Below, one piece after another: positions 1 to 64,000 of a DNA stretch of 64,000 nucleotides. Position numbers and translations under genes: made by a program. Every line of letters starts with the position of its first letter. The stretch's first letter is position 1. The DNA comes from Candidatus Abyssobacteria bacterium SURF_5 (lineage in GTDB: Bacteria > Abyssobacteria > SURF-5): assembly GCA_003598085.1 (NCBI GenBank), contig QZKU01000114.1:35758-99757 (forward strand). The letters are read 5' to 3'. The notes beneath the pieces are model-generated. The model had not been told where the DNA came from, did not search any database, and was given only the letters and a program-made list of their open reading frames with translations.

Positions 1-730
1 CATCAGCGGCAAACGAAGTGGTTTGCTTCTGGTTGACCTGATAAGCGATATAATCAGGATCGTCCTCCATCAGGTTCCCGCCCGATCGGCGCCTGGTCTG
101 AAATATACCATTCCGATTGACCAGATACGCCTCGCCGGTCTTGCCAATCCGGACGTTCTCAACCAGATCGTTGAAGAAGAATGTGTCGATTGTCGCCCGG
201 ATATACCAGGGGCGCTCACCCTCGAACCTCCGGACCGCGATGACGAAATGAGGGATATTGCGATAGCCGAGAAACACGTCCGAGATAAATATCTCTTCGT
301 TCTGGACCCGCTTAAACCACTCGGCCTGAGCGTAATTCTTCCCCTCCAGATCATACGGGCCGACGTAGGCGACATGATTCCCCTCCGCGTCGAAGACGCC
401 CAAATCCAGGAAGCCGCGCGACAGGTTCTGCAGACGCTCGAATTCCGCCTTGATGTTGCCGTTTCCGCTGAGCTCCGAAAGACTACTCGAGGCAGCAACG
501 TACCTCAGGTCCGCCGAGCGCTCGAGCAGAAACTGTTCGACCAGGTTTCGTTGACCTTCGGCCAGATACGCCAGCCTGGCACTCACCTGACCGCTCAGAT
601 TGGTCGCGAAATAGTAGATGAGCGTTCCAAAAACCAGCATGACCGCCACGAATGGAACCAGCAGCACCCGCAGCAGGATCATCCGCCTGGTATTCTCGAA
701 ATTGACCGTTTTTTCGATAATGGAGTTCAT
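1..730 (-). CDS. dCache sensor histidine kinase, N-terminal part (runs off left edge)
   Basis: The frame is open from an ATG at 730 to the window edge, about 243 residues. A short cytoplasmic N-terminus is followed by a transmembrane segment (about residues 17-40, rich in L, V and F) and then an extracytoplasmic domain. The motifs YVGPYDLEGK and FISDVFLGYR are typical of the double Cache (dCache_1) ligand-binding fold. The kinase core lies outside the window, so 'histidine kinase' rests on its resemblance to the complete kinase at 3306-5165, which has matching motifs (YAGPYSYLRGK, YISDIYLGFR). The start overlaps the stop of the upstream receiver gene by 4 bp (ATGA), so the two are translationally coupled. 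The partner is probably that receiver. A dCache chemoreceptor or diguanylate cyclase cannot be excluded from this fragment. Confidence 0.75.
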   Translation of the reverse strand, partial: MNSIIEKTVNFENTRRMILLRVLLVPFVAVMLVFGTLIYYFATNLSGQVSARLAYLAEGQRNLVEQFLLERSADLRYVAASSSLSELSGNGNIKAEFERLQNLSRGFLDLGVFDAEGNHVAYVGPYDLEGKNYAQAEWFKRVQNEEIFISDVFLGYRNIPHFVIAVRRFEGERPWYIRATIDTFFFNDLVENVRIGKTGEAYLVNRNGIFQTRRRSGGNLMEDDPDYIAYQVNQKQTTSFAAD

Positions 731-1218
731 TTTCCCTCTTGGTCCAACTGCTTGATGCGCCGCAGGATGGCCAGCGGAGAACTCGAGTCGGCCATGTCGA
801 GAATCGCATCCATCCGCTCTTCTTTGATCTTATTTTTGTTCATGACGCGACGCTTATAGGCATCGGTCAACACGGATAGGAGTCGCTCGAGTTCGCACGG
901 TTTCTGGAGGTAAAAATAGGCCCCTTTCTTCGTGCATTCAACCGCCGATTCGGTCGAGCCGTGACCGGTGAGGATGATAACCTCCATCCACTTATGTTCC
1001 TTCTTCAGCGCCTCGAGCGTCTGTTCCCCGTCCATTCCGGGCATCTTCAAATCGACCAGCGCCACATCGATCGGGTGCTTCCTGGCCGCCTCAAGCGCCT
1101 TTTCCCCCCGGTTGACAGTGATGACGTTGAAATCCCTCACTTCGAGTCTCTTCTTGGTCGATTCAAGAAAGCGCTCTTCATCGTCGACGATCAAGAGGTT
1201 GATTTTGTCGTTTTGCAT
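727..1218 (-). CDS. stand-alone response regulator receiver protein
   Basis: A CheY-like receiver of about 163 residues with no DNA-binding domain. Visible landmarks are the acidic pair in VDDEE, the phospho-acceptor Asp in DLKMPGMDG (Asp56 from the chosen start), the Thr in ILTGHG and the Lys in LQKPCE. The last 40 residues are a charged helical tail. The start at 1218 is chosen because GGAGG lies just upstream of it; an in-frame ATG at 1230 is 12 nt earlier. It follows the receiver-transporter gene by 18 nt and overlaps the next kinase gene by 4 bp. Its receiver closely resembles that of the transporter fusion (both contain F, then KK, then LEVR, then LTG.GSTESA and QKPC), which suggests a duplicated kinase/receiver module. 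Its output is probably protein-protein or phosphorelay. Confidence 0.85.
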   Translation of the reverse strand: MQNDKINLLIVDDEERFLESTKKRLEVRDFNVITVNRGEKALEAARKHPIDVALVDLKMPGMDGEQTLEALKKEHKWMEVIILTGHGSTESAVECTKKGAYFYLQKPCELERLLSVLTDAYKRRVMNKNKIKEERMDAILDMADSSSPLAILRRIKQLDQEGK

Positions 1219-1236
1219 TTTTTCCTCCATGCCCCG

Positions 1237-3303
1237 TTAGAAGCCCATCCAGCGCCAGTAGCCGAAGAAGGTCCATCCCCACAGCACGATGAAAGACAGG
1301 AGCAGAACGACCGACCCGTGAATCAGAAAGTCCTGCGTGGTCACCAACTGCTCGCCCGTCTCCGGATCCTTTGCCATGCTGTACGCGATTGCATTGTTCG
1401 GCGTCCCAATGATGAGCATGAACGCGAAAGAAGAAGCGAAAGCCGTCGCCAACCCGACCATGATCGGGGAAGTGCCGGAGAGCGTCGCCATGGGAACCGT
1501 GATCGGCCCGATCGCCGCCACCGTCGCTCCGTCGCTCATGAAATTCGTGATCACGCCTGAAAAGATGCTTGTGGCCACGCACAGGCCGATACCGCTCGTC
1601 ATCACTTCGGGAAGCGCTCCGATAAATGCATCGGCCATCCACAGGGCAGCGCCCGTATATGCCAGTCCCGCTCCCATTGCGCTCGCGCTGGCATACAGAG
1701 CAACAACGTCCCAGTGAATCTGGTTGATGTCCCTCCACCGCAAAATCCCGAGCACATTCAATAGCACAATACACAGCAGTACAGGACCGCCCATTCCATA
1801 CTTGCTGGAAACCGTCGACCACAGGATGATTAACAGGACCAGAACCGCCGCCGTCCTGTACTCGTTTTTCGTCATTTTCCCTATCTTCTCGGATTCCTTG
1901 CGGACCTCGGCGGCCACATTCAGATTCTTCACTTTGATCTTCTTCCGGAACAGAAGGAAGAAGTACATGCTGATCACCAGCGCCATCACGGGAACCGTCG
2001 GCAGCCCATATTTCACCCATTGTGCGAATGGGAGCGTGATCCCGTAATCCGACAGGATGCCAAGCATCACCGCGTTACGCCCGCCGGCGGCAGGAGAGCC
2101 GGGCCCCCCCACATTGGCGACAAAGGTCAACATCAGGATCATCATCACCGCCAGATTGCGATCCTTGTTGATGCCTGCGGCCCGTACCGCGCCGCCGTAC
2201 ACCAGGATGAAGATCGGTGCGATGAAAGCAACCAATGCGTGCTCCGAGAGGAACGCTGCCGATACCGCCAGCAGCGGCGCGAAGATAAGCGCCAGCTTTG
2301 CCAGTGAGGAGCTGGTCCCCAGCAATAACAGCCCGATTCTTCGGTCGAGTCCCGTTTTCGCAATCGCGGCGGACACGGCAAGGACTCCGAAGATGAATAT
2401 GACCGAATCTTTTGCATAGGCCGCGGCAACCCGATCCGGCGGCAAAACTCCGAAGAAGTACATCAGCATTCCCACAAGAAGTGCGGTCACCCCGACCGGC
2501 ATCGCGCCGGTCGCCCAGAAAAGCGCCGCGACCACCAGCGTCCCGATCATCACGCGCGCCCGAAAAGCCGCCTGCTTCGGGCTTAACCCGACCTTCACGT
2601 TCTTTCCATCTTCACGGGTGACCGTGTGCGTGTAACCGGCTTTCTCGCTGTAGTAATCCGTGATCGTCTGGCCGGCTTTCATCTTCCTGTATTCGGAGTA
2701 GCCCATGATCGACTGGGGCTGATTTTCAAGTTTCTCCGTGCTCAGGAGAGTCAGAAGCTTTTGTGGAGCCGGGGTCGCTATGATCGCCAGGAACAGCAAC
2801 AGCCCCAGGATGATGTACATCGGCCGCGCATTATGTGCTCCAATCAGCCAGCGCCTCAGGCTGCCCCGCTTGATGTGCGGAATTTCGTGCCGCGCCATCG
2901 CGTACACCCGCTCTTTCCGGGCCGCCTCGATCACCTCGACCAGATCATTGAGCACGCACGGCTTCTGCATGTAATGAAACACGTCATATTTGCCGGTAAG
3001 ACGCGCCGATTCAGTGCTGCCAAATCCAGTCAGCATGATCACCTGCACCTCGGGCCTGATTTTCTTGATCTCCTTCAGGGTCTGGATGCCGTCCATCTTC
3101 GGCATTTTCTGGTCGAGGATGACCACCTCCGGGTTTTTGTGGCGGACTATCTTGATAGCGTCCTCGCCATTGTCGACATCCCAGACCTTGTATTCGCGGA
3201 CCTCAAGCTGCTTTTTCATTGCGACACGGAATTTTTCCTCGTCATCAACGAGTAACACCCGTGCCACGCCGTCGGTGACGGCAGACGTTGCTTGTGTGGC
3301 CAT
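1237..3303 (-). CDS. fusion of an N-terminal receiver domain to a DASS/SLC13-type anion transporter
   Basis: A 688-residue protein. Residues about 14-130 form a complete receiver: acidic pair D20/D21, phospho-acceptor D64 in LDQKMPKMDG, T92 and K114. After a basic linker comes a transmembrane helix (about 157-175), a polar insert of about 75 residues, and then roughly ten or more hydrophobic helices. The membrane part has features of divalent anion:Na+ symporters: a FMSDGATVAAIGPI segment in the position of the second SNT motif, GTPNNAIAYS resembling the TPPNAI motif, and a glycine-rich first hairpin (NVGGPGSPAAGG). The likely substrate is a di- or tricarboxylate, sulfate or another anion, not resolved. 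The start at 3303 has GGAGGAGAG upstream and lies 2 nt after the preceding kinase stop. The gene sits between two dCache kinases. Direct control of transport by phosphorylation is inference. Confidence 0.85.
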   Translation of the reverse strand: MATQATSAVTDGVARVLLVDDEEKFRVAMKKQLEVREYKVWDVDNGEDAIKIVRHKNPEVVILDQKMPKMDGIQTLKEIKKIRPEVQVIMLTGFGSTESARLTGKYDVFHYMQKPCVLNDLVEVIEAARKERVYAMARHEIPHIKRGSLRRWLIGAHNARPMYIILGLLLFLAIIATPAPQKLLTLLSTEKLENQPQSIMGYSEYRKMKAGQTITDYYSEKAGYTHTVTREDGKNVKVGLSPKQAAFRARVMIGTLVVAALFWATGAMPVGVTALLVGMLMYFFGVLPPDRVAAAYAKDSVIFIFGVLAVSAAIAKTGLDRRIGLLLLGTSSSLAKLALIFAPLLAVSAAFLSEHALVAFIAPIFILVYGGAVRAAGINKDRNLAVMMILMLTFVANVGGPGSPAAGGRNAVMLGILSDYGITLPFAQWVKYGLPTVPVMALVISMYFFLLFRKKIKVKNLNVAAEVRKESEKIGKMTKNEYRTAAVLVLLIILWSTVSSKYGMGGPVLLCIVLLNVLGILRWRDINQIHWDVVALYASASAMGAGLAYTGAALWMADAFIGALPEVMTSGIGLCVATSIFSGVITNFMSDGATVAAIGPITVPMATLSGTSPIMVGLATAFASSFAFMLIIGTPNNAIAYSMAKDPETGEQLVTTQDFLIHGSVVLLLSFIVLWGWTFFGYWRWMGF

Positions 3304-3305
3304 AA

Positions 3306-5165
3306 TTAACTCTCCTCCGCTGAGTTCAATGGGAGCACAACAGTGAAACAACTTCCGGCGCCCGGCATGCTCTGAACTTCAATCTGTCCCCCCATCGCCT
3401 GCACTATGCTCAAACTGATGCTCAAGCCAAGCCCGGTCCCCTTTCCGACCTCTTTCGTCGTGTAGAAGGGATTGAATATCCTGGACATCTGATCCGAGGT
3501 CATTCCCTTGCCCGTGTCGGTAATGCTTATTCGTACATCGTTTTCATTGAGGCGGGTCGCCAGCGTGATAGTGCCTGAATTCACGATCGCATCGCCCGCA
3601 TTATTGATGATGTTGAGGAACACCTGGCGCATCTGATCCGGGTCGACCTTCAGCTTCGGCAACAAAGGATCAAAGTCTCGCACCACCTGAATATCGGACA
3701 CCGATAATTCGCGCTCCTTCAATCCGCAAATCACTTCCTCAAGCAGTCGGTTTATATCCGTCGGCGCCAGGCGCGGCTCGCTTTTTCTCACGAAATTGAG
3801 CAATTTCTGAGTGATATCGCGCGCGCGAAACACAGCTTCGTCAATATAGTCAAGTTCCTGCCTGATCTTCTCCGGCGTACACTCCAGACCGAACTGGGGA
3901 TCGAGCAGGTCCCGGATCACCCCGCATTCCGAGGAGATGATGGCGAGTGGATTATTGATTTCATGCGCGACGCCGCCGGCAAGCTCCCCGACAGCCACCA
4001 GTTTGGCCGCATGGAAAAGCTGTGATTTCAGTTCCTTGCGGGATTCGTCAGTTGCCTGCGCCCGGCGCAGCAGCCTGTTTGTAGCCGCCCACGTGATCGT
4101 CGCCAGCACGACCACAAAGAGGCCGGTGACCGCGATCATGATCCGGCGAACGCGATACATATCGGCGTAAGCCACTTTGAGCGGCTGACGGACAACTAAC
4201 ACCCAGGGCGCCTCCTTCAACCAGGAATAGGCGAATAGCTGCGGGTCGCCGTTCGAAGCAACTTCGTTCGCGCCCGAACCGCTGCCTTTCGGCGGCATGT
4301 ACGGGCTGATTCCAAGCAGGCCGCCCTCGCCTGGATCGACCACCTGGTACTTCCCTTCCCGATTAATGAGAGCCGAATTCGCCACTTTCCCCTGACCAAT
4401 CGTCCGTATGAAGCGGTAAAACTTGTCGGGGTCCAGGGTCGCCCGAACCACGTAAGCACGGCCTTCCACCATCTGTTTTACCGCAATCGTAAAGTGAGGC
4501 TTCTGGCGGAATCCAAGATAAATGTCGCTGATGTAGTAGTTCTGATTCTGACTCATCAGTGTCTGATACCATGCTTCCTTGCTGTAGTCTTTCCCCCGCA
4601 GATACGAGTAAGGTCCGGCATAGCCGATCTGCGTCCCCCTTTCATTGAGGAAACCGACATCCACAAATGCATCGCTCATTTCAAGAAGCTGCTGCAACGC
4701 CTTGCCCATGTCTTCCTGGGCGGGAGGAAAATCCAGGTAGCTGCCATGAAAGAGATTGAATATATTGACCACCCGCTCCTGCAGGAAGAGGTCGATCGTG
4801 TTGCGCTGGGTTTCGGCCAATGTTGTCAGATGCAGCTTCCCGCTTTCCTTCAGCGTCACATTGAACTGAAAATGGAAGTAAAGAGAAAGAATTGCGAGGG
4901 GCGTCAGGAACGCGATCAGCAAGCCCACGGACAATCGGTGGCGCAGTCGGCGGTAGTATTCCCGCATTCCGACCCGGGGAAGCGGCGGGATCGTCCTGGG
5001 AGATCTGGGCCTCTCCGTTGGCTCCATGGTCTCGGCGCTCTTATGCATTTCGCTCCTCGAGCCCGGCCACAGAGGTGGCATCTGCGGTTTGTACTTAACC
5101 GCCCCTTCCTCTTTTCGCCGGGTCATTGGTTTCCTGCTGTATGGATAGGCGGGAACCTGCTCCAT
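3306..5165 (-). CDS. dCache sensor histidine kinase
   Basis: Up to 619 residues. A proline-rich cytoplasmic N-terminus of about 75 residues precedes the first transmembrane helix (LLIAFLTPLAILSLYF). A periplasmic dCache_1 domain of about 240 residues follows, then a second helix (GLFVVVLATITWAA), a dimerisation/phospho-acceptor helix (GGVAHEINNPL) and a HATPase domain with N box (NIINNAGDAI), G1 (DTGKGM) and G2 (GKGTGLGLSIS). All residues for autophosphorylation are present. No strong ribosome site precedes 5165; downstream ATGs at residues 15 and 40 are alternatives. The adjacent downstream gene is the receiver-transporter fusion, the natural phosphorylation target. The ligand is unknown; dCache domains commonly bind small metabolites such as amino or organic acids. 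Confidence 0.92.
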   Translation of the reverse strand: MEQVPAYPYSRKPMTRRKEEGAVKYKPQMPPLWPGSRSEMHKSAETMEPTERPRSPRTIPPLPRVGMREYYRRLRHRLSVGLLIAFLTPLAILSLYFHFQFNVTLKESGKLHLTTLAETQRNTIDLFLQERVVNIFNLFHGSYLDFPPAQEDMGKALQQLLEMSDAFVDVGFLNERGTQIGYAGPYSYLRGKDYSKEAWYQTLMSQNQNYYISDIYLGFRQKPHFTIAVKQMVEGRAYVVRATLDPDKFYRFIRTIGQGKVANSALINREGKYQVVDPGEGGLLGISPYMPPKGSGSGANEVASNGDPQLFAYSWLKEAPWVLVVRQPLKVAYADMYRVRRIMIAVTGLFVVVLATITWAATNRLLRRAQATDESRKELKSQLFHAAKLVAVGELAGGVAHEINNPLAIISSECGVIRDLLDPQFGLECTPEKIRQELDYIDEAVFRARDITQKLLNFVRKSEPRLAPTDINRLLEEVICGLKERELSVSDIQVVRDFDPLLPKLKVDPDQMRQVFLNIINNAGDAIVNSGTITLATRLNENDVRISITDTGKGMTSDQMSRIFNPFYTTKEVGKGTGLGLSISLSIVQAMGGQIEVQSMPGAGSCFTVVLPLNSAEES

Positions 5166-5350
5166 ACTTTCAGTTACCTATCTGCAATCGATATGCCGAG
5201 TGAAGAAGAAAAGAAGGAAAAGCAAAATTTGCGGAAATTACGGGGTTTTTTTGCGTCCCGAATGCTGTGGGATCATCCGGAGAAGGAGTGATTGCTGACG
5301 AAGGATTTTACAACTGTAAGGAATTCTGACAAGGGAACCCCGAGATGTTG

Positions 5351-6781
5351 TTATTCCTGAGGCTGTTCGGAGGACTCAGTCAAGTTGCACTTTTCCATCT
5401 TGGCGTGGAGGGTGGGTCGCGAGATGCCCAGAAGCTTGGCGGCTTTCGTCCGGTTCCCATGCGTCAGATTCAGCGCCTCCGTTATCAGGAGTTCGGTGAA
5501 ATGATCTATGAGAGACGAGAAAAGATTATTCCGTCCTCCGGCCATTATGCTGCCGCGCACCCATTGGCGGATGCTCTCTTCTATATTCCTGTTGGCGACA
5601 ACGTCCTTAGCCGCATCATTATGGACCGCCTGTGAGATATCCTCCGGCCGGATCGGATAGCCGCGACTGAAAATCAGCGCCTTCTGGAGCGTGTTTGCCA
5701 GCTCACGCACATTGCCGTGCCACGGATGATTTTCCACCATCGACAACGCTTCATTTGTGATGCCGGGACTCTCCATCCCCATTTCCGTTGCGAAACGGGT
5801 CAGGAAATAATGGCAAAGCAGCCGAGTGTCGCCCTTGCGGCTCCGAAGCGGGGGAATCTCAATCGTGACCACCTTCAAGCGATAGTACAAATCCTCGCGG
5901 AATCGGCCTTCTGAAAGGGCGGCCTCAAGATTGCGGTTGGTCGCCGCCAAGATACGCACGTCCACCGGGATCGGCTCCCGACCGCCCAACCGCTCGATAT
6001 TCTTCTCCTGAAGCAAGCGCAGGATTTTCGCCTGAATGCTCAGGGGCATATCCCCGATCTCATCGAGAAAGATCGTCCCCCCGTTTGCCTGCTCGATCTT
6101 CCCGATCCGCCGGGCTACGGCGCCGGTGAACGTCCCCTTCTCATACCCGAATAACTCGCTCTCGAGCAATGTCTCCGGTATCGCGACGCAATTGATTACC
6201 GTGAACGGCTTGTCGGCGCGCAGGCTGTGCTGATACAATGCCCGCGCAACCAGTTCCTTGCCCGTTCCGGATTCCCCGCGAATCAGGACGGTCGCATCGG
6301 TCGGGGCAACCCGCCCTATGGCCTTGTAGATTTCCTGCATCGCGGGAGATCGCCCGATTATGGCTTCAGGCGCCGCCGTATCCGGGACCGAATCCATTTC
6401 AACGCGCGAGCGCATGAACCTGCCCGCCTCAATCGCCTGCTCGATGAGACTGAGGATATCGGGAATGTCGAACGGCTTGAGGACGTAATCGAAGGCGCCC
6501 AACTTGGTCGCCTCAATCGCCGTGTCGGTCGTGCCGAAAGCTGTCATGATAATAACCGGGAGCTTGGAGTCGATCTTGCGGATCGCCTGGAAAGCTTCCA
6601 TTCCGCTCATGCCGGGCAGGCGCACGTCCATGATGAGCAGGTCGGGAACGAACTGCTTGAGCGCCTCGATACCTTCTTCTCCGGAGGATGCCGTTCTGAC
6701 CAAATAGCCTTCTTCCTGCAACAGCTTGTCAAAACTCTGCCGCAGTTGCACATCGTCTTCAACAATCAGAATCGAACTCAT
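5351..6781 (-). CDS. NtrC-family sigma-54-dependent response regulator
   Basis: 476 residues in three domains. The receiver (1-120) has phospho-acceptor D52 in IMDVRLPG. The AAA+ sigma-54 activation domain (about 140-375) has Walker A GESGTGKE, the sigma-54 contact loop GTFTGA and Walker B FLDEIGDMPL. The Fis-type helix-turn-helix (about 435-470) contains GNRTKAAKLLGISRPTL. All parts needed for an enhancer-binding activator of RNA polymerase sigma-54 are intact. Its start overlaps the stop of the upstream kinase by 4 bp, so the two form a cognate pair. I found no convincing TGGCAC-N5-TTGC promoter in the nearby intergenic regions, so its targets are probably elsewhere or are degenerate. Confidence 0.95.
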   Translation of the reverse strand: MSSILIVEDDVQLRQSFDKLLQEEGYLVRTASSGEEGIEALKQFVPDLLIMDVRLPGMSGMEAFQAIRKIDSKLPVIIMTAFGTTDTAIEATKLGAFDYVLKPFDIPDILSLIEQAIEAGRFMRSRVEMDSVPDTAAPEAIIGRSPAMQEIYKAIGRVAPTDATVLIRGESGTGKELVARALYQHSLRADKPFTVINCVAIPETLLESELFGYEKGTFTGAVARRIGKIEQANGGTIFLDEIGDMPLSIQAKILRLLQEKNIERLGGREPIPVDVRILAATNRNLEAALSEGRFREDLYYRLKVVTIEIPPLRSRKGDTRLLCHYFLTRFATEMGMESPGITNEALSMVENHPWHGNVRELANTLQKALIFSRGYPIRPEDISQAVHNDAAKDVVANRNIEESIRQWVRGSIMAGGRNNLFSSLIDHFTELLITEALNLTHGNRTKAAKLLGISRPTLHAKMEKCNLTESSEQPQE

Positions 6782-8322
6782 GCCGGTTCCTCTTTGATGG
6801 GGAGAGCGATGATAAAGGTGGCCCCCAGATTCTCTTCAGACCGCACCGTCAACCGCCCGCCATGTTCCTCGACAATCCTGGCGGCGATGGAAAGACCCAG
6901 TCCCGTTCCTTCCTCTTTGGTCGTGAAGAACGGCTGAAAGATCTTGTCGCGGATCGATTCAGGAATTCCAGGACCGGTATCGGCTATCTGGATAAGCGCC
7001 ACCCTCCCAATCTCCTCCGCCAGTCCCTCTTCCTCCGTAATCAATATCTTGCCGCCCTCCCCCATCGCATCACATGCATTTACGATCAGATTCACCATGA
7101 CTTCCTTAAGCAACTCCGGGTCGGCATCGATACAAGGAATACTATTGCGCCGCTCTCGCTCCAGCTTCACCCCATGGCGCTCCAGTCGCTTTTCCAGCAG
7201 TTGAAGGACCGAATCCACCGCATCAGATACGTCCACCTTCTGCACCTTCAGCTTCGGCGGCCTCGAAAACTCCAGAAAATTCCTGACAATGTTGTCCAGA
7301 TGACGCAGCTCCTCAGAGATAACGTCGAAATCGTCCCGCGCGACCGCGGGACCAATCGACCGCTGCAGAGAGAACAATCGCATCTTTATTGACGTCATCG
7401 GATTGCGAATACTGTGAGCCGCTTCCGCAGCCAGCTTTCCTACCAGAGCCATCCGCTCCGACTGCAGCAGCCGAGTGCGGCTGCGCTCCAGTTCCAGATG
7501 AGTCTGGTCGACGTCCTCCATCAAACCTCGAACGCCGCTCTTCAATGCAGCCACCTCATCAAGCGATCTATCGGACCCGTTTTTGCCGCTCGTCTGGATC
7601 GCCAGCCGTCGGATTGGATCAAGTATCTGCACCACCAGAACAAAGGAAAGGAAACCGCCGATCAGAACCGCCGCCGATACAGCCGCAGCGGCTATCCCGC
7701 GAAGTCCGCGCGCTTGAGCCTGCCCCCTCAACCACATCTCATGTATTTCCCGGTTGTGCATCTCGTTATACTCGCCGCACAATTCGAGAACTTTAGAAAA
7801 CTTTTGCCTCAAATCCCGGTGGAGCTTCTCTCCCTCTTCACGATGCCCCGATAAATATAAAGTAATGGTTTCATCCTTTCCATCGATATACGTCCGGTAT
7901 TCCGCCTCGATCTTGTCAAGGATCTGCGCATGACCGCCAACGCATTCCAGCGCCCGAGCCTCACGCATCCGCTCGTCAAAGTCCTGGCGAGACCGTCCAA
8001 GTTCTTTCAGCCAATCCGGATTCTTCTCAAGCAGATAGTATGAGACATAGCCTCTTTGATTCAAAAGAGCCGTTTCCAGCCCCTTCGCTACTTGAAGAGA
8101 CGCCACGTTTTCCTCCAGCACGCTCATCAGCAGCTTTTCCATCCGGTAAGTGTACCAGATCATTACAATGCCGCCTGCGGCCGTGATAACAACAAGGCCT
8201 CCCAGTGTAATGAGGATCCGGGAGCGAAGCCCTAAACGACTCCAAAAAGCCAATAAACCGGCAGGCCTGCCATCGCTTTGGTTCCCGCCGGCGGGAGTAA
8301 CGGTACTTAATTGATTATCCAT
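6778..8322 (-). CDS. HAMP-type sensor histidine kinase, partner of the NtrC-like regulator
   Basis: 514 residues from the ATG at 8322; an in-frame TTG at 8391 would add 23 residues. There are two transmembrane helices (about 30-52 and 205-230) around a mostly helical, charged sensor of about 150 residues that resembles four-helix-bundle sensors of chemoreceptors. A HAMP region follows (QILDPIRRLA), then the phospho-acceptor helix (AAHSIRNPMTSIK), N box (NLIVNACDAMGEG), G1 (DTGPGIPES) and G2 (GTGLGLSIA). It is the first gene of a pair with the sigma-54 activator. It is divergent from the DsbA-like gene, with 336 bp between the two starts. Confidence 0.93.
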   Translation of the reverse strand: MDNQLSTVTPAGGNQSDGRPAGLLAFWSRLGLRSRILITLGGLVVITAAGGIVMIWYTYRMEKLLMSVLEENVASLQVAKGLETALLNQRGYVSYYLLEKNPDWLKELGRSRQDFDERMREARALECVGGHAQILDKIEAEYRTYIDGKDETITLYLSGHREEGEKLHRDLRQKFSKVLELCGEYNEMHNREIHEMWLRGQAQARGLRGIAAAAVSAAVLIGGFLSFVLVVQILDPIRRLAIQTSGKNGSDRSLDEVAALKSGVRGLMEDVDQTHLELERSRTRLLQSERMALVGKLAAEAAHSIRNPMTSIKMRLFSLQRSIGPAVARDDFDVISEELRHLDNIVRNFLEFSRPPKLKVQKVDVSDAVDSVLQLLEKRLERHGVKLERERRNSIPCIDADPELLKEVMVNLIVNACDAMGEGGKILITEEEGLAEEIGRVALIQIADTGPGIPESIRDKIFQPFFTTKEEGTGLGLSIAARIVEEHGGRLTVRSEENLGATFIIALPIKEEPA

Positions 8323-8449
8323 ATCACACGCGGAGCAACATCCCGCCTCAGAAAAAAGTTCCAGTGCACGCCATGCAAATAGCGCATTCAAAAGCGACCG
8401 ACCTCTTCACCGGGTCATTTTGTCGCCATTTTCGCTTTGATTGGGCTTT

Positions 8450-8484
8450 CATGGCGCCATGGGGTCCTTTTTATGATATCATAA
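8450..8484. promoter_or_regulatory. two perfect palindromes in the divergent intergenic region 8323-8658
   Basis: CATGGCGCCATG (8450-8461) and TTATGATATCATAA (8471-8484) are both exact palindromes, with centres about 22 bp apart, that is about two helical turns. They lie between the divergently transcribed kinase and DsbA-like genes, where a dimeric regulator could bind. The remaining part of the 336 bp gap shows no gene. A weak TATACA box (near 8515) is the only promoter-like sequence I see on the plus strand. Confidence 0.3.
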
Positions 8485-8658
8485 GAACTTGCTGATTTAC
8501 AAAATGGTCCCAATTATACAGTGAGACGGAAAAAAGCCGCATCGATCCATGAAAAATCCGGCAATAATTTTTTTACCGGACTTTTCAAGTATCTGTTGAC
8601 CGGAGAATCTCGTTTAGATATGATTTACCAGCCAATATCTGCAAAAAGGAAAGGGAAA

Positions 8659-9543
8659 ATGAAAATGAAAAGAATCGGTCGGTACGAATCCCAAAGCAGA
8701 GAGTTCATGGTCTTGCTGGTTCTCTTCTCGGTCTTGCTTTTTACCCCGTCGGCGGACGCTGACTTTTCAAAACACATTGAATGGGAAATTGTTGAACGCC
8801 TTGAACTGGAGTATCCGCCGCTGGATGTGGCGGCATCGCCCGACGGCAAACGGCTCTGCATCCTCTTACCGGGCGAAATCCTTCTGTATTCCCTCGCCGC
8901 GCAAAAAATAGAGGAGCGCATTTCCGTCGATGAAGGATTCGACATGATCGAAATCACCCGCGATGAGCAGATAGCCCTATTCAGCACCTCAATAAGAAAA
9001 ATGAAATTAATTCGTCTGCAAGCAGTGTATGATTTTTCCGTCGAGGATCTCCCTCGTTTCGGGACGCCCGATGCTGCGGTCACTGTCGTGGTATTCAACG
9101 ATTACCAGTGCCCCTATTGCAAGAATGTCGGCGGTCTGCTCACCCAAATAATGGAAAAATTTCCGGGCCAGGTCAGCGTCGTCTACAAAAATTTCCCGCT
9201 CCAGATGCATAAAGCGGCTCGGCTGGCGGCAGCGGCCGCTCTCGCCGCCGAGCGCCAGCGGAAATTTCCGGAATTCCACGACAAGTTATTTGAAAACCAG
9301 CACCTCCTGAATGAAGCCAAGATCGAGGAAATAGCGCAGGGACTGGAACTGGATTTGGAAACATTTAAGGCCGACCTGAAAGATCCGGCTCTTCAAGAAA
9401 TTATCTCGAGGGACATCCGTGAAGGACAACTGGCCGATGTTCGGGGAACACCCACTGTCTTCGTCAATGGGAAACGTTTGGAACAGCGCAGTCTGGACGA
9501 ACTCAGCAAAATGATCGAAGCTGAACTGGAACCACACGATTAA
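8659..9543 (+). CDS. secreted DsbA-like thioredoxin-fold protein with an extra N-terminal domain
   Basis: 294 residues from the ATG at 8659, which follows AAGGAAAGGG; a longer frame from 8521 lacks such a site. A signal peptide (FMVLLVLFSVLLF, then a PSADA cleavage-like site) directs export. Residues about 30-125 form a non-thioredoxin region with a single beta-propeller-like stretch (LDVAASPDGKRLCILL). From about residue 132 a DsbA/DSBA-like thioredoxin domain follows, with the redox motif CPYC after VFNDYQ and the cis-Pro loop GTPTVFVNG. This arrangement is typical of DsbA/BdbD/ScsC-type disulfide oxidoreductases of the envelope. No DsbB or VKOR partner is adjacent. Confidence 0.85.
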   Translation: MKMKRIGRYESQSREFMVLLVLFSVLLFTPSADADFSKHIEWEIVERLELEYPPLDVAASPDGKRLCILLPGEILLYSLAAQKIEERISVDEGFDMIEITRDEQIALFSTSIRKMKLIRLQAVYDFSVEDLPRFGTPDAAVTVVVFNDYQCPYCKNVGGLLTQIMEKFPGQVSVVYKNFPLQMHKAARLAAAAALAAERQRKFPEFHDKLFENQHLLNEAKIEEIAQGLELDLETFKADLKDPALQEIISRDIREGQLADVRGTPTVFVNGKRLEQRSLDELSKMIEAELEPHD

Positions 9544-9611
9544 CGCTTTTTGGCAGTAGGAAAGATTTTCCCGCCCGCCCCACTCGGGCCGGTAAACAAG
9601 ACTCTGCGCCT

Positions 9612-9640
9612 TTGACTATTCCAACCCCTCATGGTATAAT
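9612..9640 (+). promoter_or_regulatory. sigma-70-type promoter for the PHP/lipoprotein/TPR genes
   Basis: TTGACT (9612-9617) and TATAAT (9635-9640) are separated by 17 bp, close to the bacterial consensus. The position, 29 bp before the ATG at 9669, also argues against starting the PHP gene at the TTG inside the -35 box. Confidence 0.75.
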
Positions 9641-9668
9641 CAGCGCAATAGCTTGGGTACAACAGACA

Positions 9669-10355
9669 ATGAAGCCACAAGAATTGCTGATCGACCTCCA
9701 CATGCACACATTCCTCAGCGATGGAGATCTGCTGCCTTCGGAACTTGTGCAGAGATGCATCGCCGCCGGCTATAGCGCTATGGCCATAACCGATCACGCT
9801 GATCAATCCAATCTGAAATTCCTGGTTGAATCGGCAAATAAAATAGCCGGCGAATTCAATTCCACCCTCGCTTCGCCTATTTGCATTGTGCCGGGAGTCG
9901 AACTGACTCACGTGCGCCCTTCCGCGATCCGGGACCTGATCGAGGAGGCTCGTATGCTGGGTGCGCGGCTTATCGTCGTTCACGGCGAAACTGTTGTCGA
10001 GCCGGTGCCCAAGGGAACGAATCGAGCGGCTATCGAGGGGGGAGCCGATATTCTGGCGCATCCAGGGTTGATCACCAGGGAAGAGGTCGAGCTTGCCCGC
10101 GACAAAGGAGTGGCGCTCGAGTTAACAACGCGAAAAATGCATGGGATGACAAACGGTCATGTGGCCGGCCTCGCGCGCGAGGCGGGAGCGATCCTTGTTG
10201 TTAATACAGATTCTCATTCGCCGGGGGATCTCATGACTCCGCATATGCGAGAACACGTAATCTTGGGTGCAGGATTGGATGCGGATTATCTGAAAAAGAC
10301 GGCCGAAAACTCTCGGCTGCTCGTTAACAGGCTTATGGGCAAAATCTTAGGCTAG
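9669..10355 (+). CDS. PHP-domain metal-dependent phosphoesterase
   Basis: 228 residues. PHP motifs are visible in order: DLHMHTFLSDGD near the N-terminus (two His plus Asp metal ligands), TDHADQ, an Glu in PGVELTH, a His in VVHGET, HPGLIT and, near the end, NTDSHSPGD. Together these give the full set of ligands for a trinuclear metal site. The family includes histidinol-phosphate phosphatases, polymerase-associated phosphatases and nucleoside bisphosphate phosphatases; the substrate is not resolvable. It appears to be first in a three-gene set with the lipoprotein and TPR genes. A second PHP protein occurs at 56116-56952. Confidence 0.85.
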   Translation: MKPQELLIDLHMHTFLSDGDLLPSELVQRCIAAGYSAMAITDHADQSNLKFLVESANKIAGEFNSTLASPICIVPGVELTHVRPSAIRDLIEEARMLGARLIVVHGETVVEPVPKGTNRAAIEGGADILAHPGLITREEVELARDKGVALELTTRKMHGMTNGHVAGLAREAGAILVVNTDSHSPGDLMTPHMREHVILGAGLDADYLKKTAENSRLLVNRLMGKILG

Positions 10356-10365
10356 GAGGCTGAAG

Positions 10366-10830
10366 ATGAGAATGAAAATGGCTGTGGCGATTTTTGCTCT
10401 TCTCGCCGTTGTCGCAATGGGCTGCGCAACAACGTCTCGCGCGCCTGAACCGGAAGCCGCCACCGAGCTTTCAACGGGGATCCCGCTGGCTCCCGATTTC
10501 CGCATCTCCGACATCCCTGTTCCGGCAGGATTCGAGATCGTGCGGGAAGGCACATTTGTTTTCCAGAACCCGCTCCTCGATGTCGGAAAAATCCGCTACG
10601 TCGGAAAACAGCCGCTTACATCCGTTGCACAATTCTATATCGACGAAATGCCGCGATATGGATGGAAACTGCTCAATATCGCCGAGCATGATACCATTAC
10701 CCTCTACTATGATAAGACGGACAAAACGGCAACTATCCTGATCAGCCCGAAAGGCAGCCGAAGCTCCTTTATCGATGCGTCTTTCTTCCCAAAATCCACG
10801 GAGGCGGCGCCTCCAGTCAGCCTGAGGTAA
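10366..10830 (+). CDS. small lipoprotein of unknown function
   Basis: 154 residues with a lipoprotein signal peptide: basic MRMKM, a hydrophobic core and the lipobox VAMGC with the acylated Cys at position 20. The mature part has a compact domain built on IPVPAGFEIV and then a region with FYIDEMPRYGWKLL, and ends with ISPKGSRSS. I do not recognise it as a characterised family. It starts 11 nt after the PHP gene with a GAGGCTGAAG site and is followed 4 nt later by the TPR gene, so all three are probably co-transcribed. Envelope location is inferred from the lipobox. Confidence 0.8.
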   Translation: MRMKMAVAIFALLAVVAMGCATTSRAPEPEAATELSTGIPLAPDFRISDIPVPAGFEIVREGTFVFQNPLLDVGKIRYVGKQPLTSVAQFYIDEMPRYGWKLLNIAEHDTITLYYDKTDKTATILISPKGSRSSFIDASFFPKSTEAAPPVSLR

Positions 10831-10833
10831 CGA

Positions 10834-11520
10834 ATGGCGGGGCCCAAAGTAACACGAAAAGACCTGAAAGAAGACAAAATATACACCACGATAGCGCGCG
10901 TTACTGACTTCATTGTGCGCCGTCGTCTCGAACTTGCCATCGGAATCTTCGCCCTTTTGGCCCTGTTCGCGTTGGGGTACTATCGACATATACGCGCAAA
11001 TCGCCTCGCTTCGGAGGCTTCACTCGCGCTCTATCGGGCCGAGGGGCTCAAAGATAATGAAAAAGAACAGGGGCTGCTGAACGTTTCTGAAGATTATGCG
11101 GGAACACCGGCTGCCGTGCTGGCGAAATACCAACGGGCGAATTTCCTGTATAACCAGAGAAAGTATGAGGAAGCCCGTAGGGAATTTTTCAATTTTGCCA
11201 AAAACCATCCCAACCATCCGGCCGCACCCGCGGCTTTGGAAGCGGCCGGTTATAGCCTCGAATCTCTCGGCCTATGGGCAGAAGCAATAAACGAATATGA
11301 GCGCGTAAAGAAAAAATATCCGTCCCACCCGGCGGCAACAAGAGCAAGGTACCGGCTGGGCCTGTGCCATGAACGAATGGGGAACGTGCAGGACGCAATA
11401 GAAGCATATGAGAGTGTTTCGGAATTGCTCCCCGACAGCCTCTGGGCCGACTATGCGCAAGAACGTCTTGCCTCGCTCGGCGTAAAGAAAACGCCGGAAC
11501 CCGACGCCACCCAAAGCTGA
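10834..11520 (+). CDS. membrane-anchored tetratricopeptide repeat protein (YfgM/YbgF-like)
   Basis: 228 residues. A charged N-terminus, one transmembrane helix (about 37-55, IGIFALLALFALGYY) and then four to five TPR-like helix pairs, for example YEEARREFFNFAKNHPNHPA and AEAINEYERVKKKYPSHPAA. Such single-pass TPR proteins (YfgM-like, tol_pal_YbgF-like) act as envelope chaperones or scaffolds. It follows the lipoprotein gene closely and ends facing the convergent glycosyltransferase gene. The specific partner is not evident. Confidence 0.8.
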   Translation: MAGPKVTRKDLKEDKIYTTIARVTDFIVRRRLELAIGIFALLALFALGYYRHIRANRLASEASLALYRAEGLKDNEKEQGLLNVSEDYAGTPAAVLAKYQRANFLYNQRKYEEARREFFNFAKNHPNHPAAPAALEAAGYSLESLGLWAEAINEYERVKKKYPSHPAATRARYRLGLCHERMGNVQDAIEAYESVSELLPDSLWADYAQERLASLGVKKTPEPDATQS

Positions 11521-11616
11521 ACTTAGTCCGCGCCTGACGCTGTCATACGGTTGCCAGCAAACAGCCGATAAAGACATGCGTCGGGCGTCTTCTCTTTTAC
11601 CCGTGCGCTTGCAGCT

Positions 11617-13071
11617 TCAGCCCCCCTCAGGTTCGACAATCCCTTTTCTCCCCTCCGTCGTGGCGGAGGATGACTGAAAGAGCGAGTTTCCCGCTCCCCG
11701 GGTTAAAACAATAATATCCACATTCTTTATTCCAGCCTCGATCGGCTCGTCGGAGAAATTCAGATATCGAAACCAGTCCAGCAGTGCATCCTTGGCGCTG
11801 ACCGTATAATAGATGTCCTTATAAACGAGGACAAGCCAGACCCGCCGCGGCTCATCTGTGTCACGACTCACTCCTGAAATGGGAATGATCTGCGCGTCAG
11901 GCCAGTAATAAAGGAGGGCGTCATTCAGGTCCGGACAAATAAGAACCTTATCACCCGGATGCATATGTGTCTGCAGATACTCGCTGCAGGCTTTCCAATC
12001 AGGTATAGGCGTCTGCAGCGGAATCATCAGCGCCGCCAGTGCGACGCCGGCGCCAATTACGTATCCGGTTTTCCCGAACTTGAGCAGCGCGTGCGCAACC
12101 GCTAACACAAAGGCCGGGAGCAGGTAGGTGAAGTGGTAGGGCTGAAAAAACTTCAATCCCGCCGCGTTCGACAAAATCGCTACCACGAGCATTGGTGTGG
12201 CGAGCACCAAAAGCAACAGCTTGTTCTGCCGTAATGGAAGCAGCCCGAACGCCGCAAGCGCGGTAAAACAAGCGGCGACGCCGAACATTATCGCCGAAAT
12301 ATGGGGTGAATACTTTTGCGAGAGCGGACTCATCGAATAAAGCAGTCGAACGAAATTCGAGAACGAGAGGATATCGGCGCCCCCGCTCGGGTTCACCATC
12401 CGTAGTTGATGAGTGGCTGCAATGTACGCGAAAGGCAGGAAGAGGATTGCTGCAGCGCCTTGGAAGATCAACCACTTGTTAAGCTGAGGCCGCCGGCTGC
12501 GAAAATCGATTAAAAGGTATAACAACTGGCACATCGCAAAAAATATGGCGTAATAATGTAGGAAAAAAGCCCCAAGGATCGCGGCAGAATTTAACAGATG
12601 ACTTCGGGTCCTGTTGTCCCGAATGATTTCCAGAAAAGAAACCAGAGACATCAGAAATAACAGCGTCATGAGTGCATACGGGCGAATTGAGTTTGCGGCT
12701 TGCACGTTCAATCGTGTGACGGCAAACAGAAGAGCGGCAAGAGCGCCCGTATTGGCATCAAATAAGCTCCTGCCCGCCTTATACACGAGCAGAATAGACA
12801 CCAGCGAAAAGATCAACGAAGGAAACCGGAGAAAAATCTCGCTCTTTCCCGCCGCTTTCTGCCAGTAGCGCATGAAAAGATAGAAGCCCGGCGGGTGCAT
12901 GTCGTCGATTTTCAGCAGTTGAATCGGAGTCCGTGAGGCGGCATATATGAGGTTGTGGCTCTCATTGTAATTGAGGCTGTTTCCGGAATAGCGAGAGAAA
13001 AGGTAGATTGTGCAAACGGCTGCGGCGCTCAGAAATAGGAGCGGAAGGAGGGAAGCCTTTTTTTCATCCAT
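11617..13071 (-). CDS. GT39-like polytopic membrane glycosyltransferase
   Basis: 484 residues with about 10-12 hydrophobic helices and a soluble C-terminal part of about 110 residues, the layout of PMT/ArnT-type (GT-C) glycosyltransferases that use polyprenyl-phosphate sugars. The first periplasmic loop has LNYNESHNL, where the family usually shows an acidic DE pair; here the first position is Asn. The segment MHPPGFYLFMRYW also fits the family. It follows coaBC by 24 nt on the same strand and so is likely the last gene of that operon. The acceptor is unknown. Confidence 0.75.
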   Translation of the reverse strand: MDEKKASLLPLLFLSAAAVCTIYLFSRYSGNSLNYNESHNLIYAASRTPIQLLKIDDMHPPGFYLFMRYWQKAAGKSEIFLRFPSLIFSLVSILLVYKAGRSLFDANTGALAALLFAVTRLNVQAANSIRPYALMTLLFLMSLVSFLEIIRDNRTRSHLLNSAAILGAFFLHYYAIFFAMCQLLYLLIDFRSRRPQLNKWLIFQGAAAILFLPFAYIAATHQLRMVNPSGGADILSFSNFVRLLYSMSPLSQKYSPHISAIMFGVAACFTALAAFGLLPLRQNKLLLLVLATPMLVVAILSNAAGLKFFQPYHFTYLLPAFVLAVAHALLKFGKTGYVIGAGVALAALMIPLQTPIPDWKACSEYLQTHMHPGDKVLICPDLNDALLYYWPDAQIIPISGVSRDTDEPRRVWLVLVYKDIYYTVSAKDALLDWFRYLNFSDEPIEAGIKNVDIIVLTRGAGNSLFQSSSATTEGRKGIVEPEGG

Positions 13072-13095
13072 AATACGGTAAGAGCTGTGTGGCCC

Positions 13096-14292
13096 TTAGA
13101 GGAGCAAGCGAACTCTATCAAGAATCTTGTGTGCGGTTTCAAGTTTCGACAGCTTCGGCAGTTGTTCGGTTGCGCCGTTCGAGTCCAGAATGGTGACGAT
13201 GTTCGTGTCCGTTGCGAAACCTGCTCCCGGCTGGGTGACGTCGTTGCACACAATCAAATCCAAATTCTTTCTTTTCAATTTCTCCTTCGAGTTCTGTATC
13301 AGGTCGCGGGTCTCGACTGAAAAGCCCACCAGCACTTGCCCGCTCTTTCTCCTTCCCAAGTCCGCGATAATATCTGTAGTTGGTTTCAAGCTTATCGTCA
13401 TCGCTTCATCCGTTTTCTTGATCTTCTGATCAACAAAACGCTCGGGAGTATAATCCGAAACGGCCGCAGCCCCAATGATGACGCGGCAGCCGGCGCTCTT
13501 CTGTTTCACCGCTCGAGCCATCTCCTTCGCCGTTGTCACGTTCACCACCTCCACGCCCGCCGGCGCCGTCAAATTAGTCGGCCCCGAAACCAGGACAACT
13601 TCGGCTCCGCGTTCCTGCGCGGCCTGCGCGAGAGCGTACCCCATTTTGCCGGTTGACGGATTGGTAATATAGCGGACGGGATCGATCGGCTCGTGTGTGG
13701 GACCTGCGGTAATAAGTACCTTGATCTTCTCAAAATCGCCGGGCTTGCCAAGCAGCGACAGGGCGCGTTCGATGATCGTCTCCACCCCCGCGAGCCGGCC
13801 CTTGCCCGTATCGCCGCACGCAAGCGCCCCTTCTTCCGGCTCCACAATGTGGAATCCCCGCGCCCGCAGCCGGCCGAGATTTTCCTGGACGACGCTGTTT
13901 GCGTACATCTCACAGTTCATCGCGGGACATACCACGATCGGCGCTCGAGTAGCCAGGACAAATGTCGTAAGGAAGTCATCGGCTATTCCGCCGGCAATCT
14001 TCCCGATAACATTCGCCGTGGCCGGCGCGATAATCCCCAAAGAAGCCCGATGCGCGACCGCAATGTGCTCGATCTCCCATTCCTCGATCGGAGAAAACAG
14101 GCTCGTTATCACCGGGCGATGCGTGAGCGATTGAAACGTGAGAGGCGTGACGAATTGCTGGGCCGCCGCCGTCATGATAACCGTCACCTCCGCCCCCGCC
14201 TGGCTAAACTTGCTCGCAAGATCACAGGCTTTATATGCGGCAATGCCGCCGCATACGCCCAGCACGATGGACTTGCTATCCAGCCTCTTCAT
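13096..14292 (-). CDS. coaBC: bifunctional phosphopantothenoylcysteine decarboxylase / phosphopantothenate-cysteine ligase
   Basis: 398 residues; makes 4'-phosphopantetheine for coenzyme A in two steps. The CoaC half (about 1-185) has GVCGGIAAYKA, the catalytic-region HIAVAHRA, the flavin-loop APATANVIGK and the PAMNCEMY substrate clamp. The CoaB half has TAGPTHEPIDPVRY, NPSTGKMGYALA and a C-terminal nucleotide-binding region. The start at 14292 is within the end of rpoZ, a 17-bp overlap; an earlier in-frame codon at 14316 is possible. The order gmk-rpoZ-coaBC is widely conserved. Confidence 0.96.
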   Translation of the reverse strand: MKRLDSKSIVLGVCGGIAAYKACDLASKFSQAGAEVTVIMTAAAQQFVTPLTFQSLTHRPVITSLFSPIEEWEIEHIAVAHRASLGIIAPATANVIGKIAGGIADDFLTTFVLATRAPIVVCPAMNCEMYANSVVQENLGRLRARGFHIVEPEEGALACGDTGKGRLAGVETIIERALSLLGKPGDFEKIKVLITAGPTHEPIDPVRYITNPSTGKMGYALAQAAQERGAEVVLVSGPTNLTAPAGVEVVNVTTAKEMARAVKQKSAGCRVIIGAAAVSDYTPERFVDQKIKKTDEAMTISLKPTTDIIADLGRRKSGQVLVGFSVETRDLIQNSKEKLKRKNLDLIVCNDVTQPGAGFATDTNIVTILDSNGATEQLPKLSKLETAHKILDRVRLLL

Positions 14293-14494
14293 CGGGTTTG
14301 GCCTTCTTATCGGCAATCCACACTTTCCCTTCGGCTATCTCCTGAAGCGCTATCGTGGAATTCTTCTTTGAAGCCGGCTTCACAAGTGGCGGCATGCCAT
14401 TGTTCAGTTGATGCATCCGCTGAAACGCCATCTCCAGAAGTCGATACTGGCCTCCACAGGCTTGCAAAAGTTTCTCCGATGAAATTTTGAACAT
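14276..14494 (-). CDS. rpoZ: RNA polymerase omega subunit
   Basis: 72 residues, the usual size for omega. The pattern 'helix with LLEMAFQRMHQL, then KKNSTIALQEIAEGKV' matches the RpoZ core, in which a conserved ALQEIAEGKI-like helix contacts the beta-prime C-terminus. GGGAGGAACG precedes the ATG. It sits between gmk and coaBC, its standard neighbours. The protein helps assemble and stabilise core RNA polymerase. Confidence 0.92.
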   Translation of the reverse strand: MFKISSEKLLQACGGQYRLLEMAFQRMHQLNNGMPPLVKPASKKNSTIALQEIAEGKVWIADKKAKPDEEAG

Positions 14495-14533
14495 TCGTTC
14501 CTCCCGGACTACAACAAAATTTGATCCACATTG

Positions 14534-15166
14534 TTAGAGAATCCTGTTCAACCGATGACGCTCGCTGAGAACAATGGACTTCAATACGCTCACGGCGCTG
14601 CTCATATCATCATTGACCACCAGATAATCATACAGCCTGTAGCGGCTGAGTTCGGTCAAAGCGTTTTGAAGACGCACGCTGATATCGTCGGCGGAGTCGG
14701 AACTGCGAGTCCGCAGCCTCCGCTCGAGTTCAGCCAGCGACGGCGGAAGAAGGAAAATCAGCACCGCCTCCCGAAGAGTTTCCTTCACCGATTGGGCGCC
14801 CTGCACGTCGATGTCAAGAACAGTGTCCTTACCCTGCTCGATCCTCGTCGCAACCGGCTCGCGAGGAGTGCCGTACAGATGTCCGTAAACTTCGGCCCAC
14901 TCAAGCAGACCACCGCTCCTCATCTCCTCCTGAAATCGCTCCCGTGATATGAAATGGTAATCACGCCCGTCCTGCTCATCCCTTCTTGGCGATCGCGTCG
15001 TAACCGAGACAGACAGGCTGAGATCCGGTATTTCCCGAAGCAACTGCCTGCAAAGAGTAGTCTTCCCGGTTCCCGACGGGGCCGAAATTACCACCGCCAG
15101 TCCGCGTCTGCGATGCAGGGCCCGGACAAGCTCATCGGGTTCAACATCTTTTCTCGATGAAAACAC
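14534..15166 (-). CDS. gmk: guanylate kinase
   Basis: About 210 residues; phosphorylates GMP to GDP with ATP. The P-loop SAPSGTGKTT, the GMP-binding VTTRSPR and DYHFIS, LEWAEVYGHLYGTP and DIDVQGA are all present, giving a complete enzyme. The likely start is a GTG at 15166, 4 nt after the remA stop; the frame stays open to 15217, which would overlap remA. The N-terminal 15-20 residues before the P-loop strand are longer than in the E. coli enzyme. Confidence 0.95.
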   Translation of the reverse strand: MFSSRKDVEPDELVRALHRRRGLAVVISAPSGTGKTTLCRQLLREIPDLSLSVSVTTRSPRRDEQDGRDYHFISRERFQEEMRSGGLLEWAEVYGHLYGTPREPVATRIEQGKDTVLDIDVQGAQSVKETLREAVLIFLLPPSLAELERRLRTRSSDSADDISVRLQNALTELSRYRLYDYLVVNDDMSSAVSVLKSIVLSERHRLNRIL

Positions 15167-15170
15167 CTGA

Positions 15171-15419
15171 TTATGTGGCACTGCTTTCTTTGATCCTCTG
15201 AATAATAGTTTCAGCATTAATGCCGCACAAAATCACATGATTGCTTGTCGTAATGATAAGGGCCCGCGTCTTGTGTCCCTGGGTGGCATCGATCAACCTG
15301 TTCTCGTTCCGAGCCGCATCACGCAGGCGAACCGACGGTTTCGAGTCGGGCAATATGACGGCCACCACCTTCTCAACCATGACCGCGCCGCCGAACCCGA
15401 TGTTTATTATCGCTGACAT
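15171..15419 (-). CDS. remA: DUF370/RemA-family protein
   Basis: 82 residues. INIGFGGAVMVEKVVAV, DSKPSVRLRDAARNENRLIDATQG (in two parts) and the RALIITTSNHVIL strand are diagnostic of the RemA/DUF370 family. In Bacillus subtilis RemA is a DNA-binding regulator of biofilm matrix and osmoprotection genes. Outside Firmicutes the role is unproven, but the gene is fixed between yicC and gmk, as here. The start at 15419 is preferred to one five codons earlier because it matches the family N-terminus. Confidence 0.92.
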   Translation of the reverse strand: MSAIINIGFGGAVMVEKVVAVILPDSKPSVRLRDAARNENRLIDATQGHKTRALIITTSNHVILCGINAETIIQRIKESSAT

Positions 15420-15437
15420 GGCCGAAGTTTTCAAAAG

Positions 15438-16322
15438 TTACTCGACATTCTGGACCTGCTCGCGCATCTTCTCCAGAAGCCCCTTTACTTCCACAACATC
15501 ATGCGAAATAGCGGCATCGCGGGCTTTCGAGCCGATAGTTGTAATCTCCCGGAACATCTCCTGCAGAAGGAAATCCAGCCGCCTCCCCACATTGCCATGC
15601 TGCTGTCCTATCGCATGAAACTGCTCAATATGGCTTGCGAGCCTCACGAGTTCTTCGGAAATATCGGCTTTCTCACCGAAGAGACCCACCTCCGCCAGCA
15701 GCCGCTGCTCGTCCAGTGCGGCGCCCTCCGGCAACAGGCTGTCAATGCGCTCCTTCAGCCGCTGGCGATAATCGTCCACAACGCCAGGCGCGCGCGATGA
15801 TATCTGCTTGATGAAAGTGTTGATGTGATCTATTCTGCCGCAGAGGTCCGCCCAGATTGCCGATCCCTCCTGCTCGCGCATCCGGGTCAACTGCTCAATC
15901 GCAACCGTCAGAGCCTTCTTGGCCGCTCCGAGAAGTTTCTCGAGGTCTTCCGCGGCCGGGCGTTTTGGATTCCACAACGTGCTCAAGCGGAGGATGGACG
16001 TGAGGCTCAGGTCGTCCCTGAGATCGGATTCCAGGGAAAAAGCGCGCACTTGATCAAGGTACTGCTGGGCAAGATGCCGATTGAATTCGACCTCGGTCGC
16101 CTCGGATAATGCGCCTTCCGAAGTAAGAGAAATATTGATTCTCCCCCTCTCAAAGAACCCTTGCACAAATTTTCTGAGTTCATGCTCGAAAGAAAGAAAG
16201 ACAGATGACAGCTTGAGGTTCAGATCCAGATACCGATGGTTAAGCGAAGACACCTCAGCCCATACCGACAATCCGTCGGTTTCGGCAGCGCCTTGTCCAA
16301 ATCCCGTCATGCTCCGAATCAT
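15438..16322 (-). CDS. yicC: YicC-family endoribonuclease
   Basis: 294 residues, the family length. The hallmark N-terminus MIRSMTGFG, the central NHRYLDLNLKLS and the C-terminal DFLLQEMFREITTIGSKA and KGLLEKMREQVQNVE are all present. YicC proteins are hexameric endoribonucleases reported to act on structured RNA and small regulatory RNAs. The start at 16322 follows GTGAGGAACG. It is the first gene of the yicC-remA-gmk-rpoZ-coaBC operon and is preceded by a strong promoter. Confidence 0.94.
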   Translation of the reverse strand: MIRSMTGFGQGAAETDGLSVWAEVSSLNHRYLDLNLKLSSVFLSFEHELRKFVQGFFERGRINISLTSEGALSEATEVEFNRHLAQQYLDQVRAFSLESDLRDDLSLTSILRLSTLWNPKRPAAEDLEKLLGAAKKALTVAIEQLTRMREQEGSAIWADLCGRIDHINTFIKQISSRAPGVVDDYRQRLKERIDSLLPEGAALDEQRLLAEVGLFGEKADISEELVRLASHIEQFHAIGQQHGNVGRRLDFLLQEMFREITTIGSKARDAAISHDVVEVKGLLEKMREQVQNVE

Positions 16323-16363
16323 TCGTTCCTCACCTGAACATTCCACTTGAAGGGGATTAAAAA

Positions 16364-16392
16364 ATTATAGCCCTGACGCCTGGATTTGTCAA
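16364..16392 (-). promoter_or_regulatory. strong sigma-70 promoter of the yicC operon
   Basis: On the minus strand TTGACA (16387-16392) and TATAAT (16364-16369) are both exact consensus hexamers with a 17-bp spacer. The -10 box lies about 40 bp before the yicC ATG. Confidence 0.9.
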
Positions 16393-16525
16393 ATGAAAGA
16401 GGATTCTGGAGGATGATCTAAGTTGCTAAATCGTCAGCGGTTAGAGAAGCAGCCTTCGCCCTGCGCATGCGCTTCACTGCCGGATCGCCGGTCGGTTCCG
16501 CTCTGCCGGCCCCGGTTAGGGGATA

Positions 16526-17107
16526 CTAATTGGTGGTCGTGCGGAAGAACTTGTCAAAGTAATGCTTCTTGTCGATGAGATTCAAATCGATCTTCACGAA
16601 ATCCTTGACCTCATCGGCGGAAATCTCGGGTGCATCCATTTGTTTGATGGATGGCACGGGGCGGGCCGAGGCTATCTCCTTGGCCGGTTGTGGTTTCTCA
16701 GTCATGCGTTTCCTCCTCCGACGGCGACTCTCCACCATCTCGATATCAACATTCACATTGACCATCCGATCAATGTGTCCAAAAACATTTTCCGCAAACT
16801 TGCCGGCAAAGCACTGAACGGTATTGACAATATGCTTCCGCTTCTGTGCGTCCGTGCCTTCAGTCATTATCTGCTGGTCAAGCTCAAGGATGTTCCCTGC
16901 GACGTACACGTTGTGCTGGCCGCACTCGTAACATTTGAACAGCAGCACTATATTGAGTTGCTCGATCAAGAGAGTGTAAACAGATTCACACGCCGAACAC
17001 TTCATGTTTATGAACGACAGCATTCGCTGAACGACCCCCTTTTTGTGAAGATGATAAATTTCCTTTATATTTTGACTCACCAGGAATAAGTTATCTGTAA
17101 GCCGCAT
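16526..17107 (-). CDS. uncharacterised protein with a CxxC...CxxC zinc ribbon
   Basis: 193 residues from 17107. Two Cys pairs (CSAC near residue 37 and CYEC near residue 59) flanking a hydrophobic beta-like stretch suggest a zinc ribbon. A helical middle with KRKHIVNTVQCF follows, then a highly basic stretch (SRRRRRKR) and a low-complexity Pro/Ala/Glu linker. The C-terminus DLNLIDKKHYFDKFF may be a short interaction motif. I do not recognise the family; a nucleic-acid-binding role is suggested only by the ribbon and basic patch. It sits 15 nt after the lipid kinase gene on the same strand. Confidence 0.6.
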   Translation of the reverse strand: MRLTDNLFLVSQNIKEIYHLHKKGVVQRMLSFINMKCSACESVYTLLIEQLNIVLLFKCYECGQHNVYVAGNILELDQQIMTEGTDAQKRKHIVNTVQCFAGKFAENVFGHIDRMVNVNVDIEMVESRRRRRKRMTEKPQPAKEIASARPVPSIKQMDAPEISADEVKDFVKIDLNLIDKKHYFDKFFRTTTN

Positions 17108-17122
17108 TACGTAGCGCAGTTC

Positions 17123-18088
17123 CTAGACCGCGATCCGAATGCTGCCCCAACGCGTAATCTTGAGGAGATGATCGGCCGACAGAGCATCGAAAGCCGCCTC
17201 TCCATCGATCTGGCACGGCGCAGGTCCGTGCAACTGGATTTCCGCCCGCTCCGCTCGAACCTGGACGATCCCGCGCGGCAACGTCAAAAAGCGAAGGAAA
17301 CGGGTGAGAATCACTATGATGAACTGGAACAGCGTCTCTACCACCGTAATCTCAAATCGGCCGTCGTCCAATCGGGCACCCGGATTGATCCTTGTTCCTC
17401 CCGCATATACCGGCAGATTCGTCACGATTACAGCGCGTACAGGCTGATCAAAAGTAAGACGCTTCTCGGCACCGGAATATTCGATTGAAACAACTACGGG
17501 CGGCGACAAGCGGAAGCCCGCGTTTTTGACGCCCATCAGAAAGTAAATCAGGTTGTTCACGAACCGCCCCCGTGGGAGCAGCCGAATCCAGCGCGATTTG
17601 CGCATCTGGGCGAAATCGCTTACAATGATGGCGTCGAATCCCATGCTGAAGTAATTGCAGAAGAAGAATCTCCCGTTGATCGCAAGAATATCCAGCAGTA
17701 TCGGCCGCGCGGAAAGAAGTCTGTCAATGGTTGCGCGTAGGACGCGATCATCGGTAAAATCGGCTCGTAGCGGCGCGCCGAGAGCGCGCGCCAGATCATT
17801 GCTGGTCCCGACCGGTACGACGCCCAGCGCCGGCGTCCTCTTCGACTGCATCATACGGCTGATCAACTGGCTGACGGTTCCGTCGCCGCCGACAGCAATA
17901 AGCATTTCCGATTCCGAGATAAGGCTGATCATTTCATCTTCAGACAGCCTGTCTACCGTGAATACCGCCGCTTCTCCCTCCCCGAGCCGAGGATGATCCT
18001 TGACAATTCGCATCAGCATTGCGGCAATCTGAGCGCCTTCGCCTGCACCCGAAGCGGGATTCACTATAAATGCGTATTTTCGCTGCAT
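17123..18088 (-). CDS. diacylglycerol kinase-family (YegS-like) lipid kinase
   Basis: 321 residues from the ATG at 18088, which is preceded by GGAGG/GTGGAG; the frame is open further upstream to 18214 without a good start. Family motifs are FIVNPASGAG (strand 1 and phosphate loop), AVGGDGTVSQLI (nucleotide binding, GGDG), GVVPVGTSNDLARALG (PxGTxND), YFSMGFDAIIV and YAGGTRINPGA. These proteins phosphorylate diacylglycerol, phosphatidylglycerol, sphingoid or polyprenyl lipids; the substrate is not determined. The C-terminal Ig-like lobe ends with the AEIQLHGPAPCQIDGEA segment typical of the fold. Confidence 0.92.
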   Translation of the reverse strand: MQRKYAFIVNPASGAGEGAQIAAMLMRIVKDHPRLGEGEAAVFTVDRLSEDEMISLISESEMLIAVGGDGTVSQLISRMMQSKRTPALGVVPVGTSNDLARALGAPLRADFTDDRVLRATIDRLLSARPILLDILAINGRFFFCNYFSMGFDAIIVSDFAQMRKSRWIRLLPRGRFVNNLIYFLMGVKNAGFRLSPPVVVSIEYSGAEKRLTFDQPVRAVIVTNLPVYAGGTRINPGARLDDGRFEITVVETLFQFIIVILTRFLRFLTLPRGIVQVRAERAEIQLHGPAPCQIDGEAAFDALSADHLLKITRWGSIRIAV

Positions 18089-18226
18089 AATCTCCACGCC
18101 TGCCTCCAAACCACGATCGATTGAAGCCCCTCCTGCAAAGGTAACATATACTTTCCTCTTATTCAAATACCGGGAGGTTTCCACCATCTCAAGAACCCAC
18201 CGCAGGCGCGACATCCTAACAACATC

Positions 18227-18265
18227 GTCATTCTGACCACGCGCTTCGCGTGGGAAGAATCTCTC
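18227..18265. repeat. dispersed 39-bp repeat, copy 1
   Basis: GTCATTCTGACCACGCG followed by C, then TTCGCGTGGGAAGAATCTCTC. A second copy at 22813-22851 differs at one base. The core CCACGCG/CGCGTGG is an inverted repeat that can fold into a hairpin with a short loop. Such intergenic elements are widespread in bacterial genomes and non-coding. Confidence 0.75.
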
Positions 18266-18336
18266 CTCGGCCCGGATATAGGCACTCCACGGCGGAATTG
18301 CTCATCGACGCATTCTCTGTCCCCGAAGCCCCAGAA

Positions 18337-18366
18337 TTGAAGAACCCTACGCGAAACTGGTATAAT
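18337..18366 (+). promoter_or_regulatory. sigma-70-type promoter for the M24 peptidase gene
   Basis: TTGAAG (18337-18342) and an exact TATAAT (18361-18366) are 18 bp apart, 43 bp before the ATG. The rest of the 320-bp divergent gap (18089-18408) holds only the 39-bp repeat. Confidence 0.7.
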
Positions 18367-18408
18367 CGTGCGTCCCACCATCAACATGAAACAGCCGGAG
18401 GAGAGATA

Positions 18409-19581
18409 ATGAACATCTACATAGATTACCCCGCCAGGATGGAAAGAATTCGTCGAGAGATGGCCGTAGAAGGAGTCGACATCCTTCTGGCCACTCGCGA
18501 AAAAAGCGTTTGTTACATCAGCGGCGCCTTCGTTCCGTGGAGAAGCTACGCTCTTATGTCGTCGGACGGCAGAATCGAAGTGAACACCCTCCTCATGGAC
18601 TTCGAACGCGTGAAGGCCGAATCCTGGCTTGGCGACAGAGTCGTCGGATCAGGTCCGGTCCTTCCCGGATTCTCGCTCATCGAGCAAGCCGTTGCCCGCA
18701 TTCAATCCTGGGGATACGCGGAGAAAACGATTGGCGTCGAACTCGGACATTCTCCTCGATTGGCGGCAGGTTTCCTGTTTGCCACCGAATACGAGATGCT
18801 CCTCAAAGACCTGCCAAAGGCGACCTTCGTCAATGCAATCAACGTCGTCGATAAAGTCTCCGCAACCAAAGAAACCGGCGAGATCGCCCTGATGAAGCGG
18901 GCGGCAGCCATTTGTGATGCCGCACAGGAAGCCGTGAGGAACGAGCTTCGCCCGGGCTTGACAGAACTCGAAATAGCAGGCATCGGCGAGCTGACAATGC
19001 GTCAGCTTGGGAGCGAGTTCCACTGGCCGATCACCGGCAGCAACGAGATCGCCTCCGGCGAGCGCACCGCTTACGCCCAATGCGGATGCACTCCGCCCAC
19101 CGATCGAATCGTACAGCCCGGCGACAACGTGCTCGTCGACCTCCACAGCACATATGGCCACTATTACTCCGACCTGTCACACAACTACATCATCGGAAAA
19201 CCGACAAGAGAACAGGAAAGACTCGCGGAAGCGTATACCGGCGCCGCCGAATTCCTGATCAGCAAACTTGTCCCCGGGGCGCGCGTGCCCGATATCTGGC
19301 AGGAAATGATGGATTACCTCAGTTCCGCCGGCTACGTGCAGGACGCGCTCGCTGCATTCGGGCATGGCATCGGCATCGTCGGCCACGAGTGGTACCCGGC
19401 AATAACCAGCGGCGAGGAGTTCAGCCACATCGTGCTCGAACCGAATCTGACCGAAGTGGCCGCACTCGTGATCAACCGGCCCGGTGTCGGCGGACACCGC
19501 CTTGAGTGCCCCGTCCTCATCACACAGTCCGGAAACGAAGTCCTGACAAAAACTCCGATCCGGCCGACCATCATTGCGTGA
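18409..19581 (+). CDS. M24-family metallopeptidase (Xaa-Pro dipeptidase-like)
   Basis: 390 residues from the ATG at 18409, which follows GGAGGAGAG; the open frame upstream is not coding. The N-terminal creatinase-like domain (1-155) precedes the pita-bread catalytic domain. Metal ligands are visible: two Asp in VDLHSTYGHYYSD, His in FGHGIGIVGHE, Glu in LEPNLTE and Glu in GGHRLECPVLIT. The enzyme should be an active two-metal aminopeptidase or prolidase of the cytoplasm. Some members act as creatinases or on other amide bonds, so the exact substrate is open. It is monocistronic. Confidence 0.9.
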   Translation: MNIYIDYPARMERIRREMAVEGVDILLATREKSVCYISGAFVPWRSYALMSSDGRIEVNTLLMDFERVKAESWLGDRVVGSGPVLPGFSLIEQAVARIQSWGYAEKTIGVELGHSPRLAAGFLFATEYEMLLKDLPKATFVNAINVVDKVSATKETGEIALMKRAAAICDAAQEAVRNELRPGLTELEIAGIGELTMRQLGSEFHWPITGSNEIASGERTAYAQCGCTPPTDRIVQPGDNVLVDLHSTYGHYYSDLSHNYIIGKPTREQERLAEAYTGAAEFLISKLVPGARVPDIWQEMMDYLSSAGYVQDALAAFGHGIGIVGHEWYPAITSGEEFSHIVLEPNLTEVAALVINRPGVGGHRLECPVLITQSGNEVLTKTPIRPTIIA

Positions 19582-19686
19582 AAATAGAAGATCGGCATTT
19601 ACGTGCGAAACGGGAAGCGGATTAGGCTGGCTCCATTAGCGGCAGCGGCGCACAGGTGTCATATTCAAAAAAAGTCCTGTCCGCCC

Positions 19687-19715
19687 TTGTCTTTCACAAC
19701 TCCTGTGGTTATGCT
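19687..19715 (+). promoter_or_regulatory. probable promoter for the lone receiver gene
   Basis: TTGTCT (19687-19692) and TATGCT (19710-19715) are spaced by 17 bp, about 46 bp before the receiver ATG. Both boxes deviate from consensus. Confidence 0.4.
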
Positions 19716-19761
19716 TAGAAAGCCGCCCCTTCACTTCGACAGCAGAATTTGAGGGATCGAT

Positions 19762-20115
19762 ATGCCAACAATTGATGTCCTCCTCGTGGAAGACGACGCG
19801 ATGCAAAGACGGCAACTCGTCAGAGTCTTGAAATCGGAAGGGTATCAAATAAGCGAATCCTCTACAGTGGAAGAGGCTATTCGTATTCTCGGCGCCGAAA
19901 GAATCGATCTCGTGGTGACCGATAAATTCATGCCCGATCGTGATGGCCTTTCACTGCTCGAACATGTCCGCCTCCATCACCCGGGTGTCCCCGTCATCAT
20001 AATGACCGGCCATGCAGAAGAGGAAATGCATCCGGAACCGGATGCCTTGCTCATAAAACCCTTTAGCAGCGAAGAGCTGAAAAAAATAGTCCGCAGCCTG
20101 ATTCAGCTTTCTTAA
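19762..20115 (+). CDS. single-domain response regulator (CheY-like)
   Basis: 117 residues, only the receiver fold: VEDDA acidic pair, phospho-acceptor D54 in VVTDKFMPDRDG, Thr in IIMTGHA and Lys in LLIKPFSSEE. The alpha4 region is shorter than usual (the loop after TGHA goes directly to EEEMHPEPDALLIKP). No kinase is adjacent, so it is an orphan that could serve any of the kinases at the left end. Its stop overlaps the convergent SDR stop by 4 bp. Confidence 0.9.
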   Translation: MPTIDVLLVEDDAMQRRQLVRVLKSEGYQISESSTVEEAIRILGAERIDLVVTDKFMPDRDGLSLLEHVRLHHPGVPVIIMTGHAEEEMHPEPDALLIKPFSSEELKKIVRSLIQLS

Positions 20116-20948
20116 TGCGCGCCGAACTCCATCCCGCCGGTCACCGCCACCGTTTGCCCCACCATGTAGTTGGATTGTTTCGACACCAAAAAAGCAACCA
20201 CATTGGCGATATCAGCGGCAACGGCCGGGCGTCCGAGCGGAATCTGCGAGATGATGCGCCGGCGCGCTTCCTCAGGCGTCCCGCCCCGCACAAACGAGAG
20301 AAACTCATACTCTTCAAAGCCGAGATCGGTCTCGACCATTGCCGGACACACGCAGTTGATGTTGATGTTGAATTGCGAAAATTCGGCGGCCATGATCTGC
20401 GTCATTCCGACAACTGAAAATTTGGAGGCGCCGTAAGCCCCATACTGCGCGGACCCGCGCAGCCCTGCGGTCGAGGCAATGTTGACGATCTTGCCTTCTC
20501 TCCTCTCCATCATCCCCGGAAGCACCGCCTGGCAACACAAAAAAGTGCCCTTTGCGTTTACGGCAAACGTCTTGTCCCAGGCTTCTTCGCTGATGGTTAA
20601 TATCGGACCGACGCCAACTCCGGTGCCGGCATTATTCACCAAAACATCGATTCGCCCGAACGCATCCACAGTTTCATTTACCATCTGCTCGATTTCATTT
20701 TTTTTCGCAACATCGACCCTGCATGCAAGCGCTCGGCGACCCATTGCCTCTATTTCTCTTACCACTGCCTGCAGTTGTTCCCAATCACCGAGATTGTAAA
20801 ATGCAAGGTCCCCCTCATACCTGCGGCAGATATCGCTGATGACAATATCCGCACCCATTGAAGCCAGTTTTAGTGCGCATGCCCGGCCGATGCCGCGGGG
20901 ACGTCCAACTCCCGTTACGACTGCAACCTTCCCCTCTAACTCCCCCAT
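20112..20948 (-). CDS. short-chain dehydrogenase/reductase
   Basis: 278 residues. A Rossmann fold with cofactor motif TGVGRPRGIGRA, NNAGTG, the catalytic Ser in NIASTAG, and YGAYGASKF containing the Tyr-x-x-x-Lys pair. Classical SDR, probably NAD(P)-dependent, acting on an alcohol or carbonyl of unknown identity. The motif has a two-residue insertion relative to TGxxxGIG. The start at 20948 follows CGGAGGAAAAG and comes 55 nt after the ThDP enzyme stop, placing it last in the 26.4-20.1 kb cluster. Confidence 0.9.
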   Translation of the reverse strand: MGELEGKVAVVTGVGRPRGIGRACALKLASMGADIVISDICRRYEGDLAFYNLGDWEQLQAVVREIEAMGRRALACRVDVAKKNEIEQMVNETVDAFGRIDVLVNNAGTGVGVGPILTISEEAWDKTFAVNAKGTFLCCQAVLPGMMERREGKIVNIASTAGLRGSAQYGAYGASKFSVVGMTQIMAAEFSQFNININCVCPAMVETDLGFEEYEFLSFVRGGTPEEARRRIISQIPLGRPAVAADIANVVAFLVSKQSNYMVGQTVAVTGGMEFGAH

Positions 20949-21003
20949 TTTCTTTTCCTCCGTTTCATTCGCTCCGTCGGCCCGGCATAACCGGCCGCAA
21001 ATG

Positions 21004-22725
21004 CTACTCGGCAGCTTGCTCGCCGCTGTAAACCCGAGCAAACTCGAGCAATCCCGGCGGCCAGGTGTTCGCTTCCTTGTTGGTTACCACGTGGATAACC
21101 GAAGGCTTGGCCGAAGCGACAGCCCTCTCCAAAGCGGGCTCAAGATCAGCAATATTGTCTACGTATTCGCCGTGGCAGTCCATCGCGTCCGCTATCTTAT
21201 CATAGCGGATCGGGTAATGCGCCACGCCAACCATGAATTCCGGACCGCCAAATTCCATGATTTGGCCGGGCGCCTCCATCCCCCACTGATAATCGCAATT
21301 GATGATCACCACAATCGGCAAATTCTCGCGCTTCGCCGTCTCCAGTTCCATCAAATTGAATCCGCTCGCGCTGTCGCCCGTAACAACGTACACGAGCTTG
21401 TCGGGACATGCCAGCTTCGCCCCGAGCGCGTATGGGATCCCCGTCCCGAGATGGCCGAACTTCGACGTCCACAGCATACAGTCGGGCTCGAAAATGTGAT
21501 GGTAGTGCGCCGTATACAGGCCATTGTTTCCGCCATCCAGCACCATGATCGAATCCCGCGGAAAGAACCTCCTGACCGTTGCCGCCATTGCGCCGGGATG
21601 AACCGGCGAATCGGGCGAATCACCTGCTGTGGAAAGAAGTTCCTTGATCCACAGATCCTGTGTGGCGCGAAAAGACTCGACCCGCGCCCCCGGTCCGCGC
21701 CTCGGCCCAAGTTGTCTCACCCGCTCAAGAATGTCGGCGACGACTCTGCGCGCATCTCCAATGATCGCGATATCGACCTCGCGGCTAACCCCTATCCTCT
21801 CCGGATCGATGTCGATCTGTATAACCCGCTGCGCCTCCGGTTTCCCCCAATCGGGCGCCTGCCCCCGAAACTCCGTCTCGCCGAATTGACTGCCAATGAC
21901 AACCACGACGTCCGCATTCTTGCGCGCCTCGCGCACCGCCGGGCTCAGGCAGTGAAAACACTGGGGATGATCTTCGGCAACGACTCCGCGCGCGCCCGCG
22001 GATGTCGAAACCACCGCTCCCAGATATTCCGCAAGCTCGCATACGACTGCAGCCGCCTTCGAATGCTTCACGCCGCCGCCCGCATGAAGCAGCGGGAGCT
22101 TCGCCTTTGTCAGCAACTGCGCCGCCTCCTCCACCAGTTCCGGATTGGCCGCCAGCCTGTAGCCGACCCGGTACCGCTTGGGAGAAACCACTCGCACGGA
22201 ATCTTCGTCGCCGGTCGCATAAAAAATGTCATCCGGAACATCGAGCTGCACGGGACCCGGCTTGCAGGACGTTGCCGTCCGAAACGCCTTCTGTACAAGC
22301 TCGGGAATGCGAGCCCAATCGTTCACTACCGCATTCCACTTCGTTACCGGCTTGAACAGGTCCACCTGATTACAGTACTGAAAAGATCCTCCCCTGTCGG
22401 GATAGATGACCGGCCTGCGCCGATTGCACGTTATCGCCACGACCGGACTCCCTTCAGCATAAGCGGTAGCAATGCCTGAAACCAGATTCGCCGTGCCGGG
22501 ACCCGCCCCAGACATGCAAACAGCGGGCCGGCCGGTCATGCGAGTCATCGCATCGGCCATGTGCGCCGCGGCAGCCTCGTGGCGCGGCGGCACGAGGCGT
22601 ACTCCATAATCCTTGAGTTTTCCGAGCACAGGATTATATCCCGCATCCGGAACCGCAAAAATCGTCTTGATATCCTCCTGAGCCAAACATCGCAGGATGA
22701 GCTCACCACCGGTTATTTGTCCCAT
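21004..22725 (-). CDS. thiamine diphosphate-dependent enzyme (acetolactate synthase/decarboxylase-like)
   Basis: 573 residues with the three domains of the POX family. The PYR domain has the catalytic Glu in PPRHEAAAAHMADA and SGAGPGTAN; the central domain has IDIDPERIG; the PP domain has the ThDP/Mg motif starting GDSASGFNLMELETA and ending INCDYQW. Candidates are benzoylformate-type decarboxylases, aldehyde lyases, oxalyl-CoA decarboxylase-like or acetolactate synthase-like enzymes. No regulatory small subunit is adjacent, which argues against anabolic acetolactate synthase. It lies between an aminotransferase and an SDR, consistent with alpha-keto acid conversion followed by reduction. Start 22725 has GGAGGTC upstream. 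Confidence 0.88.
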   Translation of the reverse strand: MGQITGGELILRCLAQEDIKTIFAVPDAGYNPVLGKLKDYGVRLVPPRHEAAAAHMADAMTRMTGRPAVCMSGAGPGTANLVSGIATAYAEGSPVVAITCNRRRPVIYPDRGGSFQYCNQVDLFKPVTKWNAVVNDWARIPELVQKAFRTATSCKPGPVQLDVPDDIFYATGDEDSVRVVSPKRYRVGYRLAANPELVEEAAQLLTKAKLPLLHAGGGVKHSKAAAVVCELAEYLGAVVSTSAGARGVVAEDHPQCFHCLSPAVREARKNADVVVVIGSQFGETEFRGQAPDWGKPEAQRVIQIDIDPERIGVSREVDIAIIGDARRVVADILERVRQLGPRRGPGARVESFRATQDLWIKELLSTAGDSPDSPVHPGAMAATVRRFFPRDSIMVLDGGNNGLYTAHYHHIFEPDCMLWTSKFGHLGTGIPYALGAKLACPDKLVYVVTGDSASGFNLMELETAKRENLPIVVIINCDYQWGMEAPGQIMEFGGPEFMVGVAHYPIRYDKIADAMDCHGEYVDNIADLEPALERAVASAKPSVIHVVTNKEANTWPPGLLEFARVYSGEQAAE

Positions 22726-22812
22726 ACAGACCTCCAAAGATCGCTACCGACGCTCTTGTGCCTTCGTGCTTTCCCGTTCTTTCTGCTGAAAAGCGCAAGT
22801 CCTCCCAACGGA

Positions 22813-22851
22813 GTCATTCTGACCACGCGTTTCGCGTGGGAAGAATCTCTC
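22813..22851. repeat. dispersed 39-bp repeat, copy 2
   Basis: Same sequence as 18227-18265 with T in place of C in the hairpin loop. It lies in the 147-bp gap between the class III aminotransferase and the ThDP enzyme genes, which share a strand, so it interrupts a likely transcription unit. Confidence 0.75.
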
Positions 22852-22872
22852 CCGACCCTCTCTTCTTGCTGC

Positions 22873-24231
22873 TTATTCCAGTATCCCGTCCCGCTTCATC
22901 GCCATCAACGATTTTTTGAAACCCTCTATTATCAGTTCGATATCCTCATCAGTATGTGCGGCCGAAACGAAGACCGTGTGCAGATCAGGCATATACACCT
23001 TGTTGTACCGCATATAGTGGCCGAGAGCCGTTCCCTTCGCCCATCCTTCCGGGCTGAGGAGATCGCGCGGGTTCTCAGCTTTTCCCCAATGGAAATGAGG
23101 GACGAACCATGAGCCGAGTCCGAACAGTTGAAGCGGAAACTCGTTGTCCTTGCAAAACTCCTGAACCTCGCGCTTTATTCGCGCCGCCCGGCTATTGATG
23201 TAATCGTAAATCTCCGGATGATCGCCCAGATATTTCAGGACCGCGGCGCCGACTCCCGTGCTGATAGGATTGCCGCTGAACGTGCCGATGATGGCGCATT
23301 TCTCCTGGATGTCCTGGAAGAAGTCGCCCGTGGTGACAAGCGGCTGGAGCGCGTCGACGCTGCCGGCTATGGCGCCGATGGGGAAACCCCCGCCGATTAT
23401 CTTGCCGTACGTTGCCATATCCGGCACGACTCCAAAATATTCCTGCGCGCCTCCGTACGCGAGACGGAACCCGCTGATGACCTCATCGAAGATCAGCAGC
23501 ACACCGCACTCCCTCGTCACCTTTCGGAGTTGCCTGAGGAAATCGCCCATATCTATGGGGAGCGCGCTCGGAACCGGTTCGATGATGACCGCCGCCAGTT
23601 CATCTTTGTGTTTTCGAATCTTCTCGATACTCTCCGGTCGATTGTAAGAAAGCACCATGACTTGATCGACCGCCGCCTGCGGGATGCCCCTGGTGTCGGG
23701 CACGCTCAATGGGTCCTCAATCGTGCCGCCCCCAACTGAAAAGAGGCTGCTCACCTGAGCGTAATCATGCACTCCATGATAGCCGCCCTCGAACTTCGCA
23801 ATCTTGTCCTTCCCGGTTCGGGCGCGGGCAACCTTCATCGCGTGCATCGTGGCTTCCGTGCCTGAATTCGCAAAAGCGACCCTCTCGGCACAGGGAATCG
23901 CCTCAACCAGAATCTCGGCCATGCGCACTTCATTCTCGTGGGCGATCGCATACACCGTGCCCCTGCGCACCAGCTTTTCAACCGCATCGACAACGACGGG
24001 ATGGCTGTGCCCGAGTATGAGCGGACCATACGCCATGGTAACGTCAACGTATTCATTGCCGTCGAGATCCTTGATCCGACCCCCCTTTCCTTCCTTGACA
24101 AATACAACTGCCCTGGGCGCGCGAAACGGCCCGGTCGCCACAGGTGAGAGGAGCACCTTCTTCGCCCGTTCGAGCACCTCGTTCGACCTGCCCAGTTTTT
24201 CGGAAAATTTGCTCTCGATGTCGCTGCTCAT
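22873..24231 (-). CDS. class III PLP aminotransferase (glutamate-1-semialdehyde aminomutase-like)
   Basis: 452 residues. Family features: VAFANSGTEATMHAMK (PLP phosphate loop), the GGYHG motif, LLIFDEVISGFRLAYGG with the PLP-nitrogen Asp, and TYGKIIGGGFPIGAIAG with the Schiff-base Lys. The sequence style is that of HemL-like enzymes. The catabolic-looking neighbours (SDR, ThDP enzyme, TetR) suggest an omega-amino acid or 2-amino acid transaminase or aminomutase instead of haem synthesis. Start 24231 follows GAGGGGGAC. Confidence 0.88.
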   Translation of the reverse strand: MSSDIESKFSEKLGRSNEVLERAKKVLLSPVATGPFRAPRAVVFVKEGKGGRIKDLDGNEYVDVTMAYGPLILGHSHPVVVDAVEKLVRRGTVYAIAHENEVRMAEILVEAIPCAERVAFANSGTEATMHAMKVARARTGKDKIAKFEGGYHGVHDYAQVSSLFSVGGGTIEDPLSVPDTRGIPQAAVDQVMVLSYNRPESIEKIRKHKDELAAVIIEPVPSALPIDMGDFLRQLRKVTRECGVLLIFDEVISGFRLAYGGAQEYFGVVPDMATYGKIIGGGFPIGAIAGSVDALQPLVTTGDFFQDIQEKCAIIGTFSGNPISTGVGAAVLKYLGDHPEIYDYINSRAARIKREVQEFCKDNEFPLQLFGLGSWFVPHFHWGKAENPRDLLSPEGWAKGTALGHYMRYNKVYMPDLHTVFVSAAHTDEDIELIIEGFKKSLMAMKRDGILE

Positions 24232-24337
24232 ATTGTCCCCCTCACTTTCGAATGAGTTAATTCTCGAATCGTCCATTGGAAAGATGAGGGAACGCCGATT
24301 GCCGGCCCGCCCCCCGCTCTCCAGCGCCGTCCAATTC

Positions 24338-25108
24338 TTACAGCATCTCCAGCAAAGGCATTACCAGGCCCATACTCAGGCCGGCCGTCATGCCGCCGTC
24401 TATACAGATGGCCTGGCCGGAGATAAACGAACAGTCGTTCGAGCACAGAAAATGGAATGCGGCTGCCACCTCCTCGGGTTTGCACAGCCGGCCGAGCGGC
24501 ATCATCAGCTTCGAAAGCTTCAATTCAGCTTCGCCCCCCGGCCCGTAAGCCATCGGTGTGTCCACCGTCCCCGGACAAACACAGTTGACGCGAATGTTGC
24601 GACCCGCCAGTTCCAGCGCGGCCGTCTTCGTTATGGCAATAACCGCGGCCTTGGATGCGACATACGGGGAATACATGGCTACCCCCTGTATGCCCGCCAC
24701 CGAGGCCGTGTTCACTATCGAGCCGCCGTTGTTCATGTGGTCGACTGAATGCTTGATCCCGAACAAGACTCCCATTGAATTCAGGCGAAAACTCGATTCA
24801 TAATCCTCCGCGGGAAGCTGCGAAATAAAATTCGCGCCACTGCCGTCTCCTCCCCCGGCATTATTGATCACAATGTCGATGCGCCCGTGCCTTCGCGCCG
24901 TTTCGTCCATCAGCGCCTTCACCTGCTCCTCGCGGGTCACATCCGTCCTGATGAACAGGCCGCCGATCTCCCGCGCAACCGAGGTCGCATCATTCTTATC
25001 CGCAACCACCACCGTGGCGCCCGCGTGGGAGAACCGGCGAGCCGTAGCCAATCCTATCCCCGACGCGGCGCCCGTTACCACAGCCACTTTCCCTTCAAGC
25101 GAAAACAT
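24338..25108 (-). CDS. short-chain dehydrogenase/reductase
   Basis: 256 residues, the classical SDR size. TGAASGIGLATARR cofactor motif, NNAGGGDG, catalytic Ser in NTASVAG, YSPYVASKAAV with Tyr and Lys, and the C-terminal PEEVAAAFHFLCS and GQAICIDGGMT segments. NAD(P)-dependent oxidoreductase of unknown substrate. AAGGAG precedes the ATG. It starts 15 nt after the GNAT gene stop and is followed by the aminotransferase, so the cluster contains two distinct SDRs at its two ends. Confidence 0.93.
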   Translation of the reverse strand: MFSLEGKVAVVTGAASGIGLATARRFSHAGATVVVADKNDATSVAREIGGLFIRTDVTREEQVKALMDETARRHGRIDIVINNAGGGDGSGANFISQLPAEDYESSFRLNSMGVLFGIKHSVDHMNNGGSIVNTASVAGIQGVAMYSPYVASKAAVIAITKTAALELAGRNIRVNCVCPGTVDTPMAYGPGGEAELKLSKLMMPLGRLCKPEEVAAAFHFLCSNDCSFISGQAICIDGGMTAGLSMGLVMPLLEML

Positions 25109-25123
25109 CCTGCCTCGCTCCTT

Positions 25124-25756
25124 TCATTTAATCCCGTTGCGTACCATATGGTGGTTCGGGACCCCCAGAGGACTTGTTATTGAAATCGTATTGAATCCGA
25201 ATCTCTCATAAAGCGGGAGAGCCTTGGGATTCGTCGAGCTGAGATAGATGGCCGTATTCTCTTTATCCGCTCGTTCGATCAGATACTTCAGCAGAACACT
25301 GCCAATACCGTTTCCCTGCCGCTTTGGCTCGATCCCGAGTGTGCTCAGGTAATAGTGCGGCTCGCACGGACGATGATGCTCATCGTCCTGCGCCGAGACC
25401 CAGCCGCGCCGAAACGAACCCGGATTGAGCTGCAACAGCATCCTCAGGAAAAATCTCGCCAGCTCCTTCACGCCTATCGGCTCCTCTCCCGGAGCGCACA
25501 CCAGCATGACCCCGACCAGCTCTCCACCCGCCAGCACACATGCCGACGCATTGTAGCGCAAGAATGAAGAGATCAGAATCGAATAGTGGGATTGAAGTAT
25601 CCTCTGCCGAACGCGGCGCGGCTTTCTGATAATGGTAATGACTTCCGAATCCTCCACAAACGCGCGCGCCAGGAGCGCCGCCGCCCGCTTTTTGATCATC
25701 TTCTGCAGCGGAACGATGACAACGTCTTCAAAAATCACGTCTCCCCGAATCTCCAC
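25124..25756 (-). CDS. GNAT-family acetyltransferase
   Basis: 210 residues from a GTG at 25756; an ATG 19 codons further in is an alternative. The acetyl-CoA motif A is YLSTLGIEPKRQGNGIGSVLL (R/Q-x-x-G-x-G) and motif B contains IYLSSTNPKALPLYERFGF, both typical of GNAT N-acetyltransferases. It stands between a TetR regulator and the SDR on the same strand, so it is probably part of the TetR-controlled unit. The acceptor is unknown. Confidence 0.88.
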   Translation of the reverse strand: MEIRGDVIFEDVVIVPLQKMIKKRAAALLARAFVEDSEVITIIRKPRRVRQRILQSHYSILISSFLRYNASACVLAGGELVGVMLVCAPGEEPIGVKELARFFLRMLLQLNPGSFRRGWVSAQDDEHHRPCEPHYYLSTLGIEPKRQGNGIGSVLLKYLIERADKENTAIYLSSTNPKALPLYERFGFNTISITSPLGVPNHHMVRNGIK

Positions 25757-25783
25757 CGACCTGCACTACCTTTCCTCGGCCGT

Positions 25784-26392
25784 TCATCTGGACCGGTTCT
25801 CTTCTCTTATGTATAACCGAATCATCTGCTTTGTCATGCTCGCTGCCTTCTTGAGAGAGACCCCGTTGGGAAGCATCTCCCATTGCAGCGAGATCCCGTC
25901 CTGTATCGCCATGATCATATCCGCAAGCTCTTGAATCTTCGCAGAAGACAGACCGGCGGCACCTTTGTTCTGGGCGAGCAAATCGATTATGGCCTTCCGG
26001 AAACGAGTATACAGCATCTTAAAGCTCTCGCGTATCCGCGGGTTGCGCTTGGCCTCCGCCCAGCAGTCGTAAAAAAAGCTCGCATACTCGTCATTAATCA
26101 TGACCGGGTTGAAAAGGAAATCGATTCCCTCCTCGAACCGCTTTTCGGGATCATCATGGCGCTGAAGCTCCTCAAGATACTTCGCGCTCACCTCATTGAC
26201 AATCATCTCGACCATCTCCTCGATGATTTCGTCCCGATCCTTGAAGTAATGATGCAGAATGCCCGGCTGGACACCGGCCTTCCGCGCAATATTCTTGATG
26301 GTCGTTTTCTGAAGCCCATACTCGGCGACACACCGATTCAGAGCACGGACAATTTGCTCGCGCCGCTCTTTCGCAAGACTCTTTCTTCCCAT
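25784..26392 (-). CDS. TetR-family transcriptional regulator
   Basis: 202 residues. The N-terminal helix-turn-helix spans about residues 10-55: REQIVRALNRCV, TTIKNIARKAGVQPGILHHYF, with the conserved HHYFKDRDE helix end. The remaining helical domain binds an unknown ligand. The start at 26392 follows CAGGAG. It heads the cluster with GNAT, SDR, aminotransferase, ThDP enzyme and SDR, and the inverted repeat in its own promoter suggests autoregulation. Confidence 0.95.
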   Translation of the reverse strand: MGRKSLAKERREQIVRALNRCVAEYGLQKTTIKNIARKAGVQPGILHHYFKDRDEIIEEMVEMIVNEVSAKYLEELQRHDDPEKRFEEGIDFLFNPVMINDEYASFFYDCWAEAKRNPRIRESFKMLYTRFRKAIIDLLAQNKGAAGLSSAKIQELADMIMAIQDGISLQWEMLPNGVSLKKAASMTKQMIRLYIREENRSR

Positions 26393-26409
26393 GACTCTCC
26401 TGTTATTTT

Positions 26410-26447
26410 GGTTGGTCAACCATACAATATACCGGGCGCAATGTCAA
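26410..26447 (-). promoter_or_regulatory. TetR-gene promoter with overlapping inverted-repeat operator
   Basis: On the minus strand TTGACA (26442-26447) and TATGGT (26419-26424) are 17 bp apart. The inverted repeat GGTTG-N2-CAACC (26410-26421) overlaps the -10 box, the usual place for a TetR-type repressor to block initiation. Confidence 0.6.
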
Positions 26448-26537
26448 CTGAAAAATGCGCGACCATCAAGATCGGCAAACACCGGATTGAAAAAAGGAAC
26501 CGTCCAAATGGCTTGAAATAGGCGGAATCTTCAACAT

Positions 26538-26600
26538 GTCTGACAGGTCCGACTGGTCCGACCTGTCCGACTCGTCCGAACTGTCCGACCCGTCCGACAG
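26538..26600. repeat. seven-copy 9-bp tandem repeat (GTCCGACNN)
   Basis: Seven consecutive 9-nt units, GTCTGACAG, GTCCGACTG, GTCCGACCT, GTCCGACTC, GTCCGAACT, GTCCGACCC and GTCCGACAG. The GTCCGA core is conserved in six units and the last bases vary. It lies downstream of the small secreted protein gene and upstream of the TetR promoter, in a 250-bp non-coding stretch. Confidence 0.9.
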
Positions 26601-26644
26601 TTCTTCTTGCTTTGGCATGCGCAGTTGGAGCGGGCAGTTACTCT

Positions 26645-27058
26645 CTAGTATCCTCGATCGCGTCTCATACAAGCGACTCCGGCCGAATCCGCTGCCTTAA
26701 CCGCTCGCACTCCCGCAAAAACGTCTGGCCCGGACGCGATAAACGAGAAGGGAGCTTTGTATTCGGTCGAATATAAGCAGGAGGCGACTAGTTCATGCAA
26801 AGACGCCACTTCGGCAAGACATTCAATCATTTGCCTGAGGCCTGGAGCGCAGGAAATGAGAGGCGGCTCTTCGACGGGCGCCTCAAGGAACGAATCACTT
26901 TGTCTATCCACCGGCTCATCCCCAAGTAGGTCGGAATTGAAGGCCGCACCTTTGATTTGGGCGGCTGTTGCTTCTTCTTCAACTGAATCGGCGGTCGCGG
27001 GTCTTGCGGTAAATGCGGCGAACAAAATCAAGATGATGAATGAATAAGCCTTCCTCAT
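26645..27058 (-). CDS. small exported protein of unknown function
   Basis: 137 residues from the ATG at 27058 (GAGGAGAATC upstream). An N-terminal signal peptide (MRKAYSFIILILFAAFTARPATA) is followed by an acidic, Ala/Glu-rich linker and a C-terminal part with four Cys (SCAPG, MIECL, ASCLYS, VACMR). I do not recognise a family. The Cys spacing could allow disulfides in the envelope. It stands alone, between a tandem repeat and 470 bp of non-coding DNA. Confidence 0.55.
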   Translation of the reverse strand: MRKAYSFIILILFAAFTARPATADSVEEEATAAQIKGAAFNSDLLGDEPVDRQSDSFLEAPVEEPPLISCAPGLRQMIECLAEVASLHELVASCLYSTEYKAPFSFIASGPDVFAGVRAVKAADSAGVACMRRDRGY

Positions 27059-27467
27059 GTACTGATTCTCCTCAACGGGACTACTGCTGTCGGTGTAACT
27101 CACGCTTCTGGTTTGATATGTAAAATATGCCGTATCCGTTCGGTCAATATCTTCATACGCTACTGCTTAAAAGAAGAAGGGTTTTCCCCAGATCACCTCC
27201 TTGACGTGCCGCATTCTCGGGCAAAATGATCCTGAAAATTATGAAATTGTTCGTGAGACGCTCTGGCGTGGGTTTTTATTCAGCCAGCGTGTTGGTTTTT
27301 TCAGTGGGGGCTAAGCCAAACACGTCGCCAAGAATAGCAATTTCTATTCCAGCAAAAGACTTTGTTATTTTCATGGTAAGTGGACAGTAATTACCTGATT
27401 TCCGGTACATACACCCGAAATCGGGAATATGAATATATACAAATCTGATGATTCCCGCAACTACAAT
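27059..27467. other. non-coding stretch
   Basis: No credible coding frame on either strand and no RNA gene recognised. It contains the upstream region of the small exported protein gene, including a weak TTGACC and AT-rich candidate promoter near 27115-27155, and a Pro-poor AT-rich segment without repeats that I can detect. Confidence 0.4.
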
Positions 27468-27513
27468 CCTGAAAAATTAAAAAATCCGGCGACGACAATG
27501 CCGCCGCCGGATT
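27468..27513 (-). terminator. Rho-independent terminator of the 27531-28304 gene
   Basis: Read on the minus strand, AATCCGGCG pairs with CGCCGGATT across a 13-nt loop (27483-27513) and is followed by TTTTAATTTTT. It begins 18 nt after the gene's stop codon. Confidence 0.85.
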
Positions 27514-27530
27514 GTCAATTCAAAAAGAAG

Positions 27531-28304
27531 CTATTCCCATTCGCCCTCGAAAAGCGGCTTGGTAGGATGCTTGGATCTATCAAGTTTCAAGTCTTTGAAG
27601 ACATCGGCTGAGGCTCGAGATTCATTCTCGGTCTCCAAATCGATTCCCATGTCCTCCTTAATATCCTCTAATGCAGCGACAAGAACAAACTGCGTGCCTT
27701 CATGATCCATGAATTCCGGCGGATCCACGTCCGCAAACCGGCGATCTCGAAAGACCTCCTGCAACTTCTTCGGGTATTCAGCTTGCCGCGCCTCCCCCAG
27801 CCCGGCTGAAGGCGGCGTAGGCTTCTCCGGGTTCTTGATGCTCATAATGTAGCTGGCCTCTTCCTCGATCTGAAACTCCTCTTGCGGTTCACCCGGTTCT
27901 TTCGGCAGCTCAAGCGAATACAACAAATGCGTGTGATTGCCGTGCCGGGCGATACGATAGATTCCTTCACCGAGCGGCCGTGCAGCGGGTATTTCTCTCT
28001 CCCCGCGGGTCTTCGTTCGATACTTCTCCTCTCTCAATTCGTCTCGGATCGCCTTCGGATCTTTTCTGACCACCTGGACGAATCCCCAGTACCGCTCTTT
28101 TCCGGATACCGCCGGATCGGGCATCCTTTTTCTTCCAATTATCGACAACCGGTACTTCTTCTCTTTTTCAGGATGAAGAACCATATATAGCCGCTGGACA
28201 TCCTCACGGCTTTCCGGGCTTTCCTCCTCCACCTTCGGCCTGTAAAAGAAATAAATATCCCCTTTTTCGAGTGTACTTACTTTTTCCTTCCTTTCTTGTG
28301 CCAT
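27531..28304 (-). CDS. conserved-looking protein of unknown function, 257 residues
   Basis: Soluble, highly charged and with no membrane segment or signal peptide. The N-terminal half is beta-rich with KGDIYFFYRPKVEEE, VQRLYMVLHPE, YRLSIIGRKRMPDP and RYWGFVQVV; the middle has EGIYRIARHGNHTHLLYSLELP; the C-terminal region contains FADVDPPEFMDHEGTQFVLV followed by an acidic tail. From memory similar proteins of unknown function occur across bacteria and archaea; I cannot confirm this here and assign no role. It is monocistronic with its own terminator. Confidence 0.7.
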   Translation of the reverse strand: MAQERKEKVSTLEKGDIYFFYRPKVEEESPESREDVQRLYMVLHPEKEKKYRLSIIGRKRMPDPAVSGKERYWGFVQVVRKDPKAIRDELREEKYRTKTRGEREIPAARPLGEGIYRIARHGNHTHLLYSLELPKEPGEPQEEFQIEEEASYIMSIKNPEKPTPPSAGLGEARQAEYPKKLQEVFRDRRFADVDPPEFMDHEGTQFVLVAALEDIKEDMGIDLETENESRASADVFKDLKLDRSKHPTKPLFEGEWE

Positions 28305-28530
28305 AATTCAACACCTCTCAGAAAGCTCCCTTCTTCTTGATGAAATGGAAGCAAAATGGCAAAAAGATGTTGCACTATCATCTCTTTTTACCATAACGCT
28401 CGCGTGAGGGAAGGGCAATTACCAATGTCCGGCTTGATTCGGTGCACTTGAGTCGGGGGATGAGTAGTTGGCGCTGAAGGTTTTTTTTCGCGCCGCCCTC
28501 AGCAGGGAGGAAAACACGTACGAGAGCCGC

Positions 28531-29949
28531 TCAAGTCGCTGCGGCCGCCTTCTTCAGCTCGATCTGCGACCGAATTCGCTGGTGTTCGGCCTGTGTGATC
28601 GGATATCGCCGCAGGAGGTAGTAGCCTGCCGCAAAACAGACAGCAGGCAAGATGCTGTACAACGCCTTGATCGTCCAAAAGACCCGCAGCGGCTGCTCGA
28701 CATTCGGGACGTATCCCGAAAGGGCCAGCGCCTGCAGTCCGATGAATGCGGTCAGACCCACCGCCCCCTTCTCAATCAGGAAGAACATCCCGAAGTACGC
28801 TCCCTCCCGCCGATGGCCGGTCTCCAACTCGTCCATATCAATAACATCCGCCATCATCGAGTACGCGATCGCAAACGTGCAGCCGTAGCCGAAGCCTGCA
28901 AGGGCGGCAAGAAATATCCAGATGAGCCATGTGCCAGTATGATAGTAAAGGGAGCCAATGAACACGAGCGACGACATTACCAATGCGTACGACCACGTCT
29001 CCTTCTTGCCGATCCGGCGCGACAGACGCGTCCAGAAAATGATCGAAAGGGCGGCGGCCAAGAGATAGCTCAATATGATGATCGGCGCGATGTCGGATAT
29101 CTTTATCGTGCGCCCCCCCAGACTGAGAAGCAACGGCGCTTGTTCCGACGGCAACGTCACCACATAATCCGCAACATACAGCGTCAATACGGGCACGAGA
29201 GTGTTCCCCATCAACGCGACCACAAACACTACCAGCAGAATTCTGAACGGCCGGTTTCCAGCCAGCGCCCGCAGCCCTTCCTTAACGGGAATCTGCGCTT
29301 TCTTCTGGTTTTCCGGATTCTCCCGAGTATTGAAAAAAGCAACGAAGATAAAGAGTGCGGTTATCGCGCCCACATATATCGAAAGGTAGGAATAGCCGTG
29401 CGCTTTCCCGAACCTGGCCGCGAAAACGGGAGGAGCTATAGTCGCAACCAACGTCCCCACCACTCCAAATAGTTCCCTCACCCCCGTTAGCACCGTCCGC
29501 TCGTGATAGTCCATTGTCATCTCGGCGCCAAGGGAATTATAGGGAATCGAGAAGACGGTCCAAAACGTGTACGTGAGCACGTATGCGGCAGTGACGTAAG
29601 CAAACAGCCAGAGCCCCTGCCAACCGTGCGGCGGAGTCCAAAGCATAAAATAAGCTATTGCGGCTGGTATCGCGCTGATGACGAAGTACGGCCGCCGTCG
29701 CCCCCACCGCGAGCGCGTGCGGTCGGAAATATAACCCATTGCCGGATCTGTCACGGCGTCCCAGAACCGCGCCAGGAGAAACGTCAGCCCGATCAGCCCC
29801 GGATTCAGCAGCAGATCATCAGTGTAAAATTTCGGCAGATAAATGACGACGGTAAGAAACATGATCGCTGAACCGAATCGCGGCAGACCATAACTGATGA
29901 TTTCCTTCTTGGAGAGTTTTCTTGATGAAGAGACGGCTGCAGTCGTCAT
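28531..29949 (-). CDS. GPH-family (MelB-like) MFS sugar/cation symporter
   Basis: 472 residues with 12 hydrophobic helices. The first cytoplasmic-loop signature is strong: LARFWDAVTDPAMGYISDRTRSRWGRRRPY, typical of glycoside-pentoside-hexuronide:cation symporters, with the conserved Asp residues in helix 2 that bind the coupling cation. The second half has DVIDMDELETGHRREGAYFG. The start at 29949 (AGGAG 5 nt before) is preferred to a GTG two codons earlier. It is divergent from tyrosine phenol-lyase across 229 bp. Confidence 0.92.
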   Translation of the reverse strand: MTTAAVSSSRKLSKKEIISYGLPRFGSAIMFLTVVIYLPKFYTDDLLLNPGLIGLTFLLARFWDAVTDPAMGYISDRTRSRWGRRRPYFVISAIPAAIAYFMLWTPPHGWQGLWLFAYVTAAYVLTYTFWTVFSIPYNSLGAEMTMDYHERTVLTGVRELFGVVGTLVATIAPPVFAARFGKAHGYSYLSIYVGAITALFIFVAFFNTRENPENQKKAQIPVKEGLRALAGNRPFRILLVVFVVALMGNTLVPVLTLYVADYVVTLPSEQAPLLLSLGGRTIKISDIAPIIILSYLLAAALSIIFWTRLSRRIGKKETWSYALVMSSLVFIGSLYYHTGTWLIWIFLAALAGFGYGCTFAIAYSMMADVIDMDELETGHRREGAYFGMFFLIEKGAVGLTAFIGLQALALSGYVPNVEQPLRVFWTIKALYSILPAVCFAAGYYLLRRYPITQAEHQRIRSQIELKKAAAAT

Positions 29950-30019
29950 ATGCACTCCTGGCGCAGCCGAGCTTTGGCTGCCGGTGAGACCAAGTACAAA
30001 CGCTTCAACGGCAGGCTGA

Positions 30020-31594
<1,575 letters not shown>

Positions 31595-31661
31595 ATGGCT
31601 CAAAGATGATTTTCTGAAAACCTTCGGCTGAGGGCTGTGTCCGGAAGTAAAGCCTGGAATG

Positions 31662-32972
31662 TCAATCGAGAACACCGGCGACGATTGCAGTCTCTATCGA
31701 TGGCGACCGCATGATCTTTGCGCGGGAAATGGCAAAGGCGGCAATCGCTTCACCGGTGGCGAAGATGACGAAGGCGAGATAGTAGCCGCCGGTCGTGTCA
31801 AAAATGAAGCCCGCCAGCAGCGGCCCTATTGCCCCTCCAGCAACCCCGCTGATAGCAAGCACTCCAAATATCGCGCCCAGCGACTTCAATCCAAAACATT
31901 CGCCGATAATCAGCGGCGCGAGCACCAGTCCGCCGCCGCCGGTAAGGCCGTAAACAAGAACGTACGCAAAAAAGGCCTTTGTCCCGATCAACGGCAATGC
32001 CAGCAGCATGCAAACCGATATCGTTTCCAGGATGTAACACGCTGTGAATACCTTGCGAACAGGAAAGCGGTCAGCCGCAAAACCAAATGTGACGCGGCCC
32101 GCGATGCCCAGTATGGCAACGAGTCCCAGACAGACAGACGCGAGTCGCGTATCGATGCCGGCGTCCGTCAGGACCACCACCAGGTGCGTAATTAAGCCGA
32201 CCCCCGACATCATCGGAAAGAAGAAGGCGGCGGCAATCATCCAGAAAGTTACTGTCCTCATCGCTTGCTGCAGAGTGAACTCTTCCGCCGGCAGCTTCAC
32301 CGTTTTCTCCTGCGAAATGATCTCCTCCAGCCCGCCCGGTTTCATCCGTTCCGACTCACTTCCCTTGCCGTCAGGCAGAAGACCGATCGCGGAAGGACTC
32401 CTTCTCAGGATCAACGCGGCAACAGGGATTACTCCACCCCAAAGGATTACCGCAAGGATCAGATAAGAGATACGCCAGCCGGTCAATTCAATCAAATATT
32501 CTGCCAGAGGCGGCATGAGAAAGCCGCCCGTGCTCCCGCCGATAAGGGTTAATCCCATCGCCGCCCCACGCTTCTTCTGGAACCAGTGGGAAATAATCGC
32601 GCTCAAGGGGATAAGGCTGACGCCGGCAAAGAACACCGAGCCGGCTATCGAAATGACGTACAACTGCCAGAGAGTGGAAATGCCCGCGCGCAACAACAGA
32701 CTCAAGCCCGCAAAAAAAGCCGCCGTTATCATCACCGCGCGTCCGCCCGCGCGATCAGTCCAGTTGCCCCAGAAGGGAGCGGCCAGGCCTCCGACAACCA
32801 GGCTTGCGGAAACGACGCCGGAGAGCGCGGTCCGGCTCCATTTGAACTCTTCGATGAAGACTTTGAAATAGACGGCAAATGTGTATCCAATGCCGCTCAG
32901 AAAGAACATCGCCAGGAAACAAACCGCAACGATATACCAGCCATAGTATATCTTTCGTTTCTCCGCAGTCAC
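31662..32972 (-). CDS. MFS transporter, OFA/MCT-like (carboxylate) family
   Basis: 436 residues from a GTG at 32972 (GGGGAGCAG upstream), with 12 hydrophobic helices. IYYGWYIVAVCFLAMFFLSGIGY at helix 1 and the WSRTALSGVVSASLV stretch resemble the oxalate:formate antiporter and monocarboxylate transporter group. GLTLIGGSTGGFLMPP in helix 4-5 and LTGGGGLVLAPLIIGECFG in helix 10 fit. The likely substrate is an organic acid; pyruvate export or uptake beside tyrosine phenol-lyase is speculative. Confidence 0.88.
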   Translation of the reverse strand: MTAEKRKIYYGWYIVAVCFLAMFFLSGIGYTFAVYFKVFIEEFKWSRTALSGVVSASLVVGGLAAPFWGNWTDRAGGRAVMITAAFFAGLSLLLRAGISTLWQLYVISIAGSVFFAGVSLIPLSAIISHWFQKKRGAAMGLTLIGGSTGGFLMPPLAEYLIELTGWRISYLILAVILWGGVIPVAALILRRSPSAIGLLPDGKGSESERMKPGGLEEIISQEKTVKLPAEEFTLQQAMRTVTFWMIAAAFFFPMMSGVGLITHLVVVLTDAGIDTRLASVCLGLVAILGIAGRVTFGFAADRFPVRKVFTACYILETISVCMLLALPLIGTKAFFAYVLVYGLTGGGGLVLAPLIIGECFGLKSLGAIFGVLAISGVAGGAIGPLLAGFIFDTTGGYYLAFVIFATGEAIAAFAISRAKIMRSPSIETAIVAGVLD

Positions 32973-33047
32973 CTGCTCCCCTTCCGCCAGATCGCTTCGC
33001 AGCTTCAGATGCTCACTTAAAAACCATCAAATGCTTACTGATAAGCC

Positions 33048-33287
33048 TTATTTCTCCGACATAGTATTGAAACTCTCACAGCGCGGACATTGAGAAAGCT
33101 GTTCTTCGCCCGATCCCAAATACATGTACCCGCAGTAATGGCATCTCCATTTTCGCTGAGCAACCCCCTGCCCTCCCAAACTTCCGCTGTGAGCATTCAA
33201 CTCTATCCACATCCAAATCGCAATGATGAATATGAGGATCGTGCCGGCGTAGCCGAGTATGGCGACGTACAAATTCGCGTGCAGCAT
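33048..33287 (-). CDS. small membrane protein with rubredoxin-like zinc ribbon
   Basis: 79 residues. One transmembrane helix (about 7-28, ILGYAGTILIFIIAIWMWI) followed by a cytoplasmic part with two Cys pairs, CHYCGY and CPRCES, about 20 residues apart. This matches a zinc-ribbon or rubredoxin-like knuckle. It is the last gene of the long run beginning at rnr, 3 nt from the TonB-like gene. The function is unknown; membrane location is inferred from the helix. Confidence 0.75.
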   Translation of the reverse strand: MLHANLYVAILGYAGTILIFIIAIWMWIELNAHSGSLGGQGVAQRKWRCHYCGYMYLGSGEEQLSQCPRCESFNTMSEK

Positions 33288-33290
33288 GCG

Positions 33291-33755
33291 TCAATCCTCA
33301 TGAAGAATTCGGGGAAGATCGGGACCCAGAGCAAATTCCGCGGTAGGCATGGGCTTGGACTCAGCCGGCGGCGCAGCGAAAAGTTTATCCGGCGGGCGAG
33401 GGCGAAGTTTATCGGCGGTTTCTTTCACGTCGACAACGGGAAGGAGGGTCTCTTTTAACGTGAAAAGAGCATCCTCCGGTTTGGCTAAATGCCTCCATTT
33501 CGGAACTTCAGATTCCAATTCGGAAAGCACGGCATCGACCGGGAATGCAGGCTCGATTCTCTTCGGCGAGATCCAAACCGCTTCTTTTTGGACGATGTCG
33601 CTCTGACCTCCGCCGCTCGACATGAGCACCAGCGAAAGCTGCTTGACCGGCGGCGGCGTAAAGCTCAGGGTCACCTGCGCGAAGAGGACGACGAAAAGGA
33701 TATGAACGACTACCGAGAAGAGTGCAAATAACGCCGGTTTGCCCGAATGAAGCAC
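33291..33755 (-). CDS. TonB-like protein lacking the usual C-terminal domain
   Basis: 154 residues. An N-terminal signal-anchor helix (about 8-30, FALFSVVVHILFVVLFA) is followed by a periplasmic region rich in Pro and Lys with PPPVKQ, RPRPPDK and PPAESKP. That is the plan of TonB and TolA energy-transducing proteins. The compact C-terminal domain that contacts outer-membrane receptors is not recognisable, and the protein is shorter than a normal TonB (about 240 residues). It follows exbD by 15 nt. It may be a specialised adaptor or a shortened TonB. Confidence 0.7.
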   Translation of the reverse strand: MLHSGKPALFALFSVVVHILFVVLFAQVTLSFTPPPVKQLSLVLMSSGGGQSDIVQKEAVWISPKRIEPAFPVDAVLSELESEVPKWRHLAKPEDALFTLKETLLPVVDVKETADKLRPRPPDKLFAAPPAESKPMPTAEFALGPDLPRILHED

Positions 33756-33770
33756 GAGGTGGCGCCTCCC

Positions 33771-34181
33771 TTACTGCGGCTCTGTCGCTATTCCGAGCGA
33801 CTCGACTCCCACACTTTTCGCAATTCCCATCACTTCCACCAGTTTTCCGGTTTCCACCCTCTTATCAGGCTTGATGAGCACCATCTTCTGGTTGCTCTTG
33901 GTGACCTTCTCCAGCAGGGCTATCGGCAACTGCGCCAGCGGCACCTTTTGATCATTCAAATAGGTCTCATTATTGCGCGTTATCGTGATCACGATATCCT
34001 GTTCCTCCTGAAGCTTGGGCGTGCGCGCCTTTGGAAGCTCCACCAGGATGCCCGTCTGAAGAACAAAACTGGAAGTGAGCATAAAGAAAATCAGCAGTTG
34101 CAGCACGCAGTCGATGAGCGGCGTCATGTTCAGCGCCACCATCACCTTCTCATGGGTAACCGCTTTTTTCCTAAACTGCAT
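33771..34181 (-). CDS. exbD: ExbD/TolR-family biopolymer transport protein
   Basis: 136 residues from the ATG at 34181. A single N-terminal helix contains the proton-channel Asp in NMTPLIDCVLQLLIFFML, and the periplasmic part has VLIKPDKRVETGKLVEVM, which is typical of the ExbD/TolR dimer domain. It overlaps the exbB stop by 11 nt, which indicates coupled translation. With ExbB it forms a proton-motive-force motor. Confidence 0.92.
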   Translation of the reverse strand: MQFRKKAVTHEKVMVALNMTPLIDCVLQLLIFFMLTSSFVLQTGILVELPKARTPKLQEEQDIVITITRNNETYLNDQKVPLAQLPIALLEKVTKSNQKMVLIKPDKRVETGKLVEVMGIAKSVGVESLGIATEPQ

Positions 34182-34800
34182 ACGTCTTTTCCTTTTCTGA
34201 AAGAATATCCAGCAGTTCGGATGACAAGATCTCCATTTCCCAGACCATATTATCAACCTGCGTGACAAAGTAATTATATGCCACCAGTGTTGGTATGGCT
34301 ACAATCAGCCCCCATACCGTCGTTAAGAGGGCCGTCCCGATCCCCCCCGCCAGGTCGCCAGGCGTGACGGCGCCGCCGTGGCTCTGGATGACCATAAATG
34401 CCTCCGTCATACCGACCACTGTCCCAAGCAGGCCGAGCAGAGGCGCGATATTGGCTATAGTCGCCAAAACGCTCAGGTAGCGCTCCAAACTTGGAATGAC
34501 CAATAATCCGGCGTCCTCGACGGCCTCTCGAATCTCCGACCTCGGCCGGCCGTGCTTGAGCAAACCGGCTTTCAGAATAAAAGCAAGCGGTCCTCCGGTT
34601 TCCTCACACAGCGTGATCGCCTCGGATATCCTGTTGTGTTTCAGGATTTCGCGAATGTTATCCATAAGGTCTTTCGAGTAAGCACGCGCCCTCCGGAGAC
34701 TGAAGAATCGCTCCAGAATCAGAGAAACCGCAACCAATGAGCAGCCGAAGATGGGGATCATCAACCATCCGCCGCCCGTGATAATATTGATTTGAGACAT
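34171..34800 (-). CDS. exbB: MotA/TolQ/ExbB proton channel family protein
   Basis: 209 residues with three hydrophobic helices: one near the N-terminus (WLMIPIFGCSLVAVSLIL) and two in the conserved channel region (IANIAPLLGLLGTVVGMTEAFMV and GGIGTALLTTVWGLIVAIPTLVAYNYF). The GLLGTVxGM and GIxxALxTTxxGLxVAIP patterns are the ExbB signature. Start 34800 follows GAGGAGG. It is the second gene after the giant TPR protein and is coupled to exbD. Confidence 0.94.
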   Translation of the reverse strand: MSQINIITGGGWLMIPIFGCSLVAVSLILERFFSLRRARAYSKDLMDNIREILKHNRISEAITLCEETGGPLAFILKAGLLKHGRPRSEIREAVEDAGLLVIPSLERYLSVLATIANIAPLLGLLGTVVGMTEAFMVIQSHGGAVTPGDLAGGIGTALLTTVWGLIVAIPTLVAYNYFVTQVDNMVWEMEILSSELLDILSEKEKTYAV

Positions 34801-34836
34801 TCCTTCCTCCTCTGTTCTTTGATTCCGCAAACGCTC

Positions 34837-37737
34837 TTATCGAGCTGAAATCATTTTCTCCGTATTCAGGCGGTCAATTGCCCTCTGAGCCACCATGCCG
34901 GCTGCTTCCTGCCGATACGTTTGCGCAACCGCCTCATACAAATGCCGCGCCTCATCAAGCTGTCCCTCTCGCTCAAGCAGCCGTGCCACCTGGAGCTGAG
35001 CCCGCTCAGGCCACCCTCGCGGATATGCGCCCCTGACCATTCCGACCAATTCTGCCACCGCTTCATCGCTTCGGTCCAATTCCGCAAGGCATTCAGCGAT
35101 CGCAAAGCGTGAATTCGCCGCCAGTTCGCCGGTATTCCCGCCCGCAACGGCTTTGAATTGCTCGATCGCCTGCTCAAACCTTCCGGATCGTTGCAGCGCC
35201 TTGCCTAAATCATACAGGACCACCGGCCGCAATGGCGAACTGACGTTCCGTTCAATGAATCTTTCGAATTCCACCACGGCGCCATCGACTTCTCCCGATT
35301 CGAGCATGCATTCTGCCAGTTCAATCGCGGCATTCTCCGTAAACGGGTTCCCGGGATAGAGCCGGTTCAAGTCATTATACAGGGAAATCGCGCCGCCATA
35401 ATCATGACCCATTCGAGCGGCCCGTCCTGAGAAAAAAAGAGCATCGTCCGCCAGCGGAGACGCAGGATGCCCTTTCGCATAATGCGCCAGCGCTTCTCGA
35501 GCCTCCATCCAGTGCCCAAGAGAGTACTGCAGCCTGGCCGCCCAAAACTCGGCATATTCTCCAGCCTCTCGTTCCGGATCCTCGGCAACCGGACTCAGGA
35601 GCGTCAGCGCCCTCTCACTATCGCCTGTGGCCAGACAAGCCGAGATTCGCCCGGCAAGAGCGGCCGCACGCTCATTGCCGGAGAGGTCTTTCTGAAGAGC
35701 CCGCTGATAAAAAACGAGCGCGTTCTCAGGATGATTCAATTTCTCTTCACAAATGGCGGCCCACAGCAGGGCCGGCCCCGTCAGCTTGTTCGATGAGTAG
35801 ACTTCGGCAAAGCCGCGAAATCCGATTCCTGCGCTCGAAAACAAACCCCTCCGAAATTGGGAAGCGGCAGCGAAAAAAAGAGCGGAGTCGGCCATTTCTG
35901 TATCGGCAAAATGAAGAGGTAATTCTCGAAAAACGGCTTCGGCTCTCTCCAGGTTCCCCCGCCCAAATTCCGCCAGACCGTACGCAATGGCTGTCCTGTC
36001 CGAAAGATGCCCGTTGGGGCCGCGACCGATCAAAGGCCCAAACATTCGGGCTGCTTTCTCAGGATCACCACTTCTCAAATATGCTATACCGGCAAAATGA
36101 CGCGCCGCCTCTCCCGCGGGACCTGAAGGGCCGGCCTCAACCAATCCCATAAGCAAAGACACCGCCGCATCATACTTCCTCAACATAAGCGCCATGAGTC
36201 CGGCCTGATAGGAAACTGATGCGGCAACCGGGCCTTCCGGCGATTTCTCCAAACACGCCCTGAACGATTTCAGCGATTGTTCAAGCTCTCCCGCCCCTGC
36301 TTGCGACTCCGCCAGCAGATAGCGAGCCGGCACATCCAGCGCATTCATGCGCCCCGATTCCAAAAATTTCTCATACTGTTCCTTCGCGGCAACATATTGT
36401 TCCCGCTTGAACAGGCATCGGCCATAATAATAATGAACCTGCGGCATCTTCGCGCTGAACTGCTTGTTGCCGCAAAGCAACTCGAGAACCGGCTCAGCCT
36501 GATCAAATTGATCCAGAAGAAGATACGCGGCGGCAAGCGAGAAAAGCAGATCCGGCGCGCGCTGAGAGAGTTTCTTGCCTGCCGCCGGGACATCAATAAT
36601 CCCGACAGTTTTCTCATATTGGCCCTGATTCAGCCAGCTTGCACCGAGCAGGAAACGCCGCACTTCCTCGTGAGAGCCACCCTGTTGTGCCACCGCACTC
36701 GATGACAAAAAGGATGTAACTTGGCTGAATTCGCCAAGCGCAATGAGCGCAAGAGCAACCTGCAAATCCTCTCCAAATTCGGCGGCTTGATCCTTTTTGT
36801 ATAAGTCCAGAAGTATCGTTTTCGCCTTCTGATAGTCGCCCGCTTTCAGGTGACAATTCGCCAGAACCGCCCTCGCGAGCCGCCGTTCGTTTCCCGTCGT
36901 CGCGGCGGCAACATTTTCAAGAAATCCAACCGCTTCCTCTATTCTCCCCGTTTCCGCCAGCAGGAATCCGGCTCGCAGGTGAGACTGCTTCACCCGCGTC
37001 GAATCCGTCTCTGCCTTGGCAAGCTCCACATAAAGATCGGCGGCCTCCTTCTTCTTCCCCGCCTTCAGCAGATCGCCGGCCAGACAGTATCTCGCTGTGT
37101 CCGCGAAAGAACTGTTCCTGAAACGGTTCAAGAATTCCCGCCGCCTGACGACGGCGTCGGCGTGCCTGTTGAGCTGTTCGAGACACCATCCCGACGAATC
37201 AAGCGCATACTCGCAAAGGCTATGGTCCGGATAAAGCTTTAAAAACTCTTCGAATCTTTCGAGGGCCGCGGCATAGTCTTGCCACCGGTAATAAGCTTCA
37301 CCAAGCCAGTAAAGCACATCCGGACGCAATTCGCTCTTGGGATGGAGCGTAAGGAAGTTGCTCAGAGAACGGGCCGCACTCGAATAGTTGAGCATCCCGA
37401 CTTGCGACATGGCCAACCCATACAGCGCCTTGTCTGATTGTTCCCAATCAGGGTGATCCGTCAGTATTCTTGCGAAGGCTTCGCCCGCTTCTTTATATGC
37501 CGCCTTTCGATAATACAGTTGTCCCAGAAGGTATCGCGCCTCGGCCACTCTCCTCCCTGACGGATATTCCTCAAGAAAATTCTCGAGAAGCCCCTGCGCT
37601 TCCAGCACGTCGCCCGCCCTCAAGGCAGCTTGGATACGATTGAAATCGGAGCCCTGGTCGGCAGCAGCCAAAAACGAGGTCACAAAGACAAGAAACAGAA
37701 ATGCGGCCGCCGCAAGCGGGCGACGCAACTGCCGCAT
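34837..37737 (-). CDS. large exported tetratricopeptide repeat protein
   Basis: 966 residues from the ATG at 37737 (AAGGGGAG upstream); the frame is open farther to 37908 but overlaps argB. A signal peptide (RRPLAAAAFLFLVFVTSFLAAA) is followed by about 25 helix-pair repeats of the TPR/Sel1-like type, such as KEAGEAFARILTDHPDWEQS, ALERFEEFLKLYPDHSLCE and GAISLYNDLNRLYPGNPF. Such long periplasmic TPR arrays (YbgF/CpoB-, BamD- or Tol-associated) scaffold envelope complexes. It directly precedes exbB-exbD-tonB-like and probably interacts with that motor. It has no enzymatic motif. Confidence 0.88.
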   Translation of the reverse strand: MRQLRRPLAAAAFLFLVFVTSFLAAADQGSDFNRIQAALRAGDVLEAQGLLENFLEEYPSGRRVAEARYLLGQLYYRKAAYKEAGEAFARILTDHPDWEQSDKALYGLAMSQVGMLNYSSAARSLSNFLTLHPKSELRPDVLYWLGEAYYRWQDYAAALERFEEFLKLYPDHSLCEYALDSSGWCLEQLNRHADAVVRRREFLNRFRNSSFADTARYCLAGDLLKAGKKKEAADLYVELAKAETDSTRVKQSHLRAGFLLAETGRIEEAVGFLENVAAATTGNERRLARAVLANCHLKAGDYQKAKTILLDLYKKDQAAEFGEDLQVALALIALGEFSQVTSFLSSSAVAQQGGSHEEVRRFLLGASWLNQGQYEKTVGIIDVPAAGKKLSQRAPDLLFSLAAAYLLLDQFDQAEPVLELLCGNKQFSAKMPQVHYYYGRCLFKREQYVAAKEQYEKFLESGRMNALDVPARYLLAESQAGAGELEQSLKSFRACLEKSPEGPVAASVSYQAGLMALMLRKYDAAVSLLMGLVEAGPSGPAGEAARHFAGIAYLRSGDPEKAARMFGPLIGRGPNGHLSDRTAIAYGLAEFGRGNLERAEAVFRELPLHFADTEMADSALFFAAASQFRRGLFSSAGIGFRGFAEVYSSNKLTGPALLWAAICEEKLNHPENALVFYQRALQKDLSGNERAAALAGRISACLATGDSERALTLLSPVAEDPEREAGEYAEFWAARLQYSLGHWMEAREALAHYAKGHPASPLADDALFFSGRAARMGHDYGGAISLYNDLNRLYPGNPFTENAAIELAECMLESGEVDGAVVEFERFIERNVSSPLRPVVLYDLGKALQRSGRFEQAIEQFKAVAGGNTGELAANSRFAIAECLAELDRSDEAVAELVGMVRGAYPRGWPERAQLQVARLLEREGQLDEARHLYEAVAQTYRQEAAGMVAQRAIDRLNTEKMISAR

Positions 37738-37831
37738 CTCCCCTTTCGGCAAGTATCTCCAGTAAGAACCGGCGCTCTTTGGCTGGAATGTTCGTTGGTG
37801 TCGGCGGAGATTGATGTGGAACATAATGATT

Positions 37832-38695
37832 TTACGGAATGATCTGTGTACCGATCCCTTTATCGGTAAATATCTCCAGCAAGAGTGAGTGTAGAATGCG
37901 ACCGTCAATGATGTGCGTCTTCTTCACTCCCGCCCTGAGTGCGCGCTCGCACGCCTCGACTTTCGGAATCATGCCGCCATCGATCACGCCGGCATTAATG
38001 AATTGCGGTATCTCGGAAAGTTGAATCGTGGATATCAGCGAAGCGTCATTCGAACGCTCGCGCAGGATGCCCGGCGTATCTGTCAGGAGCACCAGCTTCT
38101 CAGCCTGGAGCGCGGCGGCTATCTCCCCGGCGACGGAATCGGCATTGATATTGAAGGTCTCTCCATCGTCTCCGGCGCCTATGGGAGCGACCACCGCAAT
38201 ATAGCCCCCGTGCTCGAGAGAACGAATAATGCCGGGATTGATCGTTTGCACCTCGCCGACAAACCCGATATCAATATCCTCTGTGGGCTTATATTTGGAA
38301 GACCGAATGAGTTCGCCGTCTTTCCCGCTGACGCCGACAGCTTTTCCGCCGGCCCGGTTGATCAAGGAAACCACTTCCTTGTTGATCCTGCCCACGAGCA
38401 CCATTTCGACGATTTCCATGGTCTCGCTGTCAGTGACCCGCATTCCTTTGTGAAACTCCGCTTTTTTGCCCATTTTCGCCATTACTTCCGAAATGGCCTT
38501 GCCGCCGCCATGAACGACGACCGGATTCATACCCACATATTTCATCAATACGATGTCGCTGGCGGTTTTCTCCCTGATCGCCTCATCCTCCATCGCGCTC
38601 CCGCCATACTTGATGACGACCGTCTTCCCGTAAAACTTGCGGAAATACGGAAGCGCCTCGCTCAGTATTGTCGCCTTCTCGATGTACTCTTTCAT
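37832..38695 (-). CDS. argB: acetylglutamate kinase
   Basis: 287 residues; phosphorylates N-acetyl-L-glutamate in the second step of arginine synthesis. The amino-acid kinase fold is complete: VIKYGGSAM with the catalytic Lys, HGGGKAI, the NAG-binding MRVTD, AINADSVAGEIA-like NINADSVAGEIAA, LTDTPGIL and GGMIPKVEAC. The N-terminal helix YIEKATILSEALPYF resembles that of arginine-inhibited enzymes. It lies 27 nt after argJ. Confidence 0.96.
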   Translation of the reverse strand: MKEYIEKATILSEALPYFRKFYGKTVVIKYGGSAMEDEAIREKTASDIVLMKYVGMNPVVVHGGGKAISEVMAKMGKKAEFHKGMRVTDSETMEIVEMVLVGRINKEVVSLINRAGGKAVGVSGKDGELIRSSKYKPTEDIDIGFVGEVQTINPGIIRSLEHGGYIAVVAPIGAGDDGETFNINADSVAGEIAAALQAEKLVLLTDTPGILRERSNDASLISTIQLSEIPQFINAGVIDGGMIPKVEACERALRAGVKKTHIIDGRILHSLLLEIFTDKGIGTQIIP

Positions 38696-38722
38696 GGGGC
38701 ATCCGATCCTTTTCGTGCTGTG

Positions 38723-39934
38723 TCAGGTTCGATACGATGCATTGATCTTGATGTAGTCGTACGTAAGGTCGCACGTATATACGGTGGCCGATTCGCCGCC
38801 CATACCCAGATTTACATGGAGTTGGATCTCTTTCTCGGAAAGAAGCCGTTTCGCGCGATCCTCATCAAAAGGAACGGGAGAGCCTTTCTCAAACATGAGC
38901 AGGTCTCCCAGGCGAATCTCAATCCGACCCGGGTCAAGAGCAACTCCCGCTCTGCCGGCCGCGGCCATGATGCGGCCCCAGTTTGCGTCGCTGCCGAAAA
39001 TGGCGGTCTTCACCAGGAGCGAGTTCGCGATGGTCTTGGCTATCTTTTCGGCATCCATTTTCCGCTCTGCTCCCCCGACGTTAACCTCAACGAGTTTGGT
39101 CGCGCCCTCTCCGTCGCGAACCAGCATTTTCGCCAATTCGGCGCACACGTGCTCGAGCGCCGAACAGAACAGGCGGTAATCATCGGAGACGCGATCGATA
39201 GCAGGTGTCCCCGATGCTCCATTTGCTAAAATGAGAATGGTGTCGTTCGTGCTGCCGTCTCCGTCAACGGTTATCGAGTTAAAAGTTGTCTCGACGGCCT
39301 CCCGCAATGCCCGCGAAAGGAGTGACAGCTCGACGGCGGCGTCTGTGGTCACGAATGCAAGCATCGTCGCCATATCCGGACAAATCATTCCCGCACCCTT
39401 CGCCATGCCGCCGATGGTGATTTTCCCGGTTGAAAGCGGCACAGTTACCGCGATGCTTTTAGGAAATGTATCGGTTGTCATGATCGCCTGCGCCGAAATC
39501 TCGCCACCCGCAGCGTCCAATCGACGTGATAACTCGCCTATCCCCTTCTTTATGCGGTCGATCGGCAGCAGCACCCCGATTGTGCCGGTCGAGGCAACAG
39601 CCACCTGATCGGACGAGATGCCAAGGCTCTCCGCCGCCGCTTCGGCCATCGCTTCGGCGTCACGCTCGCCGCGGGCGCCCGTCGCTGCATTCGCGTTCCC
39701 GCTGTTGACAACAACCGCCCGGGCCACTCCATATCGAACAATTCGTTGTGAATATAAAACCGCAGCGCTCTTGAAAATGTTTCGAGTAAACATGCCGGCG
39801 ATAGCGGCGGGACGCTCGGAAAACAGCAAAGCGAGATCCGGATTACCGTTCTTCTTGATGCCGCAATGCGATCCGCCCGCTCGAAATCCCACCGGCGCAG
39901 TGATCCCCCCGGATACTTCCTGAAACTCCAACAT
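38723..39934 (-). CDS. argJ: bifunctional glutamate N-acetyltransferase / N-acetylglutamate synthase
   Basis: 403 residues. ArgJ recycles the acetyl group from N-acetylornithine to glutamate. The autocleavage site is in KGAGMICPDMATMLAFVTTD, with the nucleophilic Thr of MATML. Other marks are GTIGVLLP, TVDGDGSTNDTIL and GSDANWGRIMAAAGRAG. The start at 39934 follows GGGAGAG; a longer frame reaches 40042. An ArgJ in the gene set argC-argJ-argB points to the cyclic pathway. Confidence 0.96.
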   Translation of the reverse strand: MLEFQEVSGGITAPVGFRAGGSHCGIKKNGNPDLALLFSERPAAIAGMFTRNIFKSAAVLYSQRIVRYGVARAVVVNSGNANAATGARGERDAEAMAEAAAESLGISSDQVAVASTGTIGVLLPIDRIKKGIGELSRRLDAAGGEISAQAIMTTDTFPKSIAVTVPLSTGKITIGGMAKGAGMICPDMATMLAFVTTDAAVELSLLSRALREAVETTFNSITVDGDGSTNDTILILANGASGTPAIDRVSDDYRLFCSALEHVCAELAKMLVRDGEGATKLVEVNVGGAERKMDAEKIAKTIANSLLVKTAIFGSDANWGRIMAAAGRAGVALDPGRIEIRLGDLLMFEKGSPVPFDEDRAKRLLSEKEIQLHVNLGMGGESATVYTCDLTYDYIKINASYRT

Positions 39935-39945
39935 GGATCTCTCCC

Positions 39946-40992
39946 TTACGGCGTCAAACCCCCAAAACCAAGACCGCTCTTCTCCGGCAGGTCGAACATC
40001 AGGTTCATGCACTGAACCGCCTGGCCTGCCGCTCCCTTGCAAAGATTGTCTATCGCTGATATCGCGATGAATGTGCTGGTCCTCTTGTCGATCGCCAGCC
40101 CGATATCGCAGAAGTTGCTGCCGCGCACAAACCGGATCTCCGGATAAGTCCGCGGCGGATTGATCCTCACAAATGGCGCATCTTCATAAAATGACCGATA
40201 CATCTCTGTAAGCTCTTCGACAGATATGTCGCTCTTTACCGGAGCGGTAATCGTGCTCAGAATGCCGCGATTCGCCGGTACCAGATGCGGTGTGAAAAGC
40301 ACGTGGATTTCCTTTCCCGCAAGCAATGACAGTTCCTGCTCTATCTCCGGCGTGTGCCGGTGCGTGGTGATTCCATACGCCCGCAGATTATCGGCGATTT
40401 CCGGATAATGGGTCTGCTGGCTCGGAGTTTGCCCCGCGCCTGAGACACCGGAAAGCGAATTGATCACGATCCGGTTGACATCAATGATGCCACCCTTGAC
40501 GGCGGGCGCCAGCGCCAGCAACGCGGCCGTCGGATAGCAGCCGGGCAGTGCAATCACGTCCGCGACGCGAACTTCCTCCCCGTGCAGCTCGGGAAGACCG
40601 TAAACGCTCTTTTCCAGCAATTCCGGCGCGGAGTGGTCCGCCTTATACCACTGCTCATACACCCGCGCATCCTTCAGGCGAAAATCGGCGCTGTAATCAA
40701 CAACTCGAACGCCCCGCTCGGCCAACTCGGCCACGATCGGCATGGCCTGCGTGTGCGGGATCGCCAGGAAGGCGACCTCGCATGATTTGGCCACCGAGTC
40801 CGCCTCAAACTCCACCAGTTTCATATCGAGAATGCCCCGAAGCGAGGGAAATACTTCGTTGATGTTCCTGTCCTTGAATTGGCGCGACGTAAGGACGGTC
40901 AGCCGGACCGACGGATGTCCCGAAAGAAGCCTCACCATCTCGCCGCCGGTGTATCCGTTGGCTCCGATTATCGCCACCTTTACTTTCTTCAT
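39946..40992 (-). CDS. argC: N-acetyl-gamma-glutamyl-phosphate reductase
   Basis: 348 residues; the third step of arginine synthesis, NADPH-dependent. N-terminal cofactor loop IIGANGYTGGEMVRLL, catalytic Cys in ALPGCYPTAALL, and HRHTPEIEQELS with the conserved His. Start overlaps the rnr stop by 4 bp (ATGA). The genes run rnr-argC-argJ-argB, an unusual but clearly co-oriented set. Confidence 0.96.
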   Translation of the reverse strand: MKKVKVAIIGANGYTGGEMVRLLSGHPSVRLTVLTSRQFKDRNINEVFPSLRGILDMKLVEFEADSVAKSCEVAFLAIPHTQAMPIVAELAERGVRVVDYSADFRLKDARVYEQWYKADHSAPELLEKSVYGLPELHGEEVRVADVIALPGCYPTAALLALAPAVKGGIIDVNRIVINSLSGVSGAGQTPSQQTHYPEIADNLRAYGITTHRHTPEIEQELSLLAGKEIHVLFTPHLVPANRGILSTITAPVKSDISVEELTEMYRSFYEDAPFVRINPPRTYPEIRFVRGSNFCDIGLAIDKRTSTFIAISAIDNLCKGAAGQAVQCMNLMFDLPEKSGLGFGGLTP

Positions 40993-43244
40993 CTTCTCCG
41001 CCTCTTGCCTTTCGCTCCAGGGACGAATCTTTTTCCGGCTTTTTTTCTCCCCGCTCCGCCGCGCTCGAGCAGTTTCGCCGGTTTTCCCTTCTTTTCCTTT
41101 GACGGAGCCTTCCCGGCTTCCGAATCCGCCAGATCAAAGTCCATTCGCCTCTTCTCCAGGTCAACCCGCACCACCTGCACCTGGACCGCGTCGCCCAGCC
41201 GGTACACTTTTCCCGTGTTCTCCCCCAGCAGACAATGCCGCTCTTCAACGTAGGCATAATAATCGTCGTCAAGAGAGCTTACATGCACCAGCCCCTCCGC
41301 AAGAAAATCAACGATTTCAACGAACAGGCCGTAGGAATGAACGCCGGTAATTCTGCCGTCGAAGACGTCGCCGATCTTGCCGCTCATAAAGACCATCTGT
41401 TTCATCTGCAGCGATTCGCGCTCCGCTTCCATCGCCTCTCGCTCACGGAGCGACGACTGCACGGCGATATCTTCCAACTGATCGCCGTAGCGCCCGGCAA
41501 CACCCTTGACTCCCTCGCGCGCAAGCGTCCGGAGAATACGATGCACCACCAGGTCCGGATACCGCCGGATAGGCGACGTGAAATGCGTATAGTAATCGGA
41601 GGCGAGTCCAAAGTGGCCGGCATTCTCGGGAGAGTACCGCGCTTCACGCAGCGAGCGGAGCATGAGATAATTTATCAGCGACTCCTCCGGCTTTCCCCGC
41701 GCCTGGTGCGATATTTTCTGAAGCCCCTTCGGCGTCCTCGAATCGCTCTCGCTGAGCCGGTAACCCAGAGACGCAATAAATTCCCGGAATTCGCTCATCT
41801 TTTCCAGGTCCGGCTCTTCATGAATACGGTAGAGCATCGGAGCCTGCCTCGCCGTGACGTGACGCGCGACCATTTCGTTCGCAAGCAGCATGAATTCCTC
41901 GATCAGCTCATGCGCAACGTTGTGCTTTTGCAAAACAATGTCAATTACTTCTCCCTCGCTCCCGAAAATCGCGCGAGCCTCGGGAAAATTGAAGTCGAGG
42001 CTGCCACGCGCAATGCGTTTGGCGCGGACCGTCTGCGCCAGCTTGTTCATCAATTTCAACGTGTCCGCGACATCCGAAAATCGCCGCGTCAGCTCTTCAT
42101 CGCCTTCAAGAATGGAAAAAACCTGGTCATAGCTCATCCGATGGCTCGAGCGGATGACGCTATCAAAGATCTCGGCGCTCAGAACATTCCCCTTCGGACT
42201 AATTTCCATGCGCACGCTAAAGGTGAGTTTGTCCTCGTTCTCCCTGAGACTGCACAGCTCGTTGGATAACCGATGAGGCAGCATCGGCAACACGCGGTCT
42301 TCCAAATAAATGCTGGTTCCGCGGCGGAAGGCTTCATCATCGATAATCCCGCCTTCCTGAACATAATGACTCACGTCGGCGATATGAACGCCCAGCAGGT
42401 AATTCCCCTCCTCATTGATCTCGAGAGAGACGGCATCATCAAAATCCTTGGCGTCGGTCGGGTCGATCGTTACCATCGGCACGTCTCGCAGATCCACACG
42501 CTTTCGCAGCTCTTCCTCGGGTATGATCCGCAGCAACTCCTCGGCCGCCCGTAAAACAGCAAGAGAGAACTCCGGCGTCAGGCCGTGCTTGCGAATCAGC
42601 ACCTCGGTGTCAAGCCCTCTATCGCCCTTCCACCCGAGCACCTCGATAATTCTGCCTTCGGCGTTCCTTTGATAAGAAGGGTACTCGATTATTTCTGCCA
42701 CAACGATCTGCCCCGGACGAGCATCCATGGCCTCGGCAAGATCAATCGAAACATGCTGAGTGATCCGGAAATCAATCGGGACAACATACCCGAAATGGCG
42801 GCTTTCTTCATAATACCCGATGACTGTCTTGTTTGCCCGGTCAAGAACTCGAATGATTTCCCCGCGGATCCGCTCCTTGGTGAGATGGCCGGATATCCTG
42901 GTCACTACCTTGTCGCCGTGCATCGCCTCGTCCATATCTCTTCCACTGACATAGATATCGGGCAGATTCACCTGGCCCGGCCTGGGAAAAGGCCGAACAA
43001 ACCCGTAGCCGTTCGGATGCCCGATCAGTGCGCCCACAACGAGGTTCATATGTTCTGGTACCCCAAAACGCTTCCCCTTCGTTTGGACCAACTCGCCCGC
43101 CTCAACAAGCTCCTTCACCGCAACTCGAAGACTGCGAGTAGCTTCCACATCGATCTTCAGCCGTCGAGCGATCTCTTTCAGCTTGACCGGTCGATCAGCC
43201 GATTCACGAAGCATCTCAATGACGCGTTCCTTGAGTTTTTCCAT
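40989..43244 (-). CDS. rnr: ribonuclease R
   Basis: 751 residues. Domains in order: N-terminal helix-turn-helix (SADRPVKLKEIARRL), cold-shock domains with GYGFVRPFPRPG, the RNB catalytic domain with DPTDAKDFDDAVSLE (the Asp cluster for the two Mg ions) and HYTHFTSPIRRYPDLVVHR, and a C-terminal S1 domain (GKIGDVFDGRITGVHSYGLFVE). A Lys/Arg-rich tail follows. It degrades structured RNA 3' to 5'. A TTG three codons earlier is an alternative start. It is the first gene of the long run down to 33048. Confidence 0.96.
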   Translation of the reverse strand: MEKLKERVIEMLRESADRPVKLKEIARRLKIDVEATRSLRVAVKELVEAGELVQTKGKRFGVPEHMNLVVGALIGHPNGYGFVRPFPRPGQVNLPDIYVSGRDMDEAMHGDKVVTRISGHLTKERIRGEIIRVLDRANKTVIGYYEESRHFGYVVPIDFRITQHVSIDLAEAMDARPGQIVVAEIIEYPSYQRNAEGRIIEVLGWKGDRGLDTEVLIRKHGLTPEFSLAVLRAAEELLRIIPEEELRKRVDLRDVPMVTIDPTDAKDFDDAVSLEINEEGNYLLGVHIADVSHYVQEGGIIDDEAFRRGTSIYLEDRVLPMLPHRLSNELCSLRENEDKLTFSVRMEISPKGNVLSAEIFDSVIRSSHRMSYDQVFSILEGDEELTRRFSDVADTLKLMNKLAQTVRAKRIARGSLDFNFPEARAIFGSEGEVIDIVLQKHNVAHELIEEFMLLANEMVARHVTARQAPMLYRIHEEPDLEKMSEFREFIASLGYRLSESDSRTPKGLQKISHQARGKPEESLINYLMLRSLREARYSPENAGHFGLASDYYTHFTSPIRRYPDLVVHRILRTLAREGVKGVAGRYGDQLEDIAVQSSLREREAMEAERESLQMKQMVFMSGKIGDVFDGRITGVHSYGLFVEIVDFLAEGLVHVSSLDDDYYAYVEERHCLLGENTGKVYRLGDAVQVQVVRVDLEKRRMDFDLADSEAGKAPSKEKKGKPAKLLERGGAGRKKAGKRFVPGAKGKRRRR

Positions 43245-43335
43245 CTGGATCAATTTCCTTAGGCGTCCATGCGGCGGTGTCGTATCATAAGTGAAAAAAC
43301 TCGACCGTTACCAAATTTAGCGGCCGATTCAGTGC

Positions 43336-43365
43336 ATTATAGCGCAGAGCCGAAGATTCTGTCAA
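43336..43365 (-). promoter_or_regulatory. strong sigma-70 promoter of the rnr-arg-TPR-exb run
   Basis: On the minus strand TTGACA (43360-43365) and TATAAT (43336-43341), both exact, are 18 bp apart, about 90 bp before rnr. The divergent gap 43245-43564 otherwise shows only a TATAAT at 43527-43532 that could serve the potassium-uptake genes; no -35 box is evident there. Confidence 0.88.
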
Positions 43366-43564
43366 TAAAGACTTTGAATCATTTTGAGCTGCTTTTAAAC
43401 AAGCTTTTCCGTCCTGACTGCTTCATCTCCTCATTTTAGCGGTTTTTTGAATGACGAAGATCATGGTGGCTAAGCACGATTAACGCGCAAAAAGACTCCC
43501 TGCACAGAATTTTCTCCGGCTCGTGGTATAATATCCGGAATTGTTCAACCTGGGGAGAAGCGTT

Positions 43565-44950
43565 GTGGAGTCGTTGACAGAAGAGACGGGTACCCTGAGA
43601 AGGCGGGTTTTGTCTCCCACCATAGTACTTCTGGCGGGGTTTGGAGCCACTATCTTGCTGGGAACCTCGCTTCTCATGTTGCCGGTGATGGTGGACGAAG
43701 GCCGCATATCGTTAATAAATGCCTTATTCACAGCAACTTCCGCCGTCTGCGTTACCGGCCTGGTCGTTGTGGATACCGGCACGTATTTTTCTCCTGTGGG
43801 ACAATGGACAATCCTGCTGCTGATCCAAATCGGCGCCCTTGGCATTTTCACGTTCTCGACCTTCTTTGTTCTTATCCTCAGAGGGGACACTTCTTTGCGG
43901 GGCAGAATGCTCATCCAGGAGACGATGACCCATTTTCCGTACCGGAACCTGTTTCGACTGGTAAGAAATATCCTTCTGTTCACCTTTGTCACTGAAGCGA
44001 TCGGCGCTATCTTGCTCTGGCTTTGCTTCAGAGAATATTTCAGCCAGACTCGCTCGGGCTATGTTGCTATTTTTCATTCGATATCTGCCTTCTGCAATGC
44101 CGGCTTCTCAATATTACCGAGCGGCCTTGAGGATTTTTCGGCGCATGTGCCCATTAACCTCATAGTGATGTCATTGATAATCGTCGGAGGGCTCGGATTC
44201 ACCGTTCTGACGGATGTCGTAGCCATCTTGCTTCCCCACAAAACAAAATTCCGGCGTCTCTCCCTGCACTCGCGCGTGGTTCTCATGTCGACGATCGCGC
44301 TGATCGCGGGAGGCGCAGTTCTGTTCTGGCTGTTTGAATTGAATAACCCGGCCTTCGCCGGACGACCCATTTCCCAGCAGATTCTTGTATCATTCTTTCA
44401 ATCGGTAACTGCCAGAACCGCGGGTTTTAACACCATAAGCATCGCCGGCGTCACCAATGCGACGCTTTTTCTCCTGATTTTTCTGATGTTTGTCGGCGCG
44501 TCACCCGGATCGGTTGGCGGCGGAATCAAGACGACAACTTTTTCAATTTATCTGATAATGGTGATATCCTATCTTCGGGGTAAACAGCATGTGGAGATTT
44601 TCGGTCGAACTATTCCGGCGCGAATTATCTCCAAGGCGGTGGCCACAACCGCAATGGCATTTGCCTTGATCGTGGGGTCAACCATTCTGTTGCTTGTCTT
44701 TGAAAGCGGGAATGGCGGCAACTTCTCTCACCTGTTTTTCATCGATTGGCTGTTCGAAGTGGTTTCGGCTTTCGGAACGGTCGGCCTCTCCACAGGTGTT
44801 ACCTCTTACCTGAGCCCCGGCAGCAAGCTCGTTATCATTGCGACAATGTTCATCGGGCGGCTGGGCCCCCTGGGGTTGGCTCTTTCTCTGCTCGGACGGG
44901 AGTTGGAACAGCGATACAAATATCCCGAAGAAAATGTTATGATAGGTTAG
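43565..44950 (+). CDS. trkH: TrkH/KtrB-family potassium channel subunit
   Basis: About 461 residues from a GTG at 43565 (GGGGAG 7 nt before); a TTG at 43541 is an alternative. Repeated M1-P-M2 units with the selectivity-type strands TATSAVCVTGLVVVD, SISAFCNAGFSIL, VTARTAGFNTIS and SAFGTVGLSTGVT, each containing a conserved Gly. Membrane-embedded K+ translocating subunit, partnered by the RCK protein encoded 12 nt downstream. The size and style are closer to KtrB than to long TrkH. Confidence 0.93.
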   Translation: MESLTEETGTLRRRVLSPTIVLLAGFGATILLGTSLLMLPVMVDEGRISLINALFTATSAVCVTGLVVVDTGTYFSPVGQWTILLLIQIGALGIFTFSTFFVLILRGDTSLRGRMLIQETMTHFPYRNLFRLVRNILLFTFVTEAIGAILLWLCFREYFSQTRSGYVAIFHSISAFCNAGFSILPSGLEDFSAHVPINLIVMSLIIVGGLGFTVLTDVVAILLPHKTKFRRLSLHSRVVLMSTIALIAGGAVLFWLFELNNPAFAGRPISQQILVSFFQSVTARTAGFNTISIAGVTNATLFLLIFLMFVGASPGSVGGGIKTTTFSIYLIMVISYLRGKQHVEIFGRTIPARIISKAVATTAMAFALIVGSTILLLVFESGNGGNFSHLFFIDWLFEVVSAFGTVGLSTGVTSYLSPGSKLVIIATMFIGRLGPLGLALSLLGRELEQRYKYPEENVMIG

Positions 44951-44962
44951 GAGGGATTCCCA

Positions 44963-45640
44963 GTGAAAAGATTTGCCGTTTTAGGCTTGGGAAATTTCGG
45001 ATCTCATCTGGCGCGCTCTCTCGCCCGCAAAGGGGCGGAGGTGCTGGCCGTTGACATAGACGAGCAAGCGGTCCTGAATATCAAGGACTCGGTAACGCAA
45101 GCCGTGGTCGCAAACGCGTCCGATAAGAAGGCTCTGCTCTCACTCGATATCGAAAAGTTCGACTGCGTCGTCGTCAGCCTCGGAGAAAAAGTGGATGCCT
45201 CCATCCTTATCGCCCTCTTCTTGAAAAAAGTGGGCGTTAAGGAAATACTGGTTAAAGCCATTAGCGAGGACCATGTCGAAGCCCTCAAGAATGTCGGCGC
45301 GACCATTGTCGTCTTCCCCGAGCGCGACATCGCAGAGAAAGTGGCTGATAACCTGATTACGCCAAACCTGATTGACTTCATCCCCGTCAGCGATGGCCAC
45401 AGCATCGTGGAAATAAAAGCTCCCCATGAATTCTTCGGAAGAACTTTGGCGGATCTGAAGCTGCGGAATCGTTTCGGGGTTCACGTGCTGGCAGTCAGAA
45501 CACCGGAGAAACAGGAAATCACGACTCGGAAGACCGGAAATGTAGAAATCCCCGACGGCGATTTTCGAATTCAGGAAAACCAAGTGCTCATTATCATGGG
45601 CGAGAACAGAAATATCGAGAAGATCAGAAAACTGTCCTAG
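44963..45640 (+). CDS. trkA: TrkA/KtrA-family RCK potassium-uptake regulatory protein
   Basis: 225 residues from a GTG with GGAGGGA upstream. The N-terminal Rossmann fold binds NAD(H) or ATP: FAVLGLGNFGSHLARSL, VDIDEQAV, VVSLGEKVD. The C-terminal TrkA_C domain (about 140-220) has HSIVEIKAPHEFFGRTLADLKLRNRFGVHVLAV, and could bind a small nucleotide such as c-di-AMP in some groups. A single RCK unit of this size matches KtrA more than the double-unit TrkA. Confidence 0.94.
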   Translation: MKRFAVLGLGNFGSHLARSLARKGAEVLAVDIDEQAVLNIKDSVTQAVVANASDKKALLSLDIEKFDCVVVSLGEKVDASILIALFLKKVGVKEILVKAISEDHVEALKNVGATIVVFPERDIAEKVADNLITPNLIDFIPVSDGHSIVEIKAPHEFFGRTLADLKLRNRFGVHVLAVRTPEKQEITTRKTGNVEIPDGDFRIQENQVLIIMGENRNIEKIRKLS

Positions 45641-45659
45641 AGAGCCGCCCCGCCGCATT

Positions 45660-46196
45660 CTATTCCGCCTGCAATGTCTCGACCGTAATATTTTCATTCG
45701 TATAAATGCAAATGGATGCCGCCGTCAACAGGGACTCCCTGACGATCTGCTCCGCGTCGAGGTCGGAATGTTTAATGAGCGCCCGCGCCGCCGCAAGGGC
45801 GAATGGACCGCCGGAACCGATGGCGATTATGCCGTCGTCAGGCTCGACGATCTCTCCCGTCCCCGATAACAGAAGCGAATGAGTGGAATCGACCACCGCC
45901 AGCAGCGCTTCCAATCTGCGCAAATACTTGTCCGTCCGCCAGTCCTTCGCCAGTTCGACTGCCGCCCGCTGAAGATTCGCCTTGTACTGCGACAGCTTCG
46001 CATCAAACCGCTCAAAAAGCGTGATCGCGTCGGCGGCAGCCCCTGCAAAGCCCGCAAGAACTTTTCCTTCCGCCAATCTCCGGATTTTCACCGCCCGGTG
46101 CTTGACAATCGTCTCCGAAAGGGTCACCTGTCCATCTCCGCCAAGAGCAACTATCCCTTTATGCCTGACCGCCAGCACAGTCGTTCCACGAAACAT
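45660..46196 (-). CDS. hslV: ATP-dependent protease subunit HslV (ClpQ)
   Basis: 178 residues. After a four-residue leader (MFRG) the mature N-terminus starts [10 protein letters not shown]; its Thr is the proteasome-type nucleophile. GGDGQVTL, the [17 protein letters not shown] region and the [15 protein letters not shown] segment match the family. It is expressed after xerC with a GGAGGGCGG site. Its usual partner gene hslU should follow, but here the next gene, 19 nt away, is convergent trkA. HslU must therefore be encoded elsewhere, or the protease works with another ATPase or is orphaned. Confidence 0.94.
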
Positions 46197-46197
46197 G

Positions 46198-47118
46198 TTA
46201 TCCGCCCTCCGGTTTCCGCCGCGCATGAGGATGCGCCCGATCATACATGATCCGCAGCCGCTCAGCGCTTACATGCGTATATATTTGAGTGGTCGAGAGA
46301 CTCGAATGACCGAGCAGTTCCTGAACGTCGCGCAGATCCGCCCCTCCGTCCAACAGATGAGTCGCAAAACTGTGGCGAAGCGTGTGCGGGCTTACTGACC
46401 GGCCACCCCACAGTTTTCGCGAGTACTTCGTAACGATCCGGTGCAGATCTCGCTCCTGCAACGGACGCCCTGTCCTGCTGAGAAAAATCCTGTTCCGGGA
46501 GAGCCCCCTGTCCCACGAGGCCCGCTCAGGCAAATAGCTTCGCACTGCGTCCACCGCATATCTGCCCAGCAAGACCATCCGCTGCTTTCCACCTTTTCCC
46601 GTGACTTTCATGACGCCGCCAAGCAGGTCCATGTCGCTCAAATCAGCCGCCGCCAATTCGGCCACACGGACTCCGGTCGAGTAAAACACCTCGAGGATCG
46701 CGCGGTCGCGCAGGCCCGCCAGCGCGTCCTTTTCCGGACATTCCAGCAGCAGCTTCACCTCGTCAACCGTAAGAAATTCGGGAAGATGCCTGCGCACTTT
46801 CGGCGTGGAGATCTCCTCGGCCGGATTTTCGAAAATGATCCGCTCGCGCTGCAGGAAGGAGAAGAAGCTTCGCACGGTCGAGAGCTTTCGGGCAATGCTT
46901 CGCCGCGACGCTCCGCTCGCATGCAACGAGGCAAGATACGCTCGCAGCTTCAGGGTATCGATCAGCCGGAGCGCCTCCGGATGGACCAGCGCGTCGTCAG
47001 AAGAGTTGTTTGCGAAAAGCAAGAGGCGCCGGATATCGGAAGCGTACGCGCGCACCGTATGCTTGCTGGCGTTGCGCTCGCTTCTCAGGTACTCCTCGAA
47101 AAGGGAAAGGCAATCCAT
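46198..47118 (-). CDS. xerC: tyrosine recombinase XerC/XerD
   Basis: 306 residues. The N-terminal core-binding domain (about 1-95) precedes the catalytic domain with Arg in STGVRVAEL, His-x-x-Arg in [14 protein letters not shown], His in LLGHSSLS and the nucleophilic Tyr in TQIYTHVS. The dif-type resolution of chromosome dimers is the usual role. The xerC-hslV neighbourhood is typical of XerC. A dif site is not in view. Confidence 0.93.
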
Positions 47119-47123
47119 ACGCC

Positions 47124-49397
47124 TTAGAGTGCAGCCTCAGTTTTTACGTCTTCTTTATATGAGCACCCTTTCCTGGGACATTTGAACAGGTGCTTGCCGT
47201 CGCGCGTGTACTGCTCGACCAGATAATTCCCGCCGCACAACGGACAAGCCTTGGCCACCGGCTTGTTCCAACTGGCGAATTTGCAGTCGGGATACCGGCT
47301 GCAGCTGTAAAAGACACGCCCCCTCTTGGAGCGCCGCTCGACAACTTCACCTCCGCACCCGGGCTCGGGACACGCGACGCCGATACTTAGAGGCATGGCT
47401 GTCTTACACTCGGGATAATTAGAACAAGAAACAAAGCGGCCCATCCGCCCCATCTTCACTACCAATTGGCCGCCGCAGTTAGGGCAGGTCTTCCCGGAAA
47501 CGAGTTGCTGGGCCTCCTCTTGAGAGCCGGCACTGCCTTCTTCGGCTACTTTCTTCGTGGTCTTGCACTCGGGATATCCGGAGCAAGCGAGGAATTTCCC
47601 GTATCGGCCCCAGCGAAGAACCATTGGTTTCCCACAGTTTTCGCATGTCTCCTCGGTGGGAACCCCGTCTTTCTTTACATCCCGCATCTTCTGGCTTGCG
47701 GTCGCAAGCGAATCTTCAAATGGGCGATAAAATTCCCACAACACCTGCTGCCAATCGATCTTCCCTTCCTCGACCTCGTCGAGCTGTTCCTCCATTTTCG
47801 CCGTGAACTCGATGTCAAGTATCTTAGGGAAACTCTCGACAAGCAGATCATTAACCGTGCAGCCAAGATCGGTCGGTGAAAGCCTCCCTCTCTCGCGGTG
47901 CACGTACTTGCGCTTTTGAATCGTGTCAACGATCGTGGCGTACGTGCTGGGCCGCCCGATCCCCTGTTCCTCGAGCGCCTTCACAAGAGTGGCCTCCGTA
48001 AACCGGGGCGGCGGCTTCGTGAAATGCTGCTCCGGCTGCACGTCCTTCAGCTCCAATGCATCGTTTTCGACTACCGGCGGAAATGAAGTCTCTCGCTCCT
48101 CGCCGTTTCCGTTATCCTCCGATTCCTCTTTGTACAACACGAGAAATCCCTTGGATCGTAGTATCGAGCCCGACGCCCGCAGTAGGTACTTCGCGGCGGC
48201 TTCTATTTCAATCGTCGTCTGATCATAGATGGCGGGGGCCATTTGACTCGCGAGAAATCGGTTCCAGATCAGCGTGTACAACTGCAGGTACTCTTTCGGC
48301 AGATGCTGCGCGAGCCTTTCAGGCGTCCATTCCATTGAAGTTGGTCGAACAGCCTCATGCGCGTCCTGCGAGTCGCGCTTATTCTTGAACACATTCACAT
48401 GATTCGGCGGATAATATTCCCTGCCATATCGAGCAAGAATGTAGTTCAGCGCTTCATCCTGGGCCTCTTTCGAGATACGGACCGAATCCGTTCTCATATA
48501 GGTGATGAGCGCCACATTGCCTTCTCCCGGGATCTCCACGCCCTCATACAGTTCTTGTGCGAGCCGCATTGTCCTGGTCGGCCGCATCCTCAATTTTTTC
48601 GAAGCTTCCTGCTGCAGCGTGCTGGTGATGAAAGGCGGATACGGCCTGCGCCGAACCTCTTTCGTCTCGAGGTTCTTGACAACGTAAGACGCTTTGCGCA
48701 ATTCACCGGCAATCCTGCTCGCCTCCTCGCCATTCGCGACTTCGGCTTTTTCTCCCTCTATTTTCGCAAGCAACGCCTCGAACGGCGAATATCCCGCCTT
48801 CTGAAGCAGGGCCTTGATCGACCAGTATTCCTGCGGAACAAACTTGTTGATCTGCTCTTCCCGCTCGCACAGCAGCCGAACGGCCACTGACTGCACCCTC
48901 CCTGCGCTCAACCCCCGCTTGACCTTGTCCCACAGAAGCGGGCTGATCTTGTATCCAACCAGGCGATCAAGAATCCGTCGCGCCTGCTGCGCGTTCACCA
49001 GAGCCATATCGATGTCCCGCGGATGGCGGATCGCTTCCTGAACGGCATTCCGCGTGATCTCGTTGAAGACGATCCGCTTCATCTTCTTATTGGCCTGTGA
49101 GCCGAGCGCCTCCTGAATATGCCATCCGATAGCCTCGCCCTCGCGGTCGAAGTCCGGCGCGAGGTATATGATTTCGGCATCCTGAGCCTCTTTTTTGAGA
49201 CGGCTGACAATCTTTTTCTTGCCGCTCAGAATCGTGTATTTGGGCCGGAAGTTGCCGTCAACATCCACCCCGAGTTCCTTTTCCGGCAAATCACGGACGT
49301 GCCCCATCGAGGCTTCAACGTGATATTCTTTGCCCAAATATTTGTTTATAGTCTTCGCTTTTGCAGGCGACTCTACTACCAACAGTTTCTTGGCCAC
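47124..49397 (-). CDS. topA: DNA topoisomerase I
   Basis: 757 residues. Toprim domain at the N-terminus (VVESPAKAKTINKYLG, APDFDREGEAIGWH), catalytic Tyr in ALITYMRTDSVRIS, and the GRPSTYATIV motif. The C-terminal part has four Cys4 zinc-finger units: CENCGKPM..CSGYPEC, CPNCGGQ..CSNYPEC, CPEPGCGG..CSRYPDC and CPLCGG..CPRKGC. This is a complete type IA enzyme relaxing negative supercoils. It follows the NYN-domain gene by 3 nt and precedes xerC by 5 nt. Confidence 0.97.
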   Translation of the reverse strand: MAKKLLVVESPAKAKTINKYLGKEYHVEASMGHVRDLPEKELGVDVDGNFRPKYTILSGKKKIVSRLKKEAQDAEIIYLAPDFDREGEAIGWHIQEALGSQANKKMKRIVFNEITRNAVQEAIRHPRDIDMALVNAQQARRILDRLVGYKISPLLWDKVKRGLSAGRVQSVAVRLLCEREEQINKFVPQEYWSIKALLQKAGYSPFEALLAKIEGEKAEVANGEEASRIAGELRKASYVVKNLETKEVRRRPYPPFITSTLQQEASKKLRMRPTRTMRLAQELYEGVEIPGEGNVALITYMRTDSVRISKEAQDEALNYILARYGREYYPPNHVNVFKNKRDSQDAHEAVRPTSMEWTPERLAQHLPKEYLQLYTLIWNRFLASQMAPAIYDQTTIEIEAAAKYLLRASGSILRSKGFLVLYKEESEDNGNGEERETSFPPVVENDALELKDVQPEQHFTKPPPRFTEATLVKALEEQGIGRPSTYATIVDTIQKRKYVHRERGRLSPTDLGCTVNDLLVESFPKILDIEFTAKMEEQLDEVEEGKIDWQQVLWEFYRPFEDSLATASQKMRDVKKDGVPTEETCENCGKPMVLRWGRYGKFLACSGYPECKTTKKVAEEGSAGSQEEAQQLVSGKTCPNCGGQLVVKMGRMGRFVSCSNYPECKTAMPLSIGVACPEPGCGGEVVERRSKRGRVFYSCSRYPDCKFASWNKPVAKACPLCGGNYLVEQYTRDGKHLFKCPRKGCSYKEDVKTEAAL

Positions 49398-49400
49398 GAA

Positions 49401-49865
49401 TCAACTTCTCCTTTTCCTGAAATATTTCAGCCACTCCTCGACATCGACCTCCTCCCGCAGGTAACCGGGAACAGGCCGGCGTTTCGGAGCCGGCGATTCC
49501 AATGTTCGTGCAAATTCCTCAGCGCTTATCGTCCGTGCCCGCCGGCTGCGCGCGCACCTGCGGATCTCATTGTCCGAAGATACAACGGTCAGACCTTTCG
49601 GGTTCGGGTCCTTTCTGATCATCTCGATGATGATTTCATCGGCAGAAATTGGGGGCAGCGCGAAAATAACCCGCACGTCACCCCTTTCGTAACGCGGCCC
49701 TGAATACAATTCAGCCGCGCGATCAAAAACCACTGTAACCTTTTGACGCCGTAACTGCAAATGTTGTGCCAGAATCCGGATCAATTGCTCTTCATCATCG
49801 GGATCGGCCAGAGAGATCCCCGACATTTTCCCGATCAAGTTGTGTCCATCAATAAGTAGCGCCAT
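49401..49865 (-). CDS. NYN-domain (YacP/Rae1-like) predicted ribonuclease
   Basis: 154 residues. The PIN-like NYN fold begins with LLIDGHNLIGKM (first acidic residue) and continues with VTVVFDRAAE, ADEIIIEMIRKDPN, LTVVSSDNEIRR and AEEFARTL. These acidic residues (D, D, D) form the metal site of the YacP family. B. subtilis YacP (Rae1) cleaves mRNA on the ribosome; whether that role extends here is unproven. First gene of a topA-xerC-hslV operon driven by a strong promoter. Confidence 0.85.
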   Translation of the reverse strand: MALLIDGHNLIGKMSGISLADPDDEEQLIRILAQHLQLRRQKVTVVFDRAAELYSGPRYERGDVRVIFALPPISADEIIIEMIRKDPNPKGLTVVSSDNEIRRCARSRRARTISAEEFARTLESPAPKRRPVPGYLREEVDVEEWLKYFRKRRS

Positions 49866-49908
49866 TTTTCATCACAACTCTAGAATACCACAATTCGGTT
49901 AATCGCGC

Positions 49909-49937
49909 ATTATAGTCACAGCGCCCCCCCTTGTCAA
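49909..49937 (-). promoter_or_regulatory. strong sigma-70 promoter of the NYN-topA-xerC-hslV operon
   Basis: On the minus strand TTGACA (49932-49937) and TATAAT (49909-49914), both exact, are 17 bp apart, 43 bp before the NYN gene start. The spacer contains a run of seven G. Confidence 0.9.
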
Positions 49938-50019
49938 ATTACCAAAGCCTCAAAAGGAACACTCCCTCGTTCAAATGAGCAACCCCGGCAATATTTGCCG
50001 CCCCGCAACCATGTGCCCC

Positions 50020-50053
50020 CTTGCAAGAAAAGGGGGAATCGATATTCCCCCTT
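50020..50053 (-). terminator. Rho-independent terminator after the CBS-domain gene
   Basis: On the minus strand AAGGGGGAAT pairs with ATTCCCCCTT across a 4-nt loop (50030-50053) and is followed by TTCTTGC. It lies 24 nt after the CBS gene stop. Confidence 0.7.
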
Positions 50054-50077
50054 CTCGACACCTTTCGCTGCTGTCTT

Positions 50078-50515
50078 TTAACGTTCCGGTCTTGCGGGCT
50101 CAGAAACCTCGCGCAACGCTTCGCCGACCAGTGCTCCGCTTAAATGAACCGCCAGATCGCCGAGCGAGACAATGCCCACAACCTGGTTCTCTTCATTTTT
50201 CACGATTAGCCGGCGTATCTGGTTCGTTTCCATCAGCCTGATCGCTTCATCGACATCGGCATCCTCATTGCATGAGATGACATCCGTTGTCATTATTTGG
50301 CTCACGTTAAAAGTATTCGGGTCATAGCCCTCCGCAACGGCTCGTATCGTGATGTCGCGATCCGTTATCATTCCAACCAACCGATTATTATCAAAAACCG
50401 GCAGCACACCTATATTCAGCTCCTTCATCTTCCGAGCCGCGTCGGCAATCGAATCCGATTGATGAATCGATTCCACATTGCGTGTCATAACGTCACGTAT
50501 CTTCACTTGATTCAC
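50078..50515 (-). CDS. tandem CBS-domain protein
   Basis: 145 residues with two CBS motifs: VKIRDVMTRNVESIHQSD ... GVLPVFDNNRLVGMITDRDITIRA, and SQIMTTDVISCNEDADVDEAI ... QIRRLIVKNEENQVVGIVSLGDLA. The pair folds as a Bateman module that binds adenine nucleotides such as AMP, ATP or SAM. No enzyme domain is attached, so it is a free regulatory module. Two GTG starts are possible (50515, or 50506 with GGGGGTGA before it). Monocistronic, with its own terminator. Confidence 0.92.
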   Translation of the reverse strand: MNQVKIRDVMTRNVESIHQSDSIADAARKMKELNIGVLPVFDNNRLVGMITDRDITIRAVAEGYDPNTFNVSQIMTTDVISCNEDADVDEAIRLMETNQIRRLIVKNEENQVVGIVSLGDLAVHLSGALVGEALREVSEPARPER

Positions 50516-50646
50516 CCCCTTTTCCCCTTCTTCCCGTCTGAAGACGTTCGAAGAGCGGTATATTTACCTATAATAGTATTGCAATCATCAAATGGAGGGC
50601 GCAAGGGAAGAACCGGTTACACTCTGAGCAGTAAGCAGTTCCGCGA

Positions 50647-51615
50647 TCAGACATCTCTGTCGGCAAGGGTAAGCATCCACGGCCCTTCCGGCGCCCGCGG
50701 ACCGTTTCGGATGTCCGAAAGGATACAGTCTTCGCGAGACCGGCAACGCATGAAACCAAAACGATGCAATCGCAGGTTTACTCCCTGAAAACTGAGATGG
50801 CTGAATCTCCAGGATCGACAATGATCGATAAGCAGGCGCATGCATTCCCGCTGCCGTCGAATGCAAACCAGGTCATAGATCTCTGCCGCGGTGCCGGAGA
50901 ATGCGTAAACGCAGTAGCCGATGCTTTCTCCATTTTCTATGAATTCGAAACTGGAAAGCCGCCGGGTCGGATTGTCACAAAACCGCCAGTTCAAGAACGC
51001 GGCCGACCGCACGCCTTGTATGAAATCGGAGGGCACATCGAAATCCTGCTTGAACCGAATGACCGGCTTCATCTGGATATTGCGCGGGGACGAACCAAAC
51101 CACATCAATGTGTACATCTCCGAGAATAAATCCAAGAGGAAAGACGCGGCTCTATGATGAAAAAAAACCTTCAGTTGCGAAAGAGCCAGGGGAAACAGCC
51201 ATACTTCAAGAGGGATAACGTGGTCCAGCTCATTCACTACGTGCGAAAGTTCATTCGGAAATCCGATGAGAAAATAGTTGCGCTCGTTCCCGGCAAACTT
51301 TGAAAGTTTTCCATATATCCCCTTGTTTCTGAATTGCTCCGCCATGAAGAGGTCCACATTCTGGAAAACATCGAATGCACCGGTTTTCGTGCTGGTGAAT
51401 CGACGCGGCGTGCGCGCGGTAAGTCCGATTATTCCTTTTTCCTCGTCTTCCGCAACATAAATACGGGCCGGTCCATCAGGGTTTTGAAAGTACTTCCAAT
51501 GCAGCCATTCGGACCGTCTAATACCGTAGTTGTGCCGCCGAAATAAGGCCGCGATTTCCGGGAGATCTTTTTCAGTTCCGCGGCGAAACGTACACCTTTT
51601 CACTTGTGTGTCCAT
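50647..51615 (-). CDS. GNAT-like acyltransferase of unknown substrate
   Basis: 322 residues from the ATG at 51615 (GGAGGACA upstream). The N-terminal half has a GNAT-like core: FRRGTEKDLPEIAALFRRHN and NVDLFMAEQFRNKGIYGKLSKFAG, the latter being an R-x-x-G-x-(x)-G/A-type acetyl-CoA loop. The C-terminal half (SFEFIENGESIGYCVYAF, AEIYDLVCIRRQ) looks like a second, degenerate GNAT domain. Such two-domain proteins occur near surface polysaccharide genes, but none is adjacent here. It is divergent from the rib operon. Confidence 0.7.
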   Translation of the reverse strand: MDTQVKRCTFRRGTEKDLPEIAALFRRHNYGIRRSEWLHWKYFQNPDGPARIYVAEDEEKGIIGLTARTPRRFTSTKTGAFDVFQNVDLFMAEQFRNKGIYGKLSKFAGNERNYFLIGFPNELSHVVNELDHVIPLEVWLFPLALSQLKVFFHHRAASFLLDLFSEMYTLMWFGSSPRNIQMKPVIRFKQDFDVPSDFIQGVRSAAFLNWRFCDNPTRRLSSFEFIENGESIGYCVYAFSGTAAEIYDLVCIRRQRECMRLLIDHCRSWRFSHLSFQGVNLRLHRFGFMRCRSREDCILSDIRNGPRAPEGPWMLTLADRDV

Positions 51616-51769
51616 AATGTATGTCCTCCGCAAGGAAAGCTCAAGATGCTTTCATCCTAAAGCCTTCATTTATAATGCTCCCGCAGAAATGAACTTAATT
51701 AAAGGGGCTGAAGAAGTGCTGATTGAAATGTGTCATCCGACTTTCAGGTGAGCAATAGGAAAACCGACA

Positions 51770-51799
51770 TTGACAAATCTCCGACTCCCATGGTATATT
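51770..51799 (+). promoter_or_regulatory. sigma-70 promoter of the riboflavin operon
   Basis: TTGACA (51770-51775, exact) and TATATT (51794-51799) are 18 bp apart, immediately upstream of the FMN riboswitch. Confidence 0.85.
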
Positions 51800-51814
51800 G
51801 TCTTCATAAAACGG

Positions 51815-51962
51815 CTTCGGGACAGGGTGAAATTCCTTACCGGCGGTATGGCGCCGTAAATGGGGCCGAGCCCGCGAGCGTATCTGGCTTTCAACCCCCA
51901 TGATATGCAGACTTGGTGAGAGGCCAGGGCCGACAGTGAAAGTCTGGATGGGAGAAGTCGAT
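51815..51962 (+). promoter_or_regulatory. FMN riboswitch (RFN element)
   Basis: Conserved pieces are present in order: ACAGGGTGAAATTCC with TACCGGCGGTATGG, AGCCCGCGAGCG, GACTTGGTGAGAGGCCAG, GCCGACAGTGAAAGTC and TGGATGGGAGAAG. These form the six-helix junction that binds FMN. It is placed between the promoter and ribD. It is followed by a terminator-like hairpin, so FMN should cause premature termination of the rib transcript. Confidence 0.96.
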
Positions 51963-51985
51963 CAGAAGAGAAGTGTCTCAAGTGT

Positions 51986-52017
51986 CCCGAAATGCCTTTG
52001 CATTTCGGGCTTTTGCT
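51986..52017 (+). terminator. riboswitch-controlled intrinsic terminator
   Basis: CCCGAAATG pairs with CATTTCGGG across the loop CCTTTG (51986-52009), followed by CTTTTGCTT. It lies 23 nt after the FMN riboswitch and about 80 nt before ribD, the expected layout for transcription attenuation. Confidence 0.88.
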
Positions 52018-52095
52018 TGAGGGCACGTGCGGTGTTTTGCCTCTCCTGCAGACCTCCCGAAGCTTCTTAATTGGACCAAACTGAAGCAGTTGCAC

Positions 52096-53199
52096 ATGTC
52101 TTCCCAATCGCAAAAATACATGGCGCGCGCCCTCGAGCTAGCGGCGCTTGGCCGCGGTTTCACCAGCCCGAATCCTCTGGTCGGCGCGGTCATTGTAAAG
52201 AACGGAAAAGTAATAGGCGAAGGCTTTCATCGGAAGTATGGGGAAGCGCATGCCGAGGTTGCCGCGCTCCAACAGGCGGTCGAATCCGTCCGCGGCTCAA
52301 CCTTATACGTAACCCTCGAGCCGTGTTGCCATTATGGCAAAACCCCTCCCTGTACGGAGGCGGTGATTAAGGCCGGAATCGCAAAAGTCGTTATGGCGAT
52401 GGAGGACCCGAATCCGCTCGTCTCCTGCAAGGGCAAATCGGCACTGGAGGGTTCCGGCATCGCGGTCGAAACCGGAGTACTGGCTGACGAGGCAAATCGC
52501 TTGAACGAATGGTACGTCAAGTTCGTCAGAACGAACACCCCTTTCTTTACCGCGAAAGCCGCTATGACGCTCGATGGCAAAATCGCCACCCATACCGGCG
52601 ATTCCCGATGGGTTACCGGCGAGAAAGCCCGCGAATACGTGCACTGGCTGCGCGCGGGCGCAGACGCGATCTTGGTCGGCAGCAGAACCGTCAAAATCGA
52701 TGATCCATTGCTCACCACGCGCACCCAATCCGGCAATGGGCGCGACGCGCTCCGCATCGTCATCGATGGCGAGGCCTCCATCTCGCCCGAGGCGCGGGTG
52801 CTGAAAACAGAGTCGTCCGCCCGGACGATGGTCGTTGTGAAAACCACAGCTCCGCGTGATCGAAAGGCGGCCCTCGAAGAGGCCGGCGCCCAATTGCTTG
52901 AGGTCGATCCGATCGGAGAAAAAGTAGACCTGAAGCAAGTAGCCGCGCTATTAGGAAGTCAAAATATAGCCAATGTTCTGATCGAGGGCGGTGGCGGATT
53001 GCTGGCGGCCGCGTTCGAAGCACGAATCGTGGATAAGGTGCTTTTTTTCGTCGCCCCGAAAATTTTTGGTGGTAAAGATGCTCCGACGCCGGTTGGCGGC
53101 GCCGGCGTCGCAAAGGTCGCCGATGCTTACCGGCTCCGAAACCTGTCGACCCGGCTGATCGGGGAAGACATCCTGATCGAGGCCTACGTGGAATTTTAG
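52096..53199 (+). CDS. ribD: bifunctional riboflavin biosynthesis deaminase/reductase
   Basis: 367 residues. The N-terminal deaminase has the zinc ligands HAEVAA and PCCHYGKTPPC; the C-terminal reductase has FTAKAAMTLDGKIATHTGDSRW, RAGADAILVGSRTV, DPLLTTR and NVLIEGGGGL. It converts the GTP cyclohydrolase II product to 5-amino-6-ribitylamino-uracil phosphate. The start at 52096 is the most likely; an ATG at 52120 is another option. First gene under FMN riboswitch control. The ribD stop abuts the ribE start. Confidence 0.96.
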   Translation: MSSQSQKYMARALELAALGRGFTSPNPLVGAVIVKNGKVIGEGFHRKYGEAHAEVAALQQAVESVRGSTLYVTLEPCCHYGKTPPCTEAVIKAGIAKVVMAMEDPNPLVSCKGKSALEGSGIAVETGVLADEANRLNEWYVKFVRTNTPFFTAKAAMTLDGKIATHTGDSRWVTGEKAREYVHWLRAGADAILVGSRTVKIDDPLLTTRTQSGNGRDALRIVIDGEASISPEARVLKTESSARTMVVVKTTAPRDRKAALEEAGAQLLEVDPIGEKVDLKQVAALLGSQNIANVLIEGGGGLLAAAFEARIVDKVLFFVAPKIFGGKDAPTPVGGAGVAKVADAYRLRNLSTRLIGEDILIEAYVEF

Positions 53200-53832
53200 A
53201 TGTTTACCGGAATCATTCAAGAAATCGGATTAATACGCGAGATATTGCCCGGGCAGGCATACAAGCTGAGGGTTGGAGCAAAAAAGACACTCAAGGATAT
53301 CGAACTGGGCGACAGTATCAGTATCGATGGCGCCTGCCTCACGGTCGTCGATTATGACGCGGCAAGTTTTCAGGTTGACGCCATGCCCGAAACCATCGAG
53401 AAGACAACCCTGAAGTACCTGCAGATCGGCGGCAAAGTGAATCTCGAATCGTCGCTCAGGCTGGGCGACAAGTTGGGCGGCCACTGGGTCGCAGGTCACG
53501 TTGACGGAACGGGAAAAATTCTCACGACCAGGCGCAGCGGAAACTCGGTCTTGTACGAGATATCGGTTCCGCCTGAGTTGGCCGAGCAGTTGGCGCCCAA
53601 AGGCTCCGTGGCGGTTGACGGCATCAGCCTCACCGTCATCGAATGCAGCCGCAGCGCGTTTACGATCGGCATAATCCCGCACACGCTTCAACACACGACG
53701 CTCAATTCAAAAGGCGCGGGTGATTACGTAAATCTTGAAACCGATGTCATCGGGAAATATATCTACCGCTACCTGCGGGGCGCATCGGGAACAGTAACAG
53801 AGAAGCTTCTGCGGGATTCAGGCTTTTTGTAG
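53200..53832 (+). CDS. ribE: riboflavin synthase (alpha chain)
   Basis: 210 residues, two tandem lumazine-binding barrels. Each has the MFTGIIQ or [11 protein letters not shown] type motif: [22 protein letters not shown] and [11 protein letters not shown], and the [28 protein letters not shown] end. It catalyses dismutation of two 6,7-dimethyl-8-ribityllumazine molecules into riboflavin. Directly joined to ribD (no intergenic base). Confidence 0.97.
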
Positions 53833-53882
53833 AGTCGTGCACGACGCACGCGCGCAGGACGGCAAAATGGAGGAGGATCCAC

Positions 53883-55079
53883 ATGTTTAGCCCGATTCCG
53901 GAAATATTGGATGAAGTGCGGGCCGGCCGCATGATCATTCTGGTTGATAATGAGGACCGCGAGAATGAGGGCGACCTGACGCTTGCTGCCGAGAAGGTGA
54001 CGCCGGATGCAATCAACTTCATGGCAAGGTATGGCCGCGGCCTCATCTGTCTTGCAATGACAGCCCAACGATGCGACGAGTTGAAGCTGCCTCCGATGGT
54101 GACCGAGAATACGTCGACCTTCGAAACCGCTTTTACCGTTTCGATCGAAGCGAAGAGAAATGTTACCACCGGCATCTCGGCTTCGGATCGGGCAACCACC
54201 GTACTCACGGCTGTCAATCCGGCGACCAGACCTGAAGACCTCGCCCGGCCGGGACATGTGTTCCCGCTGCGGGCGCGAAACGGCGGCGTCCTGGTGAGAA
54301 CCGGCCAGACCGAGGGCTCGGTGGACCTGGCCCGCCTGGCAGGACTCTATCCCGCAGGCGTGATCTGCGAGATCATGAAGGACGACGGTACCATGGCGCG
54401 CGTGCCAGATTTGATTGAGTTCGCAAAAGAGCACGGCCTGAAATTGTGCTCGATCGAGGACCTCATCAAATATCGCCGCCTCACCGAAAAGCTGGTGAAC
54501 AAGACGGTCACCACGAAAATACCGACACCCTACGGCGAGTTCAATCTTCATGTGTATGAGACGTCGGTCGATAACTGGCACCACCTTGCTTTCGTCAAGG
54601 GCGAAGTCGCCGGAAAAAAAGGAGTGCTCGTTCGCGTCCATTCGGAATGCCTCACGGGCGACGTCTTCGGCTCGAGACGCTGCGACTGCGGCTCGCAACT
54701 GCACAAAGCGCTGGAAATGATTCACGACGAAGGCGTCGGCGTACTTCTCTACATGCGCCAGGAGGGCCGCGGCATCGGCCTTCATAACAAGTTGCGGGCA
54801 TACGCGCTGCAAGACGCCGGACTGGATACCGTAGAGGCAAACGAGAAACTCGGATTCAAGCCCGACCTGCGCGATTACGGCATCGGAGCACAGATTCTCT
54901 CCGATCTCGGGCTGACTGAAATCCGTTTGATGACGAATAACCCGCGGAAAATTGTCGGGCTCGAAGGCTATAACCTGAAAGTGGTCGAGAGAATCCCGAT
55001 CGAAATCGCGCCAACCGCCGAAAACCTGTTGTATCTCGAGGCCAAGCAGCGCAAACTCGGCCACTTGTTAAACCTGTAG
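53883..55079 (+). CDS. ribBA: bifunctional DHBP synthase / GTP cyclohydrolase II
   Basis: 398 residues. The N-terminal RibB part has [16 protein letters not shown] and [11 protein letters not shown]; the C-terminal RibA part has the Zn-binding [40 protein letters not shown] and [15 protein letters not shown]. It makes the four-carbon precursor 3,4-dihydroxy-2-butanone 4-phosphate and opens the GTP imidazole ring. GGAGGAGG upstream. Both halves are intact. Confidence 0.97.
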
Positions 55080-55080
55080 A

Positions 55081-55147
55081 GGGGACTGACCTGGACCTGA
55101 CCCTATTTACAATCCTGTTTGTTGGATTCGTAGAATAGGGTGTCCCT
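55081..55147. repeat. REP-like palindromic element between ribBA and ribH
   Basis: GACCCTATTTACAATCC ... GGATTCGTAGAATAGGGTGTCCC forms a long imperfect inverted repeat, flanked by GGGGACTGACC. A related copy is at 56983-57040. The element separates ribBA from ribH by 121 bp within the operon; ribH has its own strong ribosome site (AAAAAAGGAGAAGAG). Confidence 0.65.
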
Positions 55148-55200
55148 AAAGGTCTCGAATCGCATGACCCGGGAGAAAATCAAAAAAGGAGAAGAGGGCG

Positions 55201-55665
55201 ATGCCGAAAACCTATGAAGGCCAGTTGGTGGCAACCGGAAAGAAATTTGGAATAGTCGCATCCCGATTCAACGAATTCATAACCAACAAATTGCTCGAGG
55301 GCGCGCTCGACGCTTTGAAACGACACGGCGTCAAAGATGATGAAATAGAAATTGCGTGGGTTCCGGGTTCCTTCGAGATACCCTACGCCGCGCAGCGCCT
55401 CGCGGAAAGCAAAAAATATGACGCCATTATCTGCGTCGGCGCGGTCATCAGGGGATCGACTCCGCACTTCGAGTACATCGCCAGCGAAGTCACCAAGGGC
55501 ATCGCGCAGACGGGCCTGAAAACCGGCGTGCCGGTCATCTATGGGGTCATCACCCCGGACACACTCGAACAGGCGATAGAGCGGGCGGGCACAAAGGCCG
55601 GCAACAAAGGGTTCCAGGCGGCTATGTCGGCAATCGAAATGGTTAATCTCTTCGAAAAGATTTAA
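55201..55665 (+). CDS. ribH: 6,7-dimethyl-8-ribityllumazine synthase
   Basis: 154 residues, the standard size. [58 protein letters not shown] with the catalytic His, and [21 protein letters not shown]. It condenses DHBP with the ribitylaminouracil and usually forms a 60-mer or decamer shell. NusB follows immediately. Confidence 0.97.
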
Positions 55666-55666
55666 G

Positions 55667-56119
55667 ATGGGTTCACGACGCAAGTCGAGAGAAAAGGCGC
55701 TTCAGATACTTTTTCAGCTCGATTTCAATAAATCGGATATCGAAACGGTTCTTCGGGACTTCTGGAAAAGCAATCCCACCGGCGATAAAGTGAAATCGTT
55801 CACTGAAACGCTGGTGCGCGGAGCTTTCGAATTCCGGAAACCTATCGATGAGTTGATCAGCTCCACGGTCGAGAACTGGTCGATCGATCGTCTCAATTCC
55901 GTCGACAGGGCGATCCTCAGGTTTGCGACGTATGAATTGGTCTACCTCCCCGATATCCCGCCAAAGGTTACCATCAACGAGGCGGTCGAAATCGCAAAAG
56001 CGTTCGGAACTGACGAATCAGGAGGATTCATCAACGGAGTCCTCGACAAGATTCGCGAGAAAATCGGCAAGTCCACAGCCGGCAGCGAACAAGACAACGG
56101 AGACATTCAGCACCAATGA
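55667..56119 (+). CDS. nusB: transcription antitermination factor NusB
   Basis: 150 residues. All-alpha RNA-binding fold with [18 protein letters not shown] at the N-terminus, [52 protein letters not shown] in the second half. It binds boxA of rRNA leaders with NusE. Its position right after ribH, one base beyond the stop, is a conserved neighbourhood. It overlaps the PHP gene by 4 bp. Confidence 0.96.
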
Positions 56120-56952
56120 ATCGGTTTGTTGACCTTCACGTGCATACCTATTATTCTGACGGCTCTTTTTCACCCGAGGATGTCGTTACTCACGCGAAAC
56201 GACTCGGATTCGCCGCCATCGGAATCGCCGATCACGACGAAGTCGGAGCGGTGAGCCAGGCTATCTGGCTCGGACACTCGCATGGAATCGAAATCATTCC
56301 CGCCGTCGAGCTGACCTCGGCCTGCAATGGAAAGGAAATCCACCTGCTCGGTTATCTCATCGATCACAACAACACCGATCTGCGGGAAACCCTGAAACAC
56401 CTGCGATCGGAACGGTTCAAGCGAATGGAGCGAATGGTGGACAAACTCAGGAAGCTGGGAGTGGACATCTATATCGAAGCGGTACGCAGGGTGGCCGGCA
56501 GCAAGGGAAGCATCGGCCGCCTTCATCTCGCGCGCGCGCTGTTCGACCGCGGCCAGGTGACATGCGTGCAGGAGGCATTCGACCGTTACATCGGAAAAGG
56601 AAAACCGGCGTATTCCGACAAACCGCGCCTGAAAGCCGCCGAGGCGATCGAGCTCATTACCGGCGCCGGCGGCATCGCCGTCCTCGCGCATCCGAAACTG
56701 GTGCACATCGACGAACATATCCCCGAACTCGTGCATATCGGCCTGAAGGGCATCGAAGCGTTCTACTCCAAACATACGTCCGACGAGACAGCAAGGTACG
56801 TCGCGGTGGCCGAACAACTGAACCTGCTGGTCACCGGCGGCTCCGACTGCCACGGCGTGATCAAGGACAAAATGCTGCTTGGCAGCGTCAAACTCCCCTA
56901 CCGCTATCTCACCATCCTGAGAGACCGCGTCAACGGCAACCGCACGGTGTGA
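56116..56952 (+). CDS. PHP-domain phosphoesterase (RNase AM/YciV-like)
   Basis: 278 residues. Metal-ligand motifs [42 protein letters not shown] and GGSDCHG are complete. The insertion in the second quarter ([23 protein letters not shown]) and the [18 protein letters not shown] segment are those of the YciV/TrpH group, reported to be 3',5'-nucleoside bisphosphate phosphatases and 5' exonucleases of RNA. It is translationally coupled to nusB (ATGA). Confidence 0.92.
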
Positions 56953-57294
56953 GGTCGGAAACAATCACAGGGCACCAACGCGCGGGGAACTGACTCCATT
57001 TATGGTTTCACGTCCTCTTGAATTCGTAGAATGGTGTCTGTCGGCTTATAATGGGTCGGCACCGATGACAGAAAGGTATCGACAAGTCAGAGTAGCCCGT
57101 CATTCCTGCGAAAGCAGGAATCCAGGGTCTGGCAGAAGAAGACAAATCTCAATAACGGGACAGCCTCCTAACTAAAGGGGGATTTCTCTTGCCCCTGAAC
57201 CGTTGGGGCGGCCCATGTGGCCGCCCGATTCTGATTCGTGATGTTACACTAAACCTTTTGTCCTGGCGCCTCTGTGCCTTGGTGGTTCGTTTTA
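56953..57294. repeat. non-coding mosaic of dispersed repeats
   Basis: 342 bp without a gene. It contains a second copy of the REP-like element (about 56983-57040, TTCGTAGAATGGTGTC), the palindrome ATTCCTGCGAAAGCAGGAAT (within 57098-57127), an AAAGGGGGATTTCTC fragment (near 57174) and a GCGCCTCTGTGCCTTGGTGG segment (about 57268-57287). All are of types that recur in the intergenic DNA of many genomes. Confidence 0.6.
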
Positions 57295-58440
57295 TCACGC
57301 CGCTTCGATATGCGCCATCAACTTGTCGACGTCCTCTTCATTATTATAGAAATTGAATCCCATGATCAGGCAGCCGCGCATTGCATGAACCATGATCAGG
57401 TGTTCCCGCAGTTCTTCCGCAAGTTTATACGGATCCTGCTTCGGGAGGCGCAGCAGAACGATTCCCGACCATTCGTCGTTATCCCGCGGACTCATGATTT
57501 CGCATCCCTTGGCGCGCGCCTTCTCGCACAGGTAATCGGTCACCTGTTTCAGACGCCGCTCGATATTCTCCACTCCGATTTCCTCGAGCAGCGTAAGCGA
57601 CGCGTTCAGAGCGGCGATGCCGGCAAAATTCTTGCACCCCTCCTCGTACCGGCGCGCGCCCTTGGCCGGCTTGAAGTCGTACGACTCGATGTCGTATTCC
57701 ATCGTCTCTTCATGTTCGAGACTGCCCCACCCGATATGAACCGGCCGGAGCTGTTCGAGCAGATCCTTCTTGCAATAGAAGATGCCGAGGCCGGGCAGCC
57801 CCAGCAATCCTTTATGTGTGCCCGCGCTCAGGCAATCGACCCCCTTTTCTCTCACGTTGAGCCGGATCGAGCCGAGACATTGTATCGGATCGACGAGAAA
57901 AATGATTCCGCGCCCGCGGCACAGCTCCGAGATCGCTTCCAGGTTCGGACGCTGGCCGGTATCGAACTGAGGCCAGCTAACGGCCACAAGCCGCGTGCGA
58001 GATGTAATCCCCTTCTCGATCACCTCGGGCGTGATTCTCCTCTTATCCTGCTCGACCAGCTTCACCTTCACCCCGCAATGCTTCTGCGCGAGAAACGGAT
58101 AAACGATCGACGGGTATTCGCGGCGCGTAAACAGAACCTCGTCGCCTTTCTTCCACGCGATCGACTGCGCGAGCCACAGGATCCCCTCCGCCGTATTGCG
58201 CGAGAACGCGATCTCCTCGGCGTCACAACCGATCAGGCGCGCCATTTTCTCGCGCGTCTCCTCAATCATATTGCGCGATAGCGCCATTGCGATCACGCCC
58301 GAATTCATCATGGCCTCGTTCATATCGTTGGCGGCTTGCGCCACCGGCTTCGGCAGCGGCGACTTTCCGTTCGCCAGCAGATACACGAAATTATCGGTCA
58401 CGGGAAACAGCTTTCGGATCGCTTCAAAATCAACACTCAT
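57295..58440 (-). CDS. class V PLP-dependent aminotransferase (isopenicillin epimerase/cysteine desulfurase-like)
   Basis: 381 residues. The Asp that holds the PLP nitrogen is in IIFLVDPIQCLGSI and the Schiff-base Lys is in LSAGTHKGLLGLPGLG. FSRNTAEGILWLAQ and RLVAVSWPQFDTG are the substrate-side strands. The absence of the Cys-bearing loop of IscS/SufS suggests a selenocysteine lyase- or epimerase-type enzyme instead of Fe-S cluster synthesis. GGAGGAAAA precedes the ATG. It is divergent from the cardiolipin synthase, with 200 bp between starts. Confidence 0.88.
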   Translation of the reverse strand: MSVDFEAIRKLFPVTDNFVYLLANGKSPLPKPVAQAANDMNEAMMNSGVIAMALSRNMIEETREKMARLIGCDAEEIAFSRNTAEGILWLAQSIAWKKGDEVLFTRREYPSIVYPFLAQKHCGVKVKLVEQDKRRITPEVIEKGITSRTRLVAVSWPQFDTGQRPNLEAISELCRGRGIIFLVDPIQCLGSIRLNVREKGVDCLSAGTHKGLLGLPGLGIFYCKKDLLEQLRPVHIGWGSLEHEETMEYDIESYDFKPAKGARRYEEGCKNFAGIAALNASLTLLEEIGVENIERRLKQVTDYLCEKARAKGCEIMSPRDNDEWSGIVLLRLPKQDPYKLAEELREHLIMVHAMRGCLIMGFNFYNNEEDVDKLMAHIEAA

Positions 58441-58640
58441 TATTTTTCCTCCATATACAGAAAATCGACTTTCGGCGAAGAGCAGTCGGGCCGCAAAACC
58501 ACGGCGGTCCGATTATATGGCGACCAACGCCAAAAAGCAATACCCCTTCCTCTTTGACTTCTCACCCGCATTTTGATATAAATGCTCAATTGCGCAACCT
58601 CACATTTCCCCCAACACACTTGGAAACCGGCGTTGCGGCC

Positions 58641-60137
58641 ATGGACATGACCGGCCAGACATTCCACGACGTTCTCGTTTCCGCCTGGAATAGTACCACG
58701 CCCTTTCTCAATTGGGCGCTGGTCATCTTTATCGCTTTCATCTCATGGGCGAGCGCGCTGCATGCGCTTCTCAACAAGCGCGACCCGCGCGCCGCCTTCG
58801 CCTGGATCGGATTCTGTCTCCTGTTCCCGCCCCTCGGTCCGTTGTTGTATTTTCTCTTCGGAATCAACCGCGTGCAAACGCAAGGCCAGCGGCTCGGCGG
58901 CGCATTGACCCTGCTCCTGCGCAGCGATTCTGAGGCGGCTGAAGAACTCAGCAGGCAGGAGCCGTCGTTTCCTTCCTCCGCGCCTGAGCCGTATCGGGCG
59001 ATCATCAGGCTTGCTGACAGGATCACCAACCTGCGCCTGCTTGGAGGCAACCGCGTCGAGCCCCTCGAGCATGGCGAACAGGCCTTCCCCGCCATGCTCG
59101 ACGCCATCAACGGCGCGCGGCGACGCCTCTATCTATCCACTTACATCATGGATTCCGACACAACGGGCCGGGCTTTCATCGCAGCCCTGAAGGACGCCGT
59201 TGGCCGGGGCGTTGACGTGCGCGTCATTCTGGACGGAGTCGGAGAATATTATTCGTTCCCGCGCGCCGGAACGCTGCTCAAACGGGCCAGGGTCCCGGTC
59301 GCCAGGTTCCTCCCTCCGAAGCTGCTGCCGCCGTCGCTGTTCATCAACCTGCGCAATCACTGCAAAATCCTGGTGGCCGACGGCAAGGTCGGTTTCACCG
59401 GCGGCATGAACATCGGCGACCGCCATCTGGCGGCCGATGCTTCAAATCCCGCTCGCGTCGAGGACCTCCATTTCCGCGTGAGCGGGCCGGTCGTCACCCA
59501 GATGGAGCAGGTCTTCCTCGCGCACTGGAGCTTTTGCACCGGAACGCAGATCCCGGTCCCGGTCGAGACAAACGGTGAGACGGAAGGCGAGGCCCTCTGC
59601 CGCGTCATCGTCGATGGGCCTAACGACGACATGGATATCCTTTCCATCATTTTTACGGGCGCAGTCGCGGCGGCGCGGCATCGCGTCTTCATCATGACCC
59701 CCTATTTCCTGCCCTCGCGCGATTTCATCGGAGCGCTCCAGACCGCCGCCCTCCGCGGAGTCGACGTGCGCGTGATTCTGCCATCAAAAAACAATCTGCC
59801 CTATGTCAAATGGGCATCCGACAACATGCTGTGGCAGCTTCTCCAGCAAGGCGTGCGCATCTATTACCAGCCGCCCCCCTTCGTCCATAGCAAGATATTC
59901 CTTGTCGACGATCTCTATGCCGTCGTCGGCTCCGCCAACCTTGATCCGCGCAGCCTGCGGCTCAACTTCGAGTTGGTCCTCGAGATATTCGACGCGTCGC
60001 TGAACAGAACTCTTGCCGATAAATTCCTGCAGGCGCTTTCAAAATCCCGAGAGACCTCGCTGGCCGAGATGGACGGCCGCCCGCTCCTCGTCCAGATTCG
60101 CGATTCCTTCTGCTGGCTCTTCAGCCCCTACCTCTGA
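58641..60137 (+). CDS. cls: cardiolipin synthase
   Basis: 498 residues from the ATG at 58641 (the frame is open from 58287). Two N-terminal transmembrane helices (PFLNWALVIFIAFISWASALHALL and FAWIGFCLLFPPLGPLLYFLF) with the KRDPRAAFAW connector of bacterial Cls. Two phospholipase D motifs: NHCKILVADGKVGFTGGMN and VHSKIFLVDDLYAVVGSANLD. It condenses two phosphatidylglycerol molecules into cardiolipin. The two-helix layout is that of ClsA. The start is chosen by family length; no strong ribosome site is seen. Confidence 0.92.
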   Translation: MDMTGQTFHDVLVSAWNSTTPFLNWALVIFIAFISWASALHALLNKRDPRAAFAWIGFCLLFPPLGPLLYFLFGINRVQTQGQRLGGALTLLLRSDSEAAEELSRQEPSFPSSAPEPYRAIIRLADRITNLRLLGGNRVEPLEHGEQAFPAMLDAINGARRRLYLSTYIMDSDTTGRAFIAALKDAVGRGVDVRVILDGVGEYYSFPRAGTLLKRARVPVARFLPPKLLPPSLFINLRNHCKILVADGKVGFTGGMNIGDRHLAADASNPARVEDLHFRVSGPVVTQMEQVFLAHWSFCTGTQIPVPVETNGETEGEALCRVIVDGPNDDMDILSIIFTGAVAAARHRVFIMTPYFLPSRDFIGALQTAALRGVDVRVILPSKNNLPYVKWASDNMLWQLLQQGVRIYYQPPPFVHSKIFLVDDLYAVVGSANLDPRSLRLNFELVLEIFDASLNRTLADKFLQALSKSRETSLAEMDGRPLLVQIRDSFCWLFSPYL

Positions 60138-60546
60138 ATTCTTCTTCTTCTCGGGAGAAATCTCTCTCTTCTCCACCGCCATCACGCATCTGAATCTCCC
60201 CCTTTCACAAAGGGGGACTAAGGGGGATTTCATCCTCCTCGATCCGCGGCAATGGCCGACGCTGTGTCATTCTGAGCCCGTCGAAGAATCATTCCCCTTT
60301 ATCAAAAAACGAATCTCCCCCTTTATCAAAGGCGATTGAGGAGCAAAAACAAATCGCTCTCAACTCTCGCATCTCTCTGAATCTCCCCCTTTATTAAAGG
60401 GGGACTAAGCGGGACTTTCCCCGCCATCACCCGTGAACCGTGGGGGCGATGCGATGGGTCGCCTGCGAAGCCCCGCTGTTCGAGAAATCATCCCCTCTCT
60501 GCTCTTTACTTGCTTCTTTTTTTACCGGAAACATCGTCCAGTCAAC
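60138..60546. repeat. non-coding DNA with three copies of a palindromic element
   Basis: The unit AATCTCCCCCTTT-N3-AAAGGGGGACTAAGGGGGATTT occurs at 60193-60230, shortened at 60312-60340 and again at 60380-60417. TCATTCTGAGCCCGTCGAAGAATC (about 60268) is a different known-looking intergenic repeat. The CCCCCTTT/AAAGGGGG core is an inverted repeat. No protein is encoded here. Confidence 0.75.
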
Positions 60547-60575
60547 TTGACATTCGCGCCTGCCGTATATACTAT
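60547..60575 (+). promoter_or_regulatory. sigma-70 promoter of the toxin-antitoxin pair
   Basis: TTGACA (60547-60552, exact) and TACTAT (60570-60575) are 17 bp apart, 41 bp before the antitoxin ATG. Confidence 0.8.
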
Positions 60576-60616
60576 TTTTATAGGAGAGTCGCTTCGGAGC
60601 AGAGGGAGTTGAGTCA

Positions 60617-60814
60617 ATGTCGTTGAGAGAGACCATAAAAAACGAAATCGATAAGCTTCCGGAAAAGCTTCTGGCCGAGGTTTACGATTTCATCCAGTAT
60701 CTTGAGGGCAAGAGGGACAGGGGCCATCTGTTAAAGAGCTGTCAGGAGCTGTCTTCTGCGTCCTTCAAGAAAGTGTGGGATAACGAAGAAGACTCCGCAT
60801 ATGACAACCTATGA
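60617..60814 (+). CDS. DUF2281-family antitoxin
   Basis: 65 residues. LRETIKNEIDKLPEKLLAEVYDFIQYLE is the DUF2281 signature, a helix-rich fold found in small antitoxins paired with PIN or PemK toxins. The C-terminal tail (KKVWDNEEDSAYDNL) is acidic and disordered-looking, as expected for a toxin-neutralising segment. It overlaps the toxin gene by 14 nt and is preceded by GAGGGAG. Antitoxin-promoter autoregulation is likely but not shown. Confidence 0.88.
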   Translation: MSLRETIKNEIDKLPEKLLAEVYDFIQYLEGKRDRGHLLKSCQELSSASFKKVWDNEEDSAYDNL

Positions 60815-61151
60815 ACGAGGCGATGTTGTTCTCGTCCCTTTTCCTTTCACCGACCAATCTTCTACAAAAAAAAGACCGGCCGCAGTTATCAGTTCGAATA
60901 ACCATAACAAATCCTTCTCCGATATCGTCATCATAGCCGTCACCAGCCAAATTCGGCGAAGAGGAAGTGAGGAATGTCTCATTGCTGACTGGCGCTCCGC
61001 CGGTTTACTGAAACCCTCAGCCGTCAAGCCTGTCATATCGAGCATAGAAACACGGCTCGTCCTCAGAAAATTGGGTAGACTTTCTCCTGAAGATTGTGCC
61101 GCAGCGGATGATCTCCTCAGAGAACTTCTCAATCTGCCTCTCTCCTCATAA
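60801..61151 (+). CDS. PemK/MazF-like endoribonuclease toxin
   Basis: 116 residues. The strand-rich core starts YERGDVVLVPFPFTDQSSTKKRPAAVIS, which is the PemK/MazF fold, followed by DIVIIAVTSQI and the VKPVISSIETRLVLRKLGRLS region. Members cut single-stranded RNA at short sequences. It overlaps the antitoxin. The pair lies 0.8 kb from the CRISPR array end; association with defence islands is common but not proof of a functional link. Confidence 0.9.
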   Translation: MTTYERGDVVLVPFPFTDQSSTKKRPAAVISSNNHNKSFSDIVIIAVTSQIRRRGSEECLIADWRSAGLLKPSAVKPVISSIETRLVLRKLGRLSPEDCAAADDLLRELLNLPLSS

Positions 61152-63999
<2,848 letters not shown>

Positions 64000-64000
64000 A

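Follow-up and report, generated by a model that had tools for sequence, protein, structure and literature searches.

The RR-DASS protein encoded at positions 1237–3303 of the window, the 64,000-nucleotide stretch of a Candidatus Abyssobacteria bacterium SURF_5 contig analyzed here, joins a receiver domain to a DASS/SLC13-type anion carrier. It is best read, with a probability of roughly 0.6, as a response regulator that has a secondary anion carrier as its output domain, such that phosphorylation would control sulfate uptake after translation. The fusion itself is real, old and conserved. The usual targets of response regulators are DNA, RNA, enzymes and partner proteins. If the reading is true, a response regulator with a carrier built in as its output would represent a new output type and link sensing directly to transport, and in several phyla the step under its control would be the one with which dissimilatory sulfate reduction begins, the uptake of sulfate. 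Evenly balanced is the more specific proposition that receiver phosphorylation directly sets the sulfate uptake rate, which would define a class of response regulators with ion-coupled carrier output spread over several phyla. The genes and protein segments referred to below are as follows.

1..730, minus strand: second dCache histidine kinase, start only; it continues beyond the window (contig C114:34739-36487) and is syntenic in the related genome G001
727..1230, minus strand: stand-alone receiver, 167 residues, without a DNA-binding domain (Pfam)
1237..3303, minus strand: RR-DASS, receiver plus DASS/SLC13 anion carrier, 688 residues (ORF, Pfam, conserved in many genomes)
1240..2580, minus strand: DASS carrier core, residues 242–688 (Pfam, Foldseek)
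1528..1536, minus strand: SDG, residues 590–592, at the place of the second SNT motif of VcINDY (alignment of copies and alignment to VcINDY)
2239..2247, minus strand: SEH, residues 353–355, at the place of the first SNT motif of VcINDY (alignment to VcINDY)
2581..2763, minus strand: predicted extracytoplasmic insert between membrane helices 1 and 2, residues 181–241 (alignment and AlphaFold; topology inferred)
2764..2913, minus strand: linker helices and putative first transmembrane helix, residues 131–180 (AlphaFold secondary structure)
2914..3264, minus strand: receiver domain, residues 14–130 (Pfam; AlphaFold receiver fold; Foldseek match 3jte, TMt 0.88)
3112..3114, minus strand: codon of D64, the predicted phospho-acceptor
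3306..5165, minus strand: dCache sensor histidine kinase, 619 residues, probable cognate kinase (Pfam, gene order)
5351..6781, minus strand: NtrC-type sigma-54 response regulator, probable transcriptional arm (Pfam; syntenic in G001, 78% identity)
6778..8391, minus strand: histidine kinase adjoining the NtrC-type regulator (ORF list; syntenic in G001)

The initial annotation described one unbroken frame encoding an intact receiver and a DASS/SLC13-like transporter, and this description holds in every part. The ORF is a single 688-residue frame with zero internal stops, and both domains exceed their Pfam cut-offs: Response_reg at residues 16–125 (88.1 bits, E 5.6e-25, cut-off 30.2) and Na_sulph_symp (PF00939) at residues 248–686 (135.4 bits, E 3.8e-39, cut-off 27). 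The receiver active site residues D20, D21, D64, T92 and K114 are all present exactly as claimed, and the alignment shows them to be invariant in 42 of 42 fusion copies. The AlphaFold monomer (mean pLDDT 86, pTM 0.75) comprises, in order, the receiver, linker helices, the first membrane helix, a small insert and the DASS body; in this model the linker between receiver and membrane has a pLDDT of ~61–72. A Foldseek search with the body placed the human sulfate carrier NaS1 together with NaCT at the top and also returned VcINDY, with TMt up to 0.81 and E values down to 2.6e-18. The membrane part thus belongs to the DASS family by both Pfam and fold, contrary to the possibility that it is not a transporter. 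The score against the NCBIfam model of DASS family sodium-coupled anion symporters, TIGR00785, is 179.7 bits and falls below the cut-off of 198.6, which places RR-DASS in a divergent subclade. Both SNT motifs of VcINDY, which bind Na+ and substrate, are absent, with SEH and SDG in their place; SEH is kept in 40 of the 41 fusion copies that cover the position. Because these motifs replace those of the characterized Na+-coupled DASS carriers, the substrate and the coupling ion may differ, and Na+ coupling is not claimed for RR-DASS. Mean conservation over the fusion copies is nearly equal in the receiver (0.71) and the carrier core (0.76) and lower in the linker that connects the receiver to the membrane; the insert, residues 181–241, is the least conserved structured part.

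The fusion was found in all three genomes examined of the window's family and, among 98 genomes mostly from other families, in the window's own family only. In a Zixibacteria-type phylum (that of G104) 34 of 132 genomes have it, as do 35 of 389 genomes of the Desulfobacula class (that of G098), a few of the matches being partial in each case. Altogether ~80 other genomes contain it, mostly at full length and with 53–71% identity, one of them a single contig of 5,197,905 bp. A scan of named genomes, many of them metagenome bins, returned ~40 fusion loci labeled Desulfobacterota, Zixibacteria, Hydrogenedentota, Poribacteria, Planctomycetota, Calditrichota, Kapabacteria and Acidobacteriota; some labels given to the genomes are questionable, such as 'Nealsonbacteria' for a genome of 9.1 Mb. 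An assembly error that fuses two genes, or a neighbor in frame by chance, would also give a single frame in one contig, an explanation that is exceedingly improbable because the same fusion recurs in independent assemblies, whole-chromosome contigs among them.

A tree of the DASS domain with 86 rows, obtained by a quick search and with several long branches, requires one change between the fused and single states and places all fusions in one clade (SH-aLRT 98). The nearest rows outside the clade are the unfused carriers of genomes G162 and G163, followed by those of loci L077–L079. That the sister lineages Desulfobacterium autotrophicum HRM2, G163 and L077–L079 manage without a fused receiver counts against the preferred reading. 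In the receiver tree the fused receivers likewise form one clade (support 99). The receiver type closest to them is that of the stand-alone receiver at 727–1230, and the fused and downstream receivers share one group with a support of 95, which suggests a duplication that preceded the fusion. A simple split-gene ancestor was sought in L077–L079, where a separate receiver gene lies near a DASS gene. This receiver is nearest to another receiver type, however, and therefore indicates an association and not a direct precursor. The sister relationship of the two receivers resembles that in kinases with two receivers and, together with the lower conservation of the linker relative to either domain, would fit a receiver that serves as a phosphate sink or that governs how the carrier is targeted to the membrane, binds partners or is turned over, instead of how fast it transports. 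We consider this unlikely, since a phosphate sink would not require fusion, and the restriction of the fusion to one carrier subclade across several phyla suggests an effect on that carrier.

The gene order around RR-DASS is conserved. The initial annotation placed the gene 2 nt after a complete dCache histidine kinase gene, and this is borne out: the kinase gene at 3306–5165 ends 2 nt ahead of the RR-DASS ATG, and the Shine-Dalgarno-like stretch of RR-DASS, GGAGGAGAG, sits within the last codons of the kinase, so that the two genes are probably translationally coupled. Pfam identifies HisKA and HATPase_c in this kinase, and dCache_1 scores 44.5 bits, slightly under its cut-off of 45; a sequence search for solved relatives of the dCache domain returned none. 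In 33 of 38 loci a kinase gene directly precedes RR-DASS on the same strand, two others being too close to a contig end to judge, and a stand-alone receiver lies directly downstream in 37 of 38. At six loci (L040, L041, L042, L052, L075 and L148) the upstream kinase, 681–735 residues long, has a receiver of its own at the N-terminus, before the Cache domain. By Pfam, the window's module of kinase, RR-DASS and receiver contains no DNA-binding domain; gene order and domain content thus point to the carrier as the natural output of the kinase.

The module is part of a larger cluster. G001 keeps the order kinase, NtrC-type regulator, kinase, RR-DASS, receiver, kinase, receiver. In the window's genome (5.1 Mb in 145 contigs) the cluster extends past the window with two more DASS carriers without a receiver, a porin, CBS proteins, further dCache kinases, and receivers joined to CBS or to a cytidylate-kinase-like domain. 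The Pfam-scanned receivers of the cluster stand alone or are joined to DASS, CBS, cytidylate-kinase-like or sigma-54 domains, and none is a DNA-binding regulator of the WalR type that could be a kinase output. Four further short receivers beyond the window, of 122–165 residues, leave no room for a winged-helix domain beside the receiver. Receivers joined to CBS domain pairs lie near DASS carriers at contig C114:29746-30774 and 31346-32284 (L004), an architecture that recurs in many related loci. At C114:28432-29664 (L004:12432-13664, minus strand) a cytidylate-kinase-like domain is followed by a C-terminal receiver in a protein of ~410 residues, and in several lineages (L087, L088, L091, L094, L105, L109, L111 and L113) proteins of this architecture recur beside a dCache kinase or a DASS gene. 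A phosphate-selective-type porin gene (Porin_O_P) overlaps the end of the third DASS gene (C114:21471-24469, L004); its product is perhaps the outer-membrane partner for the anion.

Bacterial carriers co-sense with kinases, as DctA or DcuB does with DcuS, and the cluster holds several kinases and an NtrC-type regulator. The receiver could therefore dock the carrier to the kinase, so that occupancy of or flux through the carrier tunes the kinase and, via other regulators of the cluster, transcription. This arrangement is improbable: the invariance of the five phosphotransfer residues goes beyond the needs of docking alone, and the module itself is without a DNA-binding output.

In the preferred reading, in which the carrier is the output, the upstream dCache kinase would sense an outside signal, perhaps sulfate, and phosphorylate D64 of RR-DASS. 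The short helical linker would hold the receiver at the cytoplasmic face of a DASS dimer, and the phosphorylated receiver would shift its contacts and thereby raise or lower transport. The carrier would import an anion, most likely sulfate, to feed dissimilatory sulfate reduction. As a sister of the fused one, the receiver encoded downstream may share the kinase as a phosphate sink or second output. Sulfate uptake would then be tuned post-translationally, beside a slower sigma-54 transcriptional arm. The initial annotation likewise had the kinase phosphorylate the transporter itself, with uptake gated within seconds instead of through transcription; this view is supported in part, by the single intact protein with its phospho-site and carrier and by the conserved kinase partner, while the gating and its speed would be predictions.

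The likely substrate, judged from gene co-occurrence and from relatives, is sulfate. dsrA exceeds its cut-off in 30 of 42 fusion-bearing genomes versus 9 of 98 genomes sampled across the domain, and aprA does so in 34 of the 42, the window's genome included. Within the phylum of G104, a dsrA match was obtained in 31 of 34 fusion carriers and in 20 of 98 non-carriers (Fisher p 1.7e-13, uncorrected for kinship). dsrA is present in 27 of 28 Desulfobacteraceae genomes, which leaves no contrast between carriers and non-carriers in that family. It is this enrichment of dissimilatory sulfite reductase that makes sulfate the likely substrate. In D. autotrophicum three DASS genes at 4.29–4.30 Mb fit HRM2_38230, HRM2_38270 and HRM2_38300 by spacing, and HRM2_38230, a locus tag matched by inference, appears from gene order and position to be the receiver-less sister of the fusion. 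HRM2_38230 and HRM2_38300 are highly expressed below 100 µM sulfate according to one section of the report (PMC5840216), while another section of it states the opposite for HRM2_38300 at low sulfate. A carrier under the same control might instead transport a different dianion (a C4-dicarboxylate, thiosulfate or a phosphate-like anion), since PF00939 spans dicarboxylate and sulfate carriers, SEH and SDG differ from the motifs of the characterized members aligned, and a full dsrA is missing in some fusion genomes. This is rather doubtful in view of the strong association with dsrA and aprA and the low-sulfate expression of the relative (PMC5840216), which favor sulfate.

The genome of SURF_5, for which dsrAB was reported absent (PMC6121073), contains a full aprA, and of dsrA it has just a start, at two contig ends. 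The contig ends at C54:29634-29687 and C97:11890-11943 (ends of L156 and L157) have identical terminal 70 bases, which encode the start of DsrA; contig C97 also bears the full aprA. The missing dsrAB is likely explained by a dsr region that is duplicated and dropped out where the assembly breaks.

The fusion is present in the cultured Desulfobacula toluolica and Desulfatitalea alkaliphila, which makes direct control of uptake testable. By gene order, TOL2_19410 and TOL2_19470 of D. toluolica were considered as the fusion and did not fit.

The initial annotation regarded RR-DASS as the best candidate for an undescribed system. This appears to hold for the fusion but not fully for its surroundings, since clusters of DASS-type sulfate transporters with two-component systems and CBS proteins were described in 2025 in 26 species, including Desulfosarcina variabilis (PMC11887813). 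Those clusters resemble the present one in combining DASS carriers, dCache kinases, receivers and CBS proteins, and sulfate is proposed there as well. They differ in their outputs: transcriptional control via WalR-type regulators, plus contacts of CBS proteins, is proposed there (PMC11887813), whereas the receiver beside the window's fusion has no DNA-binding domain. The words 'fused', 'fusion' and 'receiver' are absent from the main text of that report. DASS group Cii of sulfate reducers, which includes HRM2_38230 and HRM2_38300, has a member length of 691 residues, as has the D. toluolica fusion, and the text on this group mentions no response regulator (PMC5840216, 2018). A literature search, mainly outside subscription papers, preprints and supplements, returned no receiver-DASS protein, and hence none already characterized. 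The cluster type is thus known, and the fusion and its implication appear new within the literature searched.

RR-DASS shares its fold and Pfam family with VcINDY and human NaCT and NaS1 at ~22% identity; these carriers have no receiver, and they have SNT motifs where RR-DASS has SEH and SDG. CheY and other receivers work on membrane machines by contact with a membrane protein, not with DNA. Unlike them, the receiver of RR-DASS is covalently part of its target, and the target is a secondary carrier. The fusion of a secondary carrier to a two-component domain has a counterpart in CbrA, which combines an SSS carrier with a histidine kinase; the carrier of CbrA is joined to the kinase, whereas the carrier of RR-DASS is joined to the receiver.
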